This document shows, in pieces, positions 1 to 64,000 of a DNA stretch of 64,000 nt. The translations under genes and the position numbers were made by a program. Positions within the stretch are counted from its first letter, which is position 1; each line of letters begins with the position of its first letter. The stretch covers positions 1 to 64,000 of the forward strand of contig JANYCT010000085.1 of assembly GCA_025360105.1 (NCBI GenBank), read 5' to 3'. The notes below the pieces were generated by a model. The model saw only the letters and a list, made by a program, of their open reading frames with translations. It had not been told where the DNA came from and searched no databases. This DNA is from Actinomycetes bacterium (GTDB lineage Bacteria; Actinomycetota; Acidimicrobiia; Acidimicrobiales; Ilumatobacteraceae).

Positions 1-749
1 GTGGCGATGCGGTCGAGCGCGACCTCGGCGTTGTTCGTGACCACCACCATCTGCACCAAGACATCGACGGGCAACGGCCAGCGATCGCCGGCTGCGGCGC
101 GCGCAATGGTGATGCGTTCGGCCAGACCCACATCGGTGAAATGAGTGATGTCGCCGTCGGAACCATCGAGCGACGGTGTGAAGCCGGTGAAGCCGATGAC
201 ATCGGCGAGCCGGCCGGCCGTCTGCAACACACGGGTTCCGTTGCCGCCGATGAGTAGCCGTACGGGCGGGGAATCGATGCCGCGAATGCCGTGACCGTCG
301 ATCATGTAGTGCGAACCAGAGAATGTGACCATTTCGCCGCCGAGCAGACGCTTCATCACTTCAGCCGATTCGGCCATGCGCGCCACCCGAACGCCCGGTG
401 GGTCGAACGGCATCCCTGCTTCGTCGTACTCGAACTTCATATGCCCTGCGCCCAGGCCGAGTGTCGCGCGCCCACCGCTGAGATCGGCGAGCGCGGCGAA
501 CTCGTGGGCCACGATGCTCGGGTGGCGGAAGTCGTTGTTGAGCACGTAGGTGCCGACGCGCAACGTGGTGGTCACTGCCGCAGCCGCCGCCATCGCGGTG
601 AATGGTGCGGCGCCGCCGCGGGTGAGGTGATCGGCCATCAGCAGGTGGTCGTAACCGATCAGTTCGGCATCGCGGGCCAGCTTCAACCACCCCGAGTTCT
701 CGGTTTGGCTTGCCCCGAACCCAGCCGACAGATTCACGCGGATCGTCAT
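1..749 (-). CDS. LLM-class F420-dependent oxidoreductase (partial, C-terminus off the left edge)
   Basis: This is the N-terminal ~249 residues of a luciferase-like monooxygenase-fold oxidoreductase. Read from ATG 749-747 it opens MTIRVNLSAGFG. It then shows LLM barrel features: YDHLLMADHL, RVGTYVLNNDFRHPS, GGRATLGLGAGHMKFEYDE and RLLIGGNGTRVL. In Actinobacteria this type usually uses coenzyme F420 rather than FMN, but the sequence alone does not settle the cofactor or substrate. The start is supported by a TAGGCT box 7 bases upstream and no Shine-Dalgarno sequence. It is divergent from the flavodoxin-like gene at 792. The reading frame is open to base 1, so the truncation is due to the window and not decay. 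Confidence 0.85.
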   Translation of the reverse strand, partial: MTIRVNLSAGFGASQTENSGWLKLARDAELIGYDHLLMADHLTRGGAAPFTAMAAAAAVTTTLRVGTYVLNNDFRHPSIVAHEFAALADLSGGRATLGLGAGHMKFEYDEAGMPFDPPGVRVARMAESAEVMKRLLGGEMVTFSGSHYMIDGHGIRGIDSPPVRLLIGGNGTRVLQTAGRLADVIGFTGFTPSLDGSDGDITHFTDVGLAERITIARAAAGDRWPLPVDVLVQMVVVTNNAEVALDRIA

Positions 750-756
750 GAACGCA

Positions 757-762
757 AGCCTA
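757..762 (-). promoter_or_regulatory. -10-like TAGGCT, leaderless start
   Basis: TAGGCT on the minus strand lies 7 bases before the ATG of the oxidoreductase at 749. No Shine-Dalgarno sequence is visible. The spacing implies transcription starting at or next to the start codon. Confidence 0.5.
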
Positions 763-791
763 GGGCCCTGCGCGTGCTTGAATCTGTAGGT

Positions 792-1223
792 ATGAATGCA
801 GCGATTCTTGTTGAGAGCCTCACGGGCAACACGTGGAAGGCGGCCGAACTGGTTGCGGCCAACCTGCAGCAGGCGGGCTGGGGAATCACCGGACTGTCGA
901 AGGTGAAAGAACCCGACCACGCCAGCATCCAACAAGCCGACCTCGTGCTTATCGGTACGTGGACGCACGGTCTGTTCGTGGTGGGCCAGGCACCGGCGGG
1001 CGCAGCCCTCATCAGCCAACTCCCCGCGATGCACGGCAAGCAGGCAGCGGTGTTCTGCACCTTTGCGCTCAATCCGGCCAAGACGCTCGAAAAGATGACG
1101 GGCATCGTGTCCGGTCTCGGTGCCGATGTGATCGGTGGTCTGGCGATGAACCGCCGCCATCTCGATCGCAATGCCGAGGAGTTCGCGATGCGCCTCCTCG
1201 ACGCCATCCCCGTTCGCGCCTGA
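792..1223 (+). CDS. flavodoxin-domain protein
   Basis: A 143-residue flavodoxin-fold protein beginning MNAAILVESLTGNT. The SLTGNTWKAA stretch near residues 8-17 matches the flavodoxin FMN phosphate-binding loop (T/S-x-T-G-N-T). The IGTWTHGLFVVGQ and VFCTFALNPAKT stretches fit the later flavin-contacting loops. It is probably a cytosolic FMN electron carrier or flavodoxin-like oxidoreductase; the partner is unknown. The open frame extends upstream to 291, but that part is antisense to the neighbouring oxidoreductase. ATG 792 is therefore the start, because the family motif lies at the expected distance from it. It is single-gene sized and followed by the convergent S4-domain gene 13 bases downstream. 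Confidence 0.75.
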   Translation: MNAAILVESLTGNTWKAAELVAANLQQAGWGITGLSKVKEPDHASIQQADLVLIGTWTHGLFVVGQAPAGAALISQLPAMHGKQAAVFCTFALNPAKTLEKMTGIVSGLGADVIGGLAMNRRHLDRNAEEFAMRLLDAIPVRA

Positions 1224-1236
1224 CGCGACGCATCGC

Positions 1237-1617
1237 TCAGCGGGCGCGGAAGCGATCGAGCTGACGTCGATCGCGTTTGGTCGGCCTGCCGGTGCCACGT
1301 GCGCGCACGAACGGCGGGGCGAGGTCGTCGGGTGGTGGCGGCGGGGGGCTGTGATCAACCACACAGTTGGCGGCGATGGCAGCGCCGACTCGCTTGTCGA
1401 TGACGACAGCGATCTCCAGAATGCGGTCGCGCCCGCCGGCGAATGCAGTGATCCGATCGCCGACGCGCACCGCAGTGGATGGCTTGGCCGACGCGCCGTT
1501 CACGCGCACCTTGCCACCCGAGCACGCATCACCCGCAGAGGTGCGCGTGGGGTACAGCCGCACGGCCCACAGCCACTTGTCGACACGCGTCTGCTCCACC
1601 CGACAACGATGCCACAT
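1237..1617 (-). CDS. S4-domain RNA-binding protein (Hsp15-like)
   Basis: A 126-residue protein whose core, TRVDKWLWAVRLYPTRTSA, is the S4 RNA-binding helix-loop motif typical of Hsp15/RluB-type small proteins. It is followed by GGKVRVNG and VRVGDRI, the rest of the S4 fold. In E. coli, Hsp15 binds stalled 50S subunits carrying peptidyl-tRNA. The C-terminal tail contains a run of seven prolines and ends in a basic RPTKRDRRQLDRFRAR stretch, suited to RNA contact. Two starts are possible: ATG 1617, which has a GAGAG 5 bases upstream, and GTG 1599, which would begin VEQTRVD as in related proteins. The open frame further upstream to 1854 has no support. Confidence 0.8.
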   Translation of the reverse strand: MWHRCRVEQTRVDKWLWAVRLYPTRTSAGDACSGGKVRVNGASAKPSTAVRVGDRITAFAGGRDRILEIAVVIDKRVGAAIAANCVVDHSPPPPPPDDLAPPFVRARGTGRPTKRDRRQLDRFRAR

Positions 1618-1717
1618 CGCGACTCTCGTCTGCCGTAGTGCGGGGCCAAACCCGCCATGCAGCTTGGTTTGGCCGAGGGAAGGTGTCGAACGTCGACACT
1701 TTCGCTCAGGCAAAATC

Positions 1718-3100
1718 TCAGGATCGGGTTTCGGTGGGGTCGCCGATGTGGCCGAGGAAGAGCACCGCGCCCGTTGGGTTGTCACGGATCGCGAACACGA
1801 ACGGTCGATCGAGGGTGAGTACAACCGGTCCATCGAGCGGCGCAGACGTGGCACGCATCACCGCGGCCGTTGCGGCGGCGGCTTCGGTACCGGCTTCGTC
1901 GACGGTGATGTTGGCCTGATGGATCACGGCTCCGATGACGAGCTTGTCCTCGGTGGTCATCCCGCTGAAATCGGCCGAGTCGGTGAACGCAGTGGGCATA
2001 CCCATCGCAGCGAGCAACGTAGACAGCTCGGCCATCGTTTCGATGTCGAACTTCGGCAGCGACAAGGTGACCTGACGGGTCGTTGGCGTTGCATCCTGCA
2101 TCGACGAGGCCGCAGCAACAGCGGACTCGAGTGACGTGCCGACGTCGGGCAGCACCAGCACCATGCTCAACTCGTTGCCCACGTACGGCAGTTCCACCGC
2201 CTGCCAGCCGTCGCCCTTGGAGTAGTTCAGTTCCTCGCCGAGACGCATGAACGGGGTCTGCACCACCGAGCCACGAAGCGTGGTGAATGCTGCCGGCGCG
2301 GTGCTCTGTTTGACAAACGCGTTCAGCCAAGGCGCCTTCATGTAGATCGCGTTCACGAGGGTGAGCCGCGCGTCGGGTGCGATGACTCCCTGTGGGAGCA
2401 ACTCGGGGATGCGCCGCTCGGTTGCGTCGTTCACCCACGCGTTGATGAGCTTGCGGGCCCCCTCGGGGTCGGACTTGTAGTCAACGAGTTGCAACCCGGC
2501 GCCGTACTCGGTGGCGAGTACATCGAGGAACGCCGTTTCGAAAGCAAGGCCCTGTTGGCCCCACAGGGAGTTGGCAACGTTGAGGGTGACGTCGACCGGG
2601 TCACTGCCGGGCATCGGTACCTGCTTGGTACGGCTATCGAACGCGGAGGACAACGCGTTCATCGAGTGAGGCAATGCGGTCGCGTCGCCGACATGCAGCA
2701 CGGTGTCCATCTCCGTGGCCGTTGCACCGCGTGCACCGGCTCGTGTCATCGCCAGTGCAATGGCGATGCTGGCTGGCGAGAAAACGAGGTTCTGCTCTGG
2801 TGCGGCTTGATCGACGGTGGGGCTCCTCGTGCGTGCGGGGTCGTTCAGCACGCGATACATGTCGACGCCGAAGTCGTTGACGACCGCGGTGGCCACGGCT
2901 GCGTCGGCAAGCGAGGAGACGGCGCGCGGCTTCGCGGACCGAGCAACGCCAGCCGCGCCCGACGGAGTCGATGGCGGCGTGGTCGGCCCGGAAGATGACC
3001 CCGTTGTCACGCCACCCTCCGATGAGCATCCCTGCAGCGAACCGGCCGCAGCAGCGACGGCCGGCACAGCGAGTAGGGCCAGGAAACTTCGTCGATCCAT
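1718..3100 (-). CDS. serpin-family protein, predicted lipoprotein
   Basis: A 460-residue serpin with an N-terminal export signal. The start MDRRSFLALLAVPA carries an arginine pair and hydrophobic stretch ending in a lipobox-like LQGC near residue 24, so it is probably exported and lipid-anchored. Serpin marks include NLVFSPASIAIALAM, LTLVNAIYMKAPW, the hinge DEAGTEAAAATAAV around residues 400-415 and the C-terminal RPFVFAIRDNPTGAVLF. The alanine-rich hinge is of the inhibitory kind. Counting from it puts P1-P1' near Thr-Ser (RATSAP). The start is chosen because AAGGA lies 7 bases before ATG 3100; the frame is open further upstream. A Ser/Thr/Pro-rich spacer follows the lipobox. Target protease unknown. 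Confidence 0.9.
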   Translation of the reverse strand: MDRRSFLALLAVPAVAAAAGSLQGCSSEGGVTTGSSSGPTTPPSTPSGAAGVARSAKPRAVSSLADAAVATAVVNDFGVDMYRVLNDPARTRSPTVDQAAPEQNLVFSPASIAIALAMTRAGARGATATEMDTVLHVGDATALPHSMNALSSAFDSRTKQVPMPGSDPVDVTLNVANSLWGQQGLAFETAFLDVLATEYGAGLQLVDYKSDPEGARKLINAWVNDATERRIPELLPQGVIAPDARLTLVNAIYMKAPWLNAFVKQSTAPAAFTTLRGSVVQTPFMRLGEELNYSKGDGWQAVELPYVGNELSMVLVLPDVGTSLESAVAAASSMQDATPTTRQVTLSLPKFDIETMAELSTLLAAMGMPTAFTDSADFSGMTTEDKLVIGAVIHQANITVDEAGTEAAAATAAVMRATSAPLDGPVVLTLDRPFVFAIRDNPTGAVLFLGHIGDPTETRS

Positions 3101-3134
3101 AGTGGCGTCCTTGTGTGAGTGATGACCAGTGCTC

Positions 3135-3653
3135 CTACGACGTCGCGGTGGTGCCCGTTGGTTCCGCAGATGTGGGCAGCAGGTCGAGCGACAGCAGACC
3201 ATCGGGCGACACCACCGGATTCACACCAGCGGGTGGTAGCGCCAGATCGGTGACCAGAATCGTGCGCCCATCGCAGTCAGTGAACTGACGAGTCCTTTGA
3301 ATCTGGGTGACTTTGCACGACACATCGCGGTCGGCCGGGTAGGCCATGTGGATCGCCCAGTTCGTCTGCGGGTCGGGGCCGGTGTGGTCGAGCACAATGG
3401 TGCGACGGCCGTTCGACTGCAACAGGTCGGGGAAGATGAGTGGCCCGTCCGCGGCGATCGACTTGGCAATCGCGCTCGTGCGTCCCACATCGAACACCGT
3501 TGGCGCAAAGCGATTCGCCGTAGAGTCGCCGGTGCGCGAGATGTAGCTGGCGATTCCCCACAGGAACAGCCCGAGCAGTGTGAAGAAGGCAATGCCCGCC
3601 AGAATCGGCACGACGGCGCGCGCCAGCGGTGAACGAAGTTGTGGGCGTCGCAT
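3135..3653 (-). CDS. membrane-anchored protein, possible degenerate Rieske-like domain
   Basis: A 172-residue protein of unknown function. Residues 1-14 are basic, followed by one transmembrane segment (AVVPILAGIAFFTLLGLFLW) and an extracytoplasmic domain of about 135 residues. Near the end, a Cys-x15-Cys pair (SCKVTQ...TDCDGRT) precedes DLALPPAGVNP and DGLLSLDLLP. This is reminiscent of the tail of a Rieske domain (PPP...V..DG.L), but the CxH and CxxH cluster ligands are absent. ATG 3653 is chosen because the signal anchor follows directly; the frame is open to 3920 but overlaps the divergent B12-binding gene. It lies 34 bases upstream of the serpin and may be cotranscribed. Rieske ancestry is only a resemblance. 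Confidence 0.6.
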   Translation of the reverse strand: MRRPQLRSPLARAVVPILAGIAFFTLLGLFLWGIASYISRTGDSTANRFAPTVFDVGRTSAIAKSIAADGPLIFPDLLQSNGRRTIVLDHTGPDPQTNWAIHMAYPADRDVSCKVTQIQRTRQFTDCDGRTILVTDLALPPAGVNPVVSPDGLLSLDLLPTSAEPTGTTATS

Positions 3654-3746
3654 TGCCCTCAGTCTGCCTGCTTGTGAGCGGCGATACTCAGCGTGGTGTG
3701 GGGCCTTCGATTCGGGGCCGGTTGTGATAATCGGTGCGCACCCGCC

Positions 3747-3752
3747 TAGGGT
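3747..3752 (+). promoter_or_regulatory. -10-like TAGGGT before B12-binding gene
   Basis: TAGGGT lies 9 bases before GTG 3762, with no Shine-Dalgarno sequence between. It probably drives a near-leaderless transcript of the B12-binding protein and the downstream sucCD. Confidence 0.45.
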
Positions 3753-3761
3753 TCGTTTCTC

Positions 3762-4166
3762 GTGAAGCGGACTTACCGTGTTGTCGTTGCCAAGCCCGGC
3801 CTGGATGGGCATGATCGTGGCGCAAAGACCATTACCCGCGCCTTGCGCGACCATGGCTTCGAGGTCATCTACACGGGGCTGCACCAGACGCCCGAACAGA
3901 TCGCCGAGACCGCGCTGCAAGAAGATGTCGATGCTGTGGGGTTGTCATTGCTCAGTGGCGCGCACCTCACCTTGTTCCCGAGAGTGATGGAAGAACTGCG
4001 CAACCGCGACCTCGGCGACGTACTCGTCTTTGGTGGCGGTGTGATCCCCGACGCCGATGCCCGTGCGCTTGCCGAGCAGGGCGTCGCCAACATCTTCGGC
4101 CCCGGCAGCTCGCTCAAGGCCATCGCCGCCTGGCTCGAAACCGAACTCGACAACAGAGAGGACTGA
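3762..4166 (+). CDS. methylmalonyl-CoA mutase C-terminal (B12-binding) subunit
   Basis: A 134-residue stand-alone cobalamin-binding domain of the acyl-CoA mutase type. It carries the base-off/His-on signature: DGHDRG at residues 15-20 (DxHxxG, the His being the lower cobalt ligand), SLLSG for the SxL element and VFGGGVI for the GG element. In two-part mutases this small subunit pairs with a separate (beta/alpha)8 subunit that isomerises methylmalonyl-CoA and succinyl-CoA or a related acyl-CoA. The large subunit is not in this window. The start is GTG 3762. It is followed 2 bases later by sucC, whose product handles succinyl-CoA, which fits a propionate-to-TCA route. Confidence 0.9.
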   Translation: MKRTYRVVVAKPGLDGHDRGAKTITRALRDHGFEVIYTGLHQTPEQIAETALQEDVDAVGLSLLSGAHLTLFPRVMEELRNRDLGDVLVFGGGVIPDADARALAEQGVANIFGPGSSLKAIAAWLETELDNRED

Positions 4167-4168
4167 CC

Positions 4169-5320
4169 TTGGATCTCTTCGAATATCAAGGCAAGCAGTA
4201 CTTCGCCCGCTACGACATCCCCGTGAGCCCCGGAGGCATCGCCGACACGGTCGCGGAAGCTGTCGTGCAGGCCGACGCCGCCGGTTATCCGGTGGTCGTC
4301 AAGGCCCAGGTGCAGGTGGGTGGTCGTGGCAAGGCCGGCGGCATCAAGCTCGCCAACAATGCCGATGAGGTTCGCCTCCACGCCGGCAACATCTTGGGCA
4401 TGGACATCAAGGGCCATCTCGTCAAGCGAGTCTGGGTGGAATACGCCAGCGACATCGCCGAGGAGTACTACGCCAGCTTCACTCTCGATCGCGCCGCCAA
4501 GCAGCACTTGCTGATGCTCTCGGTCGAGGGTGGCGTCGAGATCGAGGCTGTGGCTGAGACCAACCCTGACGCGATCCTGTTGCGTCACATCAATCCCATC
4601 GATGGCATCGATCTCGCCTGGGCACGTCAGGCTGCGATCGACGCGAAGATGCCCGAGCAATCGGTCGAGGGCGTCGCCTCGATTCTCGTCAAGCTGTACC
4701 GCTGCTTCACCGAGGGCGACTGCGACCTGGCCGAGATCAACCCGCTCATCCTCAAGCCCACGGGCGAGATTCATGCGCTCGATGCCAAGGTAAGCCTCGA
4801 CAACAACGCCGACTTCCGTCATCCCGAGTGGGCCGAGTATCACGCCACAGAAGAACTCGATGAGCGCGAACTGATGGCCCGTGAGAAGGGTTTGCAGTAC
4901 ATCGGCTTGCAGGGTTCCGTTGGCATCATCGCCAACGGTGCCGGTCTGGCGATGAGCACGCTCGACGTGGTCAATCAGGTAGGTGGCTCGGCCGCGAACT
5001 TCCTCGACATCGGTGGTGGGGCGAATGCCGATCTCATGTCGGCAGCGCTCGAGGTCATCAACTCCGACCACAGCGTGAAGAGCATCCTGATCAACATCTT
5101 CGGCGGCATCACCCGCGGCGAGGAAGTGGCCAAGGGCATCGTCGAGGCGCTGAATCGTGTCGAACTGCGTGCACCGATCGTGATCCGTCTCGACGGCACC
5201 AACGCCACCGAGGGCCGCCAGATCCTCGAGAGCGCGGGCATCCCCGAGAGCGTGTTGCAGAGCAAACCCACCATGTTGGAGGCTGCTCGTGCGGCCGTAG
5301 CAATAGCGAACGCGAACTGA
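4169..5320 (+). CDS. sucC: succinyl-CoA synthetase, beta subunit
   Basis: A 383-residue ATP-grasp protein, beta subunit of ADP/GDP-forming succinate-CoA ligase, which makes ATP or GTP while converting succinyl-CoA to succinate. It opens [19 protein letters not shown], as the family does. It has the nucleotide-binding [11 protein letters not shown] near residue 50, EINPLIL, and the C-terminal CoA ligase half with [16 protein letters not shown]. Length matches the family (~385-395). The start is TTG 4169, preceded by GAGAGGA, a good Shine-Dalgarno sequence. It lies 2 bases after the B12-binding gene and 7 bases before sucD, so the three form an operon. Cytosolic TCA-cycle enzyme. Confidence 0.97.
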
Positions 5321-5327
5321 GGCAGAC

Positions 5328-6227
5328 ATGGCGATTTTTGTAGATCAAAACACCAAGGTCATCGTGCAGGGCCTCACCGGCGGGCAGGGCAAGTACCACG
5401 GCCTTCGCAACCGCGCGTATGGCACCCAGGTCGTCGGTGGCGTCACCCCGGGCAAGGCCGGCCAAGACGTCGAGGGCATCCCGGTGTTCAACACCGTCGC
5501 CGAGGCCGTAGCGGCCACCGGTGCCGACGCCTCGTTCATCGCCGTGCCACCCAAGGCCGCATCGGCGGCCATCCTCGAAGCCGCCGCCGCGGGTGTGCGT
5601 TTCGTGGTGTGCATCACCGAGGGCATCCCCGCTCAGGACGAAGCGCGTGTCTACAACACGCTCATCCGTGACTACCCCAACACCCGCCTGCTCGGCCCCA
5701 ACTGCCCGGGCATCATCAGCCCCGGTAAGTGCAACATCGGTATCACCGCCGGCGAGATCGCTGAGTTGCCCACGGCCACGGGTCCCAACGTGGGCATCGT
5801 GTCGCGTTCGGGCACGCTCACGTATCAGGCGTTGTACGAACTGAAGCAGCGTGGCATCGGCGTGTCCACCTGCGTGGGCATCGGCGGTGATCCCGTGCCA
5901 GGCACCAACTTCATCGACTGCCTGCGCGAGTTCCAGGCCGATCCCGAGACGCACGCGATCATCATGATCGGTGAGATCGGTGGCTCCGCCGAAGAAGAGG
6001 CGGCTGAGTTCATCAAGGCAAACGTCACCAAACCGATGAGTGCCTACATCGCCGGCGTCACAGCGCCTGCCGGCAAGAAGATGGGCCACGCCGGCGCCAT
6101 CGTCAGTGGCGGTAAGGGCACAGCTCAGGGCAAGATGGATGCGCTCGCCGCCGCCGGTGTGCGCGTCGGTCTGAACCCCACCGAGGCCAGCGATCTGATG
6201 GGTGAGATCGTTGCCTCGCTGCGCTGA
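5328..6227 (+). CDS. sucD: succinyl-CoA synthetase, alpha subunit
   Basis: A 299-residue alpha subunit of succinate-CoA ligase, containing the CoA-binding Rossmann domain and the phosphorylated histidine. It begins [21 protein letters not shown], has the [12 protein letters not shown] and [11 protein letters not shown] segments, [17 protein letters not shown], and the active-site [19 protein letters not shown] in which His (GHAGA) is phosphorylated. Length matches the family. ATG 5328 follows sucC by 7 bases. The transcript is closed by the strong hairpin at 6264-6296. It works with sucC as the alpha2beta2 or alpha-beta enzyme. Confidence 0.97.
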
Positions 6228-6263
6228 TTCGAAGTCTCGGCCCGAAGGGGCTACTGAGCCGTG

Positions 6264-6296
6264 AAAGAGCCCCGGACCACTGGTCCGGGGCTCTTT
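6264..6296 (+). terminator. intrinsic terminator after sucD
   Basis: A near-perfect 16-base inverted repeat (AAAGAGCCCCGGACCA with its complement) centred on base 6280 is followed by a short T-rich run ATTT. It closes the mutase-sucCD operon. It also lies downstream of the convergent gene ending at 6324, so it may work in both directions. Confidence 0.85.
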
Positions 6297-6323
6297 ATTT
6301 CGCGAGTGCGGCTGTTGGCTGGC

Positions 6324-6848
6324 TCAGCCAGCGGGCGGCGGGGGAGGAGGCGGGCTCATGTCGGCCGGCGGTGGCGGCGGGGGAGGCGTGTCACCGCCCT
6401 GGTTGAACGATGCCTTGAGCTTGTTCATGTCCTTGAGATCGTCGATCGATCCGCCGGACTCCTGGAAGGTGAGGAACCCGCCCGCTGCGACGGCAATCGC
6501 TGCGATCGTGCCGATGTACAGGCCGATCGAACGATCGAAGTAGGTCTCACCGATAAGGAGCTTGAGAACGACGAAGAACGTGCCCAGCACGCCGACCGCC
6601 AAGAACGCGACAGGTGGGATCTTCGGAGCAGCCACACCGAACGCAGGGAGGGCAAGGATCACCGCACCGGCGAGGAACGCGATGAACCACAGCGTGCACC
6701 ACAGGAAGCCGACATCGAAGCCGTTGGCGCTGCCGTCGATGCCGAAGCCGATGGAGATAGAGAACCAACTGAGGAATGATGCGATCGCGAAGAGGATGCT
6801 TCCTCCGATGAACACCATCCCGCCCTTACTGATCTTGCTGACATCCAT
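6324..6848 (-). CDS. four-helix membrane protein with poly-proline tail
   Basis: A 174-residue protein of unknown function. Four hydrophobic segments can be seen: GGMVFIGGSILFAIASFLSW, LWCTLWFIAFLAGAVILAL, PPVAFLAVGVLGTFFVVLKL and IGLYIGTIAAIAVAAGGFL. A cytoplasmic-looking tail follows, with two seven-proline runs (PPPPPPPADMSPPPPPPP) at residues ~157-172. Proteins with this layout are common, unnamed membrane proteins of Actinobacteria. The start ATG 6848 is preceded by GGAGG, one of the clearest Shine-Dalgarno sequences in the window. It stands alone, convergent to sucD and divergent from purH. Confidence 0.75.
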   Translation of the reverse strand: MDVSKISKGGMVFIGGSILFAIASFLSWFSISIGFGIDGSANGFDVGFLWCTLWFIAFLAGAVILALPAFGVAAPKIPPVAFLAVGVLGTFFVVLKLLIGETYFDRSIGLYIGTIAAIAVAAGGFLTFQESGGSIDDLKDMNKLKASFNQGGDTPPPPPPPADMSPPPPPPPAG

Positions 6849-6944
6849 ATTTGCCTCCGTGAGTACTGAATGTTGATCTTGGCGCGACCATACACCTTGT
6901 TTACATCTTGTCCGAGTGATCCTTTCGGCCCAATTCAGTGGCCC

Positions 6945-6950
6945 TAGGGT
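6945..6950 (+). promoter_or_regulatory. -10-like TAGGGT, leaderless start of purH
   Basis: TAGGGT sits exactly 6 bases before GTG 6957. There is no Shine-Dalgarno sequence, so the purH transcript probably starts at the GTG. Confidence 0.55.
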
Positions 6951-6956
6951 TGACCC

Positions 6957-8483
6957 GTGCCTACTGCCTTACTGTCCGTGTTCGACAAGACCGGCGTCGT
7001 CGCGTTCGCTTGCGGCCTGCATGATCTCGGCTGGCGTCTCGTTAGCAGCGGCGGTACCGCGAAGGCGCTCGCCGCCGCGGGTCTTCCCGTCACCGATCTG
7101 GCCGAACTCACCGGGTATCCGGCGATTCTCGGGCATCGCGTGGTGACCCTGCATCCGGTGATCCACGGTGGCCTGCTCGCCGATCTCGATCAGGCCGAAC
7201 ACGTCGACGAATTGGCGCAGTACGGCATCGAGCCATTCGCGTTGGCCGTGGTGAACCTGTATCCGTTCAGTGCCGAGCCAGGTATCGAGCTGATCGATAT
7301 CGGCGGCCCGACGCTGATTCGTGCAGCGGCCAAGAATCACGCCCACGTCGGCGTGGTGATGGACCCTGCGCAGTACGACGGAGTGCTCGCCGAACTCCGC
7401 AGCGAGGGCTCGTTGACGGCATCGACGCGCCGCTCGCTTGCGGCCACGGCCTTTGCGCGGATCGCCGCGTATGACGCCGACATCGCGAACTGGTTCGCAG
7501 CGGGTGAGCAGCAGGGCGCACTGGCCGCCGATCCGACCGCCTCGGCGCTGCCCGACAGTCTGCATCTGTCACTCGAGCTCGCCCAGCCCCTTCGCTACGG
7601 CGAGAATCCGCATCAACAGGGTGCTCGGTACCGGCGCATGGGTGCCACGAGTTGGTGGGATACGGCCACGCAACACGGCGGCAAGGAACTCAGCTACCTC
7701 AACGTGTACGACACCGAGGCCGCATGGAAACTCGTGAACCGCTTCGATCAACCAGCCGTGGTCATCGTGAAGCACGCCAATCCCTGCGGTGTGGCCGTTC
7801 ACGCTGACATCGCCCAGGCCTACGTGTTGGCCAACGCGTGCGATCCCGTGAGCGCTTTCGGTGGCATCGTTGCCGTCAATCGCACCGTTACGGCCGCGCT
7901 CGCTGAGGCGCTCGCGCCGGTATTCACCGAGGTGGTGGTCGCTCCCGGGTTCGAGCTCGCAGCGCTCGGCATCCTCTCGGCGAGAAAGAACCTGCGCGTG
8001 TTGTCGGCGTCGTCGTGGCCATCCTCGGCACTCGATCTGCGTGCCGTCGACGGTGGCCTGCTGGTGCAGCAGGCAGACTCGGTGAACCTCGATCGGTCCA
8101 CGTGGCGTGTTGTCACCGACGCTCAGCCCACCGATGCACAGTGGGGCGACTTGGTCTTCGCATGGCAGGTGTGTGCGGCGGTGAGTAGCAACGCGATCGT
8201 CTTTGCCAAGGATGGCCAGGCGTTCGGCATCGGCGCGGGTCAACAGAATCGGCTCGACTCGGCGCGCATCGCGCACGAGCGCAGCGCCAGCCGCGCCGAC
8301 GGCGGGGTCTGCGCCAGCGACGCCTTCTTCCCGTTCCGCGACGGACTCGATGCCGCCGCAGCGGCAGGCATCCTTGCGGTCATCCAGCCGGGTGGCAGCG
8401 TGCGCGACGACGAGGTCATCGCCGCAGCGAACGAGCACGGCATCGCGATGGTCTTCACCGGCGAGCGGCACTTCCGTCACTGA
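6957..8483 (+). CDS. purH: bifunctional AICAR transformylase/IMP cyclohydrolase
   Basis: A 508-residue bifunctional enzyme catalysing the last two steps of IMP synthesis: formyl transfer from 10-formyl-THF to AICAR, then ring closure. The N-terminal IMPCH domain shows [26 protein letters not shown] and [15 protein letters not shown]. The C-terminal transformylase domain begins around residue 205 with RYGENPHQQ and has the catalytic KHANPCGVA (Lys-His). The end, [11 protein letters not shown], is the usual PurH terminus. Length is typical (~510-520). GTG 6957 is chosen because the family N-terminus starts directly there and a -10 box precedes it by 6 bases. Confidence 0.97.
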
Positions 8484-8552
8484 TCGCGGGCGAGGGTGAG
8501 TTCGTCGATCAGTTTGACACAATGCGCACGGTCACTCGCGTGCTCTGTTGGG

Positions 8553-8558
8553 TAGTCT
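8553..8558 (+). promoter_or_regulatory. -10-like TAGTCT, leaderless start of metF
   Basis: TAGTCT is 6 bases upstream of ATG 8565, with no Shine-Dalgarno sequence. The same spacing is seen at purH, mdh and tatA. Confidence 0.55.
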
Positions 8559-8564
8559 GCCCGA

Positions 8565-9428
8565 ATGGCAAAGATCGGCGATCTGCTGCGAGCTGGTCGA
8601 ACGTTCTCATTCGAGTTCTTTCCGCCCAAGACCGACGATGCGCAACTCACGCTTGGGCGCACGATTGCCGAGCTCGAGCCGTTGCATCCCGCTTTCGTGT
8701 CGGTCACGTATGGGGCGGGTGGCTCAACGCGTGCGCGCACACGCGATGTCGTGACATGGGTTCGGCGCGAGACCGACATCACCCCGATGGCGCATCTCAC
8801 CTGTCAGGGCCATACCCGCGCCGAGATCGCCGAGATCCTGCAGCACTACCGCGACGCCGACGTGTCGAACATCATGGCCCTTGGCGGCGACGTACCCAAC
8901 GACCCCGCCGACACGCGCCCTAGCGACTACAAATATGCGAGCGAACTCGTCGCCGATGTGAACGAGTTCGGATGCTTCTCGGTGGGCGTTGCGGCGCATC
9001 CCGAGGGACACCCACGCTCGCCCGATCTTGCCACCGATCGGCGGCTGCTCGCCGACAAATTGCGCACGGCCGATTTTGCGATCACCCAGTTCTTCTTCGA
9101 GGCCGATCACTACATCCGCCTCGTCGACGCGCTCGACGCGCTTGGGGTGAACAAGCCGGTGCTCCCTGGCATCATGCCGGTGACCAACAAGGGCCAGATC
9201 GTGCGGATGGCTGACATGAGCGGCACGGCCGTGCCACCGTGGCTGCTCGATCGATTGAGTAGCACCGACGACGCACACGAGATCCGCAAGATCGGGGTTG
9301 AGGTTGCTACGGATTTGTGTCAGGCCCTTCTCGCCGCCGGAGCTCCGGGGTTGCACTTCTACACGCTGAATCGCAGCACAGCGACCCGCGAAATCTACGC
9401 CAATCTCAATTTGTCCAGCGCGCACTGA
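8565..9428 (+). CDS. metF: 5,10-methylenetetrahydrofolate reductase
   Basis: A 287-residue FAD-dependent (beta/alpha)8 enzyme that reduces methylene-THF to methyl-THF for methionine synthesis. It carries the catalytic glutamate motif FSFEFFPPKTDDAQ near residue 15, then SVTYGAGGSTRARTRD, the folate/FAD segment MALGGDVPND and ITQFFFEADHY. The C-terminus, GAPGLHFYTLNRSTATREI, is typical. Length agrees with bacterial MetF (~290). It stands alone between purH and the acyltransferase gene. The start ATG 8565 is supported by a TAGTCT box 6 bases upstream. Confidence 0.96.
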   Translation: MAKIGDLLRAGRTFSFEFFPPKTDDAQLTLGRTIAELEPLHPAFVSVTYGAGGSTRARTRDVVTWVRRETDITPMAHLTCQGHTRAEIAEILQHYRDADVSNIMALGGDVPNDPADTRPSDYKYASELVADVNEFGCFSVGVAAHPEGHPRSPDLATDRRLLADKLRTADFAITQFFFEADHYIRLVDALDALGVNKPVLPGIMPVTNKGQIVRMADMSGTAVPPWLLDRLSSTDDAHEIRKIGVEVATDLCQALLAAGAPGLHFYTLNRSTATREIYANLNLSSAH

Positions 9429-9500
9429 ACGTGGGCGCCGGGGCGATGTGCCACTGATGCGTGAGGCGCTGCCCGCAGACCTGCGAACCGATCGGCAATA

Positions 9501-11507
9501 ATGGAGCCCATCGCCACTCGGCCAAGTACAGGTGCGTCCGCGCAGAACATCAGTCGTGTGCCGTACCTCCCCGGCCTCGATGGCATGCGCGCGGTCGCAG
9601 TTCTGGCTGTGATGGTGTACCACGCACATTTGTGGTTGTCCGCGGGCTTTCTGGGGGTCGAGGTCTTCTTCGTGATCAGCGGGTACCTGATCACGCTGTT
9701 GCTCATCGCCGAACACGAACGCGCCGGGCGGGTGCACCTTGGACAGTTCTGGCTGCGACGATTCCGGCGGCTGCTGCCTGCGCTGTACGTGGTGTTGGTG
9801 ATGGTCACCCTGTACTGCTTGGTGTTCTTTCGCGACGCGCTCGGAAAGCTGCGCGGCGATGTGCTCGCGGCGTTGACCTACAGCACCAACTGGTACCAGA
9901 TTTGGAGCGGACAGAGCTACACCGCCGAGTTCGACTTCGTTCCGCTGCGGCATCTCTGGTCTCTTGCCGTCGAGGAGCAGTTCTACCTGTTCTGGCCGGT
10001 GGTGATGCTTGTCGTCCTGCGCAAGGGCAGGGCACGGCTGCCGCGAGTGGGATTGTGGCTGCTCGGGATCTCCATTGCCATCACGATTGCCACAGCGATG
10101 TTTTTTCACCCGGGTGCCTCGCCCGCGTGCGCCGTTGTGGTCAACGGCCACGAGACCCTCGGCCCACCGTGTACGTTCGAGTTTCTCGGACGCGCCATCG
10201 AAAAGAACAACTTCCTCTATCTCGGGACGTTCAGCCGGATGAGCGGCATCCTGCTCGGGGCCGGCTTCGCGATGCTCTGGCGTCCGCTCGCGATCATGCG
10301 CGGACCACTGCGGTCCAAGTCGCGCCAACTCGATCTGATCGGTCTCTGCGGTCTCGTGCTGTTCGGCCTGATGGCGTACAAGTTCGATCTGTTCTCGTCG
10401 TTCACGTCCAGCTGGTACGGCCCGGTGTTCCGTGGCGGCTTCTTCCTCACGGGCATGGCAACGCTGGCCATCATCGCTGCAGTGACGCACAGCCGGTCGG
10501 TGCTCGGCAAGGTGCTCGGCAATCCTGTGCTCCACTGGATCGGTACCCGCTCGTACGGGCTGTACCTGTTCCACTGGCCGATCTATCAGTTCATCCGCAA
10601 GGAGGCCGGCATCCAACTCACGGTGCGCGAGATGCTCATTGCGTGGGCGTGTACGGCCGTGGTGGCCGAAGCTAGCTATCGCTTAGTCGAGACACCCATC
10701 CGCAAAGGCCGCCTCACGCAGTTGTGGCGCGGCCGACGCACGATGGGCAGTGTGCAACGCAACCGGTTGATGCTTGGTACCACGTGTGGCTGCCTGGTGC
10801 TCGGCGTGCTGGGCGTGAGTCTGGCGGTTGCGCCCGTGAAGTGCACGAACACCAACGAGTGCTCGTTCGAGGCCGGTCAGAAAGCGACCGAGACCACGAC
10901 GACGACCTCCACTGCAGTCACCTCCGCCACCGGCGGCGTCACGACGGCACCCAATGTGACAACCGCTTCGACCATTGTGGGCGAGACCACGACGACCACC
11001 GAACCGGCAACCACCACCACGTTGGCGCCGGTGAGGTACCCGATCTACGCGATTGGTGATTCAGTGATGCTTGGCGCTGCGCCCACGATGCAGACTGCGG
11101 GCATCCAGGTGGACGCTGCAGTGAGTCGGCAGGCAACGACCGGGGCCGACATCCTCGACGCGGTGGTGGCGCAAGGATCGCTCGGCGACTACGCAGTGAT
11201 CCACCTCGGCACGAATGGCCCGATGAGCAGCGCTACGCTCGACCGGCTGATGGCCTCGACGGCCACTGCCAAGGTCGTTGTGGTTCTCACCGTTAAAGCA
11301 GCGCGTGGTTGGACCGAACCAAACAACGCGTTGATTCGCGCCCTGCCGGCCAGCCATCCGAACGTAGTAGTGGTCGATTGGCAGGCCGAGGCAACCGCGC
11401 ATCCAGAGTTCATCACGAGTGACGGAATCCATCTCAAGAATGCAGCCGCTCGGAAGTTCTACACCAACCTCGTTCTCGCAGGTCTGGGTTTCCCGCAGCT
11501 TCCGTAG
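9501..11507 (+). CDS. acyltransferase 3 with C-terminal SGNH-like domain
   Basis: A 668-residue OatA-like membrane O-acyltransferase. Residues ~20-400 form the acyltransferase-3 domain of about ten helices, starting YLPGLDGMRAVAVLAVMVYH and containing GVEVFFVISGYLIT, WSLAVEEQFYLFWPV and GTRSYGLYLFHWPIY. A Thr-rich linker at ~455-510 leads to an extracytoplasmic SGNH-type domain: IGDSVM (Ser nucleophile near residue 517), HLGTNG and SDGIHL supplying the Asp-His pair. Such proteins acetylate envelope polysaccharide, peptidoglycan or secreted glycans; the acceptor here is unknown. ATG 9501 has no clear Shine-Dalgarno sequence. It stands alone between metF and mdh. Confidence 0.9.
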   Translation: MEPIATRPSTGASAQNISRVPYLPGLDGMRAVAVLAVMVYHAHLWLSAGFLGVEVFFVISGYLITLLLIAEHERAGRVHLGQFWLRRFRRLLPALYVVLVMVTLYCLVFFRDALGKLRGDVLAALTYSTNWYQIWSGQSYTAEFDFVPLRHLWSLAVEEQFYLFWPVVMLVVLRKGRARLPRVGLWLLGISIAITIATAMFFHPGASPACAVVVNGHETLGPPCTFEFLGRAIEKNNFLYLGTFSRMSGILLGAGFAMLWRPLAIMRGPLRSKSRQLDLIGLCGLVLFGLMAYKFDLFSSFTSSWYGPVFRGGFFLTGMATLAIIAAVTHSRSVLGKVLGNPVLHWIGTRSYGLYLFHWPIYQFIRKEAGIQLTVREMLIAWACTAVVAEASYRLVETPIRKGRLTQLWRGRRTMGSVQRNRLMLGTTCGCLVLGVLGVSLAVAPVKCTNTNECSFEAGQKATETTTTTSTAVTSATGGVTTAPNVTTASTIVGETTTTTEPATTTTLAPVRYPIYAIGDSVMLGAAPTMQTAGIQVDAAVSRQATTGADILDAVVAQGSLGDYAVIHLGTNGPMSSATLDRLMASTATAKVVVVLTVKAARGWTEPNNALIRALPASHPNVVVVDWQAEATAHPEFITSDGIHLKNAAARKFYTNLVLAGLGFPQLP

Positions 11508-11540
11508 CCGGTGGGCTTTCTCAGGGCACCCGTCGCGGCC

Positions 11541-11546
11541 TACGCT
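11541..11546 (+). promoter_or_regulatory. -10-like TACGCT, leaderless start of mdh
   Basis: TACGCT lies 6 bases before ATG 11553. No Shine-Dalgarno sequence is present. Confidence 0.55.
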
Positions 11547-11552
11547 CGTGCT

Positions 11553-12539
11553 ATGACATCCCCTGTTCGTGTTGCAGTGTCCGGCGCCGCCGGCCAGATC
11601 GGTTACAGCCTGTTGTTCCGGATTGCCTCGGGCGCGATGCTCGGGCCCGATACCCCGGTCATCCTGCAGATGCTCGAGGTCACACCGGCGCTCAAGGCGC
11701 TCGCTGGCGTTCGGATGGAACTCGCAGACTGCGCCTTCCCGTTGCTCGCTGACATGGTGTGCACCGATGACGCGAACGTTGCGTTCGGCGATGCCGGGGT
11801 GGTGTTGCTCGTTGGCGCCATGCCGCGCAAGGCGGGCATGGAGCGCGCCGATCTGCTCAGCGCCAACGGAGGTATCTTCAAGCCACAGGGCAAGGCCCTC
11901 AGCGACAGCGCGAAGAAGGACGTCAAGATCCTCGTGGTTGGCAACCCGGCCAACACCAACGCGCTGATCGCGATGCACAATGCGCCCGATCTCGACAACG
12001 GTCGTTTCACCGCGATGACCCGACTCGATCACAACCGAGCCATCTCGCAGTTGGCCAACCGCGCTGGCAAGTCTGTGAGTTCGGTGAAGAAGATGACGAT
12101 CTGGGGTAATCACTCCACCACGCAGTACCCCGACTTGTTCCACGCCGAGGTCGACGGTCAGAACGCGTACTCGTTAGTCAACGATCACGCGTGGGTCGAC
12201 GGCACCTTCATCCCCACCGTTGCCAAGCGTGGCGCGGCCATCATCGAAGCCCGCGGGGCCTCGTCGGCTGCATCGGCCGCGAATGCAGCGATTGGTCATG
12301 TTCGCTCGTGGGCGCTCGGTACCGACGTCGGCGATTGGGTGTCGATGGCCGTTCCGTCCGATGGTTCCTACGGTGTTCCCGAGGGTCTCATCTCGTCGTT
12401 CCCGTGCGTCTGCCAGGACGGTAACTACAGCATCGTGCAGGGGCTCGAGATCGACGATTACAGCCGTGGCAAGATCGACGCCAGCGCCGCCGAGCTTGAT
12501 GACGAGCGCAACGCGGTACGCGAGCTCGGCCTCATCTGA
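11553..12539 (+). CDS. mdh: malate dehydrogenase
   Basis: A 328-residue NAD-dependent malate dehydrogenase of the cytosolic-type MDH family. The Rossmann loop is [16 protein letters not shown] at residues 8-23. Substrate-site arginines fall in [15 protein letters not shown]; then come [10 protein letters not shown] and TRLDHNRA. The catalytic histidine is in [12 protein letters not shown]. Length is standard (~328). The open frame begins at 11511, but ATG 11553 gives the family N-terminus ([17 protein letters not shown]) and is preceded by a TACGCT box. It interconverts malate and oxaloacetate, one TCA step beyond the SdhCAB complex encoded at 26-29.6 kb. It is convergent to the GH38 gene. 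Confidence 0.96.
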
Positions 12540-12600
12540 CCCCCGCTCGGGTTCTGATCCCTGCTCGTCGGCTTCGCGTCGGCCGTCCCTGCTCGGCGCG

Positions 12601-15600
12601 CTACGGCGTCAGGCGAAGGGTGAAAATTTGAAAGGGTTGTAGGCGCACAGTGATCGCTGAGCCAGACGGCGTGCTCGCAGTCAGAGTCGCGGCGTGGGCG
12701 GCTGCTGGGTATTCGCGTTCGAGGAAGTCACAGGCGGTGATTGTCGTCGCGGGGAAGGCGGTGGTGAGGGTTGCGTGCGAGCGGCCGCCGCTGGCTTCAT
12801 AGCAACGGATGATCACGTCGCCGCTGGCGTCCTCGGCCTGTTTCACGGCGGTGATGACGACGGCCGGGTTCGATGATCCGACAGCGCTTACGTGTCCGCC
12901 GCCGCCGGTGCCCCCGCCGGCGAGCGCAATCACGGGCTGGTTGAGGCGGGCGGCTTCGGCAACGACATCACCTTCGATGCAGCCACCCAGGTGAGCGAGC
13001 AGCGAGTAGGTGAAGTGGTGCTCGCCGCGATCGGCGTTGGGGTCGGGGTAGTTGGCGGCCCGCAACAGTGTGAGCCGCAGCGCACCTCGATGGACGTCGT
13101 GGCCGTACTTGGAGTCGTTGAGCAGGGCCACACCAAAGCCGGGTTCCGAGACGTCGACCCAACGATGCGCGCACACCTCGAACTTCGCCGCGTCCCAACT
13201 CGTCGATGCATGAGTGGGTCGCAGCACGTGGCCGAATTGGATATCGCAGGCCGCAGAATCAGCGTGCACGTCGACGGGCATTGCGACCTTGAGGACCCTT
13301 TCGTTCTCGTACCACGACACATCGTTGATGATGTCGACGCGCGGCGAACCCGCGCTGAGCGCGACCCGTTGCACGATACGCGAGCCGCCGAACGAACGGG
13401 AGATGCGCACGGCAGCAAGCAGGGGTCCGCGATCAACGATCTCGATCGAGTCCACCTCGGTGAGCGCACGAGTGTTCTTCGCGTAGTATTCGTCGAGATC
13501 CCAAGCGTCGTATTCCACCGGATGATCGGCTGACAGCTCGAGCATGTTGGCGCGCTGGCCGGGCTTGACGACCTCACGCCCGGCGCGCAGCTCGACCAAT
13601 GACGAGATCAATCCGTCGCTGTCGATGGTGAGGCTCACGAAATCGTTGGTGAGCTGAATCGAGTCAGCGGTCTCTTCGACCCATACTCGCGAGTCGGCTG
13701 GCTGGGGAACAAGGGCGTCCCACGCGAGACCAGTGATTCCCATTGCAGGTATGTCCGTCCACACGGCGACGGACCCGTCGTGCAGGAACTGGGCGTTGTC
13801 GTAGGATGCAGCGAGCGCGAGTTCGGCCGGGATGGCAACCACGCCCGTACGAGGGTGGGGGGCCGAGTTGGCCAGCAGCACATCGCCACCGACTGATGCA
13901 GCGAGCGTTGCGAGGGCATGATCTCGGAGGTGGGTGAGCGCCGGTTCGAGGCGCGCGTACGCAGCCTCGGCGTCGTCGTGCACCCATGCGATCGACGAGC
14001 CGGGAATGATGTCGTGGAACTGCAGCGTCAGCACTTCGCGCCACGCCCGTTCGAGCTCGGCGTAGGGATATGCCGCCGTGCCGATACTCCCAGCTCCCGA
14101 TGAATCGGCGGCGGCGAGAGTAGACCAGAGTTCGACCTCGCCGAGCAGTACCTCGCTGCGACGGTTGCCTGCCTTGGTCTGGGCCTGCGATGTGTAGGTG
14201 CCGCGGTGCATCTCGAAGTACAACTCGCCCACCCACGTTGCGGCATCGGGGTAGTCGGCGATCGCCGCCTGGAAGAAATCGGCAGGAGACTCGATGGTGA
14301 TGCGCGGTAAGCCCTCGAGGTCGCGGATGCGCCGGAAGCGCTCCATCATGTCGCGGGTGGGACCACCACCGCCGTCGCCGAAGCCGAACGGCGCCATCGA
14401 CATCGATCCGCCTCCGTGGTCGGCGTAGTTGCGTTCGGCGTGCGCGAGTTCCGCTGGTTGCATCGACACGTTGTAGGTATCGATCGGTGGGAAGTGCGTG
14501 AACATGCGCGTGCCGTCGATGCCCTGCCACCAGAACGTGTGGTGCGGCATACGGTTCTGCTTGTTCCAACTGAGCTTTTGGGTGAGGAACCACTTCGCTC
14601 CGCCAAGCGTGAAAATCTGCGGCAGGCTAGCTGGATAGCCGAACACATCGGGGATCCAGACCTCTTCGCAGATCGTGCCATAGTGCTGCTCGAAGAAACG
14701 TTGGCCGTGCAGGAACTGGCGCGCCAGTGATTCGCCCGACGGCAGGTTGGTATCCGCCTCGACCCACATGCCGCCGACCGGAATGAAGCGGCCCTCTGAT
14801 GCGCTGTGAACCATCTGCGCGAAGATGTTCGGATAGTGCTCACGCATCCAGTCGTGTTGTTGGGCCTGACTGCAGACGAACTTCAATTCGGGCTCGCGGG
14901 TCATCAGGTCGAGCACGTTGCTGAATGTGCGTGCACACTTGCGCACCGTTTCGCGCAGTGGCCACAACCATGCCGTGTCGATGTGTGCGTGACCGATGGC
15001 GCTCACCCGATGCGCGCTCGGCACGGCCGGCTTGGCAAGCATCGGTGCGAGCACGGCGCGGGCCGATTCAGCGGTGCCCGCTACATCGGTGAGGTCGAGC
15101 GCGTCCAGACACTGCTCGATGGCACGGGTGATCTGCGGCCGGCGCGACGCATCGAGTGGGAGTTCCTTGATGAGGTCGCCCAGAATGTCGAGGTCGTAGA
15201 CGAGTGCCGCAACTTCGGGATGGAACACCGAGAGCTCAGCTCGCTTGAGCGAATACAACAGCGTGTTCGGCAGCGTGTTCGGGTCACCCATTGGAGACGT
15301 CGGATACAGCGGTGCAAACACCATCGGGTTCGCCGCAGCCTCGACGAGGAACTCGAACTCCTCGCCGCCGTTGGCCGAGATCAGCAGCGGGATGGCATGG
15401 TTGAGAGGGTTCAGCGCGCGTAGCGGCCCGTTGGGTCCCCACACCAAACCCTCGGCCTGGAAACCTGGCGCCAATCCGAAGCCCAGGTCGATGCGCGCCT
15501 CGACGGTGGAACCATGCCAGTCGTGCGGGACCGAACCAATGCAGTGGAACCATGTGGTGCTCCACGGCAGACCGTATGCGCCGCCGATGGCAAAGGGTTC

Positions 15601-15771
15601 GAATAGCCCATCGACCATCGCCAACATCGCGTCATCGAACGAGATCGGCTCGCCGGGGGCTGAGTAGGCGGTAACGCTGAAGGGCACCGATTCGCTGTAG
15701 CGGGCCGGGCGGATTCGATCGCGCAGGAACCGATCGAGACGTCGTTCGATGATGAGGTGGTTGTCGTGCAC
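12601..15771 (-). CDS. alpha-mannosidase, glycoside hydrolase family 38
   Basis: A 1056-residue GH38 enzyme removing alpha-linked mannose. The catalytic (beta/alpha)7 domain holds the zinc-binding GHAHIDTAWLWPLRET near residue 259 and WVEADTNLPSGESLARQF. It also has the nucleophile-containing WIPDVFGYPASLPQIF near 370, FWWQGIDGTRMFTHFPP, and the third zinc ligand region ELYFEMHRGTYTSQA. C-terminal beta-sandwich domains follow. No signal peptide is seen, so it is probably cytosolic and acts on imported mannosides. The start is GTG 15771, 10 bases after the purine nucleoside phosphorylase gene, so the two may be cotranscribed. It may act with the GH2 beta-mannosidase-like enzyme at 32.4-34.5 kb. 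Confidence 0.95.
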   Translation of the reverse strand: MHDNHLIIERRLDRFLRDRIRPARYSESVPFSVTAYSAPGEPISFDDAMLAMVDGLFEPFAIGGAYGLPWSTTWFHCIGSVPHDWHGSTVEARIDLGFGLAPGFQAEGLVWGPNGPLRALNPLNHAIPLLISANGGEEFEFLVEAAANPMVFAPLYPTSPMGDPNTLPNTLLYSLKRAELSVFHPEVAALVYDLDILGDLIKELPLDASRRPQITRAIEQCLDALDLTDVAGTAESARAVLAPMLAKPAVPSAHRVSAIGHAHIDTAWLWPLRETVRKCARTFSNVLDLMTREPELKFVCSQAQQHDWMREHYPNIFAQMVHSASEGRFIPVGGMWVEADTNLPSGESLARQFLHGQRFFEQHYGTICEEVWIPDVFGYPASLPQIFTLGGAKWFLTQKLSWNKQNRMPHHTFWWQGIDGTRMFTHFPPIDTYNVSMQPAELAHAERNYADHGGGSMSMAPFGFGDGGGGPTRDMMERFRRIRDLEGLPRITIESPADFFQAAIADYPDAATWVGELYFEMHRGTYTSQAQTKAGNRRSEVLLGEVELWSTLAAADSSGAGSIGTAAYPYAELERAWREVLTLQFHDIIPGSSIAWVHDDAEAAYARLEPALTHLRDHALATLAASVGGDVLLANSAPHPRTGVVAIPAELALAASYDNAQFLHDGSVAVWTDIPAMGITGLAWDALVPQPADSRVWVEETADSIQLTNDFVSLTIDSDGLISSLVELRAGREVVKPGQRANMLELSADHPVEYDAWDLDEYYAKNTRALTEVDSIEIVDRGPLLAAVRISRSFGGSRIVQRVALSAGSPRVDIINDVSWYENERVLKVAMPVDVHADSAACDIQFGHVLRPTHASTSWDAAKFEVCAHRWVDVSEPGFGVALLNDSKYGHDVHRGALRLTLLRAANYPDPNADRGEHHFTYSLLAHLGGCIEGDVVAEAARLNQPVIALAGGGTGGGGHVSAVGSSNPAVVITAVKQAEDASGDVIIRCYEASGGRSHATLTTAFPATTITACDFLEREYPAAAHAATLTASTPSGSAITVRLQPFQIFTLRLTP

Positions 15772-15781
15772 GGGGGTCCGA

Positions 15782-16495
15782 TCAGGCGACGGCGACCCGG
15801 CAGGCCACCCGTGTCATCGCGTTCACACCCATCTTCAGGTCGTCGTCGGTGATGCGTTCGGTGGTGCCGTCATCCTCGATGAGATCGCTGACGGTCATGA
15901 TCGCCAGCGTCTCGATGTGATGGATTGCGCCGAGCGTGTAGAGGATCGATGCCTCCATCTCGACGCCGAGGTGGCCGCGTTCACGCCAGCGCTGCATCAG
16001 GCCCGGGCGGGTGTCGTAGAAGAGCGCGCTGCTGACGATAGGTCCCACGTGCACGCGCGCCTGCTGCTCGCGGGCGAACCCCACGGCGATCTCAACGAGT
16101 TCCCATGTGGCCGTTGGTGCATGCGGCTCGCCGTGGGTGAGCAGAGCCGTGGTGGGGTCATCGGCTGTGGCGCTGATGGCGATGAGGGTGTCGCCCATAC
16201 GCAGGCCCGGCTTCAGCCCGCCCGCCGTGCCGACGCGGATGATGCGCTGCGCGCCCAGCTGGATCAGTTCGCTGTAGTAGATGGCCGCGCTTGCTGCACC
16301 CATGCCCACCGACTGCACGCTGATCGGCGAACCCTCGAACGTGCCGGTGAAGCCGAGCATGCCGCGCTCGGTGTTGACGCAACGGAATCCGGGATCGAAG
16401 AAGGTCTCGGCGATGTGCTTGGCGCGGTTGGGATCGCCGGGTACGAGTACTGCAGAGGCGTAGTCACTTGGTTCGGCGCGAAGGTGAACAGGCAT
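15782..16495 (-). CDS. deoD: purine nucleoside phosphorylase, DeoD/PNP-UDP type
   Basis: A 237-residue trimeric/hexameric-type nucleoside phosphorylase, cleaving purine nucleosides with phosphate to base and ribose-1-phosphate. It has the phosphate-site VLVPGDPNRAK near residue 17 and the family signature SVGMGAASAAIYYSELI near residue 63. RVGTAGGLKPG, GVEMEASILYTLG (purine/ribose site) and the catalytic-Asp region TVSDLIEDD also fit. Length matches DeoD. The start ATG 16495 has a TACGCT box 6 bases upstream, so it has its own promoter within the run Fpg/Nei, deoD, GH38. The base preference cannot be read from sequence. Confidence 0.9.
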   Translation of the reverse strand: MPVHLRAEPSDYASAVLVPGDPNRAKHIAETFFDPGFRCVNTERGMLGFTGTFEGSPISVQSVGMGAASAAIYYSELIQLGAQRIIRVGTAGGLKPGLRMGDTLIAISATADDPTTALLTHGEPHAPTATWELVEIAVGFAREQQARVHVGPIVSSALFYDTRPGLMQRWRERGHLGVEMEASILYTLGAIHHIETLAIMTVSDLIEDDGTTERITDDDLKMGVNAMTRVACRVAVA

Positions 16496-16501
16496 GGCTG
16501 C

Positions 16502-16507
16502 AGCGTA
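16502..16507 (-). promoter_or_regulatory. -10-like TACGCT, leaderless start of deoD
   Basis: TACGCT (minus strand) is 6 bases before ATG 16495, in the 25-base gap after the Fpg/Nei gene. Confidence 0.5.
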
Positions 16508-16520
16508 GGCGGCCGCATGA

Positions 16521-17360
16521 TTACTTCAGGAACTTGCTCGTGGTGTTGTCGGCGAGCACCTTGCCGCCGGTCTGGCACGTGGGGCAGTAGGCCACGGTGT
16601 AGTTGTTGTATGACACGGCGGCAATCGTGTCGCCGCATTCGGGGCACGGTTCGCTGGCTCGACCGTGCACGCGGCCGGGTCGGTCCTTCGACGAACTCAT
16701 GTCGGTGCGAGTTCGTTCATAGGTCAAGCCGTCATCCGCCGCATCGTGAATTGCGGCGATGACGGCTGCTACGTCCGCTTCACCGAGTTTGGAAGTACTT
16801 GCAAACGGACTCAGTTTGGCCCGATGGCAGACCTCGTTGGCCAACATCCTCCCGAGCCCGGCGATGAGGTGCTGGTCGCGCAGGAATCCGTGCAAGCGCA
16901 TGGAGTGTTCTGCGAACGTTGCCTGCAATAGTTCCACGTCAAACGTCAGTGCCTCTGGCCCCAACTTGTTCAACGGGGCATCGGCCAACACTGTCGCGCT
17001 GGGCATGCACCACACGCCGGCTCGCCGCTCGGAGCCAGCCTCGGTGAGCAAGAGGGCAGGACCGTCGGCGAACACGAAACGGGCTTGACCGTTCCGCGGC
17101 TTGGGCGACTGTTTCTCATCGACCAACAACCGTCCACCTTGCATGAGGTGCACCACGAACGTGATCGGCTCGAACTGCAACAGCAGGTACTTACCCCGAC
17201 GCCCCACCTGCTGCAACGCGAGCCCGTATGCGTCGCTGGGTGGTGGTGTGGCCGTCTTCAGCGCGGTGAACGTGAGTGGTGTGAACCGCTGCAGCACCTT
17301 GCCCGCGAACTGATCGGTCAATCGCTCGGCATGCGCTTGGACCTCGGGTAGCTCGGGCAC
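16521..17360 (-). CDS. Fpg/Nei-family DNA glycosylase
   Basis: A 279-residue base-excision repair glycosylase/AP lyase. It starts at GTG 17360 with MPELPEVQAHAERLT, giving the catalytic Pro2 and Glu3. The N-terminal beta-sandwich includes VGRRGKYLLLQF (catalytic-type Lys) and FVVHLMQGGRL. An H2TH region (LHGFLRDQHLIAGLGRMLANEV) follows, then a C-terminal four-cysteine zinc finger (CPECG...CPTCQTGGKVL). The finger has NNYTVAYCPTCQ where classical Fpg has an Arg-containing hairpin, so the substrate range may differ from 8-oxoguanine. It is probably cotranscribed with the upstream SCP2-like gene, whose stop is 4 bases away. Confidence 0.92.
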   Translation of the reverse strand: MPELPEVQAHAERLTDQFAGKVLQRFTPLTFTALKTATPPPSDAYGLALQQVGRRGKYLLLQFEPITFVVHLMQGGRLLVDEKQSPKPRNGQARFVFADGPALLLTEAGSERRAGVWCMPSATVLADAPLNKLGPEALTFDVELLQATFAEHSMRLHGFLRDQHLIAGLGRMLANEVCHRAKLSPFASTSKLGEADVAAVIAAIHDAADDGLTYERTRTDMSSSKDRPGRVHGRASEPCPECGDTIAAVSYNNYTVAYCPTCQTGGKVLADNTTSKFLK

Positions 17361-17364
17361 GCGG

Positions 17365-17754
17365 CTACTCGTAGGTGGTGCGCGCCCGCACGCTGTCGAA
17401 CACGGCGCTCATCGCACCGAACACGGCCTGGTTGTCGATGAGCTTTTGCTGATCGCCCGTGAGCAGGATGCGTCCCTGGATGAACGCCTCCTGAGCGTTC
17501 AAAGCGCCAGTAGCTACCGCAACGGCGGTGTCCCAGGTCTGTTCGAAACGGACGTCTTCGGGGAAGGCGGCTCCTGCAGTGAAGAGCACCTGACCGTTGA
17601 GTACCTGAAGGGAGTAAATGATCACCCCGTCGGGTGCTTCGGTGATGACCTGCGTGACGCCGATGCAACACTCTGCAGCAGCCGCGGCCACCTGGGCGTT
17701 GGTGGCGGCTTCATCGGCCACGGCATCGATCCAGTCCAGACTGAGATAGCGCAC
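17365..17754 (-). CDS. SCP2 sterol-transfer-domain-like protein
   Basis: A 129-residue cytosolic protein starting RYLSLDWIDAVADEAATN after an initiating Val. The middle and C-terminus fit the SCP2 lipid-binding fold: VQVLNGQVLFTAG-like strands, FEQTWDTAVAVATGALNAQ and EAFIQGRILLTGDQQKLI, the usual acidic-amphipathic end. Such proteins bind lipid or acyl-CoA ligands in Actinobacteria; the ligand is unknown. The frame is open to 17826, but GTG 17754 is chosen because it has a TACCTT box 6 bases upstream and the longer version would overlap the divergent gene at 17792. It forms a probable operon with the Fpg/Nei gene. Confidence 0.72.
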   Translation of the reverse strand: MRYLSLDWIDAVADEAATNAQVAAAAAECCIGVTQVITEAPDGVIIYSLQVLNGQVLFTAGAAFPEDVRFEQTWDTAVAVATGALNAQEAFIQGRILLTGDQQKLIDNQAVFGAMSAVFDSVRARTTYE

Positions 17755-17760
17755 AGCGCC

Positions 17761-17766
17761 AAGGTA
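17761..17766 (-). promoter_or_regulatory. -10-like TACCTT, leaderless (divergent pair, left arm)
   Basis: TACCTT on the minus strand is 6 bases before GTG 17754. Together with the plus-strand box at 17779-17784 it forms two opposed promoters inside a 37-base gap. Confidence 0.55.
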
Positions 17767-17778
17767 TCGCGCACGGCG

Positions 17779-17784
17779 TACAGT
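17779..17784 (+). promoter_or_regulatory. -10-like TACAGT, leaderless (divergent pair, right arm)
   Basis: TACAGT lies 7 bases before ATG 17792. It is the plus-strand half of the divergent leaderless pair at 17755-17791. Confidence 0.5.
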
Positions 17785-17791
17785 GCCAACG

Positions 17792-18484
17792 ATGCTGGAG
17801 CCCCGACCCGCCGCGCCGTATGACAACAGATGGCACGCGTTCGACGAGGAGCGTCACGCGTCTGCTGCCGTCGAGGCGTGGTGGTGGTGGGGTGCATCCG
17901 GCGCAGGCGACGTCGGTGTCTTCGTCGGCCTCGAACTCCGTGGTGACCGTTTCGACTACTGGGCCGGCCTGGTGCGTGTCGGTGAGCCGTATCTGTACAT
18001 CGAGGAACTCGACGGAACGGGTCTACGCGACGGCCTTGAGATCAAGCCAGCCGAAATGTGGGCAGATCATGATTGCAATGTTGCCTTCGAGCAGTGGAGC
18101 CTCGGCAACGAAGCGCATGGCGTGATGCTCGATGATCCATTCGAGGCATGGCGCCGGGCGTACGGCGTGCCGGTGCCCCTGACCTTCGACATCGAGTGGT
18201 ACGCCGCCGGGGCTCCGCAAGCGCTGAGCGAGTCGGGCACGGCGCCGGGCTATCACCAAGCGGGTGAAGTGGACTGCCGGATCGAACTCTCCACCGGGAT
18301 GCTCGACTTCGTCGGCCCGGCCGATCGAGTGCACGTGTGGGGCCGACCGTACCTGCCATCATCGTTTGCCATGCCAGTTACTCGATCAGGTCTGCGCGCC
18401 CCGTATCGCCGCAGTGACGGTGTCCGCGTTGACCAAGCGCTCACCGATCGCTGGTGGGTCAACACGTTGGGACTTCAACGGTGA
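17792..18484 (+). CDS. conserved hypothetical protein
   Basis: A 230-residue soluble protein that I do not recognise. It begins MLEPRPAAPYDNRWHAFDEE and is unusually rich in tryptophan and acidic residues. Segments likely to be structural are WWWWGASGAGDVGVFVGLEL, FDYWAGLVRVGEPYLYIEEL, FEQWSLGNEAHGV and VPLTFDIEWYA. There is no signal peptide or membrane segment. The fold looks like an all-beta lipocalin- or hydratase-type barrel, but this is a guess. ATG 17792 is chosen over GTG 17783 because a TACAGT box lies 7 bases before it. Its TGA overlaps the GTG of the DUF3097 gene (GTGA), so the two are translationally coupled and may act together. Confidence 0.65.
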   Translation: MLEPRPAAPYDNRWHAFDEERHASAAVEAWWWWGASGAGDVGVFVGLELRGDRFDYWAGLVRVGEPYLYIEELDGTGLRDGLEIKPAEMWADHDCNVAFEQWSLGNEAHGVMLDDPFEAWRRAYGVPVPLTFDIEWYAAGAPQALSESGTAPGYHQAGEVDCRIELSTGMLDFVGPADRVHVWGRPYLPSSFAMPVTRSGLRAPYRRSDGVRVDQALTDRWWVNTLGLQR

Positions 18485-19305
18485 CCTACGAGCGCGACAT
18501 CCTCGACGAATTCGCCGACCGTAAAAAGGCCCCCGCCTATCGCGAAGTAATCGCCCAGATGGGCATGATCGTGGAGGATCGTGCGAGCGGCTTCTGTGGC
18601 GACGTCGTCAAGATCACGTTCGAGGCATTGACCCTGCGCGATCGCGACAATCAGTTCCGTCACTTCCGATGGAAAGAGGGCGGTTTCCTGGTCGAGGGCA
18701 AGCCGGTCACGCTGACGCGTGCGGTTGCGACGCGTGCTGCACCGACGCCCCGTGTGACCAACAGTGGTTCGGTCGCGGCAGCCGATGTCGGCCGGGCCAA
18801 GGTGGCACGCGCTGCGCGTGTGTGGGTTGAGGGGCGGCATGACGCCGAATTGATCGAGCACGTGTGGGGCGACGACCTGCGCGAGTTGGGCATCGTCGTC
18901 GAGCCGTTGCATGGCATCGATGACCTCGCCGCTGCGGTTGCCGAGTTCCAACCCGGACGGCAACGGCGGCTCGGCGTGCTCGTGGATCATCTGGTGCCCG
19001 GCTCGAAGGAGTCACGTATCGCTGCAACTGTGCGCGACCCGAACGTGTTGATCACCGGCCATCCGTTCGTCGACATCTGGGTGGGTATTCGACCGCAGGT
19101 GGTCGGCCTTACCGAGTGGCCCGACGTACCCCGCGGGCAGCCGTGGAAACAGGGGTTGTGCTTAGCGCTCGGAACCGACCTTGCGACGTTCTGGCCGCGA
19201 TTGCGCAACCGGGTTTCTACCTATGCGGACCTACGCCCGGAACTGGTTGGCTCCGTCGAGCGGCTGATCGACTTCGTTGCCGAGATGCCCGACGCGGATT
19301 CATAA
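18481..19305 (+). CDS. DUF3097-family protein
   Basis: A 274-residue conserved actinobacterial protein of unknown function. Characteristic stretches are YERDILDEFADRKKAPAY at the start, MIVEDRASGFCGDVVKI, KVARAARVWVEGRHDAELIE, LGVLVDHLVPGSKESRIA and GHPFVDIWVGIRP. The central VEGRHDAELIEHVWGDDLR with LVDHLVPGSKE resembles a Toprim-like fold (acidic residues spaced E...DxL), so a nucleic-acid role is possible but unproven. The start GTG 18481 overlaps the upstream stop as GTGA. Its own stop overlaps the convergent DUF4349 gene by 6 bases. Confidence 0.8.
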   Translation: MTYERDILDEFADRKKAPAYREVIAQMGMIVEDRASGFCGDVVKITFEALTLRDRDNQFRHFRWKEGGFLVEGKPVTLTRAVATRAAPTPRVTNSGSVAAADVGRAKVARAARVWVEGRHDAELIEHVWGDDLRELGIVVEPLHGIDDLAAAVAEFQPGRQRRLGVLVDHLVPGSKESRIAATVRDPNVLITGHPFVDIWVGIRPQVVGLTEWPDVPRGQPWKQGLCLALGTDLATFWPRLRNRVSTYADLRPELVGSVERLIDFVAEMPDADS

Positions 19306-20355
19306 GGCTTCTCCGGCGGGAGTTGCGGGGGTCGAGGCGGCGGTGTTGTCAGATCGACGCCGCCGGACCCACCATGCGATCGACGCGCCCGCACCTGCGA
19401 GCACCAGGAACGGAATGGCGTAGGCGAACCCGACGGCGATGCCGTGCATGATCTCCGTAAAACGGTTCCAACCGTCGTGCCATGCACCGCCGACGCTCTG
19501 CTTCGACGAGTTCGCTGCGAAGTCTGGATGCTCGGACGTGCGGGTGAGCGTGATCGTGAGCGTGGCGAGTTGCACCCTGCCGGCGAGGTTGCGCTGCTGG
19601 GCCAGAAGTTGCTCCAGCGTGGTTTCACGCGTCGTCAACTCGCTCTCGATCGCCGTCACGTCCTGCAGGTTCTTCGCATCAGCGAGCAGGGCACGTATGC
19701 GATCCACGCTGGCTGTTGCGGTGGCGATGCGCACCTCGACGTCGGTGATCTGGGTGTTCACGTCCTCGGTCTGTTGCGTTCGACTCACGAGCGTGCCGAC
19801 GCCGCCCAGCCCGGTGATCAGCGGCTCGAGATCGGCCGGTGGCACCTTCACGGTGATCACCGCCGTTGCAAATCGCGGATCGCCCACCTGAATGTCGGTG
19901 TTGTAGATCGCCGCACCCTTGCCCTGCACGAGGGCTGGGATGTCGAGCACGGCTTTGCGAACGTCGGCCACTTCCACAGTGACGCCAGCGGTGATCGCCA
20001 GTGCACCTCCGAGCGGGGTGATGGCCGGCAAGGCGCCGCTCGCGTCGGGAATGGCAGTCGGTTGCCCGCCGCCGCTCAGCGCAGCTTCGCCCGCGGCCGG
20101 AGCGCCCGCCTTCGCTGGTGACTGGGCTGCTGGTGACTGGGCTGCCGGTGACTGGGCTGCCGGAGCGACACTCGATGACTTGCTGTCGCTCGCACAGCCG
20201 GTGATACCGATGATCATCGCGCCGACGAAGCCGAGTGCAAGGAGCCGACGCGGTGTCGGCGCCTGCCGGCGACGGGTGATCGCCGCGGCCCGGGATTGCG
20301 AATGTGACGGTGATTGCGAATGTGACGGTGTCGTGCTGTGTGTCCCCATGTTCAT
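19300..20355 (-). CDS. DUF4349-domain lipoprotein
   Basis: A 351-residue envelope protein. A Ser/His/Gln-repeat N-terminus (SHSQSPSHSQS) precedes a basic stretch, a hydrophobic signal and the lipobox ITGC, so it is probably a lipoprotein. A spacer of three AAQSP repeats follows. Then comes the DUF4349 domain, with VTVEVADVRKAVLDIPAL, VITVKVPPADLEPLITGLG, a coiled-coil segment rich in E/L (TAIESELTTRETTLEQLLA) and VQLATLTITLTR. One C-terminal helix (PFLVLAGAGASIAWWVRRR) could span the membrane. The role is unknown; related proteins are envelope-associated. Starts at 20355, 20349 or 20376 are all possible; none has a strong Shine-Dalgarno sequence. Confidence 0.78.
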   Translation of the reverse strand: MNMGTHSTTPSHSQSPSHSQSRAAAITRRRQAPTPRRLLALGFVGAMIIGITGCASDSKSSSVAPAAQSPAAQSPAAQSPAKAGAPAAGEAALSGGGQPTAIPDASGALPAITPLGGALAITAGVTVEVADVRKAVLDIPALVQGKGAAIYNTDIQVGDPRFATAVITVKVPPADLEPLITGLGGVGTLVSRTQQTEDVNTQITDVEVRIATATASVDRIRALLADAKNLQDVTAIESELTTRETTLEQLLAQQRNLAGRVQLATLTITLTRTSEHPDFAANSSKQSVGGAWHDGWNRFTEIMHGIAVGFAYAIPFLVLAGAGASIAWWVRRRRSDNTAASTPATPAGEAL

Positions 20356-20656
20356 CCGACGCCGTCCGGTCGGCATCGGTTCCCGCTGTGTGCGATTTGT
20401 GTGACAAAACCGTATGCCCGCCTGCGCGCCCGCCTGCACGTTCGGGCGCGTGTCGCGCCAGTAGTTGGCGCGTTCCGCGCCCAACAATCTGGCGCACGTT
20501 CCTTTTGGGCGCGGGTCGCGCCAGCAGTTGGCGCGCAGCGCGCCCAAGAATTTGGGAGACGAGGCGCCGGGTCAATCAGCGGACCGGGTGGTGAGACGGC
20601 GGGACGGCTGATAGGACGGTGGTGCACGTTCGACTCGGATGATCACGGAGACCCCC
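20356..20656 (+). other. intergenic region with GC-rich hairpin repeats
   Basis: About 300 bases between divergent genes hold no convincing coding sequence. The central part (20444-20555) is two imperfect copies of a hairpin-rich unit, described separately. The right end has GGAG 6 bases before ATG 20657. No tRNA or riboswitch is recognised. Confidence 0.6.
20444..20555. repeat. two-copy 63-base-period palindromic repeat (REP-like)
   Basis: Copies at 20444-20492 and 20507-20555 match at 42 of 49 positions. Each contains two small hairpins, GGCGCG-3 nt-CGCGCC and TTGGCGCG-3 nt-CGCGCCcAA, separated by AGTAG or AGCAG. Differences fall largely in the loops. No T-run follows, so these are not simple terminators. 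Confidence 0.7.
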
Positions 20657-21634
20657 ATGACCAAGCTCGGCTACCAGATCCCCAACTTCAGCTACCCGGG
20701 CGTGGGCCCAGAAGGGTTGTACGACGCAATCAGCCGTCAGGCGCGCGAAGCCGATGGGTCTGGCTTCGACACCGTGTTGGTCATGGACCACTTTTACCAA
20801 CTGCCCATGCTCGGCGCACCCACCGAACCGATGCTCGAGTGCTATGCGCTGTTGTCGGCATTGGCCCGCGAGACCACGACCGTGCGCCTCAGCGCGTTGG
20901 TCACGGGCAACACGTATCGCAATCCTGCGGTGCTCGCCAAGACGGTGACCACGCTCGACATCGTGTCGAATGGACGGGCGCAATTGGGCATCGGCGCCGG
21001 ATGGTACGAGCTTGAGCACACGGCATTCGGCATCGAGTTCGGCACCTTCACCGATCGTTTCGAGAGGCTCGAAGAAGCCCTACAAATCGTCATCCCGATG
21101 CTGCGTGGCGAGCGGGCGAATCTCGCCGGCAAGCACTATCAGGCGGTCGACGCCTTCAACAGTCCCGCGGCGATCTCGCACATTCCCGTGATGATCGGCG
21201 GCAGCGGCGAACGCAAGACTCTTCGCATGGTTGCTCAGTACGCCGATGAGTCGAATCTCATCTGCGAGGCCAAGGACGTGTCGCGCAAGCTCGATGTGTT
21301 GGCCGTTCACTGCGATGCGCTGGGTCGCGACCGCGACGACATCACCGTTTCGTGGCAACGCTCCACCTGTATTGCTCCCACCACGAAAGAAGCTGACGAC
21401 GATCTCACAGCGTTCTTTGCACGTCAAGGCGTGGACCTCGGTGCACTTACTGATGAGAAACGCGAAGCTGTCACGGCGCGCTTCATCGTCGGCGATCCCG
21501 ACACGGTGGGCGAGCGCCTGGCCGCCGATCTCGAAACGGGTGTCGATGGCTTCACGCTCAATGCGCCGGCCAATGGCCATGTGCCTGGGCGCGTTGCGTT
21601 GCTCGGTGAGACAGCGGCCAAAGTCATCGTTTGA
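20657..21634 (+). CDS. LLM-class F420-dependent oxidoreductase
   Basis: A 325-residue luciferase-like oxidoreductase of the F420-dependent family. It opens MTKLGYQIPNFSYPGVG, then has SGFDTVLVMDHFYQLP, TVRLSALVTGNTYRNPA and the signature ALAKT-like stretch LAKTVTTLDIVSNGRAQLGI. GAGWYELEHTAFGIEFG, VMIGGSGERKTLRMVAQYAD and a C-terminal FIVGDPDTVGERLAADLE complete it. Length is typical of one-domain LLM enzymes. ATG 20657 is chosen over the upstream ATG 20639 because GGAG lies 6 bases before it. It is followed 52 bases later by a Rieske oxygenase gene; both may act on an unknown small molecule. Confidence 0.9.
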   Translation: MTKLGYQIPNFSYPGVGPEGLYDAISRQAREADGSGFDTVLVMDHFYQLPMLGAPTEPMLECYALLSALARETTTVRLSALVTGNTYRNPAVLAKTVTTLDIVSNGRAQLGIGAGWYELEHTAFGIEFGTFTDRFERLEEALQIVIPMLRGERANLAGKHYQAVDAFNSPAAISHIPVMIGGSGERKTLRMVAQYADESNLICEAKDVSRKLDVLAVHCDALGRDRDDITVSWQRSTCIAPTTKEADDDLTAFFARQGVDLGALTDEKREAVTARFIVGDPDTVGERLAADLETGVDGFTLNAPANGHVPGRVALLGETAAKVIV

Positions 21635-21674
21635 TCGACAGCGCAGTACCCGACACGCCTGTGAGCGGGTCAAC

Positions 21675-21680
21675 TACCGT
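21675..21680 (+). promoter_or_regulatory. -10-like TACCGT, leaderless
   Basis: TACCGT is 6 bases before ATG 21687 of the Rieske oxygenase gene, without a Shine-Dalgarno sequence. Confidence 0.5.
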
Positions 21681-21686
21681 GTTCCG

Positions 21687-22829
21687 ATGACGCTCGACGC
21701 CCGCCAAGTCGCAGAGGCGATAGGTCCGCTCTCGCACGCCCGGTCGATGCCAGCAGGCGTCTATACCGATCCAGCGTTCTTCGCGGCCGAGCGAGAACAG
21801 GTGCTGCTCGCCGGATGGATCTTCCTGGCTCGCGACGATCAACTCGCCAACACCGGCGATTTCCGCACGTTCGAAACGGTGGGTGGTCCCGTAGCCCTTG
21901 TTCGTGGAGACGATGGCGCGCTGCGCGCCTTCGCCAATTTCTGTCGGCATCGCGGCTCGCTCTTGCTGGAAGGTTCGGGGAACTGCAGTCGCATTGTGTG
22001 CCCGTATCACGCGTGGGGCTATCGCATCGACGGCCGACTACAGCACGCACCCGACATGAACGATGCGATCGAGTTCGACAAGGCAGACAACGGGCTCGTC
22101 GAAGTTCGGCTTGAGACCTGGGCAGGCTTCGTGTTCATCACCTACAACGAGACCGCGGTGCCACTCATCAAGACGCTGGGCGATTTGCCGCAACGAATGC
22201 AGTCGCACCGTCTGCACGAGATGCGCTGCACGTGGACCATCACCCTCGAAACTCATTGCAACTGGAAGTTGATTCTCGAGAATGCGATGGAGACGTATCA
22301 CACCGGCGTGGTGCATCGGCAGTCTGTTGGTGCGCAACAGTCGCGCACACTCCCAACGGTTGGCGACTGGCACTGCATTCAGGTCACTTCGGGGCGTTCT
22401 ATCGCCACATTGCCTGGCACACCGCCGCCGTTCGATCCCATAGCTGGGCTCGACGCCGACGCCCAACAGGGCACGTACTTCGCCGTGCTGCACCCGGCGT
22501 TGCAGTTCGCGATCGCACAGGACTGCATGTGGTGGTTGAGCGTGACGCCGATTGCACATGATCACTCGATGCTCGAGATCGGTGGATGCTTCCCAGCCGA
22601 TGTGATCGCGGCCGAGGGCTTTGCAGCGAACGCAGCTCCGTACTACGAACGCTGGGAGGTCGTCGGCCGCGAGGACGTCGGCATCCTCGAAAAGCAACAG
22701 CGAGCGTTGGGATCGGTGGCCTACACGCCTGGCCGTCTGTCATGGCGTGACGATCAGGTGCAGGCCGTCACGGCCTGGGTGCTCGAGCGCCTGCCCGAGC
22801 ACGTTCGCACGGGTCAGCCTGCTGGCTGA
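21687..22829 (+). CDS. Rieske aromatic-ring-hydroxylating-type oxygenase, alpha subunit
   Basis: A 380-residue Rieske non-heme iron oxygenase alpha subunit. The [2Fe-2S] ligands are in FCRHRGSLLLE and CPYHAWGYRIDG (C-x-H-x17-C-x2-H, residues ~85-107). The mononuclear iron site is in ENAMETYHTGVVHRQ (H-x4-H, residues ~202-207). Related enzymes hydroxylate or demethylate aromatics, betaines or sterol-like compounds with electrons from a separate reductase. None is encoded next door. The start ATG 21687 has a -10 box 6 bases upstream; the frame is open further upstream inside the preceding gene's end. Its stop overlaps the convergent DedA gene by 16 bases. Confidence 0.92.
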   Translation: MTLDARQVAEAIGPLSHARSMPAGVYTDPAFFAAEREQVLLAGWIFLARDDQLANTGDFRTFETVGGPVALVRGDDGALRAFANFCRHRGSLLLEGSGNCSRIVCPYHAWGYRIDGRLQHAPDMNDAIEFDKADNGLVEVRLETWAGFVFITYNETAVPLIKTLGDLPQRMQSHRLHEMRCTWTITLETHCNWKLILENAMETYHTGVVHRQSVGAQQSRTLPTVGDWHCIQVTSGRSIATLPGTPPPFDPIAGLDADAQQGTYFAVLHPALQFAIAQDCMWWLSVTPIAHDHSMLEIGGCFPADVIAAEGFAANAAPYYERWEVVGREDVGILEKQQRALGSVAYTPGRLSWRDDQVQAVTAWVLERLPEHVRTGQPAG

Positions 22830-23488
22830 GTCTCCTCGGATGTCGCAGCTGCGCCAGCGGCCTCGGCCGCAGCAGCCGTTCGTCGGCGGTGCAACACGAA
22901 CTCGATCAACATCGGTGTGAGCGACAGCGCGACGATGATGACACTGGCGATCTCAATGTTGTTCTTGACCCACTCGACATCGCCGAGGAAATGGCCGAGT
23001 GAGGTGAGCCCGGCGCCCCACAGAATGCCGCCAAGGATGTTGAAGATGACGAAGGTGCGGTAGCGCATCCGCCCAACACCGGCCACGATGGGCGCAAAGG
23101 TGCGCACAATGGGCACGAAGCGAGCCATCACAATGGTCTTGGAGCCGTGGTGCTCGAGGAATGCGTGGGCGCGTTCCACGTGGGCGGGCTTGAAGAAGCG
23201 GCTCTCCGGCCGGTCGAACAGTGCTGGTCCCACCTTGCGCCCGAACATGTACCCGACCTGATCTCCGAGGATGGCGGCAATCGAGACCACCGTGGCCGTG
23301 ACGAAGAGCGAATGATGGAACGTGTTGTCGGCAGCGGTGGATGCGGTGAAGAAGCCGGCTAGGAACAGCAGCGAATCGCCGGGGAGGAAAAAGCCGATGA
23401 GTAGCCCGGACTCGGCGAAGACGATGAATGCCAACAGCAGCAGTCCACCGTTCTGGATCCATGATTCGATGTTGAAGAGCGCAAGCAC
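22814..23488 (-). CDS. DedA-family membrane protein
   Basis: A 224-residue DedA (VTT-domain) integral membrane protein. These belong to the half-transporter-like superfamily with bacterial undecaprenyl-phosphate and lipid flippases. Family marks are FVFAESGLLIGFFLPGDSLL (conserved E and FxPGD), AILGDQVGYMFGRKVG, and ARFVPIVRTFAPIVAGVGRM, where R and P are functionally important in E. coli DedA. Then FVIFNILGGILWGAGLTSLG. The C-terminus is an alanine-rich cytosolic tail. The start is set at GTG 23488: it has a TAGTTT box 7 bases upstream and lies just after the pyrophosphatase terminator, which excludes the longer frame to 23569. Confidence 0.9.
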   Translation of the reverse strand: MLALFNIESWIQNGGLLLLAFIVFAESGLLIGFFLPGDSLLFLAGFFTASTAADNTFHHSLFVTATVVSIAAILGDQVGYMFGRKVGPALFDRPESRFFKPAHVERAHAFLEHHGSKTIVMARFVPIVRTFAPIVAGVGRMRYRTFVIFNILGGILWGAGLTSLGHFLGDVEWVKNNIEIASVIIVALSLTPMLIEFVLHRRRTAAAAEAAGAAATSEETQPAG

Positions 23489-23495
23489 GGCCGTA

Positions 23496-23501
23496 AAACT
23501 A
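23496..23501 (-). promoter_or_regulatory. -10-like TAGTTT, leaderless start of DedA gene
   Basis: TAGTTT (minus strand) is 7 bases before GTG 23488 and directly follows the terminator of the upstream pyrophosphatase gene. Confidence 0.5.
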
Positions 23502-23514
23502 GCGGGGAAAAGCA

Positions 23515-23545
23515 CAACTGCCCGGGCAGGTCGCCCGGGCAGTTG
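23515..23545 (-). terminator. intrinsic terminator after the pyrophosphatase gene
   Basis: A 13-base perfect inverted repeat (CAACTGCCCGGGC and its complement around a 5-base loop) is followed on the minus strand by TGCTTTT. It ends the hppA transcript before the DedA promoter. Confidence 0.8.
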
Positions 23546-23599
23546 TTCCGATTGGGTGATGCCACGCACCGTGGTGTCGGCGGGAAAGCGCTGGGCGGA

Positions 23600-25909
23600 T
23601 CACTCGATGGCGGCACCGAGGGTGTTGCTCTGGCGTGCGCTGAAGGTGAGCGCACCGATCAACACCACCAGCGCAGCGGCGGCGATGGAGTACCGGGCGC
23701 CGTCGTTGTTGCGCAGGCCGATGATGGCCGGCAGGATCAGCAACGACACGAGGTTCATCACCTTGATCAAGGGGTTGAGTGCGGGGCCGGCAGTGTCTTT
23801 GAACGGGTCTCCGACGGTGTCGCCGATAACGGCGGCCTTGTGGGGATCGCTGCCCTTACCGCCGTGGTGGCCGTCTTCGATGTATTTCTTGGCATTGTCC
23901 CAAGCGCCGCCCGAGTTCGACAGGTAGTTGGCCATGAGCTGGCCGACGAGGATGACAGCGGCAAGGAACGCACCAAGTGCGAAGAAGCTGATGCCGAACC
24001 CGACGATGACCGGGGTGAGCACGGCGAGCAGCGCCGGGGTGGCGAGTTCGCGCAGCGAGGCCTCGGTGCAGATGTCGATGACGGGGCCGTACTCGGGCTC
24101 CTTCTCTCCGCGCATGATCTTGCCGTCGGCGAACTGCTTGCGCACTTCTTGCACCACTACGCCGGCGGTACGACCAACGGCGCGGATGGCCAACGAGCTG
24201 AACATGAACGGCACAGCGCCGCCGATGAGTAGACCGATGAATACCTTCGGATCGGCGACGTTGATCGGGATGAGGTCGAAGACTCCGCGTGAGGTCTTCA
24301 GCGCCTTGTCGATGACGTCCTTGGGCAGCGTCTCGTTTGCAGCGGTCTCGATGAAGCTCGCAAACAACGCAACGGCGGCGATGACTGCCGAGCCGATGGC
24401 GAAACCCTTGGTGACGGCCTTGGTGGTGTTACCCACGGCGTCGAGGCTGACCATGATCTTTTCGGCCTCGCCGTGGAACTCGCCCGACATTTCGGCGATA
24501 CCGGCAGCGTTGTCGCTGACGGGACCGAACGTGTCTTCGGAGACGATGATGCCGGTAGTGGCCAACATACCCATGCCGCACAGCGCAACGAGGTAGAACG
24601 AGAACTGCAAGTTGCCGTCGCCAAGGATCAAGGCGGCACCGAGCGCAATGGCGATGGCGATGATCGCGTACACCGAACTCTCCATGCCGCTAGCTGTACC
24701 GGCGAGTACCACGGTGGCGGGACCTGTCTCGGCGCTTGCGGCGATCTCCTGCACGGGCTTGAAGTGAGTCGCCGTGTAGTACTCGGTGAGTCGGCTGATC
24801 AACTGTGCGAGCACCAGACCGATGGCCACAGCACCGAAGCACTTCCAGCCAGCGTTGCTGCGGTCGTTACCCACGTACACGAGCGCCACGATGAACGTGC
24901 CCACCAGCGTGAGCGTGCCGGCCACGAGGAAGCCCCGGTTGATCGGCTTGAGTGCGTTGGTCTCGTTCTCTTTGGCCTTGACGAAGAAGATACCGATGAT
25001 CGATGCGACCACGCCGATCGCGCGAGCGGCGAGCGGGAAGATGAGGCCGAGCGCCGGATTCGCGCCGATGGAACGGAACGCCGCAACACCGAGGATGATC
25101 GAGGCCACCAGGGTGACCTCGTAGCTCTCGAACAAGTCGGCGGCCATACCAGCGCAGTCGCCCACGTTGTCGCCGACGTTGTCGGCGATGGTGGCGGGGT
25201 TGCGCGGGTCGTCCTCGGGGATACCGGCTTCCACCTTGCCGACGAGGTCGGCGCCCACGTCGGCAGCCTTGGTGAAGATGCCGCCACCGACGCGAAGGAA
25301 CAGAGCAAGGAGTGATCCACCAAAGCCAAAGCCGATGAGGATGACCGATGCACTGTTTTGGAAGGCCATGATGATGGCGGTTGCACCGAGCAGGCCGAGG
25401 CCAACGGTGAACATGCCGGCAACGCCACCCGTGCGGAAGGCCACGTCGAGCGCCCTGGGCATGCTGTTGGTGAGCGCCGCAGCGGCGGTTCGTACGTTGC
25501 CGCGAGTGGCCAGCGTCATACCGATGTAACCGGTGAAACCAGAGGCGAGACAGCCGAGGATAAAGGCGACCGTTCTCCACAGTCCAGCCTGGGCAAACGG
25601 AAGCGCAACGCTGCCATCGGGCCGCACGATGGCCTTCGACGTGACGAACACGATGATGGCTAACGGAACGAGGATGACGGCAATGGTCTTGAACTGACGC
25701 TTCAGATATGCCAACGCACCCTCTTGGATGGCCTTGGCGATCTCTTGCATCTTGGGTGAGCCGGCATCGGCGGCCATGACGCTCTTCGCGAGGAAGAGGC
25801 CAACGGCGATTGCGATGAGGGCTGCGGCAACAGAGAGCAGCAACACAGCCCACTCGCCGCCCCTGAGTGTGAATTCCTGATAGCCGCCTTCGGCGAAGAT
25901 TCCTGACAC
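23600..25909 (-). CDS. hppA: K+-independent proton-pumping pyrophosphatase
   Basis: A 769-residue membrane pyrophosphatase of about 16 helices that couples PPi hydrolysis to ion pumping. The acidic PPi/Mg sites are present: DVGADLVGKVEAGIPEDDP and the DNVGDNVGDCAGMAADLFE stretch. The ion-specificity region reads GNTTKAVTKG. Lys with Thr three residues later is the pattern of K+-independent enzymes, which pump protons, so the class call is fairly firm. Length fits bacterial forms. The start is GTG 25909, with AAGG 8 bases upstream. It is divergent from sdhC and closed by the terminator at 23515-23545. It recovers energy from biosynthetic PPi. Confidence 0.96.
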   Translation of the reverse strand: MSGIFAEGGYQEFTLRGGEWAVLLLSVAAALIAIAVGLFLAKSVMAADAGSPKMQEIAKAIQEGALAYLKRQFKTIAVILVPLAIIVFVTSKAIVRPDGSVALPFAQAGLWRTVAFILGCLASGFTGYIGMTLATRGNVRTAAAALTNSMPRALDVAFRTGGVAGMFTVGLGLLGATAIIMAFQNSASVILIGFGFGGSLLALFLRVGGGIFTKAADVGADLVGKVEAGIPEDDPRNPATIADNVGDNVGDCAGMAADLFESYEVTLVASIILGVAAFRSIGANPALGLIFPLAARAIGVVASIIGIFFVKAKENETNALKPINRGFLVAGTLTLVGTFIVALVYVGNDRSNAGWKCFGAVAIGLVLAQLISRLTEYYTATHFKPVQEIAASAETGPATVVLAGTASGMESSVYAIIAIAIALGAALILGDGNLQFSFYLVALCGMGMLATTGIIVSEDTFGPVSDNAAGIAEMSGEFHGEAEKIMVSLDAVGNTTKAVTKGFAIGSAVIAAVALFASFIETAANETLPKDVIDKALKTSRGVFDLIPINVADPKVFIGLLIGGAVPFMFSSLAIRAVGRTAGVVVQEVRKQFADGKIMRGEKEPEYGPVIDICTEASLRELATPALLAVLTPVIVGFGISFFALGAFLAAVILVGQLMANYLSNSGGAWDNAKKYIEDGHHGGKGSDPHKAAVIGDTVGDPFKDTAGPALNPLIKVMNLVSLLILPAIIGLRNNDGARYSIAAAALVVLIGALTFSARQSNTLGAAIE

Positions 25910-26030
25910 GGGTGAACCTTGTCTTTACGTGGGGGCGCGCACAACATTGCACGTGCCGTTGATGGAAACGGAAAGAGTGTAGGGAATAAACGGTGTGACC
26001 GACGAAACGTCTGCGCGAAAGCGAAACCCC

Positions 26031-26050
26031 CCCGACGATTTACCGTCGGG
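26031..26050. other. inverted repeat between hppA and sdhC
   Basis: CCCGACG (26031-26037) pairs with CGTCGGG (26044-26050) around a 6-base loop, in the 218-base region between the divergent hppA and sdhC genes. It could be an operator or a leader hairpin of the sdh transcript; no T-run follows. Confidence 0.4.
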
Positions 26051-26127
26051 CACGTTACGGGGAGTACGGTCATGTTCGCCCCGATTGAGGCAGCGGATAT
26101 CCGATTCACGAAAGGCCGTCCCCACTG

Positions 26128-26901
26128 ATGGCACAGGCAATCAACTCCCGGCGAGGTCCCGTCACGGCAACCGCCCAACGAGCCAAGAAGCGCAAACCCT
26201 TCCTGCTCGATCTGTACTCCACCGCCGTTGGCAAGAAGTACGTCATGGCGATCACCGGAATCGTTCTCATCGGGTTCGTGATCACGCACATGATCGGCAA
26301 CTTGAAGATGTATCTCGGCAGAGAGGACTTCAATCACTACGCCGAGTTCCTGCGCGCACTGCTCGTTCCGATCTTGCCGCGCACGGTATTTCTGTGGCTC
26401 TTTCGTGGAATGCTGCTGACCGCTGGCATCCTCCACGTGCACGCCGCCTACGGACTCACCGTGATGAACCGCAACGCCCGCTCCGTGAAGTACCAGTCGC
26501 CTCGTGACTATCAGGTCGCCAGCTTCGCCAGCCGCACCATGCGCTGGACCGGCATTATCGTGCTCCTGTTCCTCTTCTGGCACCTCGCCGATCTCACCTG
26601 GGGCACGGTCAACGCGCTCGGTACGTCAGCGGCCGACGGCAAGTTCGTGCGTGGCGATGCGTACGGCAACGTGGTGCGCAGCTTCGAACGGCCGCCGGTT
26701 GCAGTGCTGTACATCGTGGCGAACATCGCGCTCGGTACACACCTGTTCCATGGTGTGTGGAGCCTGTTCCAGAGTCTCGGTTGGAGTAACCCTCGTTTCA
26801 ACAAGTGGCGTCGTTCGCTCGCCACAGGCATCGCCACCGTCGTAGTGGTCGGCAATGTTTCGTTCCCTATCGCCGTACTCGCCGGCGTCGTTGGTCAGTG
26901 A
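26128..26901 (+). CDS. sdhC: succinate dehydrogenase cytochrome b subunit (b558-type)
   Basis: A 257-residue di-heme type membrane anchor of a Bacillus/fumarate-reductase-like succinate dehydrogenase. Five hydrophobic segments are visible, starting YVMAITGIVLIGFVITHMIG. Histidines in FVITHMIGNL, AGILHVHAAYGL, LLFLFWHLADLTWG and LGTHLFHGVWSLF are candidate heme ligands. A single long SdhC without SdhD is the expected layout for this class. ATG 26128 begins MAQAINSRRGPVTA. A second ATG lies in frame at 26245, inside the first helix, and can be excluded. It is the first gene of sdhC-sdhA-sdhB, with 6 bases to sdhA. It passes electrons to quinone in the membrane. Confidence 0.93.
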   Translation: MAQAINSRRGPVTATAQRAKKRKPFLLDLYSTAVGKKYVMAITGIVLIGFVITHMIGNLKMYLGREDFNHYAEFLRALLVPILPRTVFLWLFRGMLLTAGILHVHAAYGLTVMNRNARSVKYQSPRDYQVASFASRTMRWTGIIVLLFLFWHLADLTWGTVNALGTSAADGKFVRGDAYGNVVRSFERPPVAVLYIVANIALGTHLFHGVWSLFQSLGWSNPRFNKWRRSLATGIATVVVVGNVSFPIAVLAGVVGQ

Positions 26902-26907
26902 GGACCC

Positions 26908-28842
26908 ATGAGCACAATTACTGATCCCCGTCTCGCATCGAAGGTCCCTGCAGGTGCAATAGGCGACAAGTGGAGCACCTATAGAGAAGACATGAAGTTG
27001 GTGAACCCCAACAACAAACGCAAGTTCAAAATCATCGTCGTCGGTACCGGCCTCGCTGGTGCCTCCGCGGCCGCCACGCTTGCTGAGTTGGGGTACCAGG
27101 TCGATGCGTTCACGTTCCACGACTCGCCGCGGCGCGCACACTCCATTGCGGCCCAGGGCGGTATCAATGCCGCCAAGAACTACCACGGCGACGGCGACAG
27201 CGTGTATCGGCTCTTCTACGACACGATCAAGGGTGGCGACTTCCGTGCTCGCGAGGGCAACGTGCATCGTCTCGCCGAGGTGAGTGTCGAGATCATCGAT
27301 CAGATGGTGGCCCAGGGTGTGCCGTTCGCCCGTGAATACGGCGGCCTGCTCGACAACCGCAGCTTCGGTGGCTCGCAGGTGAGCCGCACCTTCTACGCCC
27401 GCGGTCAGACCGGCCAGCAGTTGTTGCTCGGCGCCTACCAGCAGCTCGCCCGCCAAATCGGTCTCGGCGGAGTCACGTTGTACAACCGCACCGAGCTCGT
27501 CGACACAGTGAACATCGATGGCCGTTGTGCCGGCATCGTCGTGCGCGACTTGCTCACTGGCGAACTGCAGTCGCACGCCGCGCATGCCGTGGTGCTGGCC
27601 ACCGGCGGCTACGGCAACGTGTTCTTCCTCAGTACCAACGCGATGCAGTGCAATGTCACCGCTGCCTGGCGCGCCCACCGCAAGGGCGCAATGTTTGCGA
27701 ACCCGTGCTACACGCAGATTCACCCCACGTGTATCCCCCAGAGCGACCCCACCCAAAGCAAGCTCACGCTGATGAGCGAATCGTTGCGCAACGACGGTCG
27801 CGTCTGGGTGCCGCTGAATGTCGCCGACGCCCGACCCGCGGCTCAGATCCCCGAAAGCGAGCGCGACTACATCCTCGAGCGGCTGTACCCGAGCTTCGGC
27901 AACCTTGCCCCACGCGACATCGCATCTCGCGCAGCCAAACGCGCCGTCGACTCCGGTCACGGTGTGGGCCCTCTGCAGAACGGTGTCAACCTCGACTTCG
28001 CTGCGGCCATTGGCCGCCTTGGAAAGGACGTGGTTCAGGAGCGCTACGGCAATTTGTTCGAGATGTACGAACGCATCTCCGGCGAGAATCCCTACGAGAC
28101 TCCGATGCGTATTTATCCCGCGAGCCACTACACGATGGGCGGGCTGTGGGTCGACTACGAACTGCAGACCACCGTGCCTGGTTTGTACGCAGCCGGCGAG
28201 GCCAACTTCAGCGATCACGGAGCGAACCGCCTTGGTGCATCGGCGCTCATGCAGGGTCTTGCCGACGGCTACTTCGTGCTGCCGTACACCATTGGCAACG
28301 AGCTCGCCCCGATGCTGAACAAGCCCACGCCCGGCGTTGATCACCCTGCCTTCAAGCAGGCCGAGCAGGACGCACGCGATCGCTACAACCAGTACCTCGG
28401 CATCAAGGGCACCCGTTCACCTGACTGGTTCCACCGCGAACTCGGACGAATCATCTGGGACTACTGCGGCATGGAGCGCACCGAGCAGGGTCTCGAGAAG
28501 GCACTATCCGAACTGCCCTCGCTGTACGAGGAGTTCCAGAAGGATCTGCGCGTCACTGGCGACGGCGTGAGCGTGAACCAGACGCTCGAGAAGGCTGGTC
28601 GGGTCGACGACTTCTTCCAGCTGGGCATGCTGATGTGTCGCGACGCTCTTGAGCGTCGCGAAAGCTGCGGCGGCCACTTTCGCTCCGAATACCAAGACGA
28701 CGAGGGTGAGGCCAAGCGCGACGACGAGAACTTCGCTCACGTGGCCGCCTGGGAGTGGAACGGCGATCCTATGTCGTCGATCCGCAACATCGAGCCCCTC
28801 GAATTCGAAACCGTTCACCTCGCAACTCGGAGCTACAAGTGA
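26908..28842 (+). CDS. sdhA: succinate dehydrogenase flavoprotein subunit
   Basis: A 644-residue FAD subunit of succinate dehydrogenase/fumarate reductase. It has the dinucleotide loop [19 protein letters not shown] near residue 42 and the covalent-FAD histidine motif [18 protein letters not shown] near 75. [30 protein letters not shown] and the active-site regions HPTCIPQSD and [14 protein letters not shown] follow, then [20 protein letters not shown]. The order C-A-B and long length match the b558-type class. The stop overlaps the sdhB GTG start (GTGA), so translation is coupled. It oxidises succinate to fumarate on the cytoplasmic face. Confidence 0.97.
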
Positions 28843-29639
28843 TCGAACCACACGAAACACCACACGGAACGCAACTCACCAACCTCACTCTCACCGTCTG
28901 GCGTCAGAAGGGTCCCAACGATGGTGGTGCCTTCGAGAGCTATCGCATCGACTCGATCAGCGATGAGGCGTCGTTTCTCGAGATGCTCGACGTACTCAAC
29001 GAGAAGCTCATCGGCGAAGGTCGCGAGGCCGTCACCTTCGATCACGATTGCCGCGAGGGCATCTGCGGTACGTGCTCGTTGATGATCGATGGCCAGGCGC
29101 ATGGCCCCCAGCGCGGTACGGCAACGTGCCAGCTGCACATGCGCAAATTCGAGAGCAATGCCACCATCGTGATTGAACCATGGCGGGCAACGGCATTCCC
29201 GATCATCAAGGACCTCATGGTCGATCGGTCCGCGTTCGACCGCATCATCGAGAGCGGCGGATACATCACTGCGCCCACCGGTGGCGCCCCTGACGCCAAT
29301 CTCATCCCGGTGGCCAAGCCCGCAGCCGATGCTGCGATGGACGCCGCCCAATGCATCGGTTGCGGCGCGTGTGTAGCGGCGTGTCCCAACGGCGCAGCAA
29401 ACCTGTTCACCGCCGCCAAGGTGGCGCACCTCAACCTGTTGCCCCAAGGGCAAGCCGAGCGATACAGCCGTGCCGAGGCCATGGTGGAGACGATGGACGA
29501 GTACTTCGGTTCGTGCACCAATCATGGTGAGTGCGAGGCGGCGTGCCCCAAGGAGATCTCCATCGACGTCATTGCGTTGATGAACAAGGATTACCGCAAG
29601 GCCAAGTTCGCCAATCGCAAGGAACTCGCTCGCTCGTAG
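28839..29639 (+). CDS. sdhB: succinate dehydrogenase iron-sulfur subunit
   Basis: A 266-residue subunit carrying three Fe-S clusters that link SdhA to the heme anchor. The [2Fe-2S] motif is [15 protein letters not shown] with a further Cys in GTATCQ. The C-terminal ferredoxin half has [19 protein letters not shown] and [16 protein letters not shown], which supply the [4Fe-4S] and [3Fe-4S] ligands. The start GTG 28839 overlaps the sdhA stop by 4 bases; the frame is open upstream to 28755 within sdhA. It completes the operon. No terminator hairpin is obvious after it. Confidence 0.96.
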
Positions 29640-29670
29640 TCCGCCCGTAATCCGCCCGTAATCCGCTCGG
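29640..29670 (+). repeat. short tandem repeat after sdhB
   Basis: TCCGCCCGTAA occurs twice in tandem directly after the sdhB stop codon, followed by a degenerate third copy. The rest of the 205-base gap to the next gene shows nothing else recognisable. Confidence 0.5.
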
Positions 29671-29844
29671 CCTTGCGCGGGCCGACACACCCGACCGGCC
29701 TCGTCCCACGCCCGCGCTGGCCCGCGAATGCTCAGGGCACGGTAGACGTGCGGACAGCCTTCACCGCGACAACGCGGGCCTATGCGCGCGTGGTCGCTCA
29801 TTGCTCATCGAGCGATCACGGAATGCTCACAACTCTGCTGCACG

Positions 29845-31101
29845 ATGCGGGCTGTGGATGACCGCGCTGCACTGTGTTGGCTTGCTCGACGAGCCGGGTT
29901 CGGGTTGACTCCCGAGGAGCTTGATGCCGCAGTGCGTCGCGGACCGCAGGCCGAGATCGAGCGATTGCTCAGCAGCGAGCAGATTGCGTCCGCAGTGTCC
30001 AATCGTCTTTGGGACGACGCCGACCTTCCGCTCACGAACAAGGATCGCAAGGAGGGCGTGGCCGCCATCGGGTTGTGGACCACCTACATGGCCGTGACCC
30101 CAACACCACTCGTGGATCGTCTTGCGTGGATGTGGCATGGCCACTTCGTGAGTGCACTCGACAAGGTGAAAGTCGCTCGTCTGATGGCCAATCAGATCAG
30201 ACTGTTTCGGAGTGCTGGCCTTGGTGACTTCACCGAGCTGTTGCGCGCGGTGATCATCGATCCGGCAATGCTCGTGTACCTCGACGGCGCCCAGAGCACC
30301 GGCACCGAGCCGAACGAGAACTTTGGACGAGAGTTGCTCGAACTGTTCACGGTAGGGCTCGGCGCCTTCGACGAGAACGACGTGAAAGCGGGTGCCGCGG
30401 CGCTCAGCGGATGGACGGTGGACCGACAGACCGGCCTCGCCGTATTCCGTCTGCGTCGACACGACGACACAGCCCGAACCTTTCTCGGTCGCGAAGGCGT
30501 TCACGATGTCGACACCGTTGTCGGCGCTGTCGTGGGACATCCCCAACTTGCGGCGCGGATTGCGGCGCTCGTTGGTGGCGAACTGCTTGGCTCGGCCAAC
30601 GAGGCGTTGCTGGCGGAGTTGACGGCGGCGTTCACGGCAAACGATCTGAACATCGCCGATCTCGTGCGCGCCGCATTGTCGGCCGGCGTCGGCGGCCGGG
30701 CCGAGCCCGTGGTGTTGGCACCGGTGCCATGGCTGGCGATCGCGATGCGCCTCACTGGAGCAACGCCTCCGGTGGGCGCGCTCGGACTCGGACTCCGTAC
30801 GGCAGGCCAGGTACCGATGCTCCCGCCCAATGTTGCCGGATGGCCCGGCGGCGTTGCGTGGTTCGGCACATCCACGGTGGTGGCCCGAGCAAACCTGGCG
30901 GCGGTGGTGGCCAACAACACGCCTGGGACGAGCACCGTGCTGCGTGCCGCTGCTTCGAACGACCTCACTGAACTGGCGGTGGCGCTCGGCCTCGTGGATC
31001 CCACGTTCGGTGATGGATCGTCGTCGGCGTTGGCAGCGGCCAAACCTGGGGTCCAGCGTCTAGCCCTCGCATTCTGCACTCCCGAATTCGTCGTGGCATA
31101 G
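29845..31101 (+). CDS. DUF1800-family protein
   Basis: A 418-residue DUF1800 protein, a family of unknown biochemistry almost always encoded next to a DUF1501 protein and often exported or envelope-linked. Family marks: RAALCWLARRAGFGLTPEEL, LAWMWHGHFVSALDKV, LRAVIIDPAMLVYLDGAQS and the highly conserved PNENFGRELLELFTVGLG. Then GAAALSGWTVD, and near the end MLPPNVAGWPGGVAWF. ATG 29845 is the likeliest start since the family N-terminus follows (MRAVDDRAALCWLARRAGFG); GTG 29854 is an alternative. No signal peptide is visible. The gene is 9 bases upstream of its DUF1501 partner. Confidence 0.87.
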   Translation: MRAVDDRAALCWLARRAGFGLTPEELDAAVRRGPQAEIERLLSSEQIASAVSNRLWDDADLPLTNKDRKEGVAAIGLWTTYMAVTPTPLVDRLAWMWHGHFVSALDKVKVARLMANQIRLFRSAGLGDFTELLRAVIIDPAMLVYLDGAQSTGTEPNENFGRELLELFTVGLGAFDENDVKAGAAALSGWTVDRQTGLAVFRLRRHDDTARTFLGREGVHDVDTVVGAVVGHPQLAARIAALVGGELLGSANEALLAELTAAFTANDLNIADLVRAALSAGVGGRAEPVVLAPVPWLAIAMRLTGATPPVGALGLGLRTAGQVPMLPPNVAGWPGGVAWFGTSTVVARANLAAVVANNTPGTSTVLRAAASNDLTELAVALGLVDPTFGDGSSSALAAAKPGVQRLALAFCTPEFVVA

Positions 31102-31110
31102 GAGTCTGCA

Positions 31111-32364
31111 ATGTTGTCTCGTCGTCACTTCATTCAACTCGGTGCCGGGCTCGCCGTGGGCGTTGCGCTCGACAGCTGCGCTTCGACTCGGCGAGATCTG
31201 GGCGCCCCAGCGGCGTCGGCCCCCGCATTCACACCGGGGTCGTTGGGCAGAGCCTCGGTAGCGCAACATGCAACCGGGCATGTCTTAGTCGTCGTGCAGT
31301 TGAACGGCGGCAACGACGCGTTGAACACACTCGTGCCCTCCGATGGGCGCTACCGCGACGCGCGGCCCACACTGGCGATTCCGGAAGCCGACCTGGTGGC
31401 GCTGCGCGGGGTCAGTGATTGGTCGTTGCACCCATCACTCGCGCCCCTCGCCCCATACTTCGCCGCGGGCAACGCGTCGTTTCTACCCGGCATCGGTTTC
31501 GACGATCCCGAGCGTTCACATTTCGTCGCAATGGATCGGTGGTGGCGCGCCGATGCGATTGGCGCAACCACCGGATGGCTCGGTCGTGTGCTCGATGCCG
31601 ACGCAACGGCCGCTGACACGCCGCTGCTTGCGACGGCTCTCGGCAGTGGCGCACCGCAACTTCGCGGCCAGCACTTCCAGCCAGCCACGGTGCTACAGCC
31701 GTCGTCGTTCGCGCTACCGAGGTTGCTCGATGCCTCACTGTTCACGACGGCGGCGCGCCCCACCAGCACGTCTGCGCTCGTAGCGCAGGCGCAGGCGGCG
31801 TTCCTCGCCAGCGTTGGAGCGGTCGGGTCGTTCGCTGAGTTGCTCGGCGACCCGACCTCAACGAGCACCGATGTCGCTACTCGCGCCGGCGGGTTTGATC
31901 TCGTGCATGGTCTTGACATCGCCGCCAAACTGGCTGTCAGCAACCTCGGTGTACGCGTGGTCGTGGTTTCGGTCGGTGGGTTCGACACCCATGCGAACCA
32001 AGCGGCAACACAAAAGAGTCTGCTCGCTGATCTGGGGAATGGCGTCGATGCGTTCATGAAGTCCATCGCAGCGGCCGGGGCATCTGATCGCGTGCTCTTG
32101 GCAACCACCACGGAGTTCGGCAGGCGGGTTCAGCAAAACGGCAGCGGGGGCACCGACCACGGTGCCGGCGGTTTGTCGATGATGTTCGGGCCAATGGTCG
32201 CCGGAGGTATTCACGGTGCCGTGGATCTCGGTGATCTGCTCGATGGCGACATCCGGCCTTCGCTCGATCCGCGCACTCTCTATACGGCGTGTCTCGACTG
32301 GCTCGGTGCTGCTGTGGAGTCCTCGCTCGGCAAGCGGTACGACCAGGTCGCACTGCTGGCCTGA
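31111..32364 (+). CDS. DUF1501-family protein with Tat-type signal
   Basis: A 417-residue DUF1501 protein of the alkaline-phosphatase/sulfatase-like superfamily. The N-terminus MLSRRHFIQLGAGLAVGVAL is a twin-arginine signal, followed by DSC, a possible lipobox. The body has VVVQLNGGNDALNTLVP, the family opening, then SFLPGIGFDDPERSHFVAMD-like segments, VVVSVGGFDTHANQAATQ and TEFGRRVQQNGSGGTDHGAG. The His/Asp residues of GGFDTH and GTDHGAG look like metal ligands. It forms an operon with the DUF1800 gene. The substrate is unknown. Export would use the Tat pathway, for which a tatA gene is at 43.8 kb. Confidence 0.88.
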   Translation: MLSRRHFIQLGAGLAVGVALDSCASTRRDLGAPAASAPAFTPGSLGRASVAQHATGHVLVVVQLNGGNDALNTLVPSDGRYRDARPTLAIPEADLVALRGVSDWSLHPSLAPLAPYFAAGNASFLPGIGFDDPERSHFVAMDRWWRADAIGATTGWLGRVLDADATAADTPLLATALGSGAPQLRGQHFQPATVLQPSSFALPRLLDASLFTTAARPTSTSALVAQAQAAFLASVGAVGSFAELLGDPTSTSTDVATRAGGFDLVHGLDIAAKLAVSNLGVRVVVVSVGGFDTHANQAATQKSLLADLGNGVDAFMKSIAAAGASDRVLLATTTEFGRRVQQNGSGGTDHGAGGLSMMFGPMVAGGIHGAVDLGDLLDGDIRPSLDPRTLYTACLDWLGAAVESSLGKRYDQVALLA

Positions 32365-32392
32365 CGTTACCGCGGGCCTCTTGGACGATGTC

Positions 32393-34513
32393 CTACTGGA
32401 CGATGAGCGTTTGGTCGCGGTTCGTGGCGGCGGCGATGCTGCCGGCATCGAGGGTGAGATCGAGCCAAAGCTGACCCGGCGAGTCGGGCACGACGAACTG
32501 TAGGGTCGCAATGCGCGTGCAGCCGTCGTCGGCGGCGGTGCCGACGAACGTCCAGTCGTGTTCACCGGTGGCCCAGCGCAGGTGGGCGCGCAGGACGGCA
32601 TCGACCAGTGGTTGGCGAAGGTCGTTGACCACGTGAACATCGACGGCCAGGCCCTCGCCCGGTTTCACGCTCGACGGCAGCCGATCGGCGACCACGATGA
32701 CCGGACGACACGCCTCGACCACGGCGTGGAACGCCAACTTGGGCGCGCGTTGATGATCGAGCACGCTCCACGAGATCATCGGACTCGAATCGTTGAGCAT
32801 GAAGAAGCAGAACCCGCCGCTCGGGTGGTACTTCAACCGACGGAGCGTCTCGATGTGGTGCCGCAAAAGCATTGCCTGGTAGCGCTGCGTGGCCTCGCTC
32901 CACAGGTCGAATGTTGCATATGCATCAATCGGTACGTGGGCTTCCATCATCGCCCGCTGCAGGCCGTGCGATTGTTCGAGCGTGTCCCAATCGAGCTCGG
33001 GCCAGCGAGTGGTGTCGATGAACTCGTGGTGTGGTGGCACTGCCTGTGCGCCGAACTCACTGACGAAGCGAACCATGCGCGGAAACGCTGCAGCGAACGC
33101 CGGGAGGTCACGTTCGCTACCGTGGTACCAGCCGAAGTAGAGGTGGCTGTCGGAGCCACCGAATTCGGGCACGTTAGGCATGACGCCGCTATGGGCCAAG
33201 GTGGGTCGGGTGTCATCGGCCTTCTCGAACGCTCGCTTCACCCAACGGTCGAGGATGTTCTTGTTCCACGAGGGTGCCTGTTGGCGAAACAGATAGCGCG
33301 TCGCTGTCTTCCAACTGTGCTCGGGCTGGTTGAGTTCTACGGTGGCGCCAGCGGGCTCGTTGTGCGAGCACCAGGTGATGATCGATGGGTGATGGCCGAG
33401 CTCGAACACGGCCTCCTGCGCCTGTGCCACAGCCCTGCGACGGACATCGCGGGCATACGACCATTGCAGCGGGAAGTCCTGCCACAGCAGCATGCCTAAC
33501 TCATCGGCCGCGTCGTAGAGGGCCGGTGGAGCGATGTGGCCATGCACGCGCAGCAGGTCGAGCCCAGCGTCGCGGGCGAGTTCGATGTCACGGCGGAACA
33601 TTTGAGGATCAGCCGCCGCAAGGTCGAGCTGCGTCGGGGCGAGGTTGGCGCCCTTCAGATACAGGCGCTCGCCGTTGATCGACCACACCCAATCCTGCAT
33701 CGCGACCTCGCGCATGCCGGTACGCACGCTGCGCGAGTGGCTGATGACACCTTCGACCACCACATCGATCTGCACGTCGGTGAGTGCTTGTGCGCCCAAC
33801 GACAGTGGCCACCACAGTCGAGGGTTGTCGACATCGAGGTTCCAGTCGACCTCGTTGATGCCGCGCGCGAGGGATTGCTCAATCTCTGCGGTGACGACAC
33901 CATCCACCGTTGTGCGGATGCGCACGGAACGCGGTGCGTCGCTGTCGAGGCGACCGTGCAGGCGCAGATGGGCGCGAGCATCGTTCACGTCGCGGCAGAG
34001 CACGCGAAGCCGGTCGAGCCGCACGGGCCCGGTTGTTTCCACCCGCACGGGCCGCCACAGTCCACCGGGGTTCCAGTCGGGATCGGCAGCGTCCCATTGC
34101 TGCAAGACACCGGTGATGTTGCGCCGACCCTTGTGCGATGCCTGCGGCGTGCATGCGACTTCGACCGCAAGCACGTGCTCGTCGCCGAGACGGATGAGTG
34201 ACGACACGTCGAACGAGTGCGGGAAGAAGTAGCCCTCCGGGTCGCCGAGATAGGCGCCGTCGAGCCACACGTCGGCCTGGTAGAACACGCCGTCGAGCAC
34301 GATCCACGCTCGCTGGTCGGCGTCGGGTTGATCCGCGGTGAAGTTCGTGCGGTAGAGCAACGGCCCGTTGCTGTCGGCGAAGTTTGGATTGGCGTGCCAG
34401 TGGCCCGGCACCTGGATGTCGGCCCATTCGGAATCGTCGAAGTGCATGCCGACAGCGCTACGGCGAAGTTGGTCGTCGGCTGCTACCGCCCGCCATGTGC
34501 CGCTGAGATCCAT
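32393..34513 (-). CDS. glycoside hydrolase family 2 (beta-mannosidase-like)
   Basis: A 706-residue GH2 enzyme. Residues 1-200 form the sugar-binding jelly-roll (WADIQVPGHWH, LLYRTNFTAD, DGAYLGDPEGYFFPHSFDVS). An immunoglobulin-like domain and a TIM barrel follow. The acid/base glutamate lies in TWCSHNEPAG (~residue 384) and the nucleophile in RFVSEFGAQAVP (~484). The length, the motif spacing and the WFGW-like DSHLYFGWYHG fit beta-mannosidases better than beta-galactosidases, but specificity is inferred. No signal peptide is seen. ATG 34513 has a TAGGCT box 7 bases upstream; the frame continues to 34591 without support. It could complement the GH38 alpha-mannosidase. Confidence 0.9.
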   Translation of the reverse strand: MDLSGTWRAVAADDQLRRSAVGMHFDDSEWADIQVPGHWHANPNFADSNGPLLYRTNFTADQPDADQRAWIVLDGVFYQADVWLDGAYLGDPEGYFFPHSFDVSSLIRLGDEHVLAVEVACTPQASHKGRRNITGVLQQWDAADPDWNPGGLWRPVRVETTGPVRLDRLRVLCRDVNDARAHLRLHGRLDSDAPRSVRIRTTVDGVVTAEIEQSLARGINEVDWNLDVDNPRLWWPLSLGAQALTDVQIDVVVEGVISHSRSVRTGMREVAMQDWVWSINGERLYLKGANLAPTQLDLAAADPQMFRRDIELARDAGLDLLRVHGHIAPPALYDAADELGMLLWQDFPLQWSYARDVRRRAVAQAQEAVFELGHHPSIITWCSHNEPAGATVELNQPEHSWKTATRYLFRQQAPSWNKNILDRWVKRAFEKADDTRPTLAHSGVMPNVPEFGGSDSHLYFGWYHGSERDLPAFAAAFPRMVRFVSEFGAQAVPPHHEFIDTTRWPELDWDTLEQSHGLQRAMMEAHVPIDAYATFDLWSEATQRYQAMLLRHHIETLRRLKYHPSGGFCFFMLNDSSPMISWSVLDHQRAPKLAFHAVVEACRPVIVVADRLPSSVKPGEGLAVDVHVVNDLRQPLVDAVLRAHLRWATGEHDWTFVGTAADDGCTRIATLQFVVPDSPGQLWLDLTLDAGSIAAATNRDQTLIVQ

Positions 34514-34520
34514 TTTGGCA

Positions 34521-34526
34521 AGCCTA
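34521..34526 (-). promoter_or_regulatory. -10-like TAGGCT, leaderless start of GH2 gene
   Basis: TAGGCT (minus strand) lies 7 bases before ATG 34513, with no Shine-Dalgarno sequence. Confidence 0.5.
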
Positions 34527-34679
34527 CTGGCGCAAGCCCCAGCCCCAGGCAGGGACCCGCCATATGAGCAGGCAGCGGTGAGCCCCATCACGTGGTGTAG
34601 GAGTCAGCGACCCTCCTTGGGGTGATAGTGGTCATCGTGCGATTCTCGATTGCGACCAAGCAACCGAGAAGGACGCACG

Positions 34680-34883
34680 ATGACCACCCACGAGTTTGCC
34701 CTGCCCGACCTTGCCGCGCGGTTGCTCGGCACCGAGGCCAGCCTGTCGACGTCGCTGCGCAACGTCCGCACTCTTGCGTTACAGGAGCTGATCGAAGCGG
34801 AACTCGCCGCAGGGAGCGAGCTCGTCTGTGGAGATACCGCTCGGAACCGGCGGCACGTGTGCCGGGCCCGCGCCGTCGGGTGA
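34680..34883 (+). CDS. small hypothetical protein
   Basis: A 67-residue ORF that I do not recognise. It starts MTTHEFALPDLAARLLG, then has an amphipathic helical stretch (LALQELIEAELAAG), and ends in an arginine-rich tail. The start is unusually well marked for this window: GAAGGA lies 7 bases before ATG 34680. Two cysteines occur in the C-terminal third. A second frame offset by +1 continues the coding-like sequence from about 34828 (see the next entry), so this gene could be frameshifted or could overlap another small gene. No homologous family comes to mind. Confidence 0.4.
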   Translation: MTTHEFALPDLAARLLGTEASLSTSLRNVRTLALQELIEAELAAGSELVCGDTARNRRHVCRARAVG

Positions 34884-34965
34884 GTACATCATTCGGTATA
34901 ACACAATTGCCGGAAGTCTCGTGCCTGTAACGACGGTCACTGTCTACGACCGAGCGACGGTGTAG
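34828..34965 (+). CDS. possible small ORF or frameshifted continuation
   Basis: An open frame of 45 codons from GTG 34828 to TAG 34963-34965, reading VEIPLGTGGTCAGPAPS then GEYIIRYNTIAGSLVPVTTV. It is offset by +1 from the ORF starting at 34680. The second half has a residue pattern (alternating Ile/Tyr/Val strands) more protein-like than the arginine-rich tail of the upstream frame. Joining the two frames near base 34827 would give a protein of about 95 residues. It could be a genuine overlapping ORF, a programmed shift, a sequence error or chance. Confidence 0.25.
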   Translation: MEIPLGTGGTCAGPAPSGEYIIRYNTIAGSLVPVTTVTVYDRATV

Positions 34966-35034
34966 CTGCAGACCTGTGCTCGAACCTACAACCCGTGGGT
35001 TGCCACCTATCTCCACTCTTGATTGGAGGCGATC

Positions 35035-36264
35035 ATGAAACGAATTGGGAGTGCGTGGCTTGTTGCCGGCTCATTGATCGCAACGAGCTGTGGGCCAGCG
35101 TCGGTGAGAGTCGCGGGCGTGGACTCAAGCGCAAAGAGTCAAGGACCGGCGCCGACATCTGTTGTCGGCCAGACTGCGCCCGTCACCGGGTTCGCGCTCA
35201 CCTCATCCGAGTTTCGGCCGATCTTGTTGACGACGAAGCGCAGCTGGCCCGACGTTGCTTCTGATATCGCGATCACGGTGTTTCGCGACCCTGCAGGAGG
35301 GATCTTGACCATCGTCGACGAACAGATCTCGAGCGAAGGTCGCCCAGAGGTTGTTGGGGCGACTGACCCATCGGTCGACAACAGCCAAGCAGTCGTGGTG
35401 ACGAACTCGCGGCAACTCACGGTCACGGTGTCTGGCGTACAGCACGCACGATCTGTACGAGATGACGTCACTGCCGCGCTGATGAAGGCGGCGCGTGATA
35501 CGAGTGTCGAGATCGCTTTGCGCGCCGCTGCGGCGCAATTCGAGCTGCGCGACCAGAGTTCAGCCGGCGGCGTGGGAACCGGCTATGCGGTCACGTACTC
35601 GGATGGCGACACCGACATCACCCTCGCCGTCAACCCGGTGGCCGATTCAACCGAAGTGCAGGCAAACGATGTGCTGTCTGCGCGAACGTTCGTTCAACAC
35701 CGTGGCAACAGGGAGTACGTGACGGAGCCCGCTGTTGCTGGCGACCCGACGCAGGTTCGTTGGATCGAGAGTGGGTACCTCGTGAGTCTCATCGGCCCAG
35801 CTCGTCAGGTGAAAACCCTCTTGGACGAGGTCAGGCCCGTATCGAGCGACCCCGGAGAGACAATCGGCACGTTGATTGTGTCGAACCTCAGAGCGACCCC
35901 GCTGATCGATTCCGTCCAGATGTCGGACAGGAAAATAGAGCGCCATGAAGGAGTTCGTGGTGGCTCTGGTTCGGTATGTGTTCTCGACAAATCTGGCGCG
36001 GTTGGATGTGCCCAGTATGCACTCGTCGGCAGTATCGCCTCAGTGCTCGTTGGTTCCGATTGGTTGCTCGTGGTGATCGTGCCATCAGCGAAGCCGACTA
36101 CCCACTTTCGGACATCCCCCGGAATCGACTTCGAGTCGGTGACGGTCAACGAATTTGACTGGTCGGTCGGCGTACCCGACAGCGAGGTCCAATCGATCTC
36201 GATCTCGTATGGAACCGAGGGGATCGCCAACGATTTCGTCTCGACGTTGCTCAGGCCGGGTTGA
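35035..36264 (+). CDS. hypothetical lipoprotein
   Basis: A 409-residue protein that I cannot assign. MKRIGSAWLVAGSLIATSC is a signal peptide with lipobox ATSC at residue ~19, so it should be lipid-anchored outside the membrane. The body is rich in Val, Thr, Ser and Asp with alternating hydrophobic residues, as in beta-sheet domains (AVVVTNSRQLTVTVSGVQH, VSLIGPARQVKTLLDEVRP). Two cysteines (SVCVLDKSGAVGCAQ) could form a disulfide. ATG 35035 is set by GGAGG 6 bases upstream. Codon choice looks less GC-biased than in the neighbours, hinting at accessory origin. It may be a cell-surface binding protein. Confidence 0.65.
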   Translation: MKRIGSAWLVAGSLIATSCGPASVRVAGVDSSAKSQGPAPTSVVGQTAPVTGFALTSSEFRPILLTTKRSWPDVASDIAITVFRDPAGGILTIVDEQISSEGRPEVVGATDPSVDNSQAVVVTNSRQLTVTVSGVQHARSVRDDVTAALMKAARDTSVEIALRAAAAQFELRDQSSAGGVGTGYAVTYSDGDTDITLAVNPVADSTEVQANDVLSARTFVQHRGNREYVTEPAVAGDPTQVRWIESGYLVSLIGPARQVKTLLDEVRPVSSDPGETIGTLIVSNLRATPLIDSVQMSDRKIERHEGVRGGSGSVCVLDKSGAVGCAQYALVGSIASVLVGSDWLLVVIVPSAKPTTHFRTSPGIDFESVTVNEFDWSVGVPDSEVQSISISYGTEGIANDFVSTLLRPG

Positions 36265-36337
36265 CTCTGCTTCGAAGCCGACGAGCAATGCCGTGCTGAG
36301 GTGAGGTCCCGCCTGAGCGCGTTGGGCCAAACTTCGA

Positions 36338-36343
36338 TAAGTT
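36338..36343 (+). promoter_or_regulatory. -10-like TAAGTT, leaderless
   Basis: TAAGTT is exactly 6 bases before ATG 36350 of the AAA+ ATPase gene; no Shine-Dalgarno sequence. Confidence 0.55.
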
Positions 36344-36349
36344 CGGCCC

Positions 36350-37753
36350 ATGGCGCAGATGGCAACAACTCTTGGTGAACTCAAGGCTTCCGGCTGGCAG
36401 TCGTGGCCCGTGAAAGAGGAGATCCGTCGCAACGCAGTCGTGAAGATCTCCGCTGGGGAGCCGTTGTTCGATGGTGTGATGGGCTACGAGGACACGGTGA
36501 TGCCGCAACTCGAGAACGCCTTGCTGGCCGGTCACGACGTGATCTTCCTCGGCGAGCGCGGCCAGGCCAAAACGCGCATCATTCGCTCGCTCACTGGCCT
36601 GCTCGACGAATGGATGCCCATCGTCGCCGGTAGCGAGATCAACGACGACCCGTACTCGCCGGTGTCAAAGCATGCGCGAGATCTCGTGGTTGAGAAGGGC
36701 GACGACACGCCTATCACCTGGGTGCACCGCTCCGATCGTTATGGCGAGAAGTTGGCTACCCCCGATACGTCGATTGCCGATCTCATCGGCGAGGTCGATC
36801 CGATCAAGGTCGCCGAAGGTCGCTACCTCAGCGATGAACTCACCCTGCATTACGGCCTCGTGCCGCGCACCAACCGCGGCATCTTCGCGATCAACGAGAT
36901 TCCCGATCTCGCCGAGCGTATTCAGGTCGGTCTGCTCAACGTGCTCGAAGAGCGCGACGTGCAGGTGCGCGGCTACAAGATTCGCCTGCCGCTCGACGTC
37001 ATGCTCGTCGCCTCGGCGAACCCCGACGACTACACCAACCGCGGCCGCATCATCACGCCGCTCAAGGACCGCTTCGGTAGTCAGATCCGCACGCATTACC
37101 CACTCGAGGTCGAGACCGAAGTGGAGATCATGCGCCAAGAGGCTCGGCCCGCCAGCGTGGGCGATGTGTCCGTGCGCGTGCCCGACTACATGGAAGAAGT
37201 CATCGCCACGCTCAGCCATCTCGCTCGTGCGAGTAGCCAGGTGAACCAGCGCAGCGGTGTGTCGGTACGACTCTCGGTGAGTAACAGCGAGGTCCTCGCC
37301 GCTAATGCGTTGCGGCGTGCCCTGCGCGCCGGCGAACGCGAAGTGGTGCCGCGCATCTGCGACCTCGGCGCCATTGCGGCGTCCACTTCGGGCAAGATCG
37401 AAATCGAGTCGTTGGAAGATGGCCGCGAGGGCGCGATTCTCGAGAACCTCGTGCGTTCGGCCGTGCTCACCGTGTACAAGCAGCGCGTCACGCCCGATCA
37501 GGTGCGCGATGTCATCGCTGCATTCGACGAGGGCATCGTGGCGCATACCGGCGAGGACATGACTTCGGCCGACGAGGTCGCTTTGCTCGACTCGGTGCCC
37601 GCGCTTGGTGGGCCGGTTCTGTCGCTCGCGGGTGGCGACGAATCACCTGCCGCACTCGCCGCTGCGGTCGAGTTCGTGCTCGAGGGTCTGCATCTGTCGA
37701 AGCGGCTCAACAAGGATTCCGCCGGCTCGCGGGCCACCTACCGCGGCCGCTGA
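36350..37753 (+). CDS. magnesium chelatase ChlI-like AAA+ ATPase
   Basis: A 467-residue AAA+ ATPase. The Walker A loop is FLGERGQAKTRIIRSL near residue 68. Walker B and sensor regions follow: GIFAINEIPDLAERIQVGLL near 180 and LVASANPDDYTNRGRIITPLKDRFGSQI. The long insertion and the DDPYSPVSKHARDL segment match the ChlI/MoxR-related group annotated in Actinobacteria as magnesium chelatase-like. No chlorophyll or cobalamin chelatase genes are nearby. Its partner is probably the VWA protein starting at 39395, an AAA+ plus VWA combination typical of MoxR-type metal-insertion or protein-remodelling chaperones. It is separated from that partner by two minus-strand genes. Confidence 0.88.
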   Translation: MAQMATTLGELKASGWQSWPVKEEIRRNAVVKISAGEPLFDGVMGYEDTVMPQLENALLAGHDVIFLGERGQAKTRIIRSLTGLLDEWMPIVAGSEINDDPYSPVSKHARDLVVEKGDDTPITWVHRSDRYGEKLATPDTSIADLIGEVDPIKVAEGRYLSDELTLHYGLVPRTNRGIFAINEIPDLAERIQVGLLNVLEERDVQVRGYKIRLPLDVMLVASANPDDYTNRGRIITPLKDRFGSQIRTHYPLEVETEVEIMRQEARPASVGDVSVRVPDYMEEVIATLSHLARASSQVNQRSGVSVRLSVSNSEVLAANALRRALRAGEREVVPRICDLGAIAASTSGKIEIESLEDGREGAILENLVRSAVLTVYKQRVTPDQVRDVIAAFDEGIVAHTGEDMTSADEVALLDSVPALGGPVLSLAGGDESPAALAAAVEFVLEGLHLSKRLNKDSAGSRATYRGR

Positions 37754-37783
37754 GCCCACCTCGCCTAACGATACGGCGCCGCC

Positions 37784-38818
37784 CTATTCGGTGATGCCGA
37801 AGTAGAGGCGCCCACTGTCTTTCAACTCCCGGTCGCGGCTGATGATGCCTCGTCCGGTGTTCTGCTCCGTAAAGTCGGTGTCCGTTGCGTCGAACGCCGG
37901 GCTCACGCCTATGGAGATCAGCGGCAGCGCGGTGGCCGCTTCGGTGGTCTGTTGGAGATAGCGCTCAACCACCGATTCACGATCTGCGTCGGTGCCGGCG
38001 GGCAGCAGCATCGTGACGGCCATCTGGCGGTCGATGCCCTGCTCGGCGGCGCGGTGCAACAAACCCAACGCATCGCGCTCGTGGCGCACGGTGATGCCCA
38101 ACACATCGCATGACCCGGCCAGATCGGCGATCTCGTTGTCGGCGCGTCCGGGGATGCTCACCACGCCGTCGCGCAGGCCCTGCAACCACAGCCGCCAACG
38201 GATCTGATCGAGGCGCTTTGCCGCGTGTTCGGCCGGGATGGTCTGATCAACGGGACGCACGATCTCCATCCCGAACGACGTGATCACCGGAGGTCCGCCG
38301 CGCAGGACCCGCCACGCATCGCGCCAACCGGTGATGACGGTGTCGAGCACCTCGCCGTGACGACGTGGGTCATCGGGGAACAAACGGTTGGCGACGGCGA
38401 GTGGGTGGTCGATGGGTACCCAGCCGGCAACGTTGTCGCCGAACGAATCGGCGCAGACCTCGACCCAGCGCGGCCACCAGTGGCCCGCCCACTTGGGGTC
38501 CGCGAATCCGCCGTCGTTGTCGAACCACTTCGGTACGCCGCGTTCGAGCAGCGTGAACTGCAGGGCCACGTTGCACGAACGAGCGGTCTGCGTAGCACCC
38601 GTATAGAACTCGACCGCATCGCCATTGACGGCACCCGCGCTCGGTTGCATCCACGACCAGTCGACGCCGATACGAATTTCGTCGGCACCCAGTTCTGCGA
38701 GCAGTGCGATGTCCTCGTGCAGGCGCACGCGATCGAGCGTGGCGCCCGGGATCACGACGCTGCGGCGGGGCGAGCCAGAAGGGGAGCCAGTGCAGGACTC
38801 GGTGGAGGCGCCGGGCAC
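37784..38818 (-). CDS. GH1-like (beta/alpha)8 protein, probably lacking catalytic residues
   Basis: A 344-residue protein resembling a short family-1 glycosidase. LHEDIALLAELGADEIRIGVDWSWMQPSAGAVN matches the early barrel of GH1 (here quoted in part: ELGADEIRIGVDWSWMQP), and later YTGATQTARSCNVALQFTLL and WAGHWWPRWVEVCADSFG correspond to the helix before the acid/base site. Where GH1 enzymes have the NEP motif, this protein reads WVPIDHPLAV. No clear ENG nucleophile motif follows. It is also shorter than GH1 (~450). It is likely a pseudoenzyme or a new specificity. Start GTG 38818 shares one base with the stop codon of the upstream cyclase-domain gene, so the two are coupled. Confidence 0.6.
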   Translation of the reverse strand: MPGASTESCTGSPSGSPRRSVVIPGATLDRVRLHEDIALLAELGADEIRIGVDWSWMQPSAGAVNGDAVEFYTGATQTARSCNVALQFTLLERGVPKWFDNDGGFADPKWAGHWWPRWVEVCADSFGDNVAGWVPIDHPLAVANRLFPDDPRRHGEVLDTVITGWRDAWRVLRGGPPVITSFGMEIVRPVDQTIPAEHAAKRLDQIRWRLWLQGLRDGVVSIPGRADNEIADLAGSCDVLGITVRHERDALGLLHRAAEQGIDRQMAVTMLLPAGTDADRESVVERYLQQTTEAATALPLISIGVSPAFDATDTDFTEQNTGRGIISRDRELKDSGRLYFGITE

Positions 38819-39369
38819 TAGAGGCCGAATGGGGCGCGAGTCCAGAGTTCGCTGGTGTCGGTGCCCTCGGCCTCGGTGAGTTCGCCGGTGAGTTCGAAGA
38901 CTTCGATGGCGCCGGGGAACCCGCGCAGTTCCAACGCCCCGTGGGCGGTTGCGTGGATACCTGCTGGCAGGCGTTCGAGTTGCATTGAGGGGATCAGCAC
39001 TTCGAACGGCCCGGCGGCATCGCACAGACGCGCCGCCATATTGACTGCTGACCCGATGTAGTCGTCGCCTTCGAACAGCAGCGCATGGCCGGTGGCAATG
39101 CCCACGCGCAGCGACAGCGGTGCGCACACGTGAGAAGCCTTGGCTTCGAGGTCCATCGAGAACGCCACGCAGTCGGTCTGATTCATGGCCACGATCATGC
39201 AGCCATCGCCCAGCCACTTCGCAATGCGCACTCCGTGTGCACTGGAGACATCGCGCGCAATGGCCCGAAACGCGCTGAGGATGCGGCCTGCGGCATCGTC
39301 GCCAAAGGCAGCGGTGTAGTTGGTAAAACCGGAAAGGTCCACAAATGCGAACGTGCGGGGGACACGCAT
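38818..39369 (-). CDS. class III adenylate/guanylate cyclase-domain protein
   Basis: A 183-residue stand-alone class III nucleotide cyclase catalytic domain. Metal-binding aspartates sit in FAFVDLSGFTNYT (residue ~11) and AKWLGDGCMIV (~55). The transition-state Asn/Arg pair is in GSAVNMAARLC (N-x3-R). LRVGIATGHALLFEGDDYIG is also typical. It lacks membrane or sensory domains, so it is probably soluble and its activity may depend on a partner. The C-terminal tail (VFELTGELTEAEGTD) is acidic. ATG 39369 is 25 bases from the divergent VWA gene, and their -10 boxes overlap. It overlaps the downstream GH1-like gene by one base. Confidence 0.85.
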   Translation of the reverse strand: MRVPRTFAFVDLSGFTNYTAAFGDDAAGRILSAFRAIARDVSSAHGVRIAKWLGDGCMIVAMNQTDCVAFSMDLEAKASHVCAPLSLRVGIATGHALLFEGDDYIGSAVNMAARLCDAAGPFEVLIPSMQLERLPAGIHATAHGALELRGFPGAIEVFELTGELTEAEGTDTSELWTRAPFGL

Positions 39370-39378
39370 AACACCGTC

Positions 39379-39388
39379 AGGCTAGCGT
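39379..39388. promoter_or_regulatory. overlapping divergent -10 boxes (shared GCTAGC)
   Basis: TAGCGT (39383-39388, plus) is 6 bases before ATG 39395 of the VWA gene. TAGCCT (39384-39379, minus) is 9 bases before ATG 39369 of the cyclase gene. The two boxes share a TA step in a GCTAGC palindrome, so the polymerases would compete. Confidence 0.5.
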
Positions 39389-39394
39389 GCGATC

Positions 39395-41413
39395 ATGGCT
39401 GCACGGTTCACCTATTCACGATGGGATGGCACGCAGAAGGGTTTCGAGCTCGACGCGGAAACCGTGTTCGACGCTATGACCGACGATCTGCTGTATCACG
39501 GAGACGTGAACAGCGCCCTGCGTCGCATGATGCAAGAGGGTTTCAAGGACCGCAACGGCGACCGGCTGCAGGGCATGCGCGAGATCATGGATCGGCTGCG
39601 TCAGGAGCGTCAGGAGCGTCTCGATCGTGGAGATCTCGGCGGTGTCTTCCAGGAGATCGCCGACGCACTCGACGATATCGTCGACGAAGAACGTCATGCC
39701 GTCGAGAACGCGAAGAACGCGGCAGAGGCCAGTGGCGACGAGCGCCGCGCCGAGACCGCGCGTCAAACTGCCGAGGATCGCAATTTCCGCCTCGACATGC
39801 TGCCCGACGATCTCGCCGGCAAGGTACGCGAACTGCAGGCCTACGACTTCGAATCGGCCGAGGCGAAGCAGCGTTTCGACGATCTGATGGACACGCTCCG
39901 CCAACAACTCATGCAGCAAGCTGTCGACCAGATGAGCGGCGCAATGCAGAACATGTCGCCCGAGGACATGCAGCACATGAAAGACATGCTCGCCGGGCTG
40001 AACGAGATGCTCGACAAGCAACAGCGCGGCGAGGATCCCGGCTTCGAAGAGTTCATGGAGAACTTCGGGGACTTCTTCCCCGAAAATCCCGAAACGCTCG
40101 AAGAACTGCTCGAGATCATGGCCCAGCGCATGGCCGCGATGCAGGCGATGATGAACTCGATGACACCCGAGCAGCGTGCGCAGATGCAACAGCTCAGTGA
40201 CCAGCTGATGGAAGACATGGACCTGCGTTGGCAGATTGATCAGCTCGGCCAGAACCTGCGGGGCATGTTCCCGCAGATGAATTGGAACCAGAGCTACGAC
40301 ATGCAGGGCCAAGATCCCATGGGATTCGGTCAGGCGATGCAAACCATGCAGGAGCTCGGCGAACTCGACCAGCTCGAGAACCTGTTGCGCAACGCCACCA
40401 CACCGGGCGCGTTGGCCGAGGCCGACATGGATCGTGTGCGCGATCTCATGGGCGACGACGCCGCAAAGTCACTCGCCCGTATGGCCGAACTCGCGAAGAT
40501 GCTCGAGGAAGCCGGCCTCATCCAGAACAAGGAAGGTCGCCTCGAACTCACGCCGAAGGGCCTGCGCAAGATCGGCTCGAACGCGCTGCGCGATCTGTAC
40601 AGCAAGCTCGCCAAGGACAAGACTGGTCAGCATCAGATGGACCGCTTCGGGCAGGGCCACGAGCGCACCTACGAGACCAAGCAGTACGAGTACGGCGATC
40701 CGTTCAACCTCGATCTCCAACGCACGCTGCGCAACGCCATCCGCCGTGGTGGGTCAGGAACGCCGGTGCGTTTGTCGCCTGACGATTTCGAGATCGAACG
40801 CACCGAGCACGTCACGCGCTCGTCCACCGTGCTCATGCTCGACCTCTCGATGAGCATGCCCATGCGCGATAACTTCCTGCCGGCGAAGAAGGTGGCGATG
40901 GCGTTGCATTCGCTGATCACGTCGCAGTTCCCGCGCGACTACATGGGCTTGGTCGGTTTCGGTGAAGTGGCTCGCGTCATTACCGCAGAGCAACTCCCCG
41001 AAGTCAGTTGGGACTTTGCCTACGGCACCAACATGCAGCACGCGCTCATGCTCAGCCGCCAACTGTTGTCACGCCAGACCGGCACCAAGCAGATCATCAT
41101 GATCACCGACGGCGAACCCACGGCGCATATCACGGCCAGCGGGCACCCGTACTTCAACTATCCGCCCACGCAGGAGACCATCGAGGCGACGCTGCGCGAG
41201 GTCGTGCGGTGCACGAAGGACAACATTCGTATCAACACCTTCATGCTCGATGCCGATCGGTCGTTGAAGAGTTTCATCGAGAAGCTCACCGCCATCAACC
41301 GGGGCCGTGCTTTCTTTACCACGCCCGACACGCTGGGCGACTACGTGCTCGTCGACTTCATCGAGAACAAGAAGAAGATGGCCCGCGGCAACGGCCGTCG
41401 CGCCGCTGGCTGA
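39395..41413 (+). CDS. VWA-domain protein, predicted partner of the AAA+ ATPase
   Basis: A 672-residue protein. Residues ~1-400 are long, charged and methionine/glutamine-rich, with coiled-coil-like helices (QAMMNSMTPEQRAQMQQLSD). A C-terminal von Willebrand factor A domain starts near residue 475. Its metal-ion site is LMLDLSMSMPM (DxSxS) with ITDGEPTAHI supplying the later Asp. The architecture equals the ChlD/CobT-like subunits that work with ChlI/MoxR-type ATPases such as the one at 36350. No membrane segment is seen, so the complex is probably cytosolic. ATG 39395 has a TAGCGT box 6 bases upstream. Confidence 0.87.
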   Translation: MAARFTYSRWDGTQKGFELDAETVFDAMTDDLLYHGDVNSALRRMMQEGFKDRNGDRLQGMREIMDRLRQERQERLDRGDLGGVFQEIADALDDIVDEERHAVENAKNAAEASGDERRAETARQTAEDRNFRLDMLPDDLAGKVRELQAYDFESAEAKQRFDDLMDTLRQQLMQQAVDQMSGAMQNMSPEDMQHMKDMLAGLNEMLDKQQRGEDPGFEEFMENFGDFFPENPETLEELLEIMAQRMAAMQAMMNSMTPEQRAQMQQLSDQLMEDMDLRWQIDQLGQNLRGMFPQMNWNQSYDMQGQDPMGFGQAMQTMQELGELDQLENLLRNATTPGALAEADMDRVRDLMGDDAAKSLARMAELAKMLEEAGLIQNKEGRLELTPKGLRKIGSNALRDLYSKLAKDKTGQHQMDRFGQGHERTYETKQYEYGDPFNLDLQRTLRNAIRRGGSGTPVRLSPDDFEIERTEHVTRSSTVLMLDLSMSMPMRDNFLPAKKVAMALHSLITSQFPRDYMGLVGFGEVARVITAEQLPEVSWDFAYGTNMQHALMLSRQLLSRQTGTKQIIMITDGEPTAHITASGHPYFNYPPTQETIEATLREVVRCTKDNIRINTFMLDADRSLKSFIEKLTAINRGRAFFTTPDTLGDYVLVDFIENKKKMARGNGRRAAG

Positions 41414-41486
41414 GAGTCGAAATCTTTCTGGAGCAATGTTCCAGCATCGGGAACCAAATGCTCGGTTCGGGGCTCTCTACAGATGA

Positions 41487-42008
41487 ATGTTGGAACCTGA
41501 TGAGATGACCGAGCACGAGCTACCCGCAACTGATGCCGTCGATGGTGGCACACAGTGGGTGCCGTTGCGCGGCGATGCCACTGACACGTACCAGCGTCTG
41601 TACGAGCCACTGTGCCGGATGGCGTTCCTGCTTGTGGACACCCGCGAGCAGGCCGAGGAAGTGGTGCAGGAGGCATTCGCCAAGGCGTTGCCGCGCTGGA
41701 CCAAGCTCACGAATCCCGATGCTTACGTGCGCGCCAGTGTGCTCAATGGTTGTCGCCGGGTGCATCGGCGTCGGGCCTTGGCGCGTCGACGTCCGGTGCC
41801 ACACGAGGGCCTCGATACCCCTGCGGTCACCGACCACGTGATCGACGCATTGCGTCGCTTGCCATCGCCCCAGCGCGAGGTCGTCGTGCTGCGTTTCTAC
41901 CTGCAATCCACTGATGCCGAAATCGCGGAAACGCTCGGCATCGCCATCGGCACCGTGAAGTCATCACTGAGCCGCGCCAAGACCCGCCTGAAAGAGGAAC
42001 TGCAATGA
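41487..42008 (+). CDS. SigE-like ECF sigma factor
   Basis: A 173-residue sigma-70 family factor with regions 2 and 4 only. Region 2 is YQRLYEPLCRMAFLLVDTRE with QAEEVVQEAFAKAL. Region 4 is RLPSPQREVVVLRFYLQSTD with the helix-turn-helix AEIAETLGIAIGTVKSSLSR. This matches the SigE-type ECF group of Actinobacteria. The start is either ATG 41487 or ATG 41505 (MTEHELPATD); the family N-terminus does not decide. The stop overlaps the next gene as ATGA, so the two are coupled. The downstream membrane protein is its probable regulator. Confidence 0.88.
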   Translation: MLEPDEMTEHELPATDAVDGGTQWVPLRGDATDTYQRLYEPLCRMAFLLVDTREQAEEVVQEAFAKALPRWTKLTNPDAYVRASVLNGCRRVHRRRALARRRPVPHEGLDTPAVTDHVIDALRRLPSPQREVVVLRFYLQSTDAEIAETLGIAIGTVKSSLSRAKTRLKEELQ

Positions 42009-43015
42009 GCGAAATCGATGAAGTCCTGGCCGAAAGCATGCGCCGCCGTGCCGCGGAGGCCCGCCTCGGTGGAGGCTCGATGGCCGACGTTCAGCAGCGC
42101 GTGGTGCGTCGTCGCCGCCGCGTTGCCACCGCCGCGTGCGCAGTGCTCGTGATCCCTGCACTGGTGGGGATCGGTGTCGTGATCGGTCAGCACTCTTCCC
42201 GCAACAACATCAGTGCCGCCGCCGAAGATGGCACGACGCAGAGCACGGTTGTTTCGCCTGGTGCACCGTGTGCGGCCAGCTTCCCGGCAGGGGTGACACC
42301 GACGCCATGCGCCATGACCAACGGCTTGGTGGTGTCCTGCGCCAGCGGGGGAAGCGGTAGCGGCACGGTGAGGGTCGGTGCCCCCGGCGTCGTACCGCCC
42401 GAGCCAGCGCCAGCAGGCACGGTACCAGCAAGCACAACTCCGCCCGACTCCGCGGTCCTCATCACGCCCGAGCCAGCGCCAGCAGGCACGGTACCAGCAA
42501 ACACAACTCCGCCCGACTCAGCGGTCCTCATCACGCCCGACACCGGACCGGCGAACACCTACCCGGTGATCGATCCCTCGACCGTCGACTGCTCGATGCC
42601 CGCGTGCGTGAGCGGCGTGATGGGTACCTCGACCCAGTCCGTCGAGGTCGGCGCCAGCGGTTCCGGTACCGCTGCGGATGGGCCAACCGGTGATGCCAGC
42701 ACCGTGCCTCCCGGCGAGATCATCGCACCGTCGGTGGAACCAGCGGCGATTGCCCCCGGCTCCGTGCCTCCTGATGCCGGCACCAAGGTGGTCGGTACCA
42801 ATGGCGCCGTCGTCAGCGTTGCCGGCCCCATCAACTGCGGTGGCCCCACGAGTTGGACATGCACCGGCGAGATCACCACGTCGTCCACCCAGCCCGGCTG
42901 GCGTGACTTCACCCAGTGCGTTCCCGTGTACCCCACGGTCGACGGTACGACCACCGTTGAGTCCGGCACTGTTCAGGCCGACACGATGGTGCCTGTCCCC
43001 GCTCCAACTCCATAG
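42005..43015 (+). CDS. single-pass membrane protein with Pro/Thr-rich repeats, putative sigma regulator
   Basis: A 336-residue protein. A short cytosolic part (residues 1-39, MSEIDEVLAESMRRRAAEA and a run of arginines) leads to one transmembrane helix (VATAACAVLVIPALVGIGVV). The ~270-residue extracytoplasmic region is Pro, Thr, Gly and Val rich. It contains two exact-length 23-residue repeats (PEPAPAGTVP...SAVLIT). The topology and position after an ECF factor suggest an anti-sigma-like partner, but no zinc anti-sigma motif (HxxxCxxC) is present. Four cysteines occur in the outer half (TWTCTGE, DFTQCVPV and others). The start ATG 42005 overlaps the sigma gene stop. Confidence 0.6.
   Translation: MSEIDEVLAESMRRRAAEARLGGGSMADVQQRVVRRRRRVATAACAVLVIPALVGIGVVIGQHSSRNNISAAAEDGTTQSTVVSPGAPCAASFPAGVTPTPCAMTNGLVVSCASGGSGSGTVRVGAPGVVPPEPAPAGTVPASTTPPDSAVLITPEPAPAGTVPANTTPPDSAVLITPDTGPANTYPVIDPSTVDCSMPACVSGVMGTSTQSVEVGASGSGTAADGPTGDASTVPPGEIIAPSVEPAAIAPGSVPPDAGTKVVGTNGAVVSVAGPINCGGPTSWTCTGEITTSSTQPGWRDFTQCVPVYPTVDGTTTVESGTVQADTMVPVPAPTP
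42398..42535 (+). repeat. 69-base tandem repeat inside the membrane-protein gene
   Basis: Two in-frame 69-base copies (42398-42466 and 42467-42535) encode nearly identical 23-residue units of Pro/Thr/Ala-rich sequence. Three base differences are visible. The recent duplication suggests the length of the stalk-like region varies. Confidence 0.8.
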
Positions 43016-43036
43016 TCTCACCCGCTCACACGCGAG

Positions 43037-43077
43037 GTTGCGCCCTCGCGGCCCCTCACGGGCCCGTACGGCGCAAC
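43037..43077. other. nested inverted repeat
   Basis: GTTGCGCC (43037-43044) pairs perfectly with GGCGCAAC (43070-43077). Inside, GGCCC pairs with GGGCC. No T-run follows, so a Rho-independent terminator role is doubtful. Confidence 0.5.
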
Positions 43078-43184
43078 TTCGGCGCGTGCGTTCGGCACAG
43101 AGGCATGCGGTGGCGGCCCGCAACGCGCCCGGGCTTGCTGGAGCCGGTGACAGGTCGTGGGGCTTCGCGCTCAACGCGCGAGAA

Positions 43185-43202
43185 ATCTCACAAATGTGAA
43201 AT
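43185..43202. promoter_or_regulatory. candidate operator upstream of whiB
   Basis: An 18-base palindrome with core TCACA-AA-TGTGA and a near-symmetrical extension of AT on both sides. It lies 7 bases upstream of the possible -35 box of whiB. The half-site order is opposite to a CRP site. Confidence 0.4.
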
Positions 43203-43362
43203 GCCCCCTTGCGCGAACGTGATGTGATAGGGGACAATGACAGGCATGTAATTACAGGGGTGCGACCCGACTCTTCGGACTCGATCGCGCCGCTGCAAGA
43301 CGCAAGGTACCGGTTGGCTCGATTCGGGTTCGTTACGGCCGGCAAGGCAGGGAGGCCACTTC

Positions 43363-43662
43363 ATGAGTTTCAACAACACCCAAGACAACCGCGATCACCG
43401 CGATCAGAATGGCGACGATCGCAGTTGGCAGGACCAGGCCAACTGCCTGGGCGTCGATCCCGATCTGTTCTTCCCCGAACGCGGCGCGAGCACACGCGAA
43501 GCCAAAGAAGTCTGTCGTGGTTGTGTGGTTCGCCTCGATTGCCTCGAGTTTGCTCTGGTGAACGGAGAGAAGTTCGGTATCTGGGGTGGCCTCAGCGAGC
43601 GCGAGCGTCGTCGCCTGCGCCGCCAGCGTGCCCAGTCAACCCGGCGCACCGCCACCGCCTGA
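43363..43662 (+). CDS. WhiB-family iron-sulfur transcriptional regulator
   Basis: A 99-residue Wbl protein. It has the four cysteines of the [4Fe-4S] site at residues 28, 51, 54 and 60 (C-x22-C-x2-C-x5-C). The turn FGIWGGLSERERRRLRRQR follows, in which GIWGG contacts sigma and the basic tail binds DNA. The N-terminus is rich in Asp, Asn and Arg. It is a redox- or NO-responsive regulator specific to Actinobacteria; the subclass (WhiB1 or WhiB2-like) is uncertain. ATG 43363 follows a leader of over 100 bases. The stop codon begins a 12-base tandem repeat. Confidence 0.95.
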   Translation: MSFNNTQDNRDHRDQNGDDRSWQDQANCLGVDPDLFFPERGASTREAKEVCRGCVVRLDCLEFALVNGEKFGIWGGLSERERRRLRRQRAQSTRRTATA

Positions 43663-43713
43663 ACTGCCGGGTGAACCGCGGCCTGAACTGCCGGGTGAAC
43701 TGCCGGGTGAACG
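43660..43713 (+). repeat. 12-base tandem repeat starting at the whiB stop codon
   Basis: Units TGAACTGCCGGG, TGAACCGCGGCC, TGAACTGCCGGG and TGAACTGCCGGG, then a partial TGAACG. The period is a multiple of three, so every unit places TGA in the whiB frame. Confidence 0.75.
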
Positions 43714-43802
43714 GTCGCGCAGTCCTCGAGTGTCAAGCGGTCACGTCCGAGAAACACTCCGAAACCCCTTCCGGCGCCTACCGCTGGCGTGCCATCCGAT
43801 GC

Positions 43803-43808
43803 TAAGGT
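43803..43808 (+). promoter_or_regulatory. -10-like TAAGGT, leaderless start of tatA
   Basis: TAAGGT lies 6 bases before ATG 43815, with no Shine-Dalgarno sequence. Confidence 0.55.
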
Positions 43809-43814
43809 ACGCAC

Positions 43815-44063
43815 ATGCTTTCATTCCTTGATCCTCCCGAGATTGGCTTGCTGGTCATTTTGGTCTTGGTGCTTTTCGGTGGCTCGCAGTTGCCGAAGCT
43901 GGCCAAGAACTTGGGCAAGGCCCAGCAAGAGTTCAAAAAGGGCCTCGACACCGGCGCCAAAGAGGCCGAGATCGAGTCAGAGTCAGATGCCGACAAGCTC
44001 AAGCGCCTCGCCGAGATCGACAAGGCCGCCAGCGAGGCCAAGCAGGCCAGCGAGAACAACTGA
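43815..44063 (+). CDS. tatA: twin-arginine translocase subunit TatA/E
   Basis: An 82-residue TatA-family protein. It has one N-terminal membrane helix (IGLLVILVLVLFGGSQLP), then the amphipathic helix KLAKNLGKAQQEFKKGL with the FGGSQLPKLAKNLGK hinge typical of TatA. A charged, alanine/lysine/glutamate-rich cytosolic tail completes it. It forms the protein-conducting oligomer for folded proteins with RR signals, such as the DUF1501 protein and possibly the serpin here. tatB and tatC are not in the window. The start is supported by a TAAGGT box 6 bases upstream; a terminator follows at 44151. Confidence 0.93.
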   Translation: MLSFLDPPEIGLLVILVLVLFGGSQLPKLAKNLGKAQQEFKKGLDTGAKEAEIESESDADKLKRLAEIDKAASEAKQASENN

Positions 44064-44150
44064 TTTCAGCACCGCTGATCCGAAACAAACGGATCAACAG
44101 GGTCGCCAGGCCGTCAATTACGAGTCTGCCACCTGCGGGAACTCACGATC

Positions 44151-44181
44151 AAGCGCCGACGCCCCATGGGTGTCGGCGCTT
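44151..44181. terminator. bidirectional terminator between tatA and second whiB
   Basis: AAGCGCCGAC (44151-44160) pairs with GTCGGCGCTT (44172-44181) around an 11-base loop. TGTTTCG follows on the plus strand. It lies between convergent tatA and the minus-strand whiB. Confidence 0.65.
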
Positions 44182-44228
44182 GTTTCGTTCGTGAACTGCA
44201 GATGGCGCGAACCGTAATCGGCGCAAAC

Positions 44229-44492
44229 TCAGGCGGGGCTGACGGCAATGCGCCGACGCTTGAGAATGCGGCGACGCTCGCGTTCGCTGCACCCGCCCCA
44301 CACGCCGTGTTCGATGCGGTTGTACAGCGCGTACTCAAGGCACGTGTCCACGACTTCGCAAGTCGCGCAGATCTTGCGGGCGCGGTCAACACCGACGCCA
44401 TCGCTGGGGAAGAAGGCTGCAGGTGGGTAGTTGCGGCAATTGCCCTGCGCCATCCATATGGTTGCTGCATCTTCGGAGGTGTGGTCGTGCAT
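44229..44492 (-). CDS. second WhiB-family iron-sulfur regulator
   Basis: An 87-residue Wbl protein with cysteines at residues 19, 42, 45 and 51 (ICATCEVVDTC) and the signature HGVWGGCSERERRRILKRRR. This spacing is that of the short WhiB group that includes WhiB1 and WhmD-like regulators. It is distinct from the whiB at 43363 (GVWGG against GIWGG, different N-terminus). ATG 44492 is set by AAAGG in the leader. The open frame to 44570 is not needed. It is divergent from the small gene at 44695 and convergent to tatA. Two whiB genes within 1.1 kb is notable. Confidence 0.94.
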   Translation of the reverse strand: MHDHTSEDAATIWMAQGNCRNYPPAAFFPSDGVGVDRARKICATCEVVDTCLEYALYNRIEHGVWGGCSERERRRILKRRRIAVSPA

Positions 44493-44662
44493 CGACGAGC
44501 CTTTCGTTGTTCCACGTTGTACGTGGTCCGCCCGCACGAGCCCCGAAGGGCGACGGCAACCAAACCACACGATTGTCTCTCTTCAGACGTTCGACGCAGC
44601 CAATCGGTTCCCGCTTGGGCCATAGTCAAACAGATTTATTCCGTGATTCCAAGCATCTCCGG

Positions 44663-44668
44663 TACAAT
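44663..44668 (+). promoter_or_regulatory. -10-like TACAAT with leader
   Basis: TACAAT, close to the consensus TATAAT, is 26 bases before ATG 44695. Unlike most starts here this one has both a leader and AGGAG 6 bases before the ATG. Confidence 0.5.
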
Positions 44669-44694
44669 CATCGCTTCGTCCGCCAGGAGTGTTC

Positions 44695-44958
44695 ATGACC
44701 GACATCAACGTGCAACCGCGTGCCCATGCGCGCATCGTCTATCTCGGCCCTGTGTCACCCCACTGGGAGGTCTACGGCGACTATGGCGACCGTGTGGTGC
44801 TCGATGAGTTCCGCAACCGCATATTGGCCCGTCTGGTGCTGTTGCCACGCGACGATCCGCAGTTCCGCCGCAACCGCGAGCGCATCGTGCGTGACGCGGA
44901 GCGTGAGGCGATCTCAATTGAATGGCATCTCGGCCTACCCGACGACGACGAGCAATAG
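44695..44958 (+). CDS. small conserved-looking hypothetical protein
   Basis: An 87-residue basic, soluble protein that I do not recognise. It starts MTDINVQPRAHARIVYLGPV, then WEVYGDYGDRVVLDEFRNRI and ends in an acidic DDDEQ tail. The middle is arginine-rich (PQFRRNRERIVRDAEREA) and probably helical. The start has AGGAG 6 bases upstream and a good -10 box, which makes it likely to be real. It sits between the second whiB (divergent) and ppk. A 15-16-base tandem repeat begins 7 bases after its stop. A role as a small DNA- or RNA-binding protein is only a guess. Confidence 0.55.
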   Translation: MTDINVQPRAHARIVYLGPVSPHWEVYGDYGDRVVLDEFRNRILARLVLLPRDDPQFRRNRERIVRDAEREAISIEWHLGLPDDDEQ

Positions 44959-44964
44959 ATCATC

Positions 44965-45078
44965 GACGTCATGTTGTTCGACGCCATGTTGTTTGAGCGT
45001 CATGTTGTTCGACGCCATGTTGCTTGAGCGTCATGTTGGTTGAGCGTCATGTTGGTTGAGTGTCATGGTGGATGAGCG
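44965..45078 (+). repeat. 15-16-base tandem repeat running into ppk
   Basis: About seven imperfect copies of GAGCGTCATGTTGGTT-like units (GACGCCATGTTGTTT variants) lie end to end between the small gene and ppk. Each holds CATG with an in-phase or out-of-phase ATG. The last copies form the ppk start codon region. Confidence 0.75.
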
Positions 45079-47116
45079 TCACCTGAATCGCGAGCTCAGT
45101 TGGCTCGAGTTCAACCGACGAGTGCTGTCACTGGCGAGCGAACCGGGCATCCCGTTGCTCGAGCGAGTGAAGTTCGTTGCGATCTTTTCGTCGAACCTCG
45201 ATGAGTTCTTCCAGGTGCGCGTCGCAGCACTCCACGACCAAGTGGCCGCGGGCATTACGACGCCCGCACCTGATGGTCGCACCCCCCTCGAGCAACTTGC
45301 TGCGATCGCAGATGAGGTGCGCTCACAGATCGCCACTCAAGAAGACATCGTTGCCCACGAACTGCGACCCATGTTAGCCGCCGAGGGCATCACGATCCTG
45401 CCGTGGGGCGACCTGACCGCCGACGACCAGCGCTACGTGGTCGAGATCTTCCAGCAGCGCATCTTTCCCGTACTCACGCCGCTCGCCGTCGATCCGGCGC
45501 ATCCCTTCCCGTACATTTCCAACCTTGCGTTCAGTATTGCGGCGATGGTTCGCGACCCAGAAACTGGCGAGCGACGGTTTGCCCGACTGAAGGTTCCGTC
45601 GATGTTCCCGCGTCTGCTTGCCCTGGCCGATGGGCAACGCTTCGTTCCTGTGGAACAGGTGATCGCGGCGCACCTACACACCCTGTTCATCGGTATGGAC
45701 ATCGAGGAATGGGCTGCGTTTCGCATCACCCGTAACGCAGACCTCACCGTGGAAGACGAGGAAGCCGACGATTTGTTGGCGGCCGTCGAACTCGAACTGC
45801 GCCGACGCCGCTTCGGGCGTGCTGTGCGTCTCGAGGTCGAGACAACGATGAGCCCGGAGATGCTCGAACTGCTGCGCCGCGAGCTCGAGCTGGAATCGGA
45901 TGCCGTGACGTTCCATCGCCAACTGCTCGACCTCACCTGCCTGTTTGCGGTGCACGGGGTGGATCGCCCGGCATTGAAGGACCCTCCGTGGCCCCCTATC
46001 ACTGCGGGTCGAATCGCCCGTGCCGAGGAAGCCGAACGCAGCCTGTTCTCCGTAATCCGAGAACGTGCTCTGTTGGTGCATCACCCCTATGAGTCGTTCT
46101 CGAGCTCGGTTGAGGCCTTCATCGACCAAGCCGCAGCCGATCCGCGGGTGCAGTCGATCAAGATGACGCTGTATCGCACCTCGGGCGACAGCCCAATTGC
46201 CCGCAGTCTCATCCGGGCCGCCGAGCGCGGCGTGCAGGTAGCGGTGCTCGTAGAGCTCAAAGCACGGTTCGACGAAGCCACCAACGTGACCTGGGCGCGA
46301 ACACTCGAACGCGCCGGAGTGCACGTGGTCTATGGCGTGGTCGGGCTCAAGACGCACGCCAAGTGTGTGCTCGTGGTCCGCAACGACGCCGATGGCCTCC
46401 GGCGATACGTGCATCTGGGTACCGGGAACTACAACTCCAAGACCGCGCGAATCTATGAAGATCTCGGATTTCTCACCTGCGACCCTGCGATCGGTGAGGA
46501 CGCAACGCAACTGTTCAATCACCTCACGGGGTACAGCCGTGGCCAGGACTACAACGTGCTCATCGTGGCGCCCCATAGCCTCCGGCCGCGTCTGCTCGAG
46601 CTGATCGCCAATGAGGTCGTGCACGGCGATGCTGGCCACGTCACGATCAAGACCAACTCGATCGGTGATCCGGAGATGATCGAGGCGCTCTACGCGGCGA
46701 GCCAAGCTGGGGTACGTGTCGATCTTCTGGTGCGCGGCATTTGCTGTCTGCGCGCTGGCGTGCCGGGGCTGTCGGACAACATTCGCGTCCGAAGCGTGCT
46801 CGGTCGCTACCTCGAGCACTCCCGCGTGTATCGATTTGCACACGGTGCCGCCGACGGGGCTCCCGTTCACCTCATCGGTTCGGCCGATCTCATGCCCCGC
46901 AACCTCGATCGTCGCGTCGAACTGCTCGTACCGGTGGTGCATCCCAAGCATCAGGCATGGCTCGACGAGGTCATCGATTTCTACCTTGCGCCCGATGTCG
47001 TTGCGTTCGATATGCAGCCTGACAACAGCTTTTTGCGGGTTGGCCCAGCCGATGTGTTCACTCCGCACACTCAGGAGCGCATGTATCACTGGGTCGGCGC
47101 GAAGCAGCGGCGCTGA
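45065..47116 (+). CDS. ppk: polyphosphate kinase 1
   Basis: A 683-residue PPK1, which reversibly makes long-chain polyphosphate from ATP. It begins [20 protein letters not shown], as PPK1 does. [13 protein letters not shown] (N domain), [27 protein letters not shown] and the phospho-histidine motif [13 protein letters not shown] (His near residue 436) follow, then HLGTGNYN. The C-terminal second catalytic His region ([11 protein letters not shown]-like, here [12 protein letters not shown]) is present. Length fits (~690). ATG 45065 is chosen; TTG 45056 and GTG 45068 are alternatives inside the upstream repeat. It heads the phosphate block with pstB, phoU and the two-component pair. Confidence 0.95.
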
Positions 47117-47167
47117 TCCGGCGAGGTGGCCCCAACAGGCACGTCGCGTGGGGTCGACCATGGTGTT

Positions 47168-47189
47168 GTTCACCCGTTGTTCACCTGCG
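47168..47189 (+). promoter_or_regulatory. PHO-box-like direct repeat upstream of pstB
   Basis: GTTCACCCGTT at 47168-47178 is followed at once by GTTCACCTGCG at 47179-47189, an 11-base direct repeat of GTTCACC. This is the unit of PhoP/PHO boxes in Streptomyces. It sits about 110 bases before pstB and is the natural target of the RegX3-like regulator encoded downstream. Confidence 0.6.
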
Positions 47190-47224
47190 GTCAGGGTCTC
47201 GGCTACCTTGATGCCCTACCGTTC

Positions 47225-47251
47225 GCCGTGTTGGCAACCCGACAACACGGC
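47225..47251. other. hairpin in the pstB leader
   Basis: GCCGTGTTG (47225-47233) pairs with CAACACGGC (47243-47251) over a 9-base loop, between the PHO-box-like repeat and the pstB ATG. It may be an operator or leader structure. Confidence 0.5.
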
Positions 47252-47297
47252 GGTATCCGTGCGAACACGGGATGAACCGATCGCGAAGGAACGTCTG

Positions 47298-48143
47298 ATG
47301 ATTGCCGCCGAGGTGCGACCCGACATGCTGGAACAGGGCGATGAGCGCGTCGGCGACCCACGTGACATTCTCGTGACCACGGACCTCGCTGTTCACTATG
47401 GTTCGCTACTCGCGGTGCGCGACGTGAACATGAGTATTCGCCAACACGAGATCACGGCGTTCATCGGGCCTTCCGGTTGCGGCAAATCCACCGTGCTGCG
47501 TTGCCTCAATCGTATGAACGATCTCATCGACATCGCTCGCATCGAGGGTACGGTCAGATATCACGGCGTCAATCTGTACGACCCCCAAGTGAGCGCTGTT
47601 CAGGTTCGTCGGCGTATCGGCATGGTGTTCCAGAAGCCGAATCCCTTTCCGAAGAGCATCTACGACAACGTCGCATTCGGCCCGCGGCTTGGCGGCGTGA
47701 AAAAGAAGGCCGATCTCGATGCGGTCGTTGAGTCGTCGTTACGCGATGCGGCGCTGTGGGATGAGGTCAAAACCCGGTTGAAGACGTCCGGGCTGGGGCT
47801 CTCCGGCGGCCAACAGCAGCGGTTGTGCATTGCGCGCACCATCGCCGTGCAACCCGAGATCGTGCTGATGGACGAGCCGTGTTCGGCACTCGACCCCATT
47901 GCGTCCGCGCGCATTGAGGATCTTATGCAGGAGATGAAAACCCGCTACACCATTGTCGTGGTCACGCACAACATGCAGCAGGCGGCCCGCGTGAGCGATC
48001 GCACGGCGTTCTTCACCACCGAGGTCAATAACGAGAGCGACCGTCGTACCGGAGTATTGGTGGAGTTCGGCAGAACCACGTCAATGTTCGCGAATCCCAC
48101 CGACGAGCGAACCGAGCAATACATCACAGGGAGGTTCGGCTGA
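47298..48143 (+). CDS. pstB: phosphate ABC transporter ATP-binding protein
   Basis: A 281-residue PstB. It has Walker [10 protein letters not shown] near residue 57, the Pst-specific [29 protein letters not shown], the ABC signature [14 protein letters not shown] and Walker [16 protein letters not shown]. It energises high-affinity phosphate import. No pstS, pstC or pstA lies next to it, so these partners must be elsewhere. The N-terminus has about 25 extra residues before [14 protein letters not shown] 47298 has AAGGA 8 bases upstream. The stop overlaps phoU (TGATG). The same cluster with phoU and senX3/regX3 suggests co-regulation by phosphate. Confidence 0.95.
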
Positions 48144-48880
48144 TGGACGAGCTTCGCAAGAGTTTTCATCACGACATCGAGGACGTTCGTACCGAACTGG
48201 TGCACCTCGCGGCGTTTGTGACTGAGTCGATTCCGCGCGCGACCGCGGTGCTGTTGAACGGCGACCTCGAGGGTGCCGACGAGATCATTGGTGGCGACGA
48301 CGAAATCGACGCGCGTTCGTTGGACCTCGAGGACCGCTGCGTGCAGATCCTTGCGCTGCAGGCACCGGTGGCCGGCGATCTTCGCCAGATCGTCGCCGCG
48401 TTGAAGATGGTGGCCGAGGTCGAGCGGTCCGCCGATCTGGTGTGCAACATCTGCAAGGCGGCACGACGCATCTACGGCCACGCGCTCGACCCCACCTTGC
48501 GCGGCATCATCACGCGCATGGGCGAGCAGGCGCAACAGCTCTATATCGCCGCGATCGAATCGTTCGTCGAAAACGACGCCGCGAAGGCTGCCGCTATCGA
48601 CGATATGGACAACTACCTCGACGCGTTGCAGAAGCAGTTCGTTCAGGCGATTTTCGAAAGCCATGCTGCAGGCCGCATCGATCTGCAGGTGGCCGTGCAG
48701 CTCGCGGTGGTGGCCCGTTTCTACGAGCGCATCGGCGATCATGCGGTGAACATCGGTGAGCGCGTGCGATTTGTTGTCACTGGCTGGTTGCCCGAGCATC
48801 GTGGTGCAGCCAGGTTCCGGTCTCGTACCGACGACACGGGTGAGATCGTGCGTCAGGTCGTCGAAGGCTCTGGTAGCTAA
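48143..48880 (+). CDS. phoU: phosphate-signalling regulator PhoU
   Basis: A 245-residue PhoU, made of two three-helix bundles that bind metal clusters and report transporter state to the sensor kinase. It opens [20 protein letters not shown], with ADEIIGGDDEIDARSLDLE in the first repeat, and LQAPVAGDLRQIVAALKMV and VARFYERIGDHAVNIGERVR in the second. The ERIGDHA motif is the conserved metal-binding segment. Length agrees with PhoU (~220-240). ATG 48143 shares one base with the stop of pstB. It is followed 3 bases later by the sensor kinase gene. Confidence 0.95.
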   Translation: MDELRKSFHHDIEDVRTELVHLAAFVTESIPRATAVLLNGDLEGADEIIGGDDEIDARSLDLEDRCVQILALQAPVAGDLRQIVAALKMVAEVERSADLVCNICKAARRIYGHALDPTLRGIITRMGEQAQQLYIAAIESFVENDAAKAAAIDDMDNYLDALQKQFVQAIFESHAAGRIDLQVAVQLAVVARFYERIGDHAVNIGERVRFVVTGWLPEHRGAARFRSRTDDTGEIVRQVVEGSGS

Positions 48881-48883
48881 CCA

Positions 48884-50020
48884 ATGACTTTGCTCTGGCT
48901 GTTCGCCGGTGGTGCAGTCGGTGCTGCCGTGACAGCTGTGATGATGCAGCGCGTCCGTAGGAAGGTTCGCACCGAGACCGATGCCGCGGAGCATTCAGCG
49001 TCACAGGTCTTCGCGGAGTTGTCGACCCGCACCGATCGGTTGCAGGCAGCGCTCGACGCGATGCCTTACGGTGTCGTCGTTGTCGACCGCGACGGCCGCG
49101 TCCTTGTGCGCAATCAGGCCTCTGACGACGCCGGAGCCGATGCCCACAATGAAGTGCTCGTACAGGCTGCGGTGCAGTACAACCTTCGATCCGCGCAGCG
49201 CGGTGAGGCCAGGTCGCAGACCGTCGAACTCTACGGTCCGCCGCGTCGCGTCATCGTCGTGCACGCCCGGCCGCTCAGCTCTGACGGGGCGATGGCCACC
49301 ATCGAAGATGTCACCGAGCGTTCGCGACTCGATGCAGTTCGCACCGACTTCGTGGCGAACATCAGCCACGAGCTGAAGACGCCCATCGGCGCGTTGGCAG
49401 TACTTGCCGAGACGCTGATCGACGAGACCGATCCAGCGGTCATCAGCCGCCTCGCCGACAAGACCGTGAACGAGGCGCACCGCGTCGCGAAGATCATCGA
49501 TGACCTGTTGGAGCTCTCCCGTATCGAACTCAGTGGCGACCTGATTGTGAGCGAATGTGACGTCGCTTCGCTGGTCCTCGAAGCGTCTTCGCGCAACAGC
49601 TACGCGGCGAGGCAGAACCAAGTTGGCGTCAACGCAGGCGATATTGCCGTTGGTCTCAAGATCAACGCCGACCACGCTCAGATTGCGTCTGCGCTGGGCA
49701 ATCTTGTGGACAACGCGGTGAAGTACAGCGAGATGGGCGGCAAGGTGACCGTCACGGCATACGCCGACCAACAAGGTGTCACCTTCGTCGTTGCCGATAC
49801 CGGCATCGGCATCCCGTTACGCGACCTCGACCGAATCTTCGAACGGTTCTACCGCGTGGATCGTGCGCGCAGTCGCGGAACCGGCGGCACGGGCTTGGGT
49901 CTTTCGATTGTTCGGCATGTGGCCAGCAACCACGGGGGTGCCGTCACCGTCGAGTCCCGCGAGGGCGAGGGCTCAACATTTCGCCTCTATATCCCCGACC
50001 GATTGGTGCCACAGACATGA
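48884..50020 (+). CDS. senX3: SenX3/PhoR-like sensor histidine kinase
   Basis: A 378-residue membrane histidine kinase. One N-terminal helix (LLWLFAGGAVGAAVTAVM), then a PAS-like domain (LDAMPYGVVVVDRDGRVL to VTERSRLDA), HisKA with FVANISHELKTPIGALAVL (His near residue 162), and HATPase with NLVDNAVKYSEMGG, VVADTGIGIP and GTGGTGLGLSIVRHVAS. Closest in layout to SenX3 of mycobacteria, which pairs with RegX3 to sense phosphate. Unlike PhoR it has only one membrane segment. It lies 3 bases after phoU and overlaps regX3 by ATGA. PhoU-SenX3 contact is known in Mycobacterium, so the same is likely here. Confidence 0.9.
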   Translation: MTLLWLFAGGAVGAAVTAVMMQRVRRKVRTETDAAEHSASQVFAELSTRTDRLQAALDAMPYGVVVVDRDGRVLVRNQASDDAGADAHNEVLVQAAVQYNLRSAQRGEARSQTVELYGPPRRVIVVHARPLSSDGAMATIEDVTERSRLDAVRTDFVANISHELKTPIGALAVLAETLIDETDPAVISRLADKTVNEAHRVAKIIDDLLELSRIELSGDLIVSECDVASLVLEASSRNSYAARQNQVGVNAGDIAVGLKINADHAQIASALGNLVDNAVKYSEMGGKVTVTAYADQQGVTFVVADTGIGIPLRDLDRIFERFYRVDRARSRGTGGTGLGLSIVRHVASNHGGAVTVESREGEGSTFRLYIPDRLVPQT

Positions 50021-50742
50021 CCACCCCAACCATCCTCCTCGTCGAAGATGAGGACAGCTTCGTCGAAGCCCTGACGGTGGGCCTCAATCGCGAGGGCTTT
50101 CGGGTCGAGGTGGCCCAAGATGGTGCCACCGCGATCGCCCGCTTTCACGAAGTGCAGCCCGACGTCGTGTTGCTCGACCTGATGCTGCCGCGCATCTCGG
50201 GCATCGATGTGTGCCGCGAGATCCGCAAGCACAGCACGGTGCCGATCATCATGGTCACAGCCAAGAGCGCGGAGATCGACATGGTCGTGGGCCTCGAGGT
50301 GGGCGCCGACGACTACATCACCAAGCCGTATCGCATTCGCGAACTCGTGGCCCGGCTGCGCGCGCTGTTGCGTCGTGCGGCGATGGAACAAACCGTTGGG
50401 GCAGCTCCTGCAACGAATGCACGCTCGTTGGTGATCGGCGACGTCTCTCTCGACTCCGACGAGCACATCGTCACAGTGGCGGGCGAGCCGGTGAGCTTGC
50501 CCCTGAAGGAGTTTGAACTGCTCCATCTGCTGCTCAGCAACGTCGGCCGGGTGCTGCCCAGAGAGCTGCTGATCGACCGTGTATGGGGCGCCGACTACGT
50601 CGGCGACACCAAGACGCTCGACGTGCACATCAAGCGGATCCGCAGCAAGATCGAACCCGATCCCTCGAACCCGCAGCGAATCGTCACGATTCGAGGACTT
50701 GGCTACAAGTACGAACGGCCTGCACCTAGCATGCGTCCGTGA
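50017..50742 (+). CDS. regX3: RegX3/PhoB-like response regulator
   Basis: A 241-residue OmpR/PhoB-type response regulator. The receiver domain has the acidic pair VEDED, phospho-Asp in VVLLDLMLPRISGIDV (residue ~54), TAKSAEIDM and KPYRIRELVARLRAL. The winged-helix DNA-binding domain includes LPLKEFELLHLLLSNVGRVL, RELLIDRVWGADY and LDVHIKRIRSKIE. It is coupled to the kinase by ATGA overlap and to the MFS gene by GTGA overlap. It is the likely binder of the PHO-box-like site at 47168. Confidence 0.93.
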   Translation: MTTPTILLVEDEDSFVEALTVGLNREGFRVEVAQDGATAIARFHEVQPDVVLLDLMLPRISGIDVCREIRKHSTVPIIMVTAKSAEIDMVVGLEVGADDYITKPYRIRELVARLRALLRRAAMEQTVGAAPATNARSLVIGDVSLDSDEHIVTVAGEPVSLPLKEFELLHLLLSNVGRVLPRELLIDRVWGADYVGDTKTLDVHIKRIRSKIEPDPSNPQRIVTIRGLGYKYERPAPSMRP

Positions 50743-52229
50743 GTGCAGAGCGACGCCGCGAGCCTGGGGAACAGGTGCGGGTGTCGCGAAGCAGCGACGT
50801 CACGTCGGCATCCGGCGCCCGCCGAGCTCCGATCCGGCGTCCGAAGGCTCCCGGGCCGACAATTTCACCGTTCACCCGTTTGGCGCGCGTGCAGGCAGTC
50901 AGTGCTGCTGGAGATGGCTGCCTTGCGCTAGCGCTCGCGGTGTCTGTGTTCTTCGGGTTGAGCCCTACAGCGGCGCGACCCAAGGTGCTGTTGTTTCTCG
51001 TGATCACGTTCGTGCCCTTCGTCGTCGTGGCACCGCTGATCGGGCCGATCGTCGATCGAGTTGCTGGCGGGCGGCGCCTCGTCATGCAGATCGTCGCGCT
51101 CTTACGCGCCGCCAGCTTGTTGTTGATGGCTTTCCACCTCGACGACGTGCTGTTGTATCCCATCGCGTTTGCGGCGCTGGTGTTGCAAAAGACGCAAGGT
51201 ATCTCCAAGTCGGCTCTCGTGCCGTCGGTGGTGCGCAGCGAAGAAGATCTCGTCGAGGCGAACTCCAAACTCGGCCTCATCGGCGGGGTGTTCGGATTCA
51301 TCGGGGCCGCCATTGCCGGTGTGGTGAAAGCAGTCGCTGGCGTGGAGGGCGCTCTTGTCGTGGGCGCAGCGTTGTTCGTCGGGGCATTCTTCATGGCGAC
51401 GATGCTGCCGAGTGAGGTTGTGGCAGCGAAGCGCGCCAGCGCGCAAGAACGGGCCGAACTGCGTTCGGCTGGCATCACCTTGGCGGCCAGCGCGATGGCG
51501 TTGTTGCGCGCGTCGGTGGGTTTCTGCTTCTTCCTGCTCGCGTTCTGGCTGCGCACAAAGGAAGCTGGCCGAGCGTTGGTTGGATTGTCGATTGCCATGG
51601 TGACGGTTGGCGTCATGATCGGCAACGCCATCGCGCCTGCGGTGCGCAGACGCGTCCACGAGGAACCGATCTTCATCGGTGCTCTCGGTCTCACGGCTGC
51701 CGCCGGCATCGGCGCCACGCTCTTTGGTGGCGTGGTTTCGGGCGTGCTCTTAGCACTGGTGGTGAACTTTGCGGGGGCACTCGCCCGCTTGTCGTTCGAT
51801 TCGATCGTGCAGCGTGACGCCCCCGATGCGAACCAAGGTCGGGCGTTCGCCCAGTTCGAAACGAAGTTTCAGTTGGCTTGGGTACTCGGCGGTCTGCCCG
51901 CAGTGCTGTTCACTCCACCGGGTGAGGTGGGCTTTGCCATTGTTGGTTTGATTGCACTGTTTTCTGCGGTGACGTATGTGGTCGGGATGCGCAGCGTACG
52001 CGCCGGCAAAGCCGTACCCGAGACGATCAGCAAACGCGCGCGGCGCACCATGCTCGCCGAGGTCGAACGTCTTAAGGCCCGACGAGAGGGAACACCTACG
52101 GGGGGTACCAGTCGTCCGTTGCCGCCGCCAGCAGCTCCCAGTCGGGCGCCCGAATCCCCGACGGATCCATTGCTGCGGCCCCAGTCGAACTCGTCGGCGA
52201 ACGAGGACCCGCCAGTACCTCGTTGGTGA
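50739..52229 (+). CDS. major facilitator superfamily protein
   Basis: A 496-residue membrane protein of about 12 hydrophobic helices, with an MFS layout but a long charged N-terminus of ~45 residues. Helices include LLFLVITFVPFVVVAPLIGP, LLGGVFGFIGAAIAGVV-like and VLLALVVNFAGALARLSF. The APLIGPIVDRVAGGRR stretch is the MFS loop 2-3 motif (here GPIVDRVAGGRR). KTQGISKSALVPSVV is a second one. The substrate is unknown. Its start GTG 50739 overlaps the regX3 stop (GTGA), so it may be under the same phosphate control. The C-terminus is proline-rich (PLPPPAAPSRAPES). Confidence 0.85.
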   Translation: MSAERRREPGEQVRVSRSSDVTSASGARRAPIRRPKAPGPTISPFTRLARVQAVSAAGDGCLALALAVSVFFGLSPTAARPKVLLFLVITFVPFVVVAPLIGPIVDRVAGGRRLVMQIVALLRAASLLLMAFHLDDVLLYPIAFAALVLQKTQGISKSALVPSVVRSEEDLVEANSKLGLIGGVFGFIGAAIAGVVKAVAGVEGALVVGAALFVGAFFMATMLPSEVVAAKRASAQERAELRSAGITLAASAMALLRASVGFCFFLLAFWLRTKEAGRALVGLSIAMVTVGVMIGNAIAPAVRRRVHEEPIFIGALGLTAAAGIGATLFGGVVSGVLLALVVNFAGALARLSFDSIVQRDAPDANQGRAFAQFETKFQLAWVLGGLPAVLFTPPGEVGFAIVGLIALFSAVTYVVGMRSVRAGKAVPETISKRARRTMLAEVERLKARREGTPTGGTSRPLPPPAAPSRAPESPTDPLLRPQSNSSANEDPPVPRW

Positions 52230-52272
52230 GCACCGAGTTGGGTCAACTCTGCGTCGCGTACGGTCGGTGGCG

Positions 52273-53472
52273 TCAGAGTGTCGCGTCGCCCGACGGCAGG
52301 TCGAGGCGAGCGAGCCACAGGCCCGGAGCGTCGAGCTCTGCGGGTGTTGGCAGCGAACCCGCCTGATCGAGTAGGAGGTTGGCCGCAGCATTGCCGCCGC
52401 GTTCGAGCACGCCGGCGATGAACGCCCGCCCCCGTTCGACCTGTTGGCGGTTGAGCTGCAGGCCGAGGAGGCGCTCGACAAAGATGTCGTCTGGCGATGT
52501 CTCGATACGGCGTCGGCGAACAGCTTCGCTGATGCGCACTGCGTCGCCTCCAATGAGTCGCGAGGCGACTGTGTCGACGACGTGATCGACGTAGCCCACC
52601 ACAGCGGCGAGGGCGGCGTCGAGTTGTGGTTGCATGGCCTCTTGGGCCGCGCTCCGAACGGCGCCGAGCAGGATTTCGGGATCGCCCAGGGTCTTTTGCA
52701 GGGCCTGCATTGGATCGTCACCGTCGAGTTCGATGGAGCCAAGCTTGTCGGCAACGGCATTGGGGTCGGGTTGAAACGCGCCGACGTGGGCGCGCACCAA
52801 CTCGCTGAGGCCCTCGCGGATGTGCACAACCGAGAACACCACATGTGTGGTGAGCTCTTGGACCAGCACCCACAAGCGCATGGAGTCGCGGGGCAGGCTC
52901 CAGTCGTTGGCGAAGGCGTCGATGGTGCCGGGGATGACCGATACCTGGTTGCCGGCCACGCGCGGGATGGGCAGGTCGTACTGACCGAACGCACGCGTGG
53001 CCAAGCGGCCGACCATGGACCCGATGGCCATACCCAGCATTGCCGGCGCCATCATCTGGCTGAGCCCGAGCATCATCGCGGCCATGGGATCGTTGCGATC
53101 GGAGTCGTCGCCGGACTGATCGAGGTCGGGTCGTTTGCCGAGTGAGACGGCGAGCTCGGTGAACAGCGGACGGTACGCATCGAGCGTGGTTTGCGCCCAT
53201 ACGCCTGGGGTGACCGTAGTGATCTCGTAGCTGCCGATGTCGTGGCCGGTGACATCGAGCACGTGCGGCTCGATGATGCCGCCGAGCGCGGTGAGTGCAA
53301 ATCGGATACTGGGATCTACGTTCGATTCAGGCGTGCCCTCGGTTGCGGCAAGCTGCGCGAATTGTCGTGCCGCATCCCAGTTCAACGGACCCTGTCCCGA
53401 GAGCGCACGCGCCAAATCACCGAACATGGGGAGGCCCCCGAAGGGGTTGTCGGCGGGGTCGCCCGCGGTCAT
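52273..53472 (-). CDS. DUF2342-family predicted zinc-dependent hydrolase, motif degenerate
   Basis: A 399-residue member of an actinobacterial family annotated as putative hydrolase/zinc-dependent metalloprotease. Typical parts: PFGGLPMFGDLARALSGQGP, NWDAARQFAQLAA, the glycine/alanine/methionine segment MLGLSQMMAPAMLGMAIGSM, and QYDLPIPRVAGNQVSVIPG. At the position of the HExxH helix the sequence is VLVQELTTHVVFSVVH, so the classical zinc motif is absent. Whether the family uses other ligands is unknown. The start ATG 53472 has a TAGCAT box 7 bases upstream; the frame is open much further to 53784 but overlaps the divergent epimerase gene. It forms a divergent pair with that gene. Confidence 0.78.
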   Translation of the reverse strand: MTAGDPADNPFGGLPMFGDLARALSGQGPLNWDAARQFAQLAATEGTPESNVDPSIRFALTALGGIIEPHVLDVTGHDIGSYEITTVTPGVWAQTTLDAYRPLFTELAVSLGKRPDLDQSGDDSDRNDPMAAMMLGLSQMMAPAMLGMAIGSMVGRLATRAFGQYDLPIPRVAGNQVSVIPGTIDAFANDWSLPRDSMRLWVLVQELTTHVVFSVVHIREGLSELVRAHVGAFQPDPNAVADKLGSIELDGDDPMQALQKTLGDPEILLGAVRSAAQEAMQPQLDAALAAVVGYVDHVVDTVASRLIGGDAVRISEAVRRRRIETSPDDIFVERLLGLQLNRQQVERGRAFIAGVLERGGNAAANLLLDQAGSLPTPAELDAPGLWLARLDLPSGDATL

Positions 53473-53479
53473 GTCGTGG

Positions 53480-53485
53480 ATGCTA
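53480..53485 (-). promoter_or_regulatory. -10-like TAGCAT, leaderless (divergent pair, left arm)
   Basis: TAGCAT (minus strand) lies 7 bases before ATG 53472. Confidence 0.5.
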
Positions 53486-53501
53486 CGGCCATTCCAGCGG
53501 T

Positions 53502-53507
53502 TATCGT
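53502..53507 (+). promoter_or_regulatory. -10-like TATCGT, leaderless (divergent pair, right arm)
   Basis: TATCGT lies 7 bases before ATG 53515. With 53480-53485 it forms two opposed promoters in a 42-base gap. Confidence 0.5.
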
Positions 53508-53514
53508 CGCTCAG

Positions 53515-54522
53515 ATGACGACCGTGCTGGTGACCGGTACCGAAAGCAGTCTCGGTACCCGTGTGATGAAGGGCCTCACCGGAGAATGTGGCTTCGAGGT
53601 CGTCTCTTCCACGGCACACACGACGGCACTGGAGACCGCAACAGCAACCGATCCAGCCGAGCCCATCGACATCGCCGTGCACCTGAGCGCCGGTGATCAC
53701 GACACCCGCGCCCGCCGGCGAGAGAGCGTCACCAAAGGCGCGGCGGCCCTGCTCGAACTCGCCGAGAACTCTGGCGTTCAGCACGTGGTGTTGGTGTCGT
53801 CGGCGATGGTCTACGGCGCGTGGGCGAACAACCCGGTTCCGCTGACCGAGGACGCGCCCCTACGCCCCGATCTTGATTTCGTGTTTGCCCGTCAACTCGC
53901 GTCGGTCGAGCAGATGGTCGACGATTGGCGTACTGCGGCGCTGGGTCGAACTGCGACCGTGCTGCGACCGGTGGTGGCGATGGCTGCGGACGGCACCTCC
54001 GGACTTGCCCGCGCGCTTGCGGCCGGTATGGGACAGCGGTCGGGCGAGGACGATCCCGGGGCGCAGTTCCTGCATCTTGACGACCTTGCGTCGGCGGTCA
54101 CGCTCGCCGCGCGCGAACGACTCGACGGTGTGTTCAACGTGGCCCCCGACGGCTGGGTGGCAGGCGATCGCGTGCGCGCCCTGGCTGGCTCGCGTCCGAA
54201 GGTAAAGCTGCCCGAGCGCCTCGCCGAGGTGGTCTCGCGCGTGCGCTGGCGTTTCCAGCGAGGGCCCATCCCGCCGGGTCTGCGCAGCTACACCCAATCG
54301 CCGTGGATGGTGGCCAACGATCGCCTCGAAGCCGTGGGTTGGCATCCCACCGTCACGAACGAGCAGGCATATGTGGAGGGCACCGAGGCCAAGTGGTGGA
54401 CGATGATCACACCCAAACGCAAACAGGAGCTCTCCCTCGGTGCGATGGGTGTAGTCATCATGTCCATCGTCGGCGCAGTGACGGTGCTCGTGCGCCGCGC
54501 GAGCCGCCGACGTACCGGGTGA
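53515..54522 (+). CDS. NAD-dependent epimerase/dehydratase-family protein
   Basis: A 335-residue extended short-chain dehydrogenase. It opens MTTVLVTGTESSLGTRVMKG, the GxxxxxG-type NAD(P) loop. HVVLVSSAMVYGAW is the conserved Ser/Tyr-YG stretch, but the catalytic YxxxK is not clear, so activity is uncertain. FLHLDDLASAVTLA is the substrate-side motif. The C-terminus has a helix (LGAMGVVIMSIVGAVTVLV) followed by Arg-rich residues, so it is anchored to the membrane by its tail, which is unusual for epimerases. The start ATG 53515 has a TATCGT box 7 bases upstream. The frame extends upstream without support. Confidence 0.82.
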   Translation: MTTVLVTGTESSLGTRVMKGLTGECGFEVVSSTAHTTALETATATDPAEPIDIAVHLSAGDHDTRARRRESVTKGAAALLELAENSGVQHVVLVSSAMVYGAWANNPVPLTEDAPLRPDLDFVFARQLASVEQMVDDWRTAALGRTATVLRPVVAMAADGTSGLARALAAGMGQRSGEDDPGAQFLHLDDLASAVTLAARERLDGVFNVAPDGWVAGDRVRALAGSRPKVKLPERLAEVVSRVRWRFQRGPIPPGLRSYTQSPWMVANDRLEAVGWHPTVTNEQAYVEGTEAKWWTMITPKRKQELSLGAMGVVIMSIVGAVTVLVRRASRRRTG

Positions 54523-54551
54523 ACCGCTGCCCCCTTGCCCTGCGCAGTCTC

Positions 54552-55760
54552 CTACATGGAGTCGGGCCGCTTCGACAACGTGATGATGATCGTGAGGGGC
54601 GTCGACGCCCCCTTGCGGCCGACGGCGAGCGTGACGGACTGCCCGGCGTTGTGTGCGGCGATGGTTGTGCCGAGGTCGTCGAGGCTGGCGATTGGGACGC
54701 CGTCGATGGAACGAATGACATCGCCCGGATGGAGACCGGCCGCGGCAGCGGGACCTTCGGCCATCACAGCGCTGACGCCGACTTCGCCCTTGTCGGTGGT
54801 GTCGGGCTGAATGCCGAGCCACGCCGGCGCGTCGATCGCCTCGGCCTGATCCAATGCCTTGAGCATGGTGTCCACCGAGACCAACGACGCGCCCTTGGTG
54901 CTCATCGTGCACATACCCAACAGTCGGCCTTGGGAATCGAGCACGAGCGAACCTTCGCCAGGCTCGGTGTCGCGGTCGTACATGAGGTGCACGCCTGACG
55001 CATCGGTGACCACGTTGACGCGCAGTGGTGCAGGCGACGTCATCACGATGCCCGTTGCCTGTGAGGTGTCGGGGCTCAATTGTACGACCGACGCATCGAT
55101 CTCCGACGGCACCGAGAGCACCGCGGTGCCATCGGCCTCGTCGACCATGACCACCGCGCCCACCACGGTCTCGCCGGTGGGTAACAGCACCTCGAGGCCC
55201 GACCTGCCGCGCACGGCTCGGGCCGTGGTGACCACGAAGTGCCCCGGCGTGAGCGCAAGTGCAGTCGCCGGATTTGATGCGGCGACTGGTCCTTTGCTGA
55301 TCAGCAGCGTGGGCATCGGCGTCGATGTTCGCGACGAGATCGTTGAGGCGGTGATCGCGACAGCGGTGTTGGTGACAGCGGTGTTGGTGGCCACGGTGTT
55401 GGCGACCACGGCGGTATGGGGAACAGAGTCCCGATCGTGCGCGGTGGTGCCCGGGGCCAGGAAACCCCCGGTGTCGCCGTCGCCGTCGGTGGCGGTAGTC
55501 AGGCGCAGCGACGTGACACTGGCCTCCGCAATGACTCCACTGCGGCTGTGATGCGGGATCATCAACCAGAGCAGGCCGACAGCGAGCGCGACACCAACCG
55601 TGCCGGTCGCGATCGAGAGGCCACGGCCCACTACCAGTGGCGGCTCGCTTGCCGCCCACTGCGTTGCGCCAATCTCGGACGGATGGCGCCATTGGCGTTC
55701 GTGGGCAGGCAGGGGCCCGTTCGGGTACTCCGGGTCATTCTCCCACTCACCTCGCTCCAC
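54552..55760 (-). CDS. HtrA-like PDZ protein, probably proteolytically inactive
   Basis: A 402-residue membrane-anchored trypsin-fold/PDZ protein. Residues 1-36 are acidic and basic (VERGEWENDPEYPNGPLPAH). One helix (GTVGVALAVGLLWLMI) follows, then a Thr/Ala-rich linker. The protease-like domain has FVVTTARAV where active enzymes have a His (TNAHVV), and PGEGSLVLDSQG where they have GNSGGPL. The C-terminal PDZ domain is intact: AWLGIQPDTTDKGEVGVSAV, AAAGLHPGDVIRSIDGVPI, LAVGRKG. So both the His and Ser sites look altered. Start GTG 55760 is chosen for a TACCAT box 8 bases upstream. Divergent from moaE. It may act as a PDZ scaffold or sensor. Confidence 0.8.
   Translation of the reverse strand: MERGEWENDPEYPNGPLPAHERQWRHPSEIGATQWAASEPPLVVGRGLSIATGTVGVALAVGLLWLMIPHHSRSGVIAEASVTSLRLTTATDGDGDTGGFLAPGTTAHDRDSVPHTAVVANTVATNTAVTNTAVAITASTISSRTSTPMPTLLISKGPVAASNPATALALTPGHFVVTTARAVRGRSGLEVLLPTGETVVGAVVMVDEADGTAVLSVPSEIDASVVQLSPDTSQATGIVMTSPAPLRVNVVTDASGVHLMYDRDTEPGEGSLVLDSQGRLLGMCTMSTKGASLVSVDTMLKALDQAEAIDAPAWLGIQPDTTDKGEVGVSAVMAEGPAAAAGLHPGDVIRSIDGVPIASLDDLGTTIAAHNAGQSVTLAVGRKGASTPLTIIITLSKRPDSM
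55351..55420. repeat. degenerate tandem repeat in the HtrA-like linker
   Basis: About four degenerate copies of a 12-15-base motif containing CGGTGTTGG, encoding the Thr/Asn/Ala-Val linker (NTAVTNTAV) on the minus strand. Confidence 0.55.
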
Positions 55761-55768
55761 ACTGGGGC

Positions 55769-55774
55769 ATGGTA
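55769..55774 (-). promoter_or_regulatory. -10-like TACCAT before HtrA-like gene
   Basis: TACCAT (minus strand) is 8 bases before GTG 55760. Confidence 0.4.
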
Positions 55775-55915
55775 GTGAACGCCCGAGGGCAATGGATGTC
55801 GCGCGATCTGCTTCGTCGACCAATTCCACTCGGCGGTTCGAGAGCCTTCGCTCGCGGGAGCGGTTCAGGAATCGTTGACGAATCCTTCAGAAATGGGGAA
55901 TGCCCCGCTCACGGC

Positions 55916-55921
55916 TACGAT
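55916..55921 (+). promoter_or_regulatory. -10-like TACGAT before moaE
   Basis: TACGAT is 8 bases before ATG 55930; no Shine-Dalgarno sequence. It probably starts the five-gene run moaE to rnb. Confidence 0.45.
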
Positions 55922-55929
55922 GCCTCTCG

Positions 55930-56421
55930 ATGCATGCTCCAACGCACGGTGACACATGGGTTGGCCTCACCGCGGCGACGCTTCCGATTGGACCCGCATA
56001 TGAATGGGCGGTGCGCCCCGACTGTGGGGCAGTCGTGCTGTTCTCCGGAACGGTGCGCGATCACGCAGTGGGTCGTACGGGCGTGCAGCATCTCACGTAT
56101 GAGGCCTACGACGAACAGGCGCCGGCGAAGATGAACGACATTGCACTCGAGGTACGCGAACGTTGGCCAGCCACCGGTCGCATCGCTCTGCTCCATCGCA
56201 CGGGTCGACTGGAACTCGGCGAGAGTTCGGTGATCGTGGTGGTGTCGTCCCCGCATCGGCCTGAAGCATTCGAGGCAGGCCGCTATGCAATCGACGCGCT
56301 CAAGGCGAGCGTGCCGATCTGGAAGCACGAAGTCTGGGACGGCGGCTCCGATTGGGGTACGGGTGCACACGATGTCGTCTCCCCAGAATCGTTGCCAAGC
56401 CGGGCCGGCGGTGTCGGGTGA
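55930..56421 (+). CDS. moaE: molybdopterin synthase catalytic subunit
   Basis: A 163-residue MoaE, the large subunit of molybdopterin synthase that transfers sulfur from MoaD thiocarboxylate to cyclic pyranopterin. Motifs: VLFSGTVRDHAVGRTG, LTYEAYDEQA, IALLHRTGRLELGESSVIVVV, SSPHRPEAFEAGRYAID and KASVPIWKHEVW, where the two Lys and His residues line the active site. Length fits (~150). ATG 55930 is inside an open frame that starts earlier. Its stop overlaps the next gene as GTGA. The rest of the molybdopterin pathway (moaA, moaC, moaD) is not in the window. Confidence 0.93.
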   Translation: MHAPTHGDTWVGLTAATLPIGPAYEWAVRPDCGAVVLFSGTVRDHAVGRTGVQHLTYEAYDEQAPAKMNDIALEVRERWPATGRIALLHRTGRLELGESSVIVVVSSPHRPEAFEAGRYAIDALKASVPIWKHEVWDGGSDWGTGAHDVVSPESLPSRAGGVG

Positions 56422-56609
56422 TCGTTGCCGTTATTGTGATCGTTGCAATCGTTGTGGTCGGAGCGACAGTCTTCCTCGCGTTCGGACGCCATCAACCCGA
56501 CGATGGTGTCGCCACGTTTCGTCGTCACATCGACGCGCTCTCGCCCGAGGCGCGGCGCGAAGTCATTGAGCGAGTGCAAAATGCCCGCGAGACCGGCAAA
56601 GGTAAATAG
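56418..56609 (+). CDS. small single-pass membrane protein
   Basis: A 63-residue protein starting at GTG 56418, overlapping the moaE stop codon. The first 23 residues are a membrane helix of almost only V, I and A (VAVIVIVAIVVVGATVFLAF). The rest is a basic-acidic cytosolic helix (FRRHIDALSPEARREVIERV). It ends 7 bases before the mreB-like gene. Proteins of this kind are common next to rod-shape genes in Actinobacteria but have no known function. Overlap and conserved-looking residues support it as real. Confidence 0.65.
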   Translation: MIVAVIVIVAIVVVGATVFLAFGRHQPDDGVATFRRHIDALSPEARREVIERVQNARETGKGK

Positions 56610-56616
56610 GTAGCAC

Positions 56617-57621
56617 ATGGCGCGCGACTTGGCGATCGACCTCGGTACTGCAAACACGCTCGTGTACATGAAGGGCCGCGGCATCGTGCTCAACGAACCG
56701 TCGGTGATCGCTCTCAATCGCCAGACCGGCGAGGTGCTCGCCACCGGTCGCGAGGCATGGCAGATGATCGGGCGCACCCCGGGCTACATCGTTGCCGTGC
56801 GCCCATTGCGCGGTGGAGCAATCACCGACTTCGAGATCACTGAACGTATGATCCGCCTGTTGCTGCAGAGGGTGGGCGTGAGTCGGTTTACGCGTCCGAA
56901 GGTGGTCATCTGCGTTCCGTCGGCCATCACCGAAGTGGAACGACGCGCCGTCACCGACGCGGCGCGCCGAGCTGGTGCTGCCGATGCACAACTCATCGAA
57001 CAACCGATGGCTGCGGCGATCGGCGCTGACCTACCCATCGACGAACCCGTCGGCAACATGGTCATCGACATCGGCGGCGGTACCAGCGAGACTGCCGTTA
57101 TCAGCCTCGGTGGGGTTGTGGCGCTCGAAGCCGTGCGTGTCGGCAGTTTCGACATCGACGCGGCGATCCAGAACTATGTCCGACGTGAGCACGGCATCGC
57201 CATCGGTGAACGAACAGCCGAGGAAATCAAGGTGGCCATCGGTTCGGCCGACCCCATCGGTGATGAGAATGAGGCCGAGGTTCGTGGCCGCGATCTGATG
57301 AGTGGTCTCCCCAAGACCGTGTTGTTGAATCCGGAAGAAATCCGCTTCGCCATCGATGATGTGGTATCGAGCATCGTTGCTTCCGTGGTGCGTTGCCTCG
57401 CCAAGGCGCCGCCGGAGCTTGCGCAGGATTTCCTGGTGCGCGGCATGTATCTGGTGGGCGGCGGCGGATTGCTGCGTGGCCTCGCGCAGCGCATCGAGCG
57501 CGAGACCCGCGTGCCGGTGCGCATGTCGCCGATGCCACTCGAGGCGGTTGTGCTCGGCGCCGGTCACTGCATCGAGCACTACGACGCGCTCAAGGGTATG
57601 TTCATGGGGGCCCGTCGGTGA
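56617..57621 (+). CDS. mreB: MreB-like actin-family protein
   Basis: A 334-residue bacterial actin. It has the phosphate-1 loop IDLGTANTLVYMKGRGIVLN, VVICVPSAITEVERRAVTDA, EQPMAAAIGADLPI, the phosphate-2 loop MVIDIGGGTSETAVISLGGV and the adenosine loop GMYLVGGGGLLRGL. The length and motif order are those of MreB (~345). It probably organises lateral cell-wall synthesis; no mreC/mreD or rodA follow here. ATG 56617 lies 7 bases after the small membrane protein. Its stop overlaps the enoyl-CoA hydratase GTG as GTGA. Confidence 0.93.
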   Translation: MARDLAIDLGTANTLVYMKGRGIVLNEPSVIALNRQTGEVLATGREAWQMIGRTPGYIVAVRPLRGGAITDFEITERMIRLLLQRVGVSRFTRPKVVICVPSAITEVERRAVTDAARRAGAADAQLIEQPMAAAIGADLPIDEPVGNMVIDIGGGTSETAVISLGGVVALEAVRVGSFDIDAAIQNYVRREHGIAIGERTAEEIKVAIGSADPIGDENEAEVRGRDLMSGLPKTVLLNPEEIRFAIDDVVSSIVASVVRCLAKAPPELAQDFLVRGMYLVGGGGLLRGLAQRIERETRVPVRMSPMPLEAVVLGAGHCIEHYDALKGMFMGARR

Positions 57622-58445
57622 CAGATCCCCACGATGTGGGATCCTGGCCTGTGTCCGACGCTGAAGTTCTCTTCGAGGTGACCGATCATCACGTCGGCGT
57701 GCTCACGCTCAATCGGCCTCAGGCCCGTAACGCCCTCACCTGGGACATGTACGCTGCGCTCGAGCAGGCAATTCGCACTGCACCATCGCAAGCAGTGCGC
57801 TGCATGGTGATCACCGGTGTCGACCCGGCCTTTTGCAGCGGCGACGACGTGCGTCAGGTGATGGGGGGCGGGCAGAAGGGCAGGGCGCCGGCCAGCGTGA
57901 GCGTGCGCGAACCGATGCTCACCCCGGCCGCCGACGCGCTCCTGCACACTGATGTGCCGGTCATCGCAGCGGTCAACGGTGCTGCCGTCGGCTGGGGCAT
58001 GGAACTCGCGCTGATGGCCGATCTCCGCGTGGCCAGCGATCGGGCACGGTTCGGTGAGCTGTTCGTGCTGCGCGGCCTCGTCAGCGACGTGGCCGGCCTT
58101 GGGCGATTAGCGCAACTCGTGGGCCGCGAGAAGGCCGCGGAGTTGCTCTTCACCGGCGACATCATCGATGCTTCGGAGGCGCTGCGCATCGGTCTGGTCA
58201 CGCGTGTAGTCCCCCACAACGATCTCCTCGAAACGGCGATGAATCTCGCCGCGAAGATCGCCGCAAATCCACCGCTCGCGGTGCAGCGTCTGAAGGCCGG
58301 GCTACGCGAGGCGCTCGATCCAGACTGGCGCATGCTTGGCGCCTGGGTCTCGTCGTCGCTGGGGGAGCTTTTCCAAACCGACGATCATCGCGAGGGTGCA
58401 CGTGCGTTCCTTGAGAAGCGCTCACCGCATTTCCGGGGCAGTTGA
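57618..58445 (+). CDS. enoyl-CoA hydratase/isomerase family protein
   Basis: A 275-residue crotonase-fold protein. Oxyanion-hole regions are VTGVDPAFCSGDDVRQVM-like (GVDPAFCSGDDVRQVM) and AVNGAAVGWGMELALMADLRV. ARFGELFVLRGLVSDVAGL corresponds to the second active-site segment; the usual second Glu appears replaced by Ser/Asp, so the activity may not be hydration. LFTGDIIDASEALRIGLVTRV is conserved. The start is GTG 57618, overlapping mreB; GTG 57651 is an alternative that would skip a short N-terminal extension. It overlaps the ribonuclease gene (TGATG). Confidence 0.85.
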   Translation: MTDPHDVGSWPVSDAEVLFEVTDHHVGVLTLNRPQARNALTWDMYAALEQAIRTAPSQAVRCMVITGVDPAFCSGDDVRQVMGGGQKGRAPASVSVREPMLTPAADALLHTDVPVIAAVNGAAVGWGMELALMADLRVASDRARFGELFVLRGLVSDVAGLGRLAQLVGREKAAELLFTGDIIDASEALRIGLVTRVVPHNDLLETAMNLAAKIAANPPLAVQRLKAGLREALDPDWRMLGAWVSSSLGELFQTDDHREGARAFLEKRSPHFRGS

Positions 58446-59848
58446 TGAGTCGGGCAATGCACCTACCTGCCGACGCCGCTGCGGTTTTTGCGCAGGGACT
58501 GGCCCAGATCCGTGCCGAGAATGAGGTTGTCGCAGCGTTCCCGCCAGCTGTGCTCGAAGCCGCCGACGTGGCCGCGCAGCAGCCATTCGGTTCGGAGCAC
58601 ATCGATCGCACTGACCTCGGCTTCGTCACGCTCGACCCGGCATCGAGCACCGACTTGGATCAGGCGTTCACGATCGAAGCGGCCGCCGGTGGCGATCTGG
58701 TCCTGCGATACGCGATTGCCGACGTGGCATGGTTCGTTCGCGCCGGTGACCCGCTCGACAACGAGGCCTGGGCACGCGGAGTCACCACCTACATGCCCGA
58801 CGGGCGCGCCGGGCTGTATCCACCGGCCTTGTCGGAGGCAGCGGCCAGTCTGCTGCCCACCGGCCCTCGCCCTGCGGTGGTGTTCATCGTGCGCGTCGGC
58901 AGCGACGGCGAGGTATCACTCGATGGCGCAGAGCGCGCGCTCATTCGAAGTCGCGCCAAACTGGCCTATGAGACCGCAGAGGCGTCGATGTTGCCGGCGA
59001 TGTTCGGCGAGTTCGCGGCGCGTATTACCGCTGCCGAGGATCGTCGCGGTGCCAGTCGGACCGAGACTCCCGAGCAGGAGGTCGTGGTGGGGCCCAACTC
59101 GGAGTACCACATCGAGTTCCGACCACGGCGAGCGAATGAGGACAACAACGCGGCGATGTCGCTGGCCGCAAATATGGCAGTGGCCGCAGCGCTGTTCGCA
59201 GCGCACACCGGCCTGTTCCGCGTGATGCCGGAACCCGATGAGTCGCGAGTGCGTAGCCTGCGCCACACTGCACGAGCCTTGGATATGCAGTGGCCTGACG
59301 ACCTAGATCTGCGGTCGTTCGAACGCACGCTCGACGTGAACAGTCCAGCGAATGCAGCGTTTCTGATCGCAGCGCGCCGTGCTGCGGGGGGCGCGAGTTA
59401 CGCGGCCTACACTCCCGGCGTCACGCCGTGGCACTCGGCGATGGCGGCGACGTACAGCCACGGGACCGCACCGCTGCGCCGCCTCGGCGACCGCTATGTG
59501 GTGGCGGCCACGTTGGCGGTGGCCAACGGCTGCGCTGTGCCCGACGACGTGCAGCAGGCGTTCGCTCGCTTGCCGACGGTGATGGAGCATGCCGATTCGC
59601 GCGCCGCGCGTATCGAACGGGCGGTCATCGACATGGTGGAGGCGGTGATGCTGCACGGCCGCGAGGGCCAGAGCTTTGACGCGGTCGTGGTGGACCGCGA
59701 TGACCGAGGCGCACGCATCCAACTCTGCGACCCAGCAGTGGTCGCGCGGGTCTCCGCTCACGGGGTGACGCCGGGCGACAAGATTCGGGTGCGATTGGTG
59801 TCGAGTGATCCGTCGCGTCGTGTGGTCACCTTCGAACGCGTCAGTTAG
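58445..59848 (+). CDS. RNB-domain (RNase II-like) exoribonuclease
   Basis: A 467-residue RNase II/R-type enzyme of the compact actinobacterial kind, without cold-shock or S1 domains at the usual length. The catalytic metal motif is FVTLDPASSTDLDQAF near residue 62 (three Asp, with Gln at the fourth position). RYAIADVAWFVRAGDPLD, TTYMPDGRAGLYPPALSEAA and the MAATYSHGTAPLRRLGDR segment follow, the latter being the RNA-contacting region. A C-terminal beta-barrel-like tail (GARIQLCDPAVVARVSAHGV) ends it. ATG 58445 overlaps the upstream stop. It degrades RNA 3'-5', probably in the cytosol. Its stop overlaps the convergent sugar dehydrogenase by 8 bases. Confidence 0.9.
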   Translation: MSRAMHLPADAAAVFAQGLAQIRAENEVVAAFPPAVLEAADVAAQQPFGSEHIDRTDLGFVTLDPASSTDLDQAFTIEAAAGGDLVLRYAIADVAWFVRAGDPLDNEAWARGVTTYMPDGRAGLYPPALSEAAASLLPTGPRPAVVFIVRVGSDGEVSLDGAERALIRSRAKLAYETAEASMLPAMFGEFAARITAAEDRRGASRTETPEQEVVVGPNSEYHIEFRPRRANEDNNAAMSLAANMAVAAALFAAHTGLFRVMPEPDESRVRSLRHTARALDMQWPDDLDLRSFERTLDVNSPANAAFLIAARRAAGGASYAAYTPGVTPWHSAMAATYSHGTAPLRRLGDRYVVAATLAVANGCAVPDDVQQAFARLPTVMEHADSRAARIERAVIDMVEAVMLHGREGQSFDAVVVDRDDRGARIQLCDPAVVARVSAHGVTPGDKIRVRLVSSDPSRRVVTFERVS

Positions 59849-61106
59849 ACCGCTGAACGGCGAACACGTTCCCGGTCTCCACAGAGAGCACGAGCAGTTC
59901 ACCGTCAGGGCCCTCGGCAACGGACGCGAGGCCTCGGATGTCGGTGGCGAGGGTGACTGATGTGCCAGCGGTGAGATCGCTGTTGATCTGCAGCGCGCGG
60001 AGCTGACCGCTGCAGTAGTCACCGAAGACGTACCACCCTCGCAGCTCTGGGATCTGCGTGCCGTGGTAGCGGACACCGCCGGAGATCGAGCAGCCGGCAT
60101 CGCCATGTGCGTACTCGAAGATAGGCATTGTGACACCGTCGGTTGCTTGATCACCATTGAATCGATGGCGTCCCTCGAACGCACTCCAGCCGAAATTCGC
60201 CCCTCTCCCGGCGCCATCGGCTGCCGGCGCCGCGTCGACTTCTTCCCACATGTCCTGGCCGACATCGGCAATCCACAGGTCGCCGTTGGTGCGATCGAAG
60301 CTGAGTCGCCACGGATTGCGCAGCCCGATGCTCCAAATCTCGGGCCGCGCACCGGGCACGCCGACGAAGGGATTGCCGGCTGGAATGCTGTACGGCTGTC
60401 CAGCCGACGGTGTCGGGTCGATACGCAAGATCTTGCCCAGCAGACTGCCGGTGTTGAGCGCTCGCCGATCAGGATCGCCTGCGGCGCCACCATCGCCCAT
60501 ACCGACATACAGGTAGCCGTCGGGGCCGAGGCGGATCGCCCCACCGTTGTGGTTCGGGTAGGGCTGCTTGATCGTGAGGAGTTGTCTCCTGCTGGCACTG
60601 TTGAACGTGCCATCACTGCCGACGGCATATTCGGCGATGACGGTGTCGCCATCGGGGTTGGTGTAGTCGACGTAGGCATGCTTGCCATTGGCCGCGAACG
60701 CAAGGCCGAGCAGACCCTGCTCGCCGCCTGACACGATGATGGAACTGATATCGAGACGGCGCGTCGGGTCCACGACGCCATTGTCGATCGATGCAACAAA
60801 ACCGTCGCGACTGGCGACATACAACGCGTCGTCGCCCGCTCGAGTGGCGAGGTCGAGCACGCCGGGAACGTTGGCGACCTTGCGCAGCACAACCCGATCG
60901 GCGGACAACGCGACCGTCGACGCCGTTGGCGGCGATGCGCTTACGGTCGGGGCGGGGACTGTCGCCGACGAAGAATCTACGGTGGTGCTGCCTGGTGTCG
61001 GCACTACCGACACAGGTGACGACGATGGCACACTGGTGCTGCCGCATGCGGCTGCGAAGAGCGCGCAGATGAGACCGATCGAGAGTCCGAGACACGTTCG
61101 CTTCAT
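59841..61106 (-). CDS. PQQ-dependent sugar dehydrogenase-like lipoprotein
   Basis: A 421-residue soluble-type glucose/sorbosone dehydrogenase, a six-bladed beta-propeller of the HHIP/ASD family. A signal peptide with lipobox AAAC (MKRTCLGLSIGLICALFAAAC) and a Ser/Thr-rich spacer show it is a lipoprotein. Motifs: VSGGEQGLLGLAFA, PNHNGGAIRLGPDGYLYVGM (catalytic His), GDGGAAGDP, IGLRNPWRLSFD and FGWSAFEGRHRF. ATG 61106 overlaps the stop of the upstream thioesterase by ATGA. The substrate and whether PQQ is bound cannot be read from sequence. Confidence 0.9.
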   Translation of the reverse strand: MKRTCLGLSIGLICALFAAACGSTSVPSSSPVSVVPTPGSTTVDSSSATVPAPTVSASPPTASTVALSADRVVLRKVANVPGVLDLATRAGDDALYVASRDGFVASIDNGVVDPTRRLDISSIIVSGGEQGLLGLAFAANGKHAYVDYTNPDGDTVIAEYAVGSDGTFNSASRRQLLTIKQPYPNHNGGAIRLGPDGYLYVGMGDGGAAGDPDRRALNTGSLLGKILRIDPTPSAGQPYSIPAGNPFVGVPGARPEIWSIGLRNPWRLSFDRTNGDLWIADVGQDMWEEVDAAPAADGAGRGANFGWSAFEGRHRFNGDQATDGVTMPIFEYAHGDAGCSISGGVRYHGTQIPELRGWYVFGDYCSGQLRALQINSDLTAGTSVTLATDIRGLASVAEGPDGELLVLSVETGNVFAVQRSN

Positions 61107-61963
61107 TGACCGACCCGCGCCAGGCCCTCCTGCACCACGGTGACGGCGAGTGTGCCGTCTTGGCGGTAGATGGCGCCACCTGCGAGACCGCGGGCACCGC
61201 TGGTGGAGATGGCGCCCTGATCGTAGAGCAGCCATTCGTCGGCGCGGAACGGGCGATGAAACCACATCGCGTGATCAAGGCTGGCCATCTGCAGGCCGGG
61301 ACTGTCCCACGAGAGTCCGAACGGAATCACCGTGGTATCGAGCAGGGTCATATCGCTCGCGTACGTGACGATGCATGCGTGCAGCGTGGGATCATCGGGC
61401 AATGCGCCGTCGGCCCGCAACCACACCTGCTGGCCAACGGCCGGTTTGCCCTTGCGGCTCATCGGGTCGTTGTCGACGTAGCGCAGGTCAATGGGCCGGG
61501 GCCTGTCGTACCAGTCGCCCATCTGTTCTTTATAGGGCTCCATGCGCGTCTTGAAGTCGGGCAACGTGTCGGGCGCGCAAAGGCCGGCGGGCATGGCGAG
61601 TTGATGATCGGGACCATCCTCGGCGACATGAAAACTTGCCTGCAGGTTGAAGATCACCTTGCCGTGTTGGATGGCTACGACACGCCGCGTCGTGAAGCTT
61701 CGACCATCGCGGAGACGATCGACCTCGTACAGAATCGGCACGTTCGGGTCGCCAGGTCGCAAGAAGTAGGCGTGCAGCGAGTGGACCATCCGGCCGGGGT
61801 CGTCAACGGTGCGTGCCGCAGCCACCAGCGCCTGGCCCGCCACCTGTCCGCCGAAAACGCGCTGGCGGTTCTCGTCGGGGGAGCGACCACGAAAGATGTT
61901 GACCTCGATGGCCTCGAGGTCGAGCAGCTTCACGAGATCGTCGAGGGCTTCCTGCATCGGCAT
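61103..61963 (-). CDS. tesB: acyl-CoA thioesterase II
   Basis: A 286-residue double hot-dog TesB. It has IFRGRSPDENRQRVFGGQVA, GQALVAAART, the catalytic Asp in CIVTYASDMTLLD, the Ser/Thr in STSGARGLAGG and Gln in VTVVQEGLAR. These form the D-T/S-Q triad. It hydrolyses acyl-CoAs of broad length. Two near starts are possible, ATG 61963 and ATG 61957 (MQEALDDLVKLLDLEAIEV), the latter resembling relatives more closely. It heads a two-gene operon with the sugar dehydrogenase and is divergent from the nitroreductase gene. Confidence 0.92.
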   Translation of the reverse strand: MPMQEALDDLVKLLDLEAIEVNIFRGRSPDENRQRVFGGQVAGQALVAAARTVDDPGRMVHSLHAYFLRPGDPNVPILYEVDRLRDGRSFTTRRVVAIQHGKVIFNLQASFHVAEDGPDHQLAMPAGLCAPDTLPDFKTRMEPYKEQMGDWYDRPRPIDLRYVDNDPMSRKGKPAVGQQVWLRADGALPDDPTLHACIVTYASDMTLLDTTVIPFGLSWDSPGLQMASLDHAMWFHRPFRADEWLLYDQGAISTSGARGLAGGAIYRQDGTLAVTVVQEGLARVGQ

Positions 61964-62018
61964 ATGTTGGCATGGAAACACCGAACTCACCCGTTCGATC
62001 AAAGGGTCTCCAGCAGAT

Positions 62019-62024
62019 TATGGT
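62019..62024 (+). promoter_or_regulatory. -10-like TATGGT, leaderless start of nitroreductase
   Basis: TATGGT lies 7 bases before ATG 62032; no Shine-Dalgarno sequence. Confidence 0.5.
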
Positions 62025-62031
62025 TTGCGCG

Positions 62032-62691
62032 ATGTCTCTGCTTCCTCTGAACCCCGATGAATTGCTCAGCACCACCCGCGCCGTGCGGAAGCGTCTCGAT
62101 TTCTCGCGTCCCGTCCCCGACGACCTTCTGCGCGAGTGCGTTGCCGCTGCGATGCAATCACCGAGCGGCTCGAACAACATGACCATGCAGTTCGTGATCG
62201 TTCGCGACGAAGCCAAACGCAAGGCCATCGGCGAGGTCTACCGGCAGTGCTACAGCATCTACAAGACGATGGATGGCATCTACGTAGGCAGCATCGACAA
62301 GGGCGAGCCCGTCGCCCAAGCGCAGCAGGTGCGCGTGGCCGACAGCGCCGACTTCCTCGGCGAGCACATGGGCGATGCGCCTGCGCTATTGCTGGCGTGC
62401 ACGGCCGGTGCGCGCGTCGACGGTGCTCCTGCGATGATGGCTGCCTCGATGCTCGGCAACGTGTTGCCCGCAACGTGGAGCTTCATGCTTGCGGCAAGAG
62501 CGCGCGGTCTCGGCACAGCATGGACCACGGTGCACCTGATGATGGAACAGCAGGTGGCCGACATCGTGGGCATCCCGTTCGAGTCTGTTCAGCAGGTGTG
62601 CCTCAGCCCGATCGCCTACACGCTGGGTACCGATTTCAAGCCAGCGGGTCGCCCCGCACCCGACACCATCATTCATTGGGATCAATGGTGA
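62032..62691 (+). CDS. nitroreductase-family protein
   Basis: A 219-residue FMN-dependent nitroreductase-fold enzyme. The FMN phosphate-binding stretch is STTRAVRKRLDFSRPVPDDL near residues 12-32 and AAMQSPSGSNNMTMQFVIV follows. GEHMGDAPALLLAC and ARARGLGTAWTTVHLM are the dimer/flavin segments; the end, YTLGTDFKPAGRP, is typical. It probably reduces a quinone, flavin, or nitro compound with NAD(P)H; the physiological substrate is unknown. ATG 62032 follows a -10 box by 7 bases. It overlaps the methyltransferase gene by 7 bases, so the two form an operon. Confidence 0.88.
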   Translation: MSLLPLNPDELLSTTRAVRKRLDFSRPVPDDLLRECVAAAMQSPSGSNNMTMQFVIVRDEAKRKAIGEVYRQCYSIYKTMDGIYVGSIDKGEPVAQAQQVRVADSADFLGEHMGDAPALLLACTAGARVDGAPAMMAASMLGNVLPATWSFMLAARARGLGTAWTTVHLMMEQQVADIVGIPFESVQQVCLSPIAYTLGTDFKPAGRPAPDTIIHWDQW

Positions 62692-63323
62692 TTGCTGCGT
62701 CGCTGCGGGCGCATGCGCTCGCAGCCAAGGGCTTCATGCCCGCTGACGAGGGCGACGCACTCTACGAAGCGGCCGTTGCCGCGGGCGCCGATTGTGCGGA
62801 CCTGCCGTTTCTGGAAGTCGGTTCGTACTGCGGGCGTTCCACGGTCTGGCTTGGTGGCGCTGCGCAGGCGTGCTCCACGGTGGTCTTCGCCGTTGATCAC
62901 CATCGCGGCTCAGAAGAGAACCAGGCTGGCTGGGAGCACCACGATCCCACCGTGATCGACGCTCGTATCGGTCGCATGGATACCCTGCCAATCTTTCGCG
63001 CGGCCATCTACGACAGCGGTGTGGAGGAGTTCGTGGTGGCTGTCGTCGGTCAATCGCCGACGGTCGCGAAGTACTGGCGCGCGCCGTTGGCATTCCTGTT
63101 CATCGATGGCGGACATGGTGTAGAACCTGCCCGTGCCGACTACCTCGGATGGACGCCCCACGTGGCCTTGGGCGGCACCTTGGCGATCCATGATGTGTTC
63201 CCTGATCCGGCCGACGGTGGACGAGCACCGTACGAACAGATCTTTTTGCCAGCTGTCGAAAGCGGCCAGTTCGAACTGCAGTCAATCACCGGCTCGTTGC
63301 ACATCCTGCGCCGGGTGAGCTGA
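62685..63323 (+). CDS. class I SAM-dependent methyltransferase-like protein
   Basis: A 212-residue Rossmann-fold protein of the Methyltransf_24 / cephalosporin-hydroxylase-like type. The SAM motif I is FLEVGSYCGRSTVWLG near residue 42. AVDHHRGSEENQAGWE is motif II, and FLFIDGGHGVEPARADYLGW near 142 is motif III/IV with the DGGH that can bind a metal. A further IHDVFPDP is also typical. The acceptor is unknown. The start is ATG 62685 or GTG 62688, both overlapping the nitroreductase gene. It ends 3 bases before the convergent aldehyde dehydrogenase gene. Confidence 0.82.
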   Translation: MVIAASLRAHALAAKGFMPADEGDALYEAAVAAGADCADLPFLEVGSYCGRSTVWLGGAAQACSTVVFAVDHHRGSEENQAGWEHHDPTVIDARIGRMDTLPIFRAAIYDSGVEEFVVAVVGQSPTVAKYWRAPLAFLFIDGGHGVEPARADYLGWTPHVALGGTLAIHDVFPDPADGGRAPYEQIFLPAVESGQFELQSITGSLHILRRVS

Positions 63324-63326
63324 GCG

Positions 63327-64000
63327 TTACACGAACTCCACGCCTTGGGCGAGTGGCAGGTCGTTCGAGTAGTTCACGGTATTGGTGGCCCGGCGCATAT
63401 ATGCCTTCCAGGCGTCACTGCCACTCTCGCGTCCGCCGCCGGTGGTCTTCTCGCCGCCGAATGCTCCACCGATCTCGGCCCCCGACGGGCCGATGTTCAC
63501 ATTTGCAATACCGCAGTCGCTGCCGTCGGAAGCGCAGAAGCGCTCGGCCTCGCGCACGTCGGTGGTGAAGATGCTGCTCGCCAATCCCTGCGGTACGCCG
63601 TTGTGCAGCGCTATGGCTTCGTCGAACTCGTTGTAGCGCATCACGTAGAGCAACGGCGCGAATGTTTCTTTTGCAACAATCGCGGTCTGCGCCGGCATCG
63701 CGACAATCGCCGGGCGGGTATACGCGGCACTGGGCGCGTCGTCGGCGAGCAATCGTTCGCCGCCGACGACGAGGTGCCCACCGTCAGAGGTGGCCGTGGC
63801 GATGGCCGCGCTCATCGTGTCGAACGAGGCCATGGTGATGAGCGGGCCCACGAGCGTGGTCGGCTCGAATGGGTTGCCCACGGGAAGCGATGCGTAGGCA
63901 GCCGCAAGGCGCTCGATGAGTTCGTCGTGGCGACTGCTGTGCACGATGACCCGACGTAGTGTCGTGCATCGCTGGCCGGCGGTACCGGCCGCTGAGAAGG
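63327..64000 (-). CDS. ALDH7-type aldehyde dehydrogenase (partial, N-terminus off the right edge)
   Basis: This is the C-terminal ~224 residues of an aldehyde dehydrogenase. The catalytic Cys lies in [13 protein letters not shown] at bases 63968-63966. [33 protein letters not shown] and the very conserved [19 protein letters not shown] follow, with [20 protein letters not shown]. These features match the ALDH7 group (alpha-aminoadipic semialdehyde/antiquitin type) of lysine degradation. The gene continues off the right edge; its start is not in the window. The substrate is inferred from family, not proven. Confidence 0.93.

Follow-up and report, generated by a model that had tools for sequence, protein, structure and literature searches.

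Layout of the locus

The window analysed here is a stretch of 64,000 nucleotides from a member of the Ilumatobacteraceae, a family of mostly freshwater bacteria, and the locus of interest within it comprises four genes and one very short intergenic gap (Table 1). The genes run in the order ATPase (+), GH1-like protein (-), cyclase (-) and VWA protein (+), each where a first-pass annotation of the same sequence had placed it, and the GTG start of the GH1-like gene has one base in common with the TAG stop of the cyclase. Gene order, distribution, residues, -10 boxes, CRP-type sites and the C-terminal tail of the cyclase are all features read directly in sequence.

Table 1 Features of the locus, with positions counted from the first nucleotide of the window.
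Feature	Position	Strand	Basis or remarks
AAA+ ATPase of the MoxR/ChlI-like kind, 467 aa	36350..37753	+	Walker A GERGQAKT; Walker B with Asn-Glu
GH1-fold protein, 344 aa, probable pseudo-glycosidase	37784..38818	-	Without the two catalytic glutamates; GTG start
Stand-alone class III nucleotide cyclase, 183 aa	38818..39369	-	PF00211; catalytic hexad; C-terminal tail DTSELWTRAPFGL
Putative bidirectional promoter, 25 bp	39370..39394	.	TAGCCT at 39384-39379 (minus), TAGCGT at 39383-39388 (plus)
VWA protein, 672 aa	39395..41413	+	Helical N-terminal part and C-terminal VWA domain

The gap between the cyclase and VWA genes contains AGGCTAGCGT at 39379-39388, within which TAGCCT faces the cyclase and TAGCGT faces the VWA gene, two bases being common to both; a gap of 25 bp has no space for the usual leader. 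These overlapping -10 boxes had already been remarked on in the annotation, and the overlap recurs in 9 of 9 members of the genus, window included. A wider scan covered 72 cyclase-VWA gaps, namely those for which a cyclase start was found by pattern. TANNNT occurs 6-11 nt ahead of the cyclase start in all 72 (mean in shuffled sequences 4.08), while TANNNT-N4-8-start occurs ahead of the VWA gene in 70 of the 72, the shuffle control relating to the cyclase side only. Gene starts were assigned by homology or pattern, so that gap lengths may be in error by a few codons. As predicted elements the overlapping boxes are in excess of chance, and the cyclase and VWA genes most likely have in common a bidirectional, nearly leaderless predicted promoter. 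Back-to-back promoters of this kind would drive both genes; in the window's genus, because the boxes overlap, polymerase would probably serve one side at a time.

The encoded proteins

The ATPase has a Walker A motif (GERGQAKT) and a Walker B motif with Asn-Glu; in a 59-row alignment the Walker A lysine is present in 56/56 scored rows and the Asn-Glu in 58/58. In the VWA protein the MIDAS motif is intact, with D483, S485 and S487 found in 59/59 rows, T545 in 58/58 and D572 in 57/57. Walker A/B, sensor and MIDAS motifs together identify a MoxR/ChlI-like AAA+ ATPase with a VWA partner, the two genes not being adjacent in the window. We know of no function for this pair. The suggestion in the annotation of a role in metal remodelling found no support, and a magnesium or cobalt chelatase was rejected, since the ATPase scores far under the equivalog cut-offs (46.9 against 466.95 bits for BchI/ChlI, 39.4 against 779.45 bits for cobaltochelatase). 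The structure model of the VWA protein is poor (pLDDT 70.6) and its best matches are mostly VWA/MIDAS-type domains; being of low confidence, it was set aside as a clue to function.

The nearest known counterpart, as a candidate orthologous pair, is the actinobacterial ATPase/VWA pair of the Rv0958/Rv0959 kind. Homologues in Tsukamurella (51% and 33% identity) are encoded by overlapping genes near purH, with four genes between; Rv0957, which adjoins Rv0958/Rv0959, is purH. Unlike that kind, the family pair is split by the cyclase and GH1-like genes, and its VWA gene has promoter boxes of its own. The M. marinum orthologue of Rv0958 is annotated as a Mg chelatase of 1,392 bp (PMC11237697).

The cyclase proved to be the bare class III domain that had been described, a PF00211 match (28.7 bits, cut-off 21.9) with no sensor domain. 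Its catalytic hexad (D11, K51, D55, D103, N110, R114) matches that of Rv1264 by alignment and is complete in 76/76 family cyclase rows; the roles of these residues are presumably those of two metal-binding Asp, a Lys/Asp adenine pair, Asn and Arg. The K51/D103 pair predicts ATP as substrate. Rv1900c/LipJ, Rv1264 and Ma1120 have the same class III domain, whereas the family cyclase stands alone, has its own C-terminal tail and is encoded beside a VWA gene.

The GH1-like protein matches PF00232 over residues 33-144 alone (E 1.2e-13). Its AF2 model (pLDDT 89.9) gives TM (query) values of 0.77-0.83 to the best 50 structures, which are GH1, and thus has the (beta/alpha)8 fold, although the structures it matches are longer by about 100 residues. 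The annotation had called it a GH1 fold lacking NEP, and indeed IDHP stands at that site. His and Met occupy the columns aligned to the two catalytic glutamates in the window's protein; the nucleophile Glu is present in 0/36 family members and the acid/base-column Glu in 1/36, in a region where the alignment is uncertain. The HW of the GH1 -1 subsite is likewise missing in the family proteins. Outside the family, both catalytic glutamates are present in 6 of 17 GH1 rows at the same slot. Among the GH1 proteins encoded in this one genomic slot, some have both catalytic glutamates, some a single one and some none. That the gene is a pseudogene was rejected in view of reading frames free of stops in all seven members of the genus that were compared, a dN/dS of 0.10-0.19 (calculated with six of the eight others in the genus) and the confident barrel. 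Judged by sequence and model, the protein of the window's family is folded, under selection and probably inactive.

Distribution and history

A tree of VWA proteins was made by a quick search and midpoint-rooted for drawing, rows below 450 aa and 16 near-duplicates having been removed beforehand. One clade of 77 rows (SH-aLRT 99) contains 74 with the cyclase at the locus, two too short to be informative and one without, i.e. 74 of 75 informative rows; outside it the cyclase was found in 0/45 rows, six of these being too short to judge. The cyclase gene is divergent from the VWA gene and within 300 bp of it in 70 of 73 unique loci, and the two are still together in G009, G029 and G035, where the ATPase is distant, while in G027 the ATPase and VWA genes are retained and the cyclase is gone. 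Confinement to one clade is consistent with one gain, and a recent mobile insertion was rejected. Taken with the hexad, these counts bear out the idea that the cyclase is a stable part of the block and not a passing insert.

Of 150 family genomes, 139 gave a single match to this cyclase and the other 11 gave none; among the 76 good genomes, 75 have the single match. A sample of 296 genomes across the phylum gave 13 matches, nine in the family and four in the order (40-47% identity). Class III cyclases and cNMP-binding domains were scanned for in 32 of the 37 family genomes (all except G004, G005, G008, G023 and G031). In 11 of the 32, no class III cyclase other than that of the locus was found; ten of these genomes measure 1.5-2.2 Mb and the eleventh 3.8 Mb. 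Five weak extra matches bear GGDEF-type motifs. The window's own genome has 13 PF00211 matches, so that there the locus cyclase is not the sole one. Sequence comparison makes it most likely that this enzyme is the core adenylate cyclase of the family.

The other two components have a different history. The annotation held that ATPase and VWA genes are normally adjacent; among 34 loci with both genes in view and no cyclase, this is true of eight basal ones (G037, G039, G040, G042, G050, G056, G057 and L280), where the genes lie on one strand within 30 bp with neither GH1 nor cyclase between, and of the homologues in Tsukamurella and Thermomicrobium, but not of the remaining 26, which have either something in between or a longer gap. 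Because basal rows, Tsukamurella and Thermomicrobium all show adjacency, it is taken as ancestral, and by this comparison the pair is older than the arrivals of the cyclase and GH1 genes. No GH1 gene was found in 42 of the 74 cyclase rows, and 38 of these 42 have the ATPase in view. The four-part system proposed in the annotation thus survives in respect of the cyclase, which is stably tied to the VWA gene, but not as an obligate set of four genes: GH1 is optional, in G027 the cyclase is missing, and the basal pair is adjacent with neither of the other two genes between, the very arrangement that the annotation had named as its refutation.

On the evidence of the rows outside the family, a GH1 gene encoding both of the catalytic glutamates occupied the slot before the cyclase did. 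The old ATPase/VWA pair would have been split within the Acidimicrobiales in two steps: a GH1 gene came in first, in antisense orientation, and later, in the ancestor of the Ilumatobacteraceae, a stand-alone class III cyclase arrived head-to-head with the VWA gene. The present GH1-like protein would be what is left of an active glycosidase, still folded but optional at the locus.

A predicted cAMP circuit and competing readings

CRP sites have a consensus of the TGTGA-N6-TCACA type. Among 70 of the 72 gaps (those of 16-400 bp), seven contain such a site with at most one mismatch (shuffles: mean 0.065, maximum 1; in all, 22 across 1.73 Mb of loci), while 61 have at least three mismatches. Most sites fall within one clade, and none was found in the cyclase-VWA gaps of the window's genus, which are 25-46 bp long. 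In genus g11 a predicted operator lies 37.5-40.5 bp upstream of the cyclase start in 11/11 further genomes; four of these are identical to discovery loci over cyclase and promoter, and all seven new ones have the site (six at one mismatch or fewer, one at two). The follow-up of g19 comprised three genomes, two identical to discovery loci over the same region and one new. The site was missing in one new g14, one new g19 and one g23 genome tested, and the G021 site is therefore not kept in its genus. In six loci measured the site is 65-95 bp upstream of the VWA gene.

A cNMP-binding domain is present in 32/32 family genomes scanned, and ten of the 11 sole-cyclase genomes also show a CRP with an RSA pocket and HTH, so that cyclase and CRP would there make up a minimal cAMP circuit. 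The cyclase would make cAMP, sensed by a CRP/GlxR-like regulator; the probable binding position of CRP in g11 and its closest relatives is some 38-40 bp ahead of the cyclase start, and binding there would close a feedback loop and couple the VWA gene to cAMP. A cAMP-CRP loop in one lineage is most likely. The CRP/GlxR-cAMP circuits of Actinobacteria likewise combine a CRP having a cAMP-type pocket with sites of this consensus, whereas here the site lies between cyclase and VWA genes, mainly in one lineage. Overall, we consider it reasonably probable that the block is not a machine of four parts but a nested locus with a core adenylate cyclase, a bidirectional promoter and a one-lineage cAMP-CRP loop. 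The ATPase/VWA pair spans Actinobacteria and Thermomicrobium, and its tie to a core cAMP source would be a testable handle on it. No title on a cyclase/VWA/ATPase arrangement was among the matches listed in a literature search, most subscription journals being outside its coverage.

The leading competitor, which we rate as possible though distinctly less probable, is direct control of the cyclase by an ATPase/VWA complex or by the GH1-like protein, with the tail DTxELWTRxPF as a docking peptide gained beside the VWA gene. The tail ends 67/76 family cyclases in varied codons, and so is kept at the protein level; it is present in 0/6 order relatives encoded elsewhere and is missing in two more that were read. 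Such conservation and the near-universal retention of the cyclase are consistent with docking, as are the lack of a sensor domain, the linkage that holds with the ATPase distant and the GH1-like start overlapping the cyclase stop. However, a common promoter alone would keep cyclase and VWA genes linked, the tail is degenerate in eight loci that retain the linkage yet kept in G020 with the genes 8.6 kb apart, and the VWA gene of G027 persists without a cyclase. An elaboration, in which the AAA+/VWA machine docks the core cyclase (core in small genomes only) by its tail and sets cAMP, cAMP-CRP sets the VWA level and the pseudo-glycosidase is an optional adaptor, seems to us rather unlikely.

Also rather unlikely is neutral hitchhiking, in which the ATPase-VWA gap would be a hot spot for insertions, with the cyclase trapped there as carrier of the VWA promoter: assorted genes do occupy this gap across the order, and loss of the cyclase could take the VWA promoter along, but the cyclase and its hexad persist while GH1 varies, the locus cyclase is the only class III enzyme found in ten small genomes, and the CRP-type sites suit a cAMP role. 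A role in conflict or defence, whether as a vWA-MoxR system or as a Pycsar-like cyclase system, is very improbable and was rejected, the PADLOC matches to PycC being weak (best E 1.3e-6), the bpMoxR model scoring 19.2 against a cut-off of 27, no VMAP or Pycsar effector being recognised among the window genes scanned (eight proteins in the case of Pfam), and the locus being single-copy and near-universal in the family. In the vWA-MoxR ternary systems described in eLife 2020 (PMC7159879), MoxR-like ATPase, vWA and cNMP cyclases do co-occur, the cyclase being one domain of a fusion with vWA or VMAP parts, whereas here it is a separate gene kept family-wide.

Gene layout and the ATPase/VWA pair

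The best reading of the gene order, distribution, residues and sequence sites observed here is that the block is a putative core adenylate cyclase locus, which would be transcribed back to back with the VWA gene. The window lies on contig C39 of a genome of 3.89 Mb in 105 contigs, and its ATPase, GH1-like, cyclase and VWA genes were re-found as the first-pass annotation had placed them.

Coordinates of the four genes and of flanking genes in the window
Feature	Position	Strand	Remark
GH2 glycosidase	32393-34591	-	divergent from ATPase
413-aa ORF	35023-36264	+	no Pfam match; between GH2 gene and ATPase
AAA+ ATPase	36350-37753	+	
GH1-like protein	37784-38818	-	GTG start shares one base with cyclase stop
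Stand-alone class III cyclase	38818-39369	-	
VWA protein	39395-41413	+	
SigE-like ECF sigma factor, then Pro/Thr-rich ORF	41487-43015	+	directly downstream of VWA; ORF without Pfam match

The ATPase is BchI/ChlI-like, yet scores far under the model cut-off; its Walker A motif reads GERGQAKT, the Walker B carries Asn-Glu in 58/58 scored rows, and the MIDAS of the VWA protein is intact. Homologues of the two occur in 60/61 and 59/61 genomes respectively (the window's own being counted), and the pair has no function known to us. They had been described as normally adjacent, which is true of Tsukamurella (homologues overlapping, with four genes separating the pair from purH), of Thermomicrobium (spacing 25 bp) and of 8 of the 34 loci without cyclase that show both genes (at most 30 bp apart on the same strand), and not of the remaining loci of those 34; on the strength of the adjacent cases, adjacency is probably the older state. 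The purH neighbourhood of the Tsukamurella pair recalls Rv0957-Rv0959, a likeness in gene context.

In the relatives' loci L151, L158, L179 and L181 the ATPase-VWA gap resembles an insertion hot spot, with genes differing by genome (ABC transporter, M23-like peptidase and acyl-CoA dehydrogenase-like, by eye), most of the gap genes in these four having been named by eye, without family models; a sigma-factor-like gene also occurs in the gap of relatives (by BLAST). Of the 82 loci with enough flank, 51 have a GH2 glycosidase gene on the upstream side of the ATPase at a distance below 3 kb, and several family loci also carry an ECF sigma gene downstream of VWA.

Distribution and origin of the cyclase

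A tree was built from 122 unique proteins of the VWA type (61 genomes, 80 named loci, the window); in it the window's family, Ilumatobacteraceae according to several record titles, forms one clade of 77 rows (SH-aLRT 99). A cyclase is present at the locus in 74 of these, two being too short to tell and one (genome G027) being without it, while outside the clade it was found in 0/45 rows (6 too short to tell), so that the sequences are compatible with one gain and one loss. Exactly one cyclase match was found in 139/150 family genomes; among the 76 good ones it is missing in G027 alone, and 4 of the 11 without a match, G027 included, belong to genus g20. Of 296 genomes sampled across the phylum 13 match, nine from the family and four from the order at 40-47% identity. 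Since all eight order relatives examined (41-51% identity) lie away from VWA, the gene was probably relocated from within the order.

Two of these unlinked relatives have an lgt-like gene (by eye) close to the cyclase, adjoining it in L196 (G051) and separated by one ORF in L194 (G047). In two others, L200 (G038) and L201 (G042), the cyclase has a C-terminal DPVC...C..AC stretch with Cys, which was not found among family cyclases. Record titles naming Bifidobacterium breve or Acidimicrobium ferrooxidans look wrong for L223, L225, L246, L251 and L263, whose VWA genes group inside the family, and for L278, near the family (MAGs).

The GH1-like gene

That the four genes stay together in relatives holds for cyclase with VWA, which are divergent and less than 300 bp apart in 70/73 unique loci (window not counted; the exceptions are G020, at 8.6 kb, and two loci where an insert of 1.2 kb intervenes), and fails for the GH1 gene, present in 32/74 cyclase rows and not found in 42/74. 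The ATPase is in view in 38 of those 42, so that the slot itself was observed there. Outside the family, 16 rows have a GH1 homologue at the corresponding position, antisense to VWA except in L276 (other strand, 95 bits only); among 17 outside sequences both glutamates are present in 6 (L276 counted) and the acid/base Glu in 11. Within the family the nucleophile Glu is found in 0/36 proteins (2 gaps in the alignment), a Glu in the acid/base column in 1/36, probably by alignment, and the -1 subsite His and Trp are lost in 36/36. Because both-Glu homologues fill the slot outside the family, none do within it, and so many rows are without GH1, the gene is probably older than the cyclase, inactivated in place and optional. 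The window's protein is nevertheless modelled as a GH1 barrel (pLDDT 89.9; TM 0.77-0.83), and the gene is under constraint, with dN/dS of 0.10-0.19 as against 0.04-0.12 for the other three.

Putative promoters, candidate CRP sites and the cyclase tail

The 25-bp cyclase-VWA gap contains AGGCTAGCGT, in which TAGCCT points at the cyclase and precedes its start by 9 nt, whereas TAGCGT sits 6 nt ahead of the VWA start. The two share two bases, as expected from the earlier proposal of overlapping -10 boxes, and the overlap recurs in 9/9 of the window's genus. More widely, TANNNT lies 6-11 nt ahead of the cyclase start in 72/72 gaps (shuffles 4.08) and 4-8 nt ahead of a VWA start in 70/72, the shuffle baseline being for the cyclase side alone. 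Cyclase and VWA would be expressed from back-to-back promoters that may exclude each other.

Residues D11, K51, D55, D103, N110 and R114, which align with Rv1264, are kept in 76/76 family cyclases and in 6/6 scored unlinked relatives; the predicted product is cAMP, which would be sensed by CRP. A search for class III cyclases only (PF00211 plus a 14-row profile), covering 32 of 37 family genomes, found the locus cyclase to be the sole one in 11/32, although in 4 of those 11 PF00211 missed the locus cyclase itself; five weak additional matches bear GGDEF-type motifs. Ten of the 11 are of 1.5-2.2 Mb and one of 3.8 Mb (completeness 89-98%). Domains binding cNMP occur in 32/32 genomes, and a CRP with an FG[ED]...RSA pocket and TQEELAGMVGASRERVNKA in 10/11 sole-cyclase genomes, the protein retrieved from the eleventh (G014) being of another kind. 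The window's genome has 13 PF00211 and 10 cNMP-binding matches; its small-genome relatives have one or none for PF00211.

In one lineage CRP may sit in the common cyclase/VWA promoter. TGTGA-N6-TCACA with at most one mismatch occurs in 7/70 gaps scanned (shuffles: mean 0.065, maximum 1), two further gaps having 2 mismatches and 61 at least 3; all fetched loci, 1.73 Mb in total, contain 22 such sites. In six gaps the site has its centre 38.5-40.5 bp away from the start of the cyclase, in G021 22.5 bp away, and G023 has another one-mismatch site upstream of the cyclase. In all 11 further g11 genomes the site lies at 37.5-40.5 bp, ten of them showing 0-1 mismatch and the remaining one 2; four are identical to loci already used, leaving seven as new (six with 0-1 mismatch, one with 2), among which the inner six bases vary. 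No CRP-type site was found in the window's genus, nor in the single new g14, single new g19 and single g23 genomes scanned.

The main rival to this core-cyclase reading is that the ATPase/VWA pair controls the cyclase directly via its tail. This ends in [DEN][LFHI]WTR plus 4-5 residues in 67/76 family cyclases, with synonymous variation in the codons, and is missing in 6/6 unlinked relatives scored; the other nine family members comprise one cut ORF and eight degenerate forms, e.g. DTTEIWAQ.
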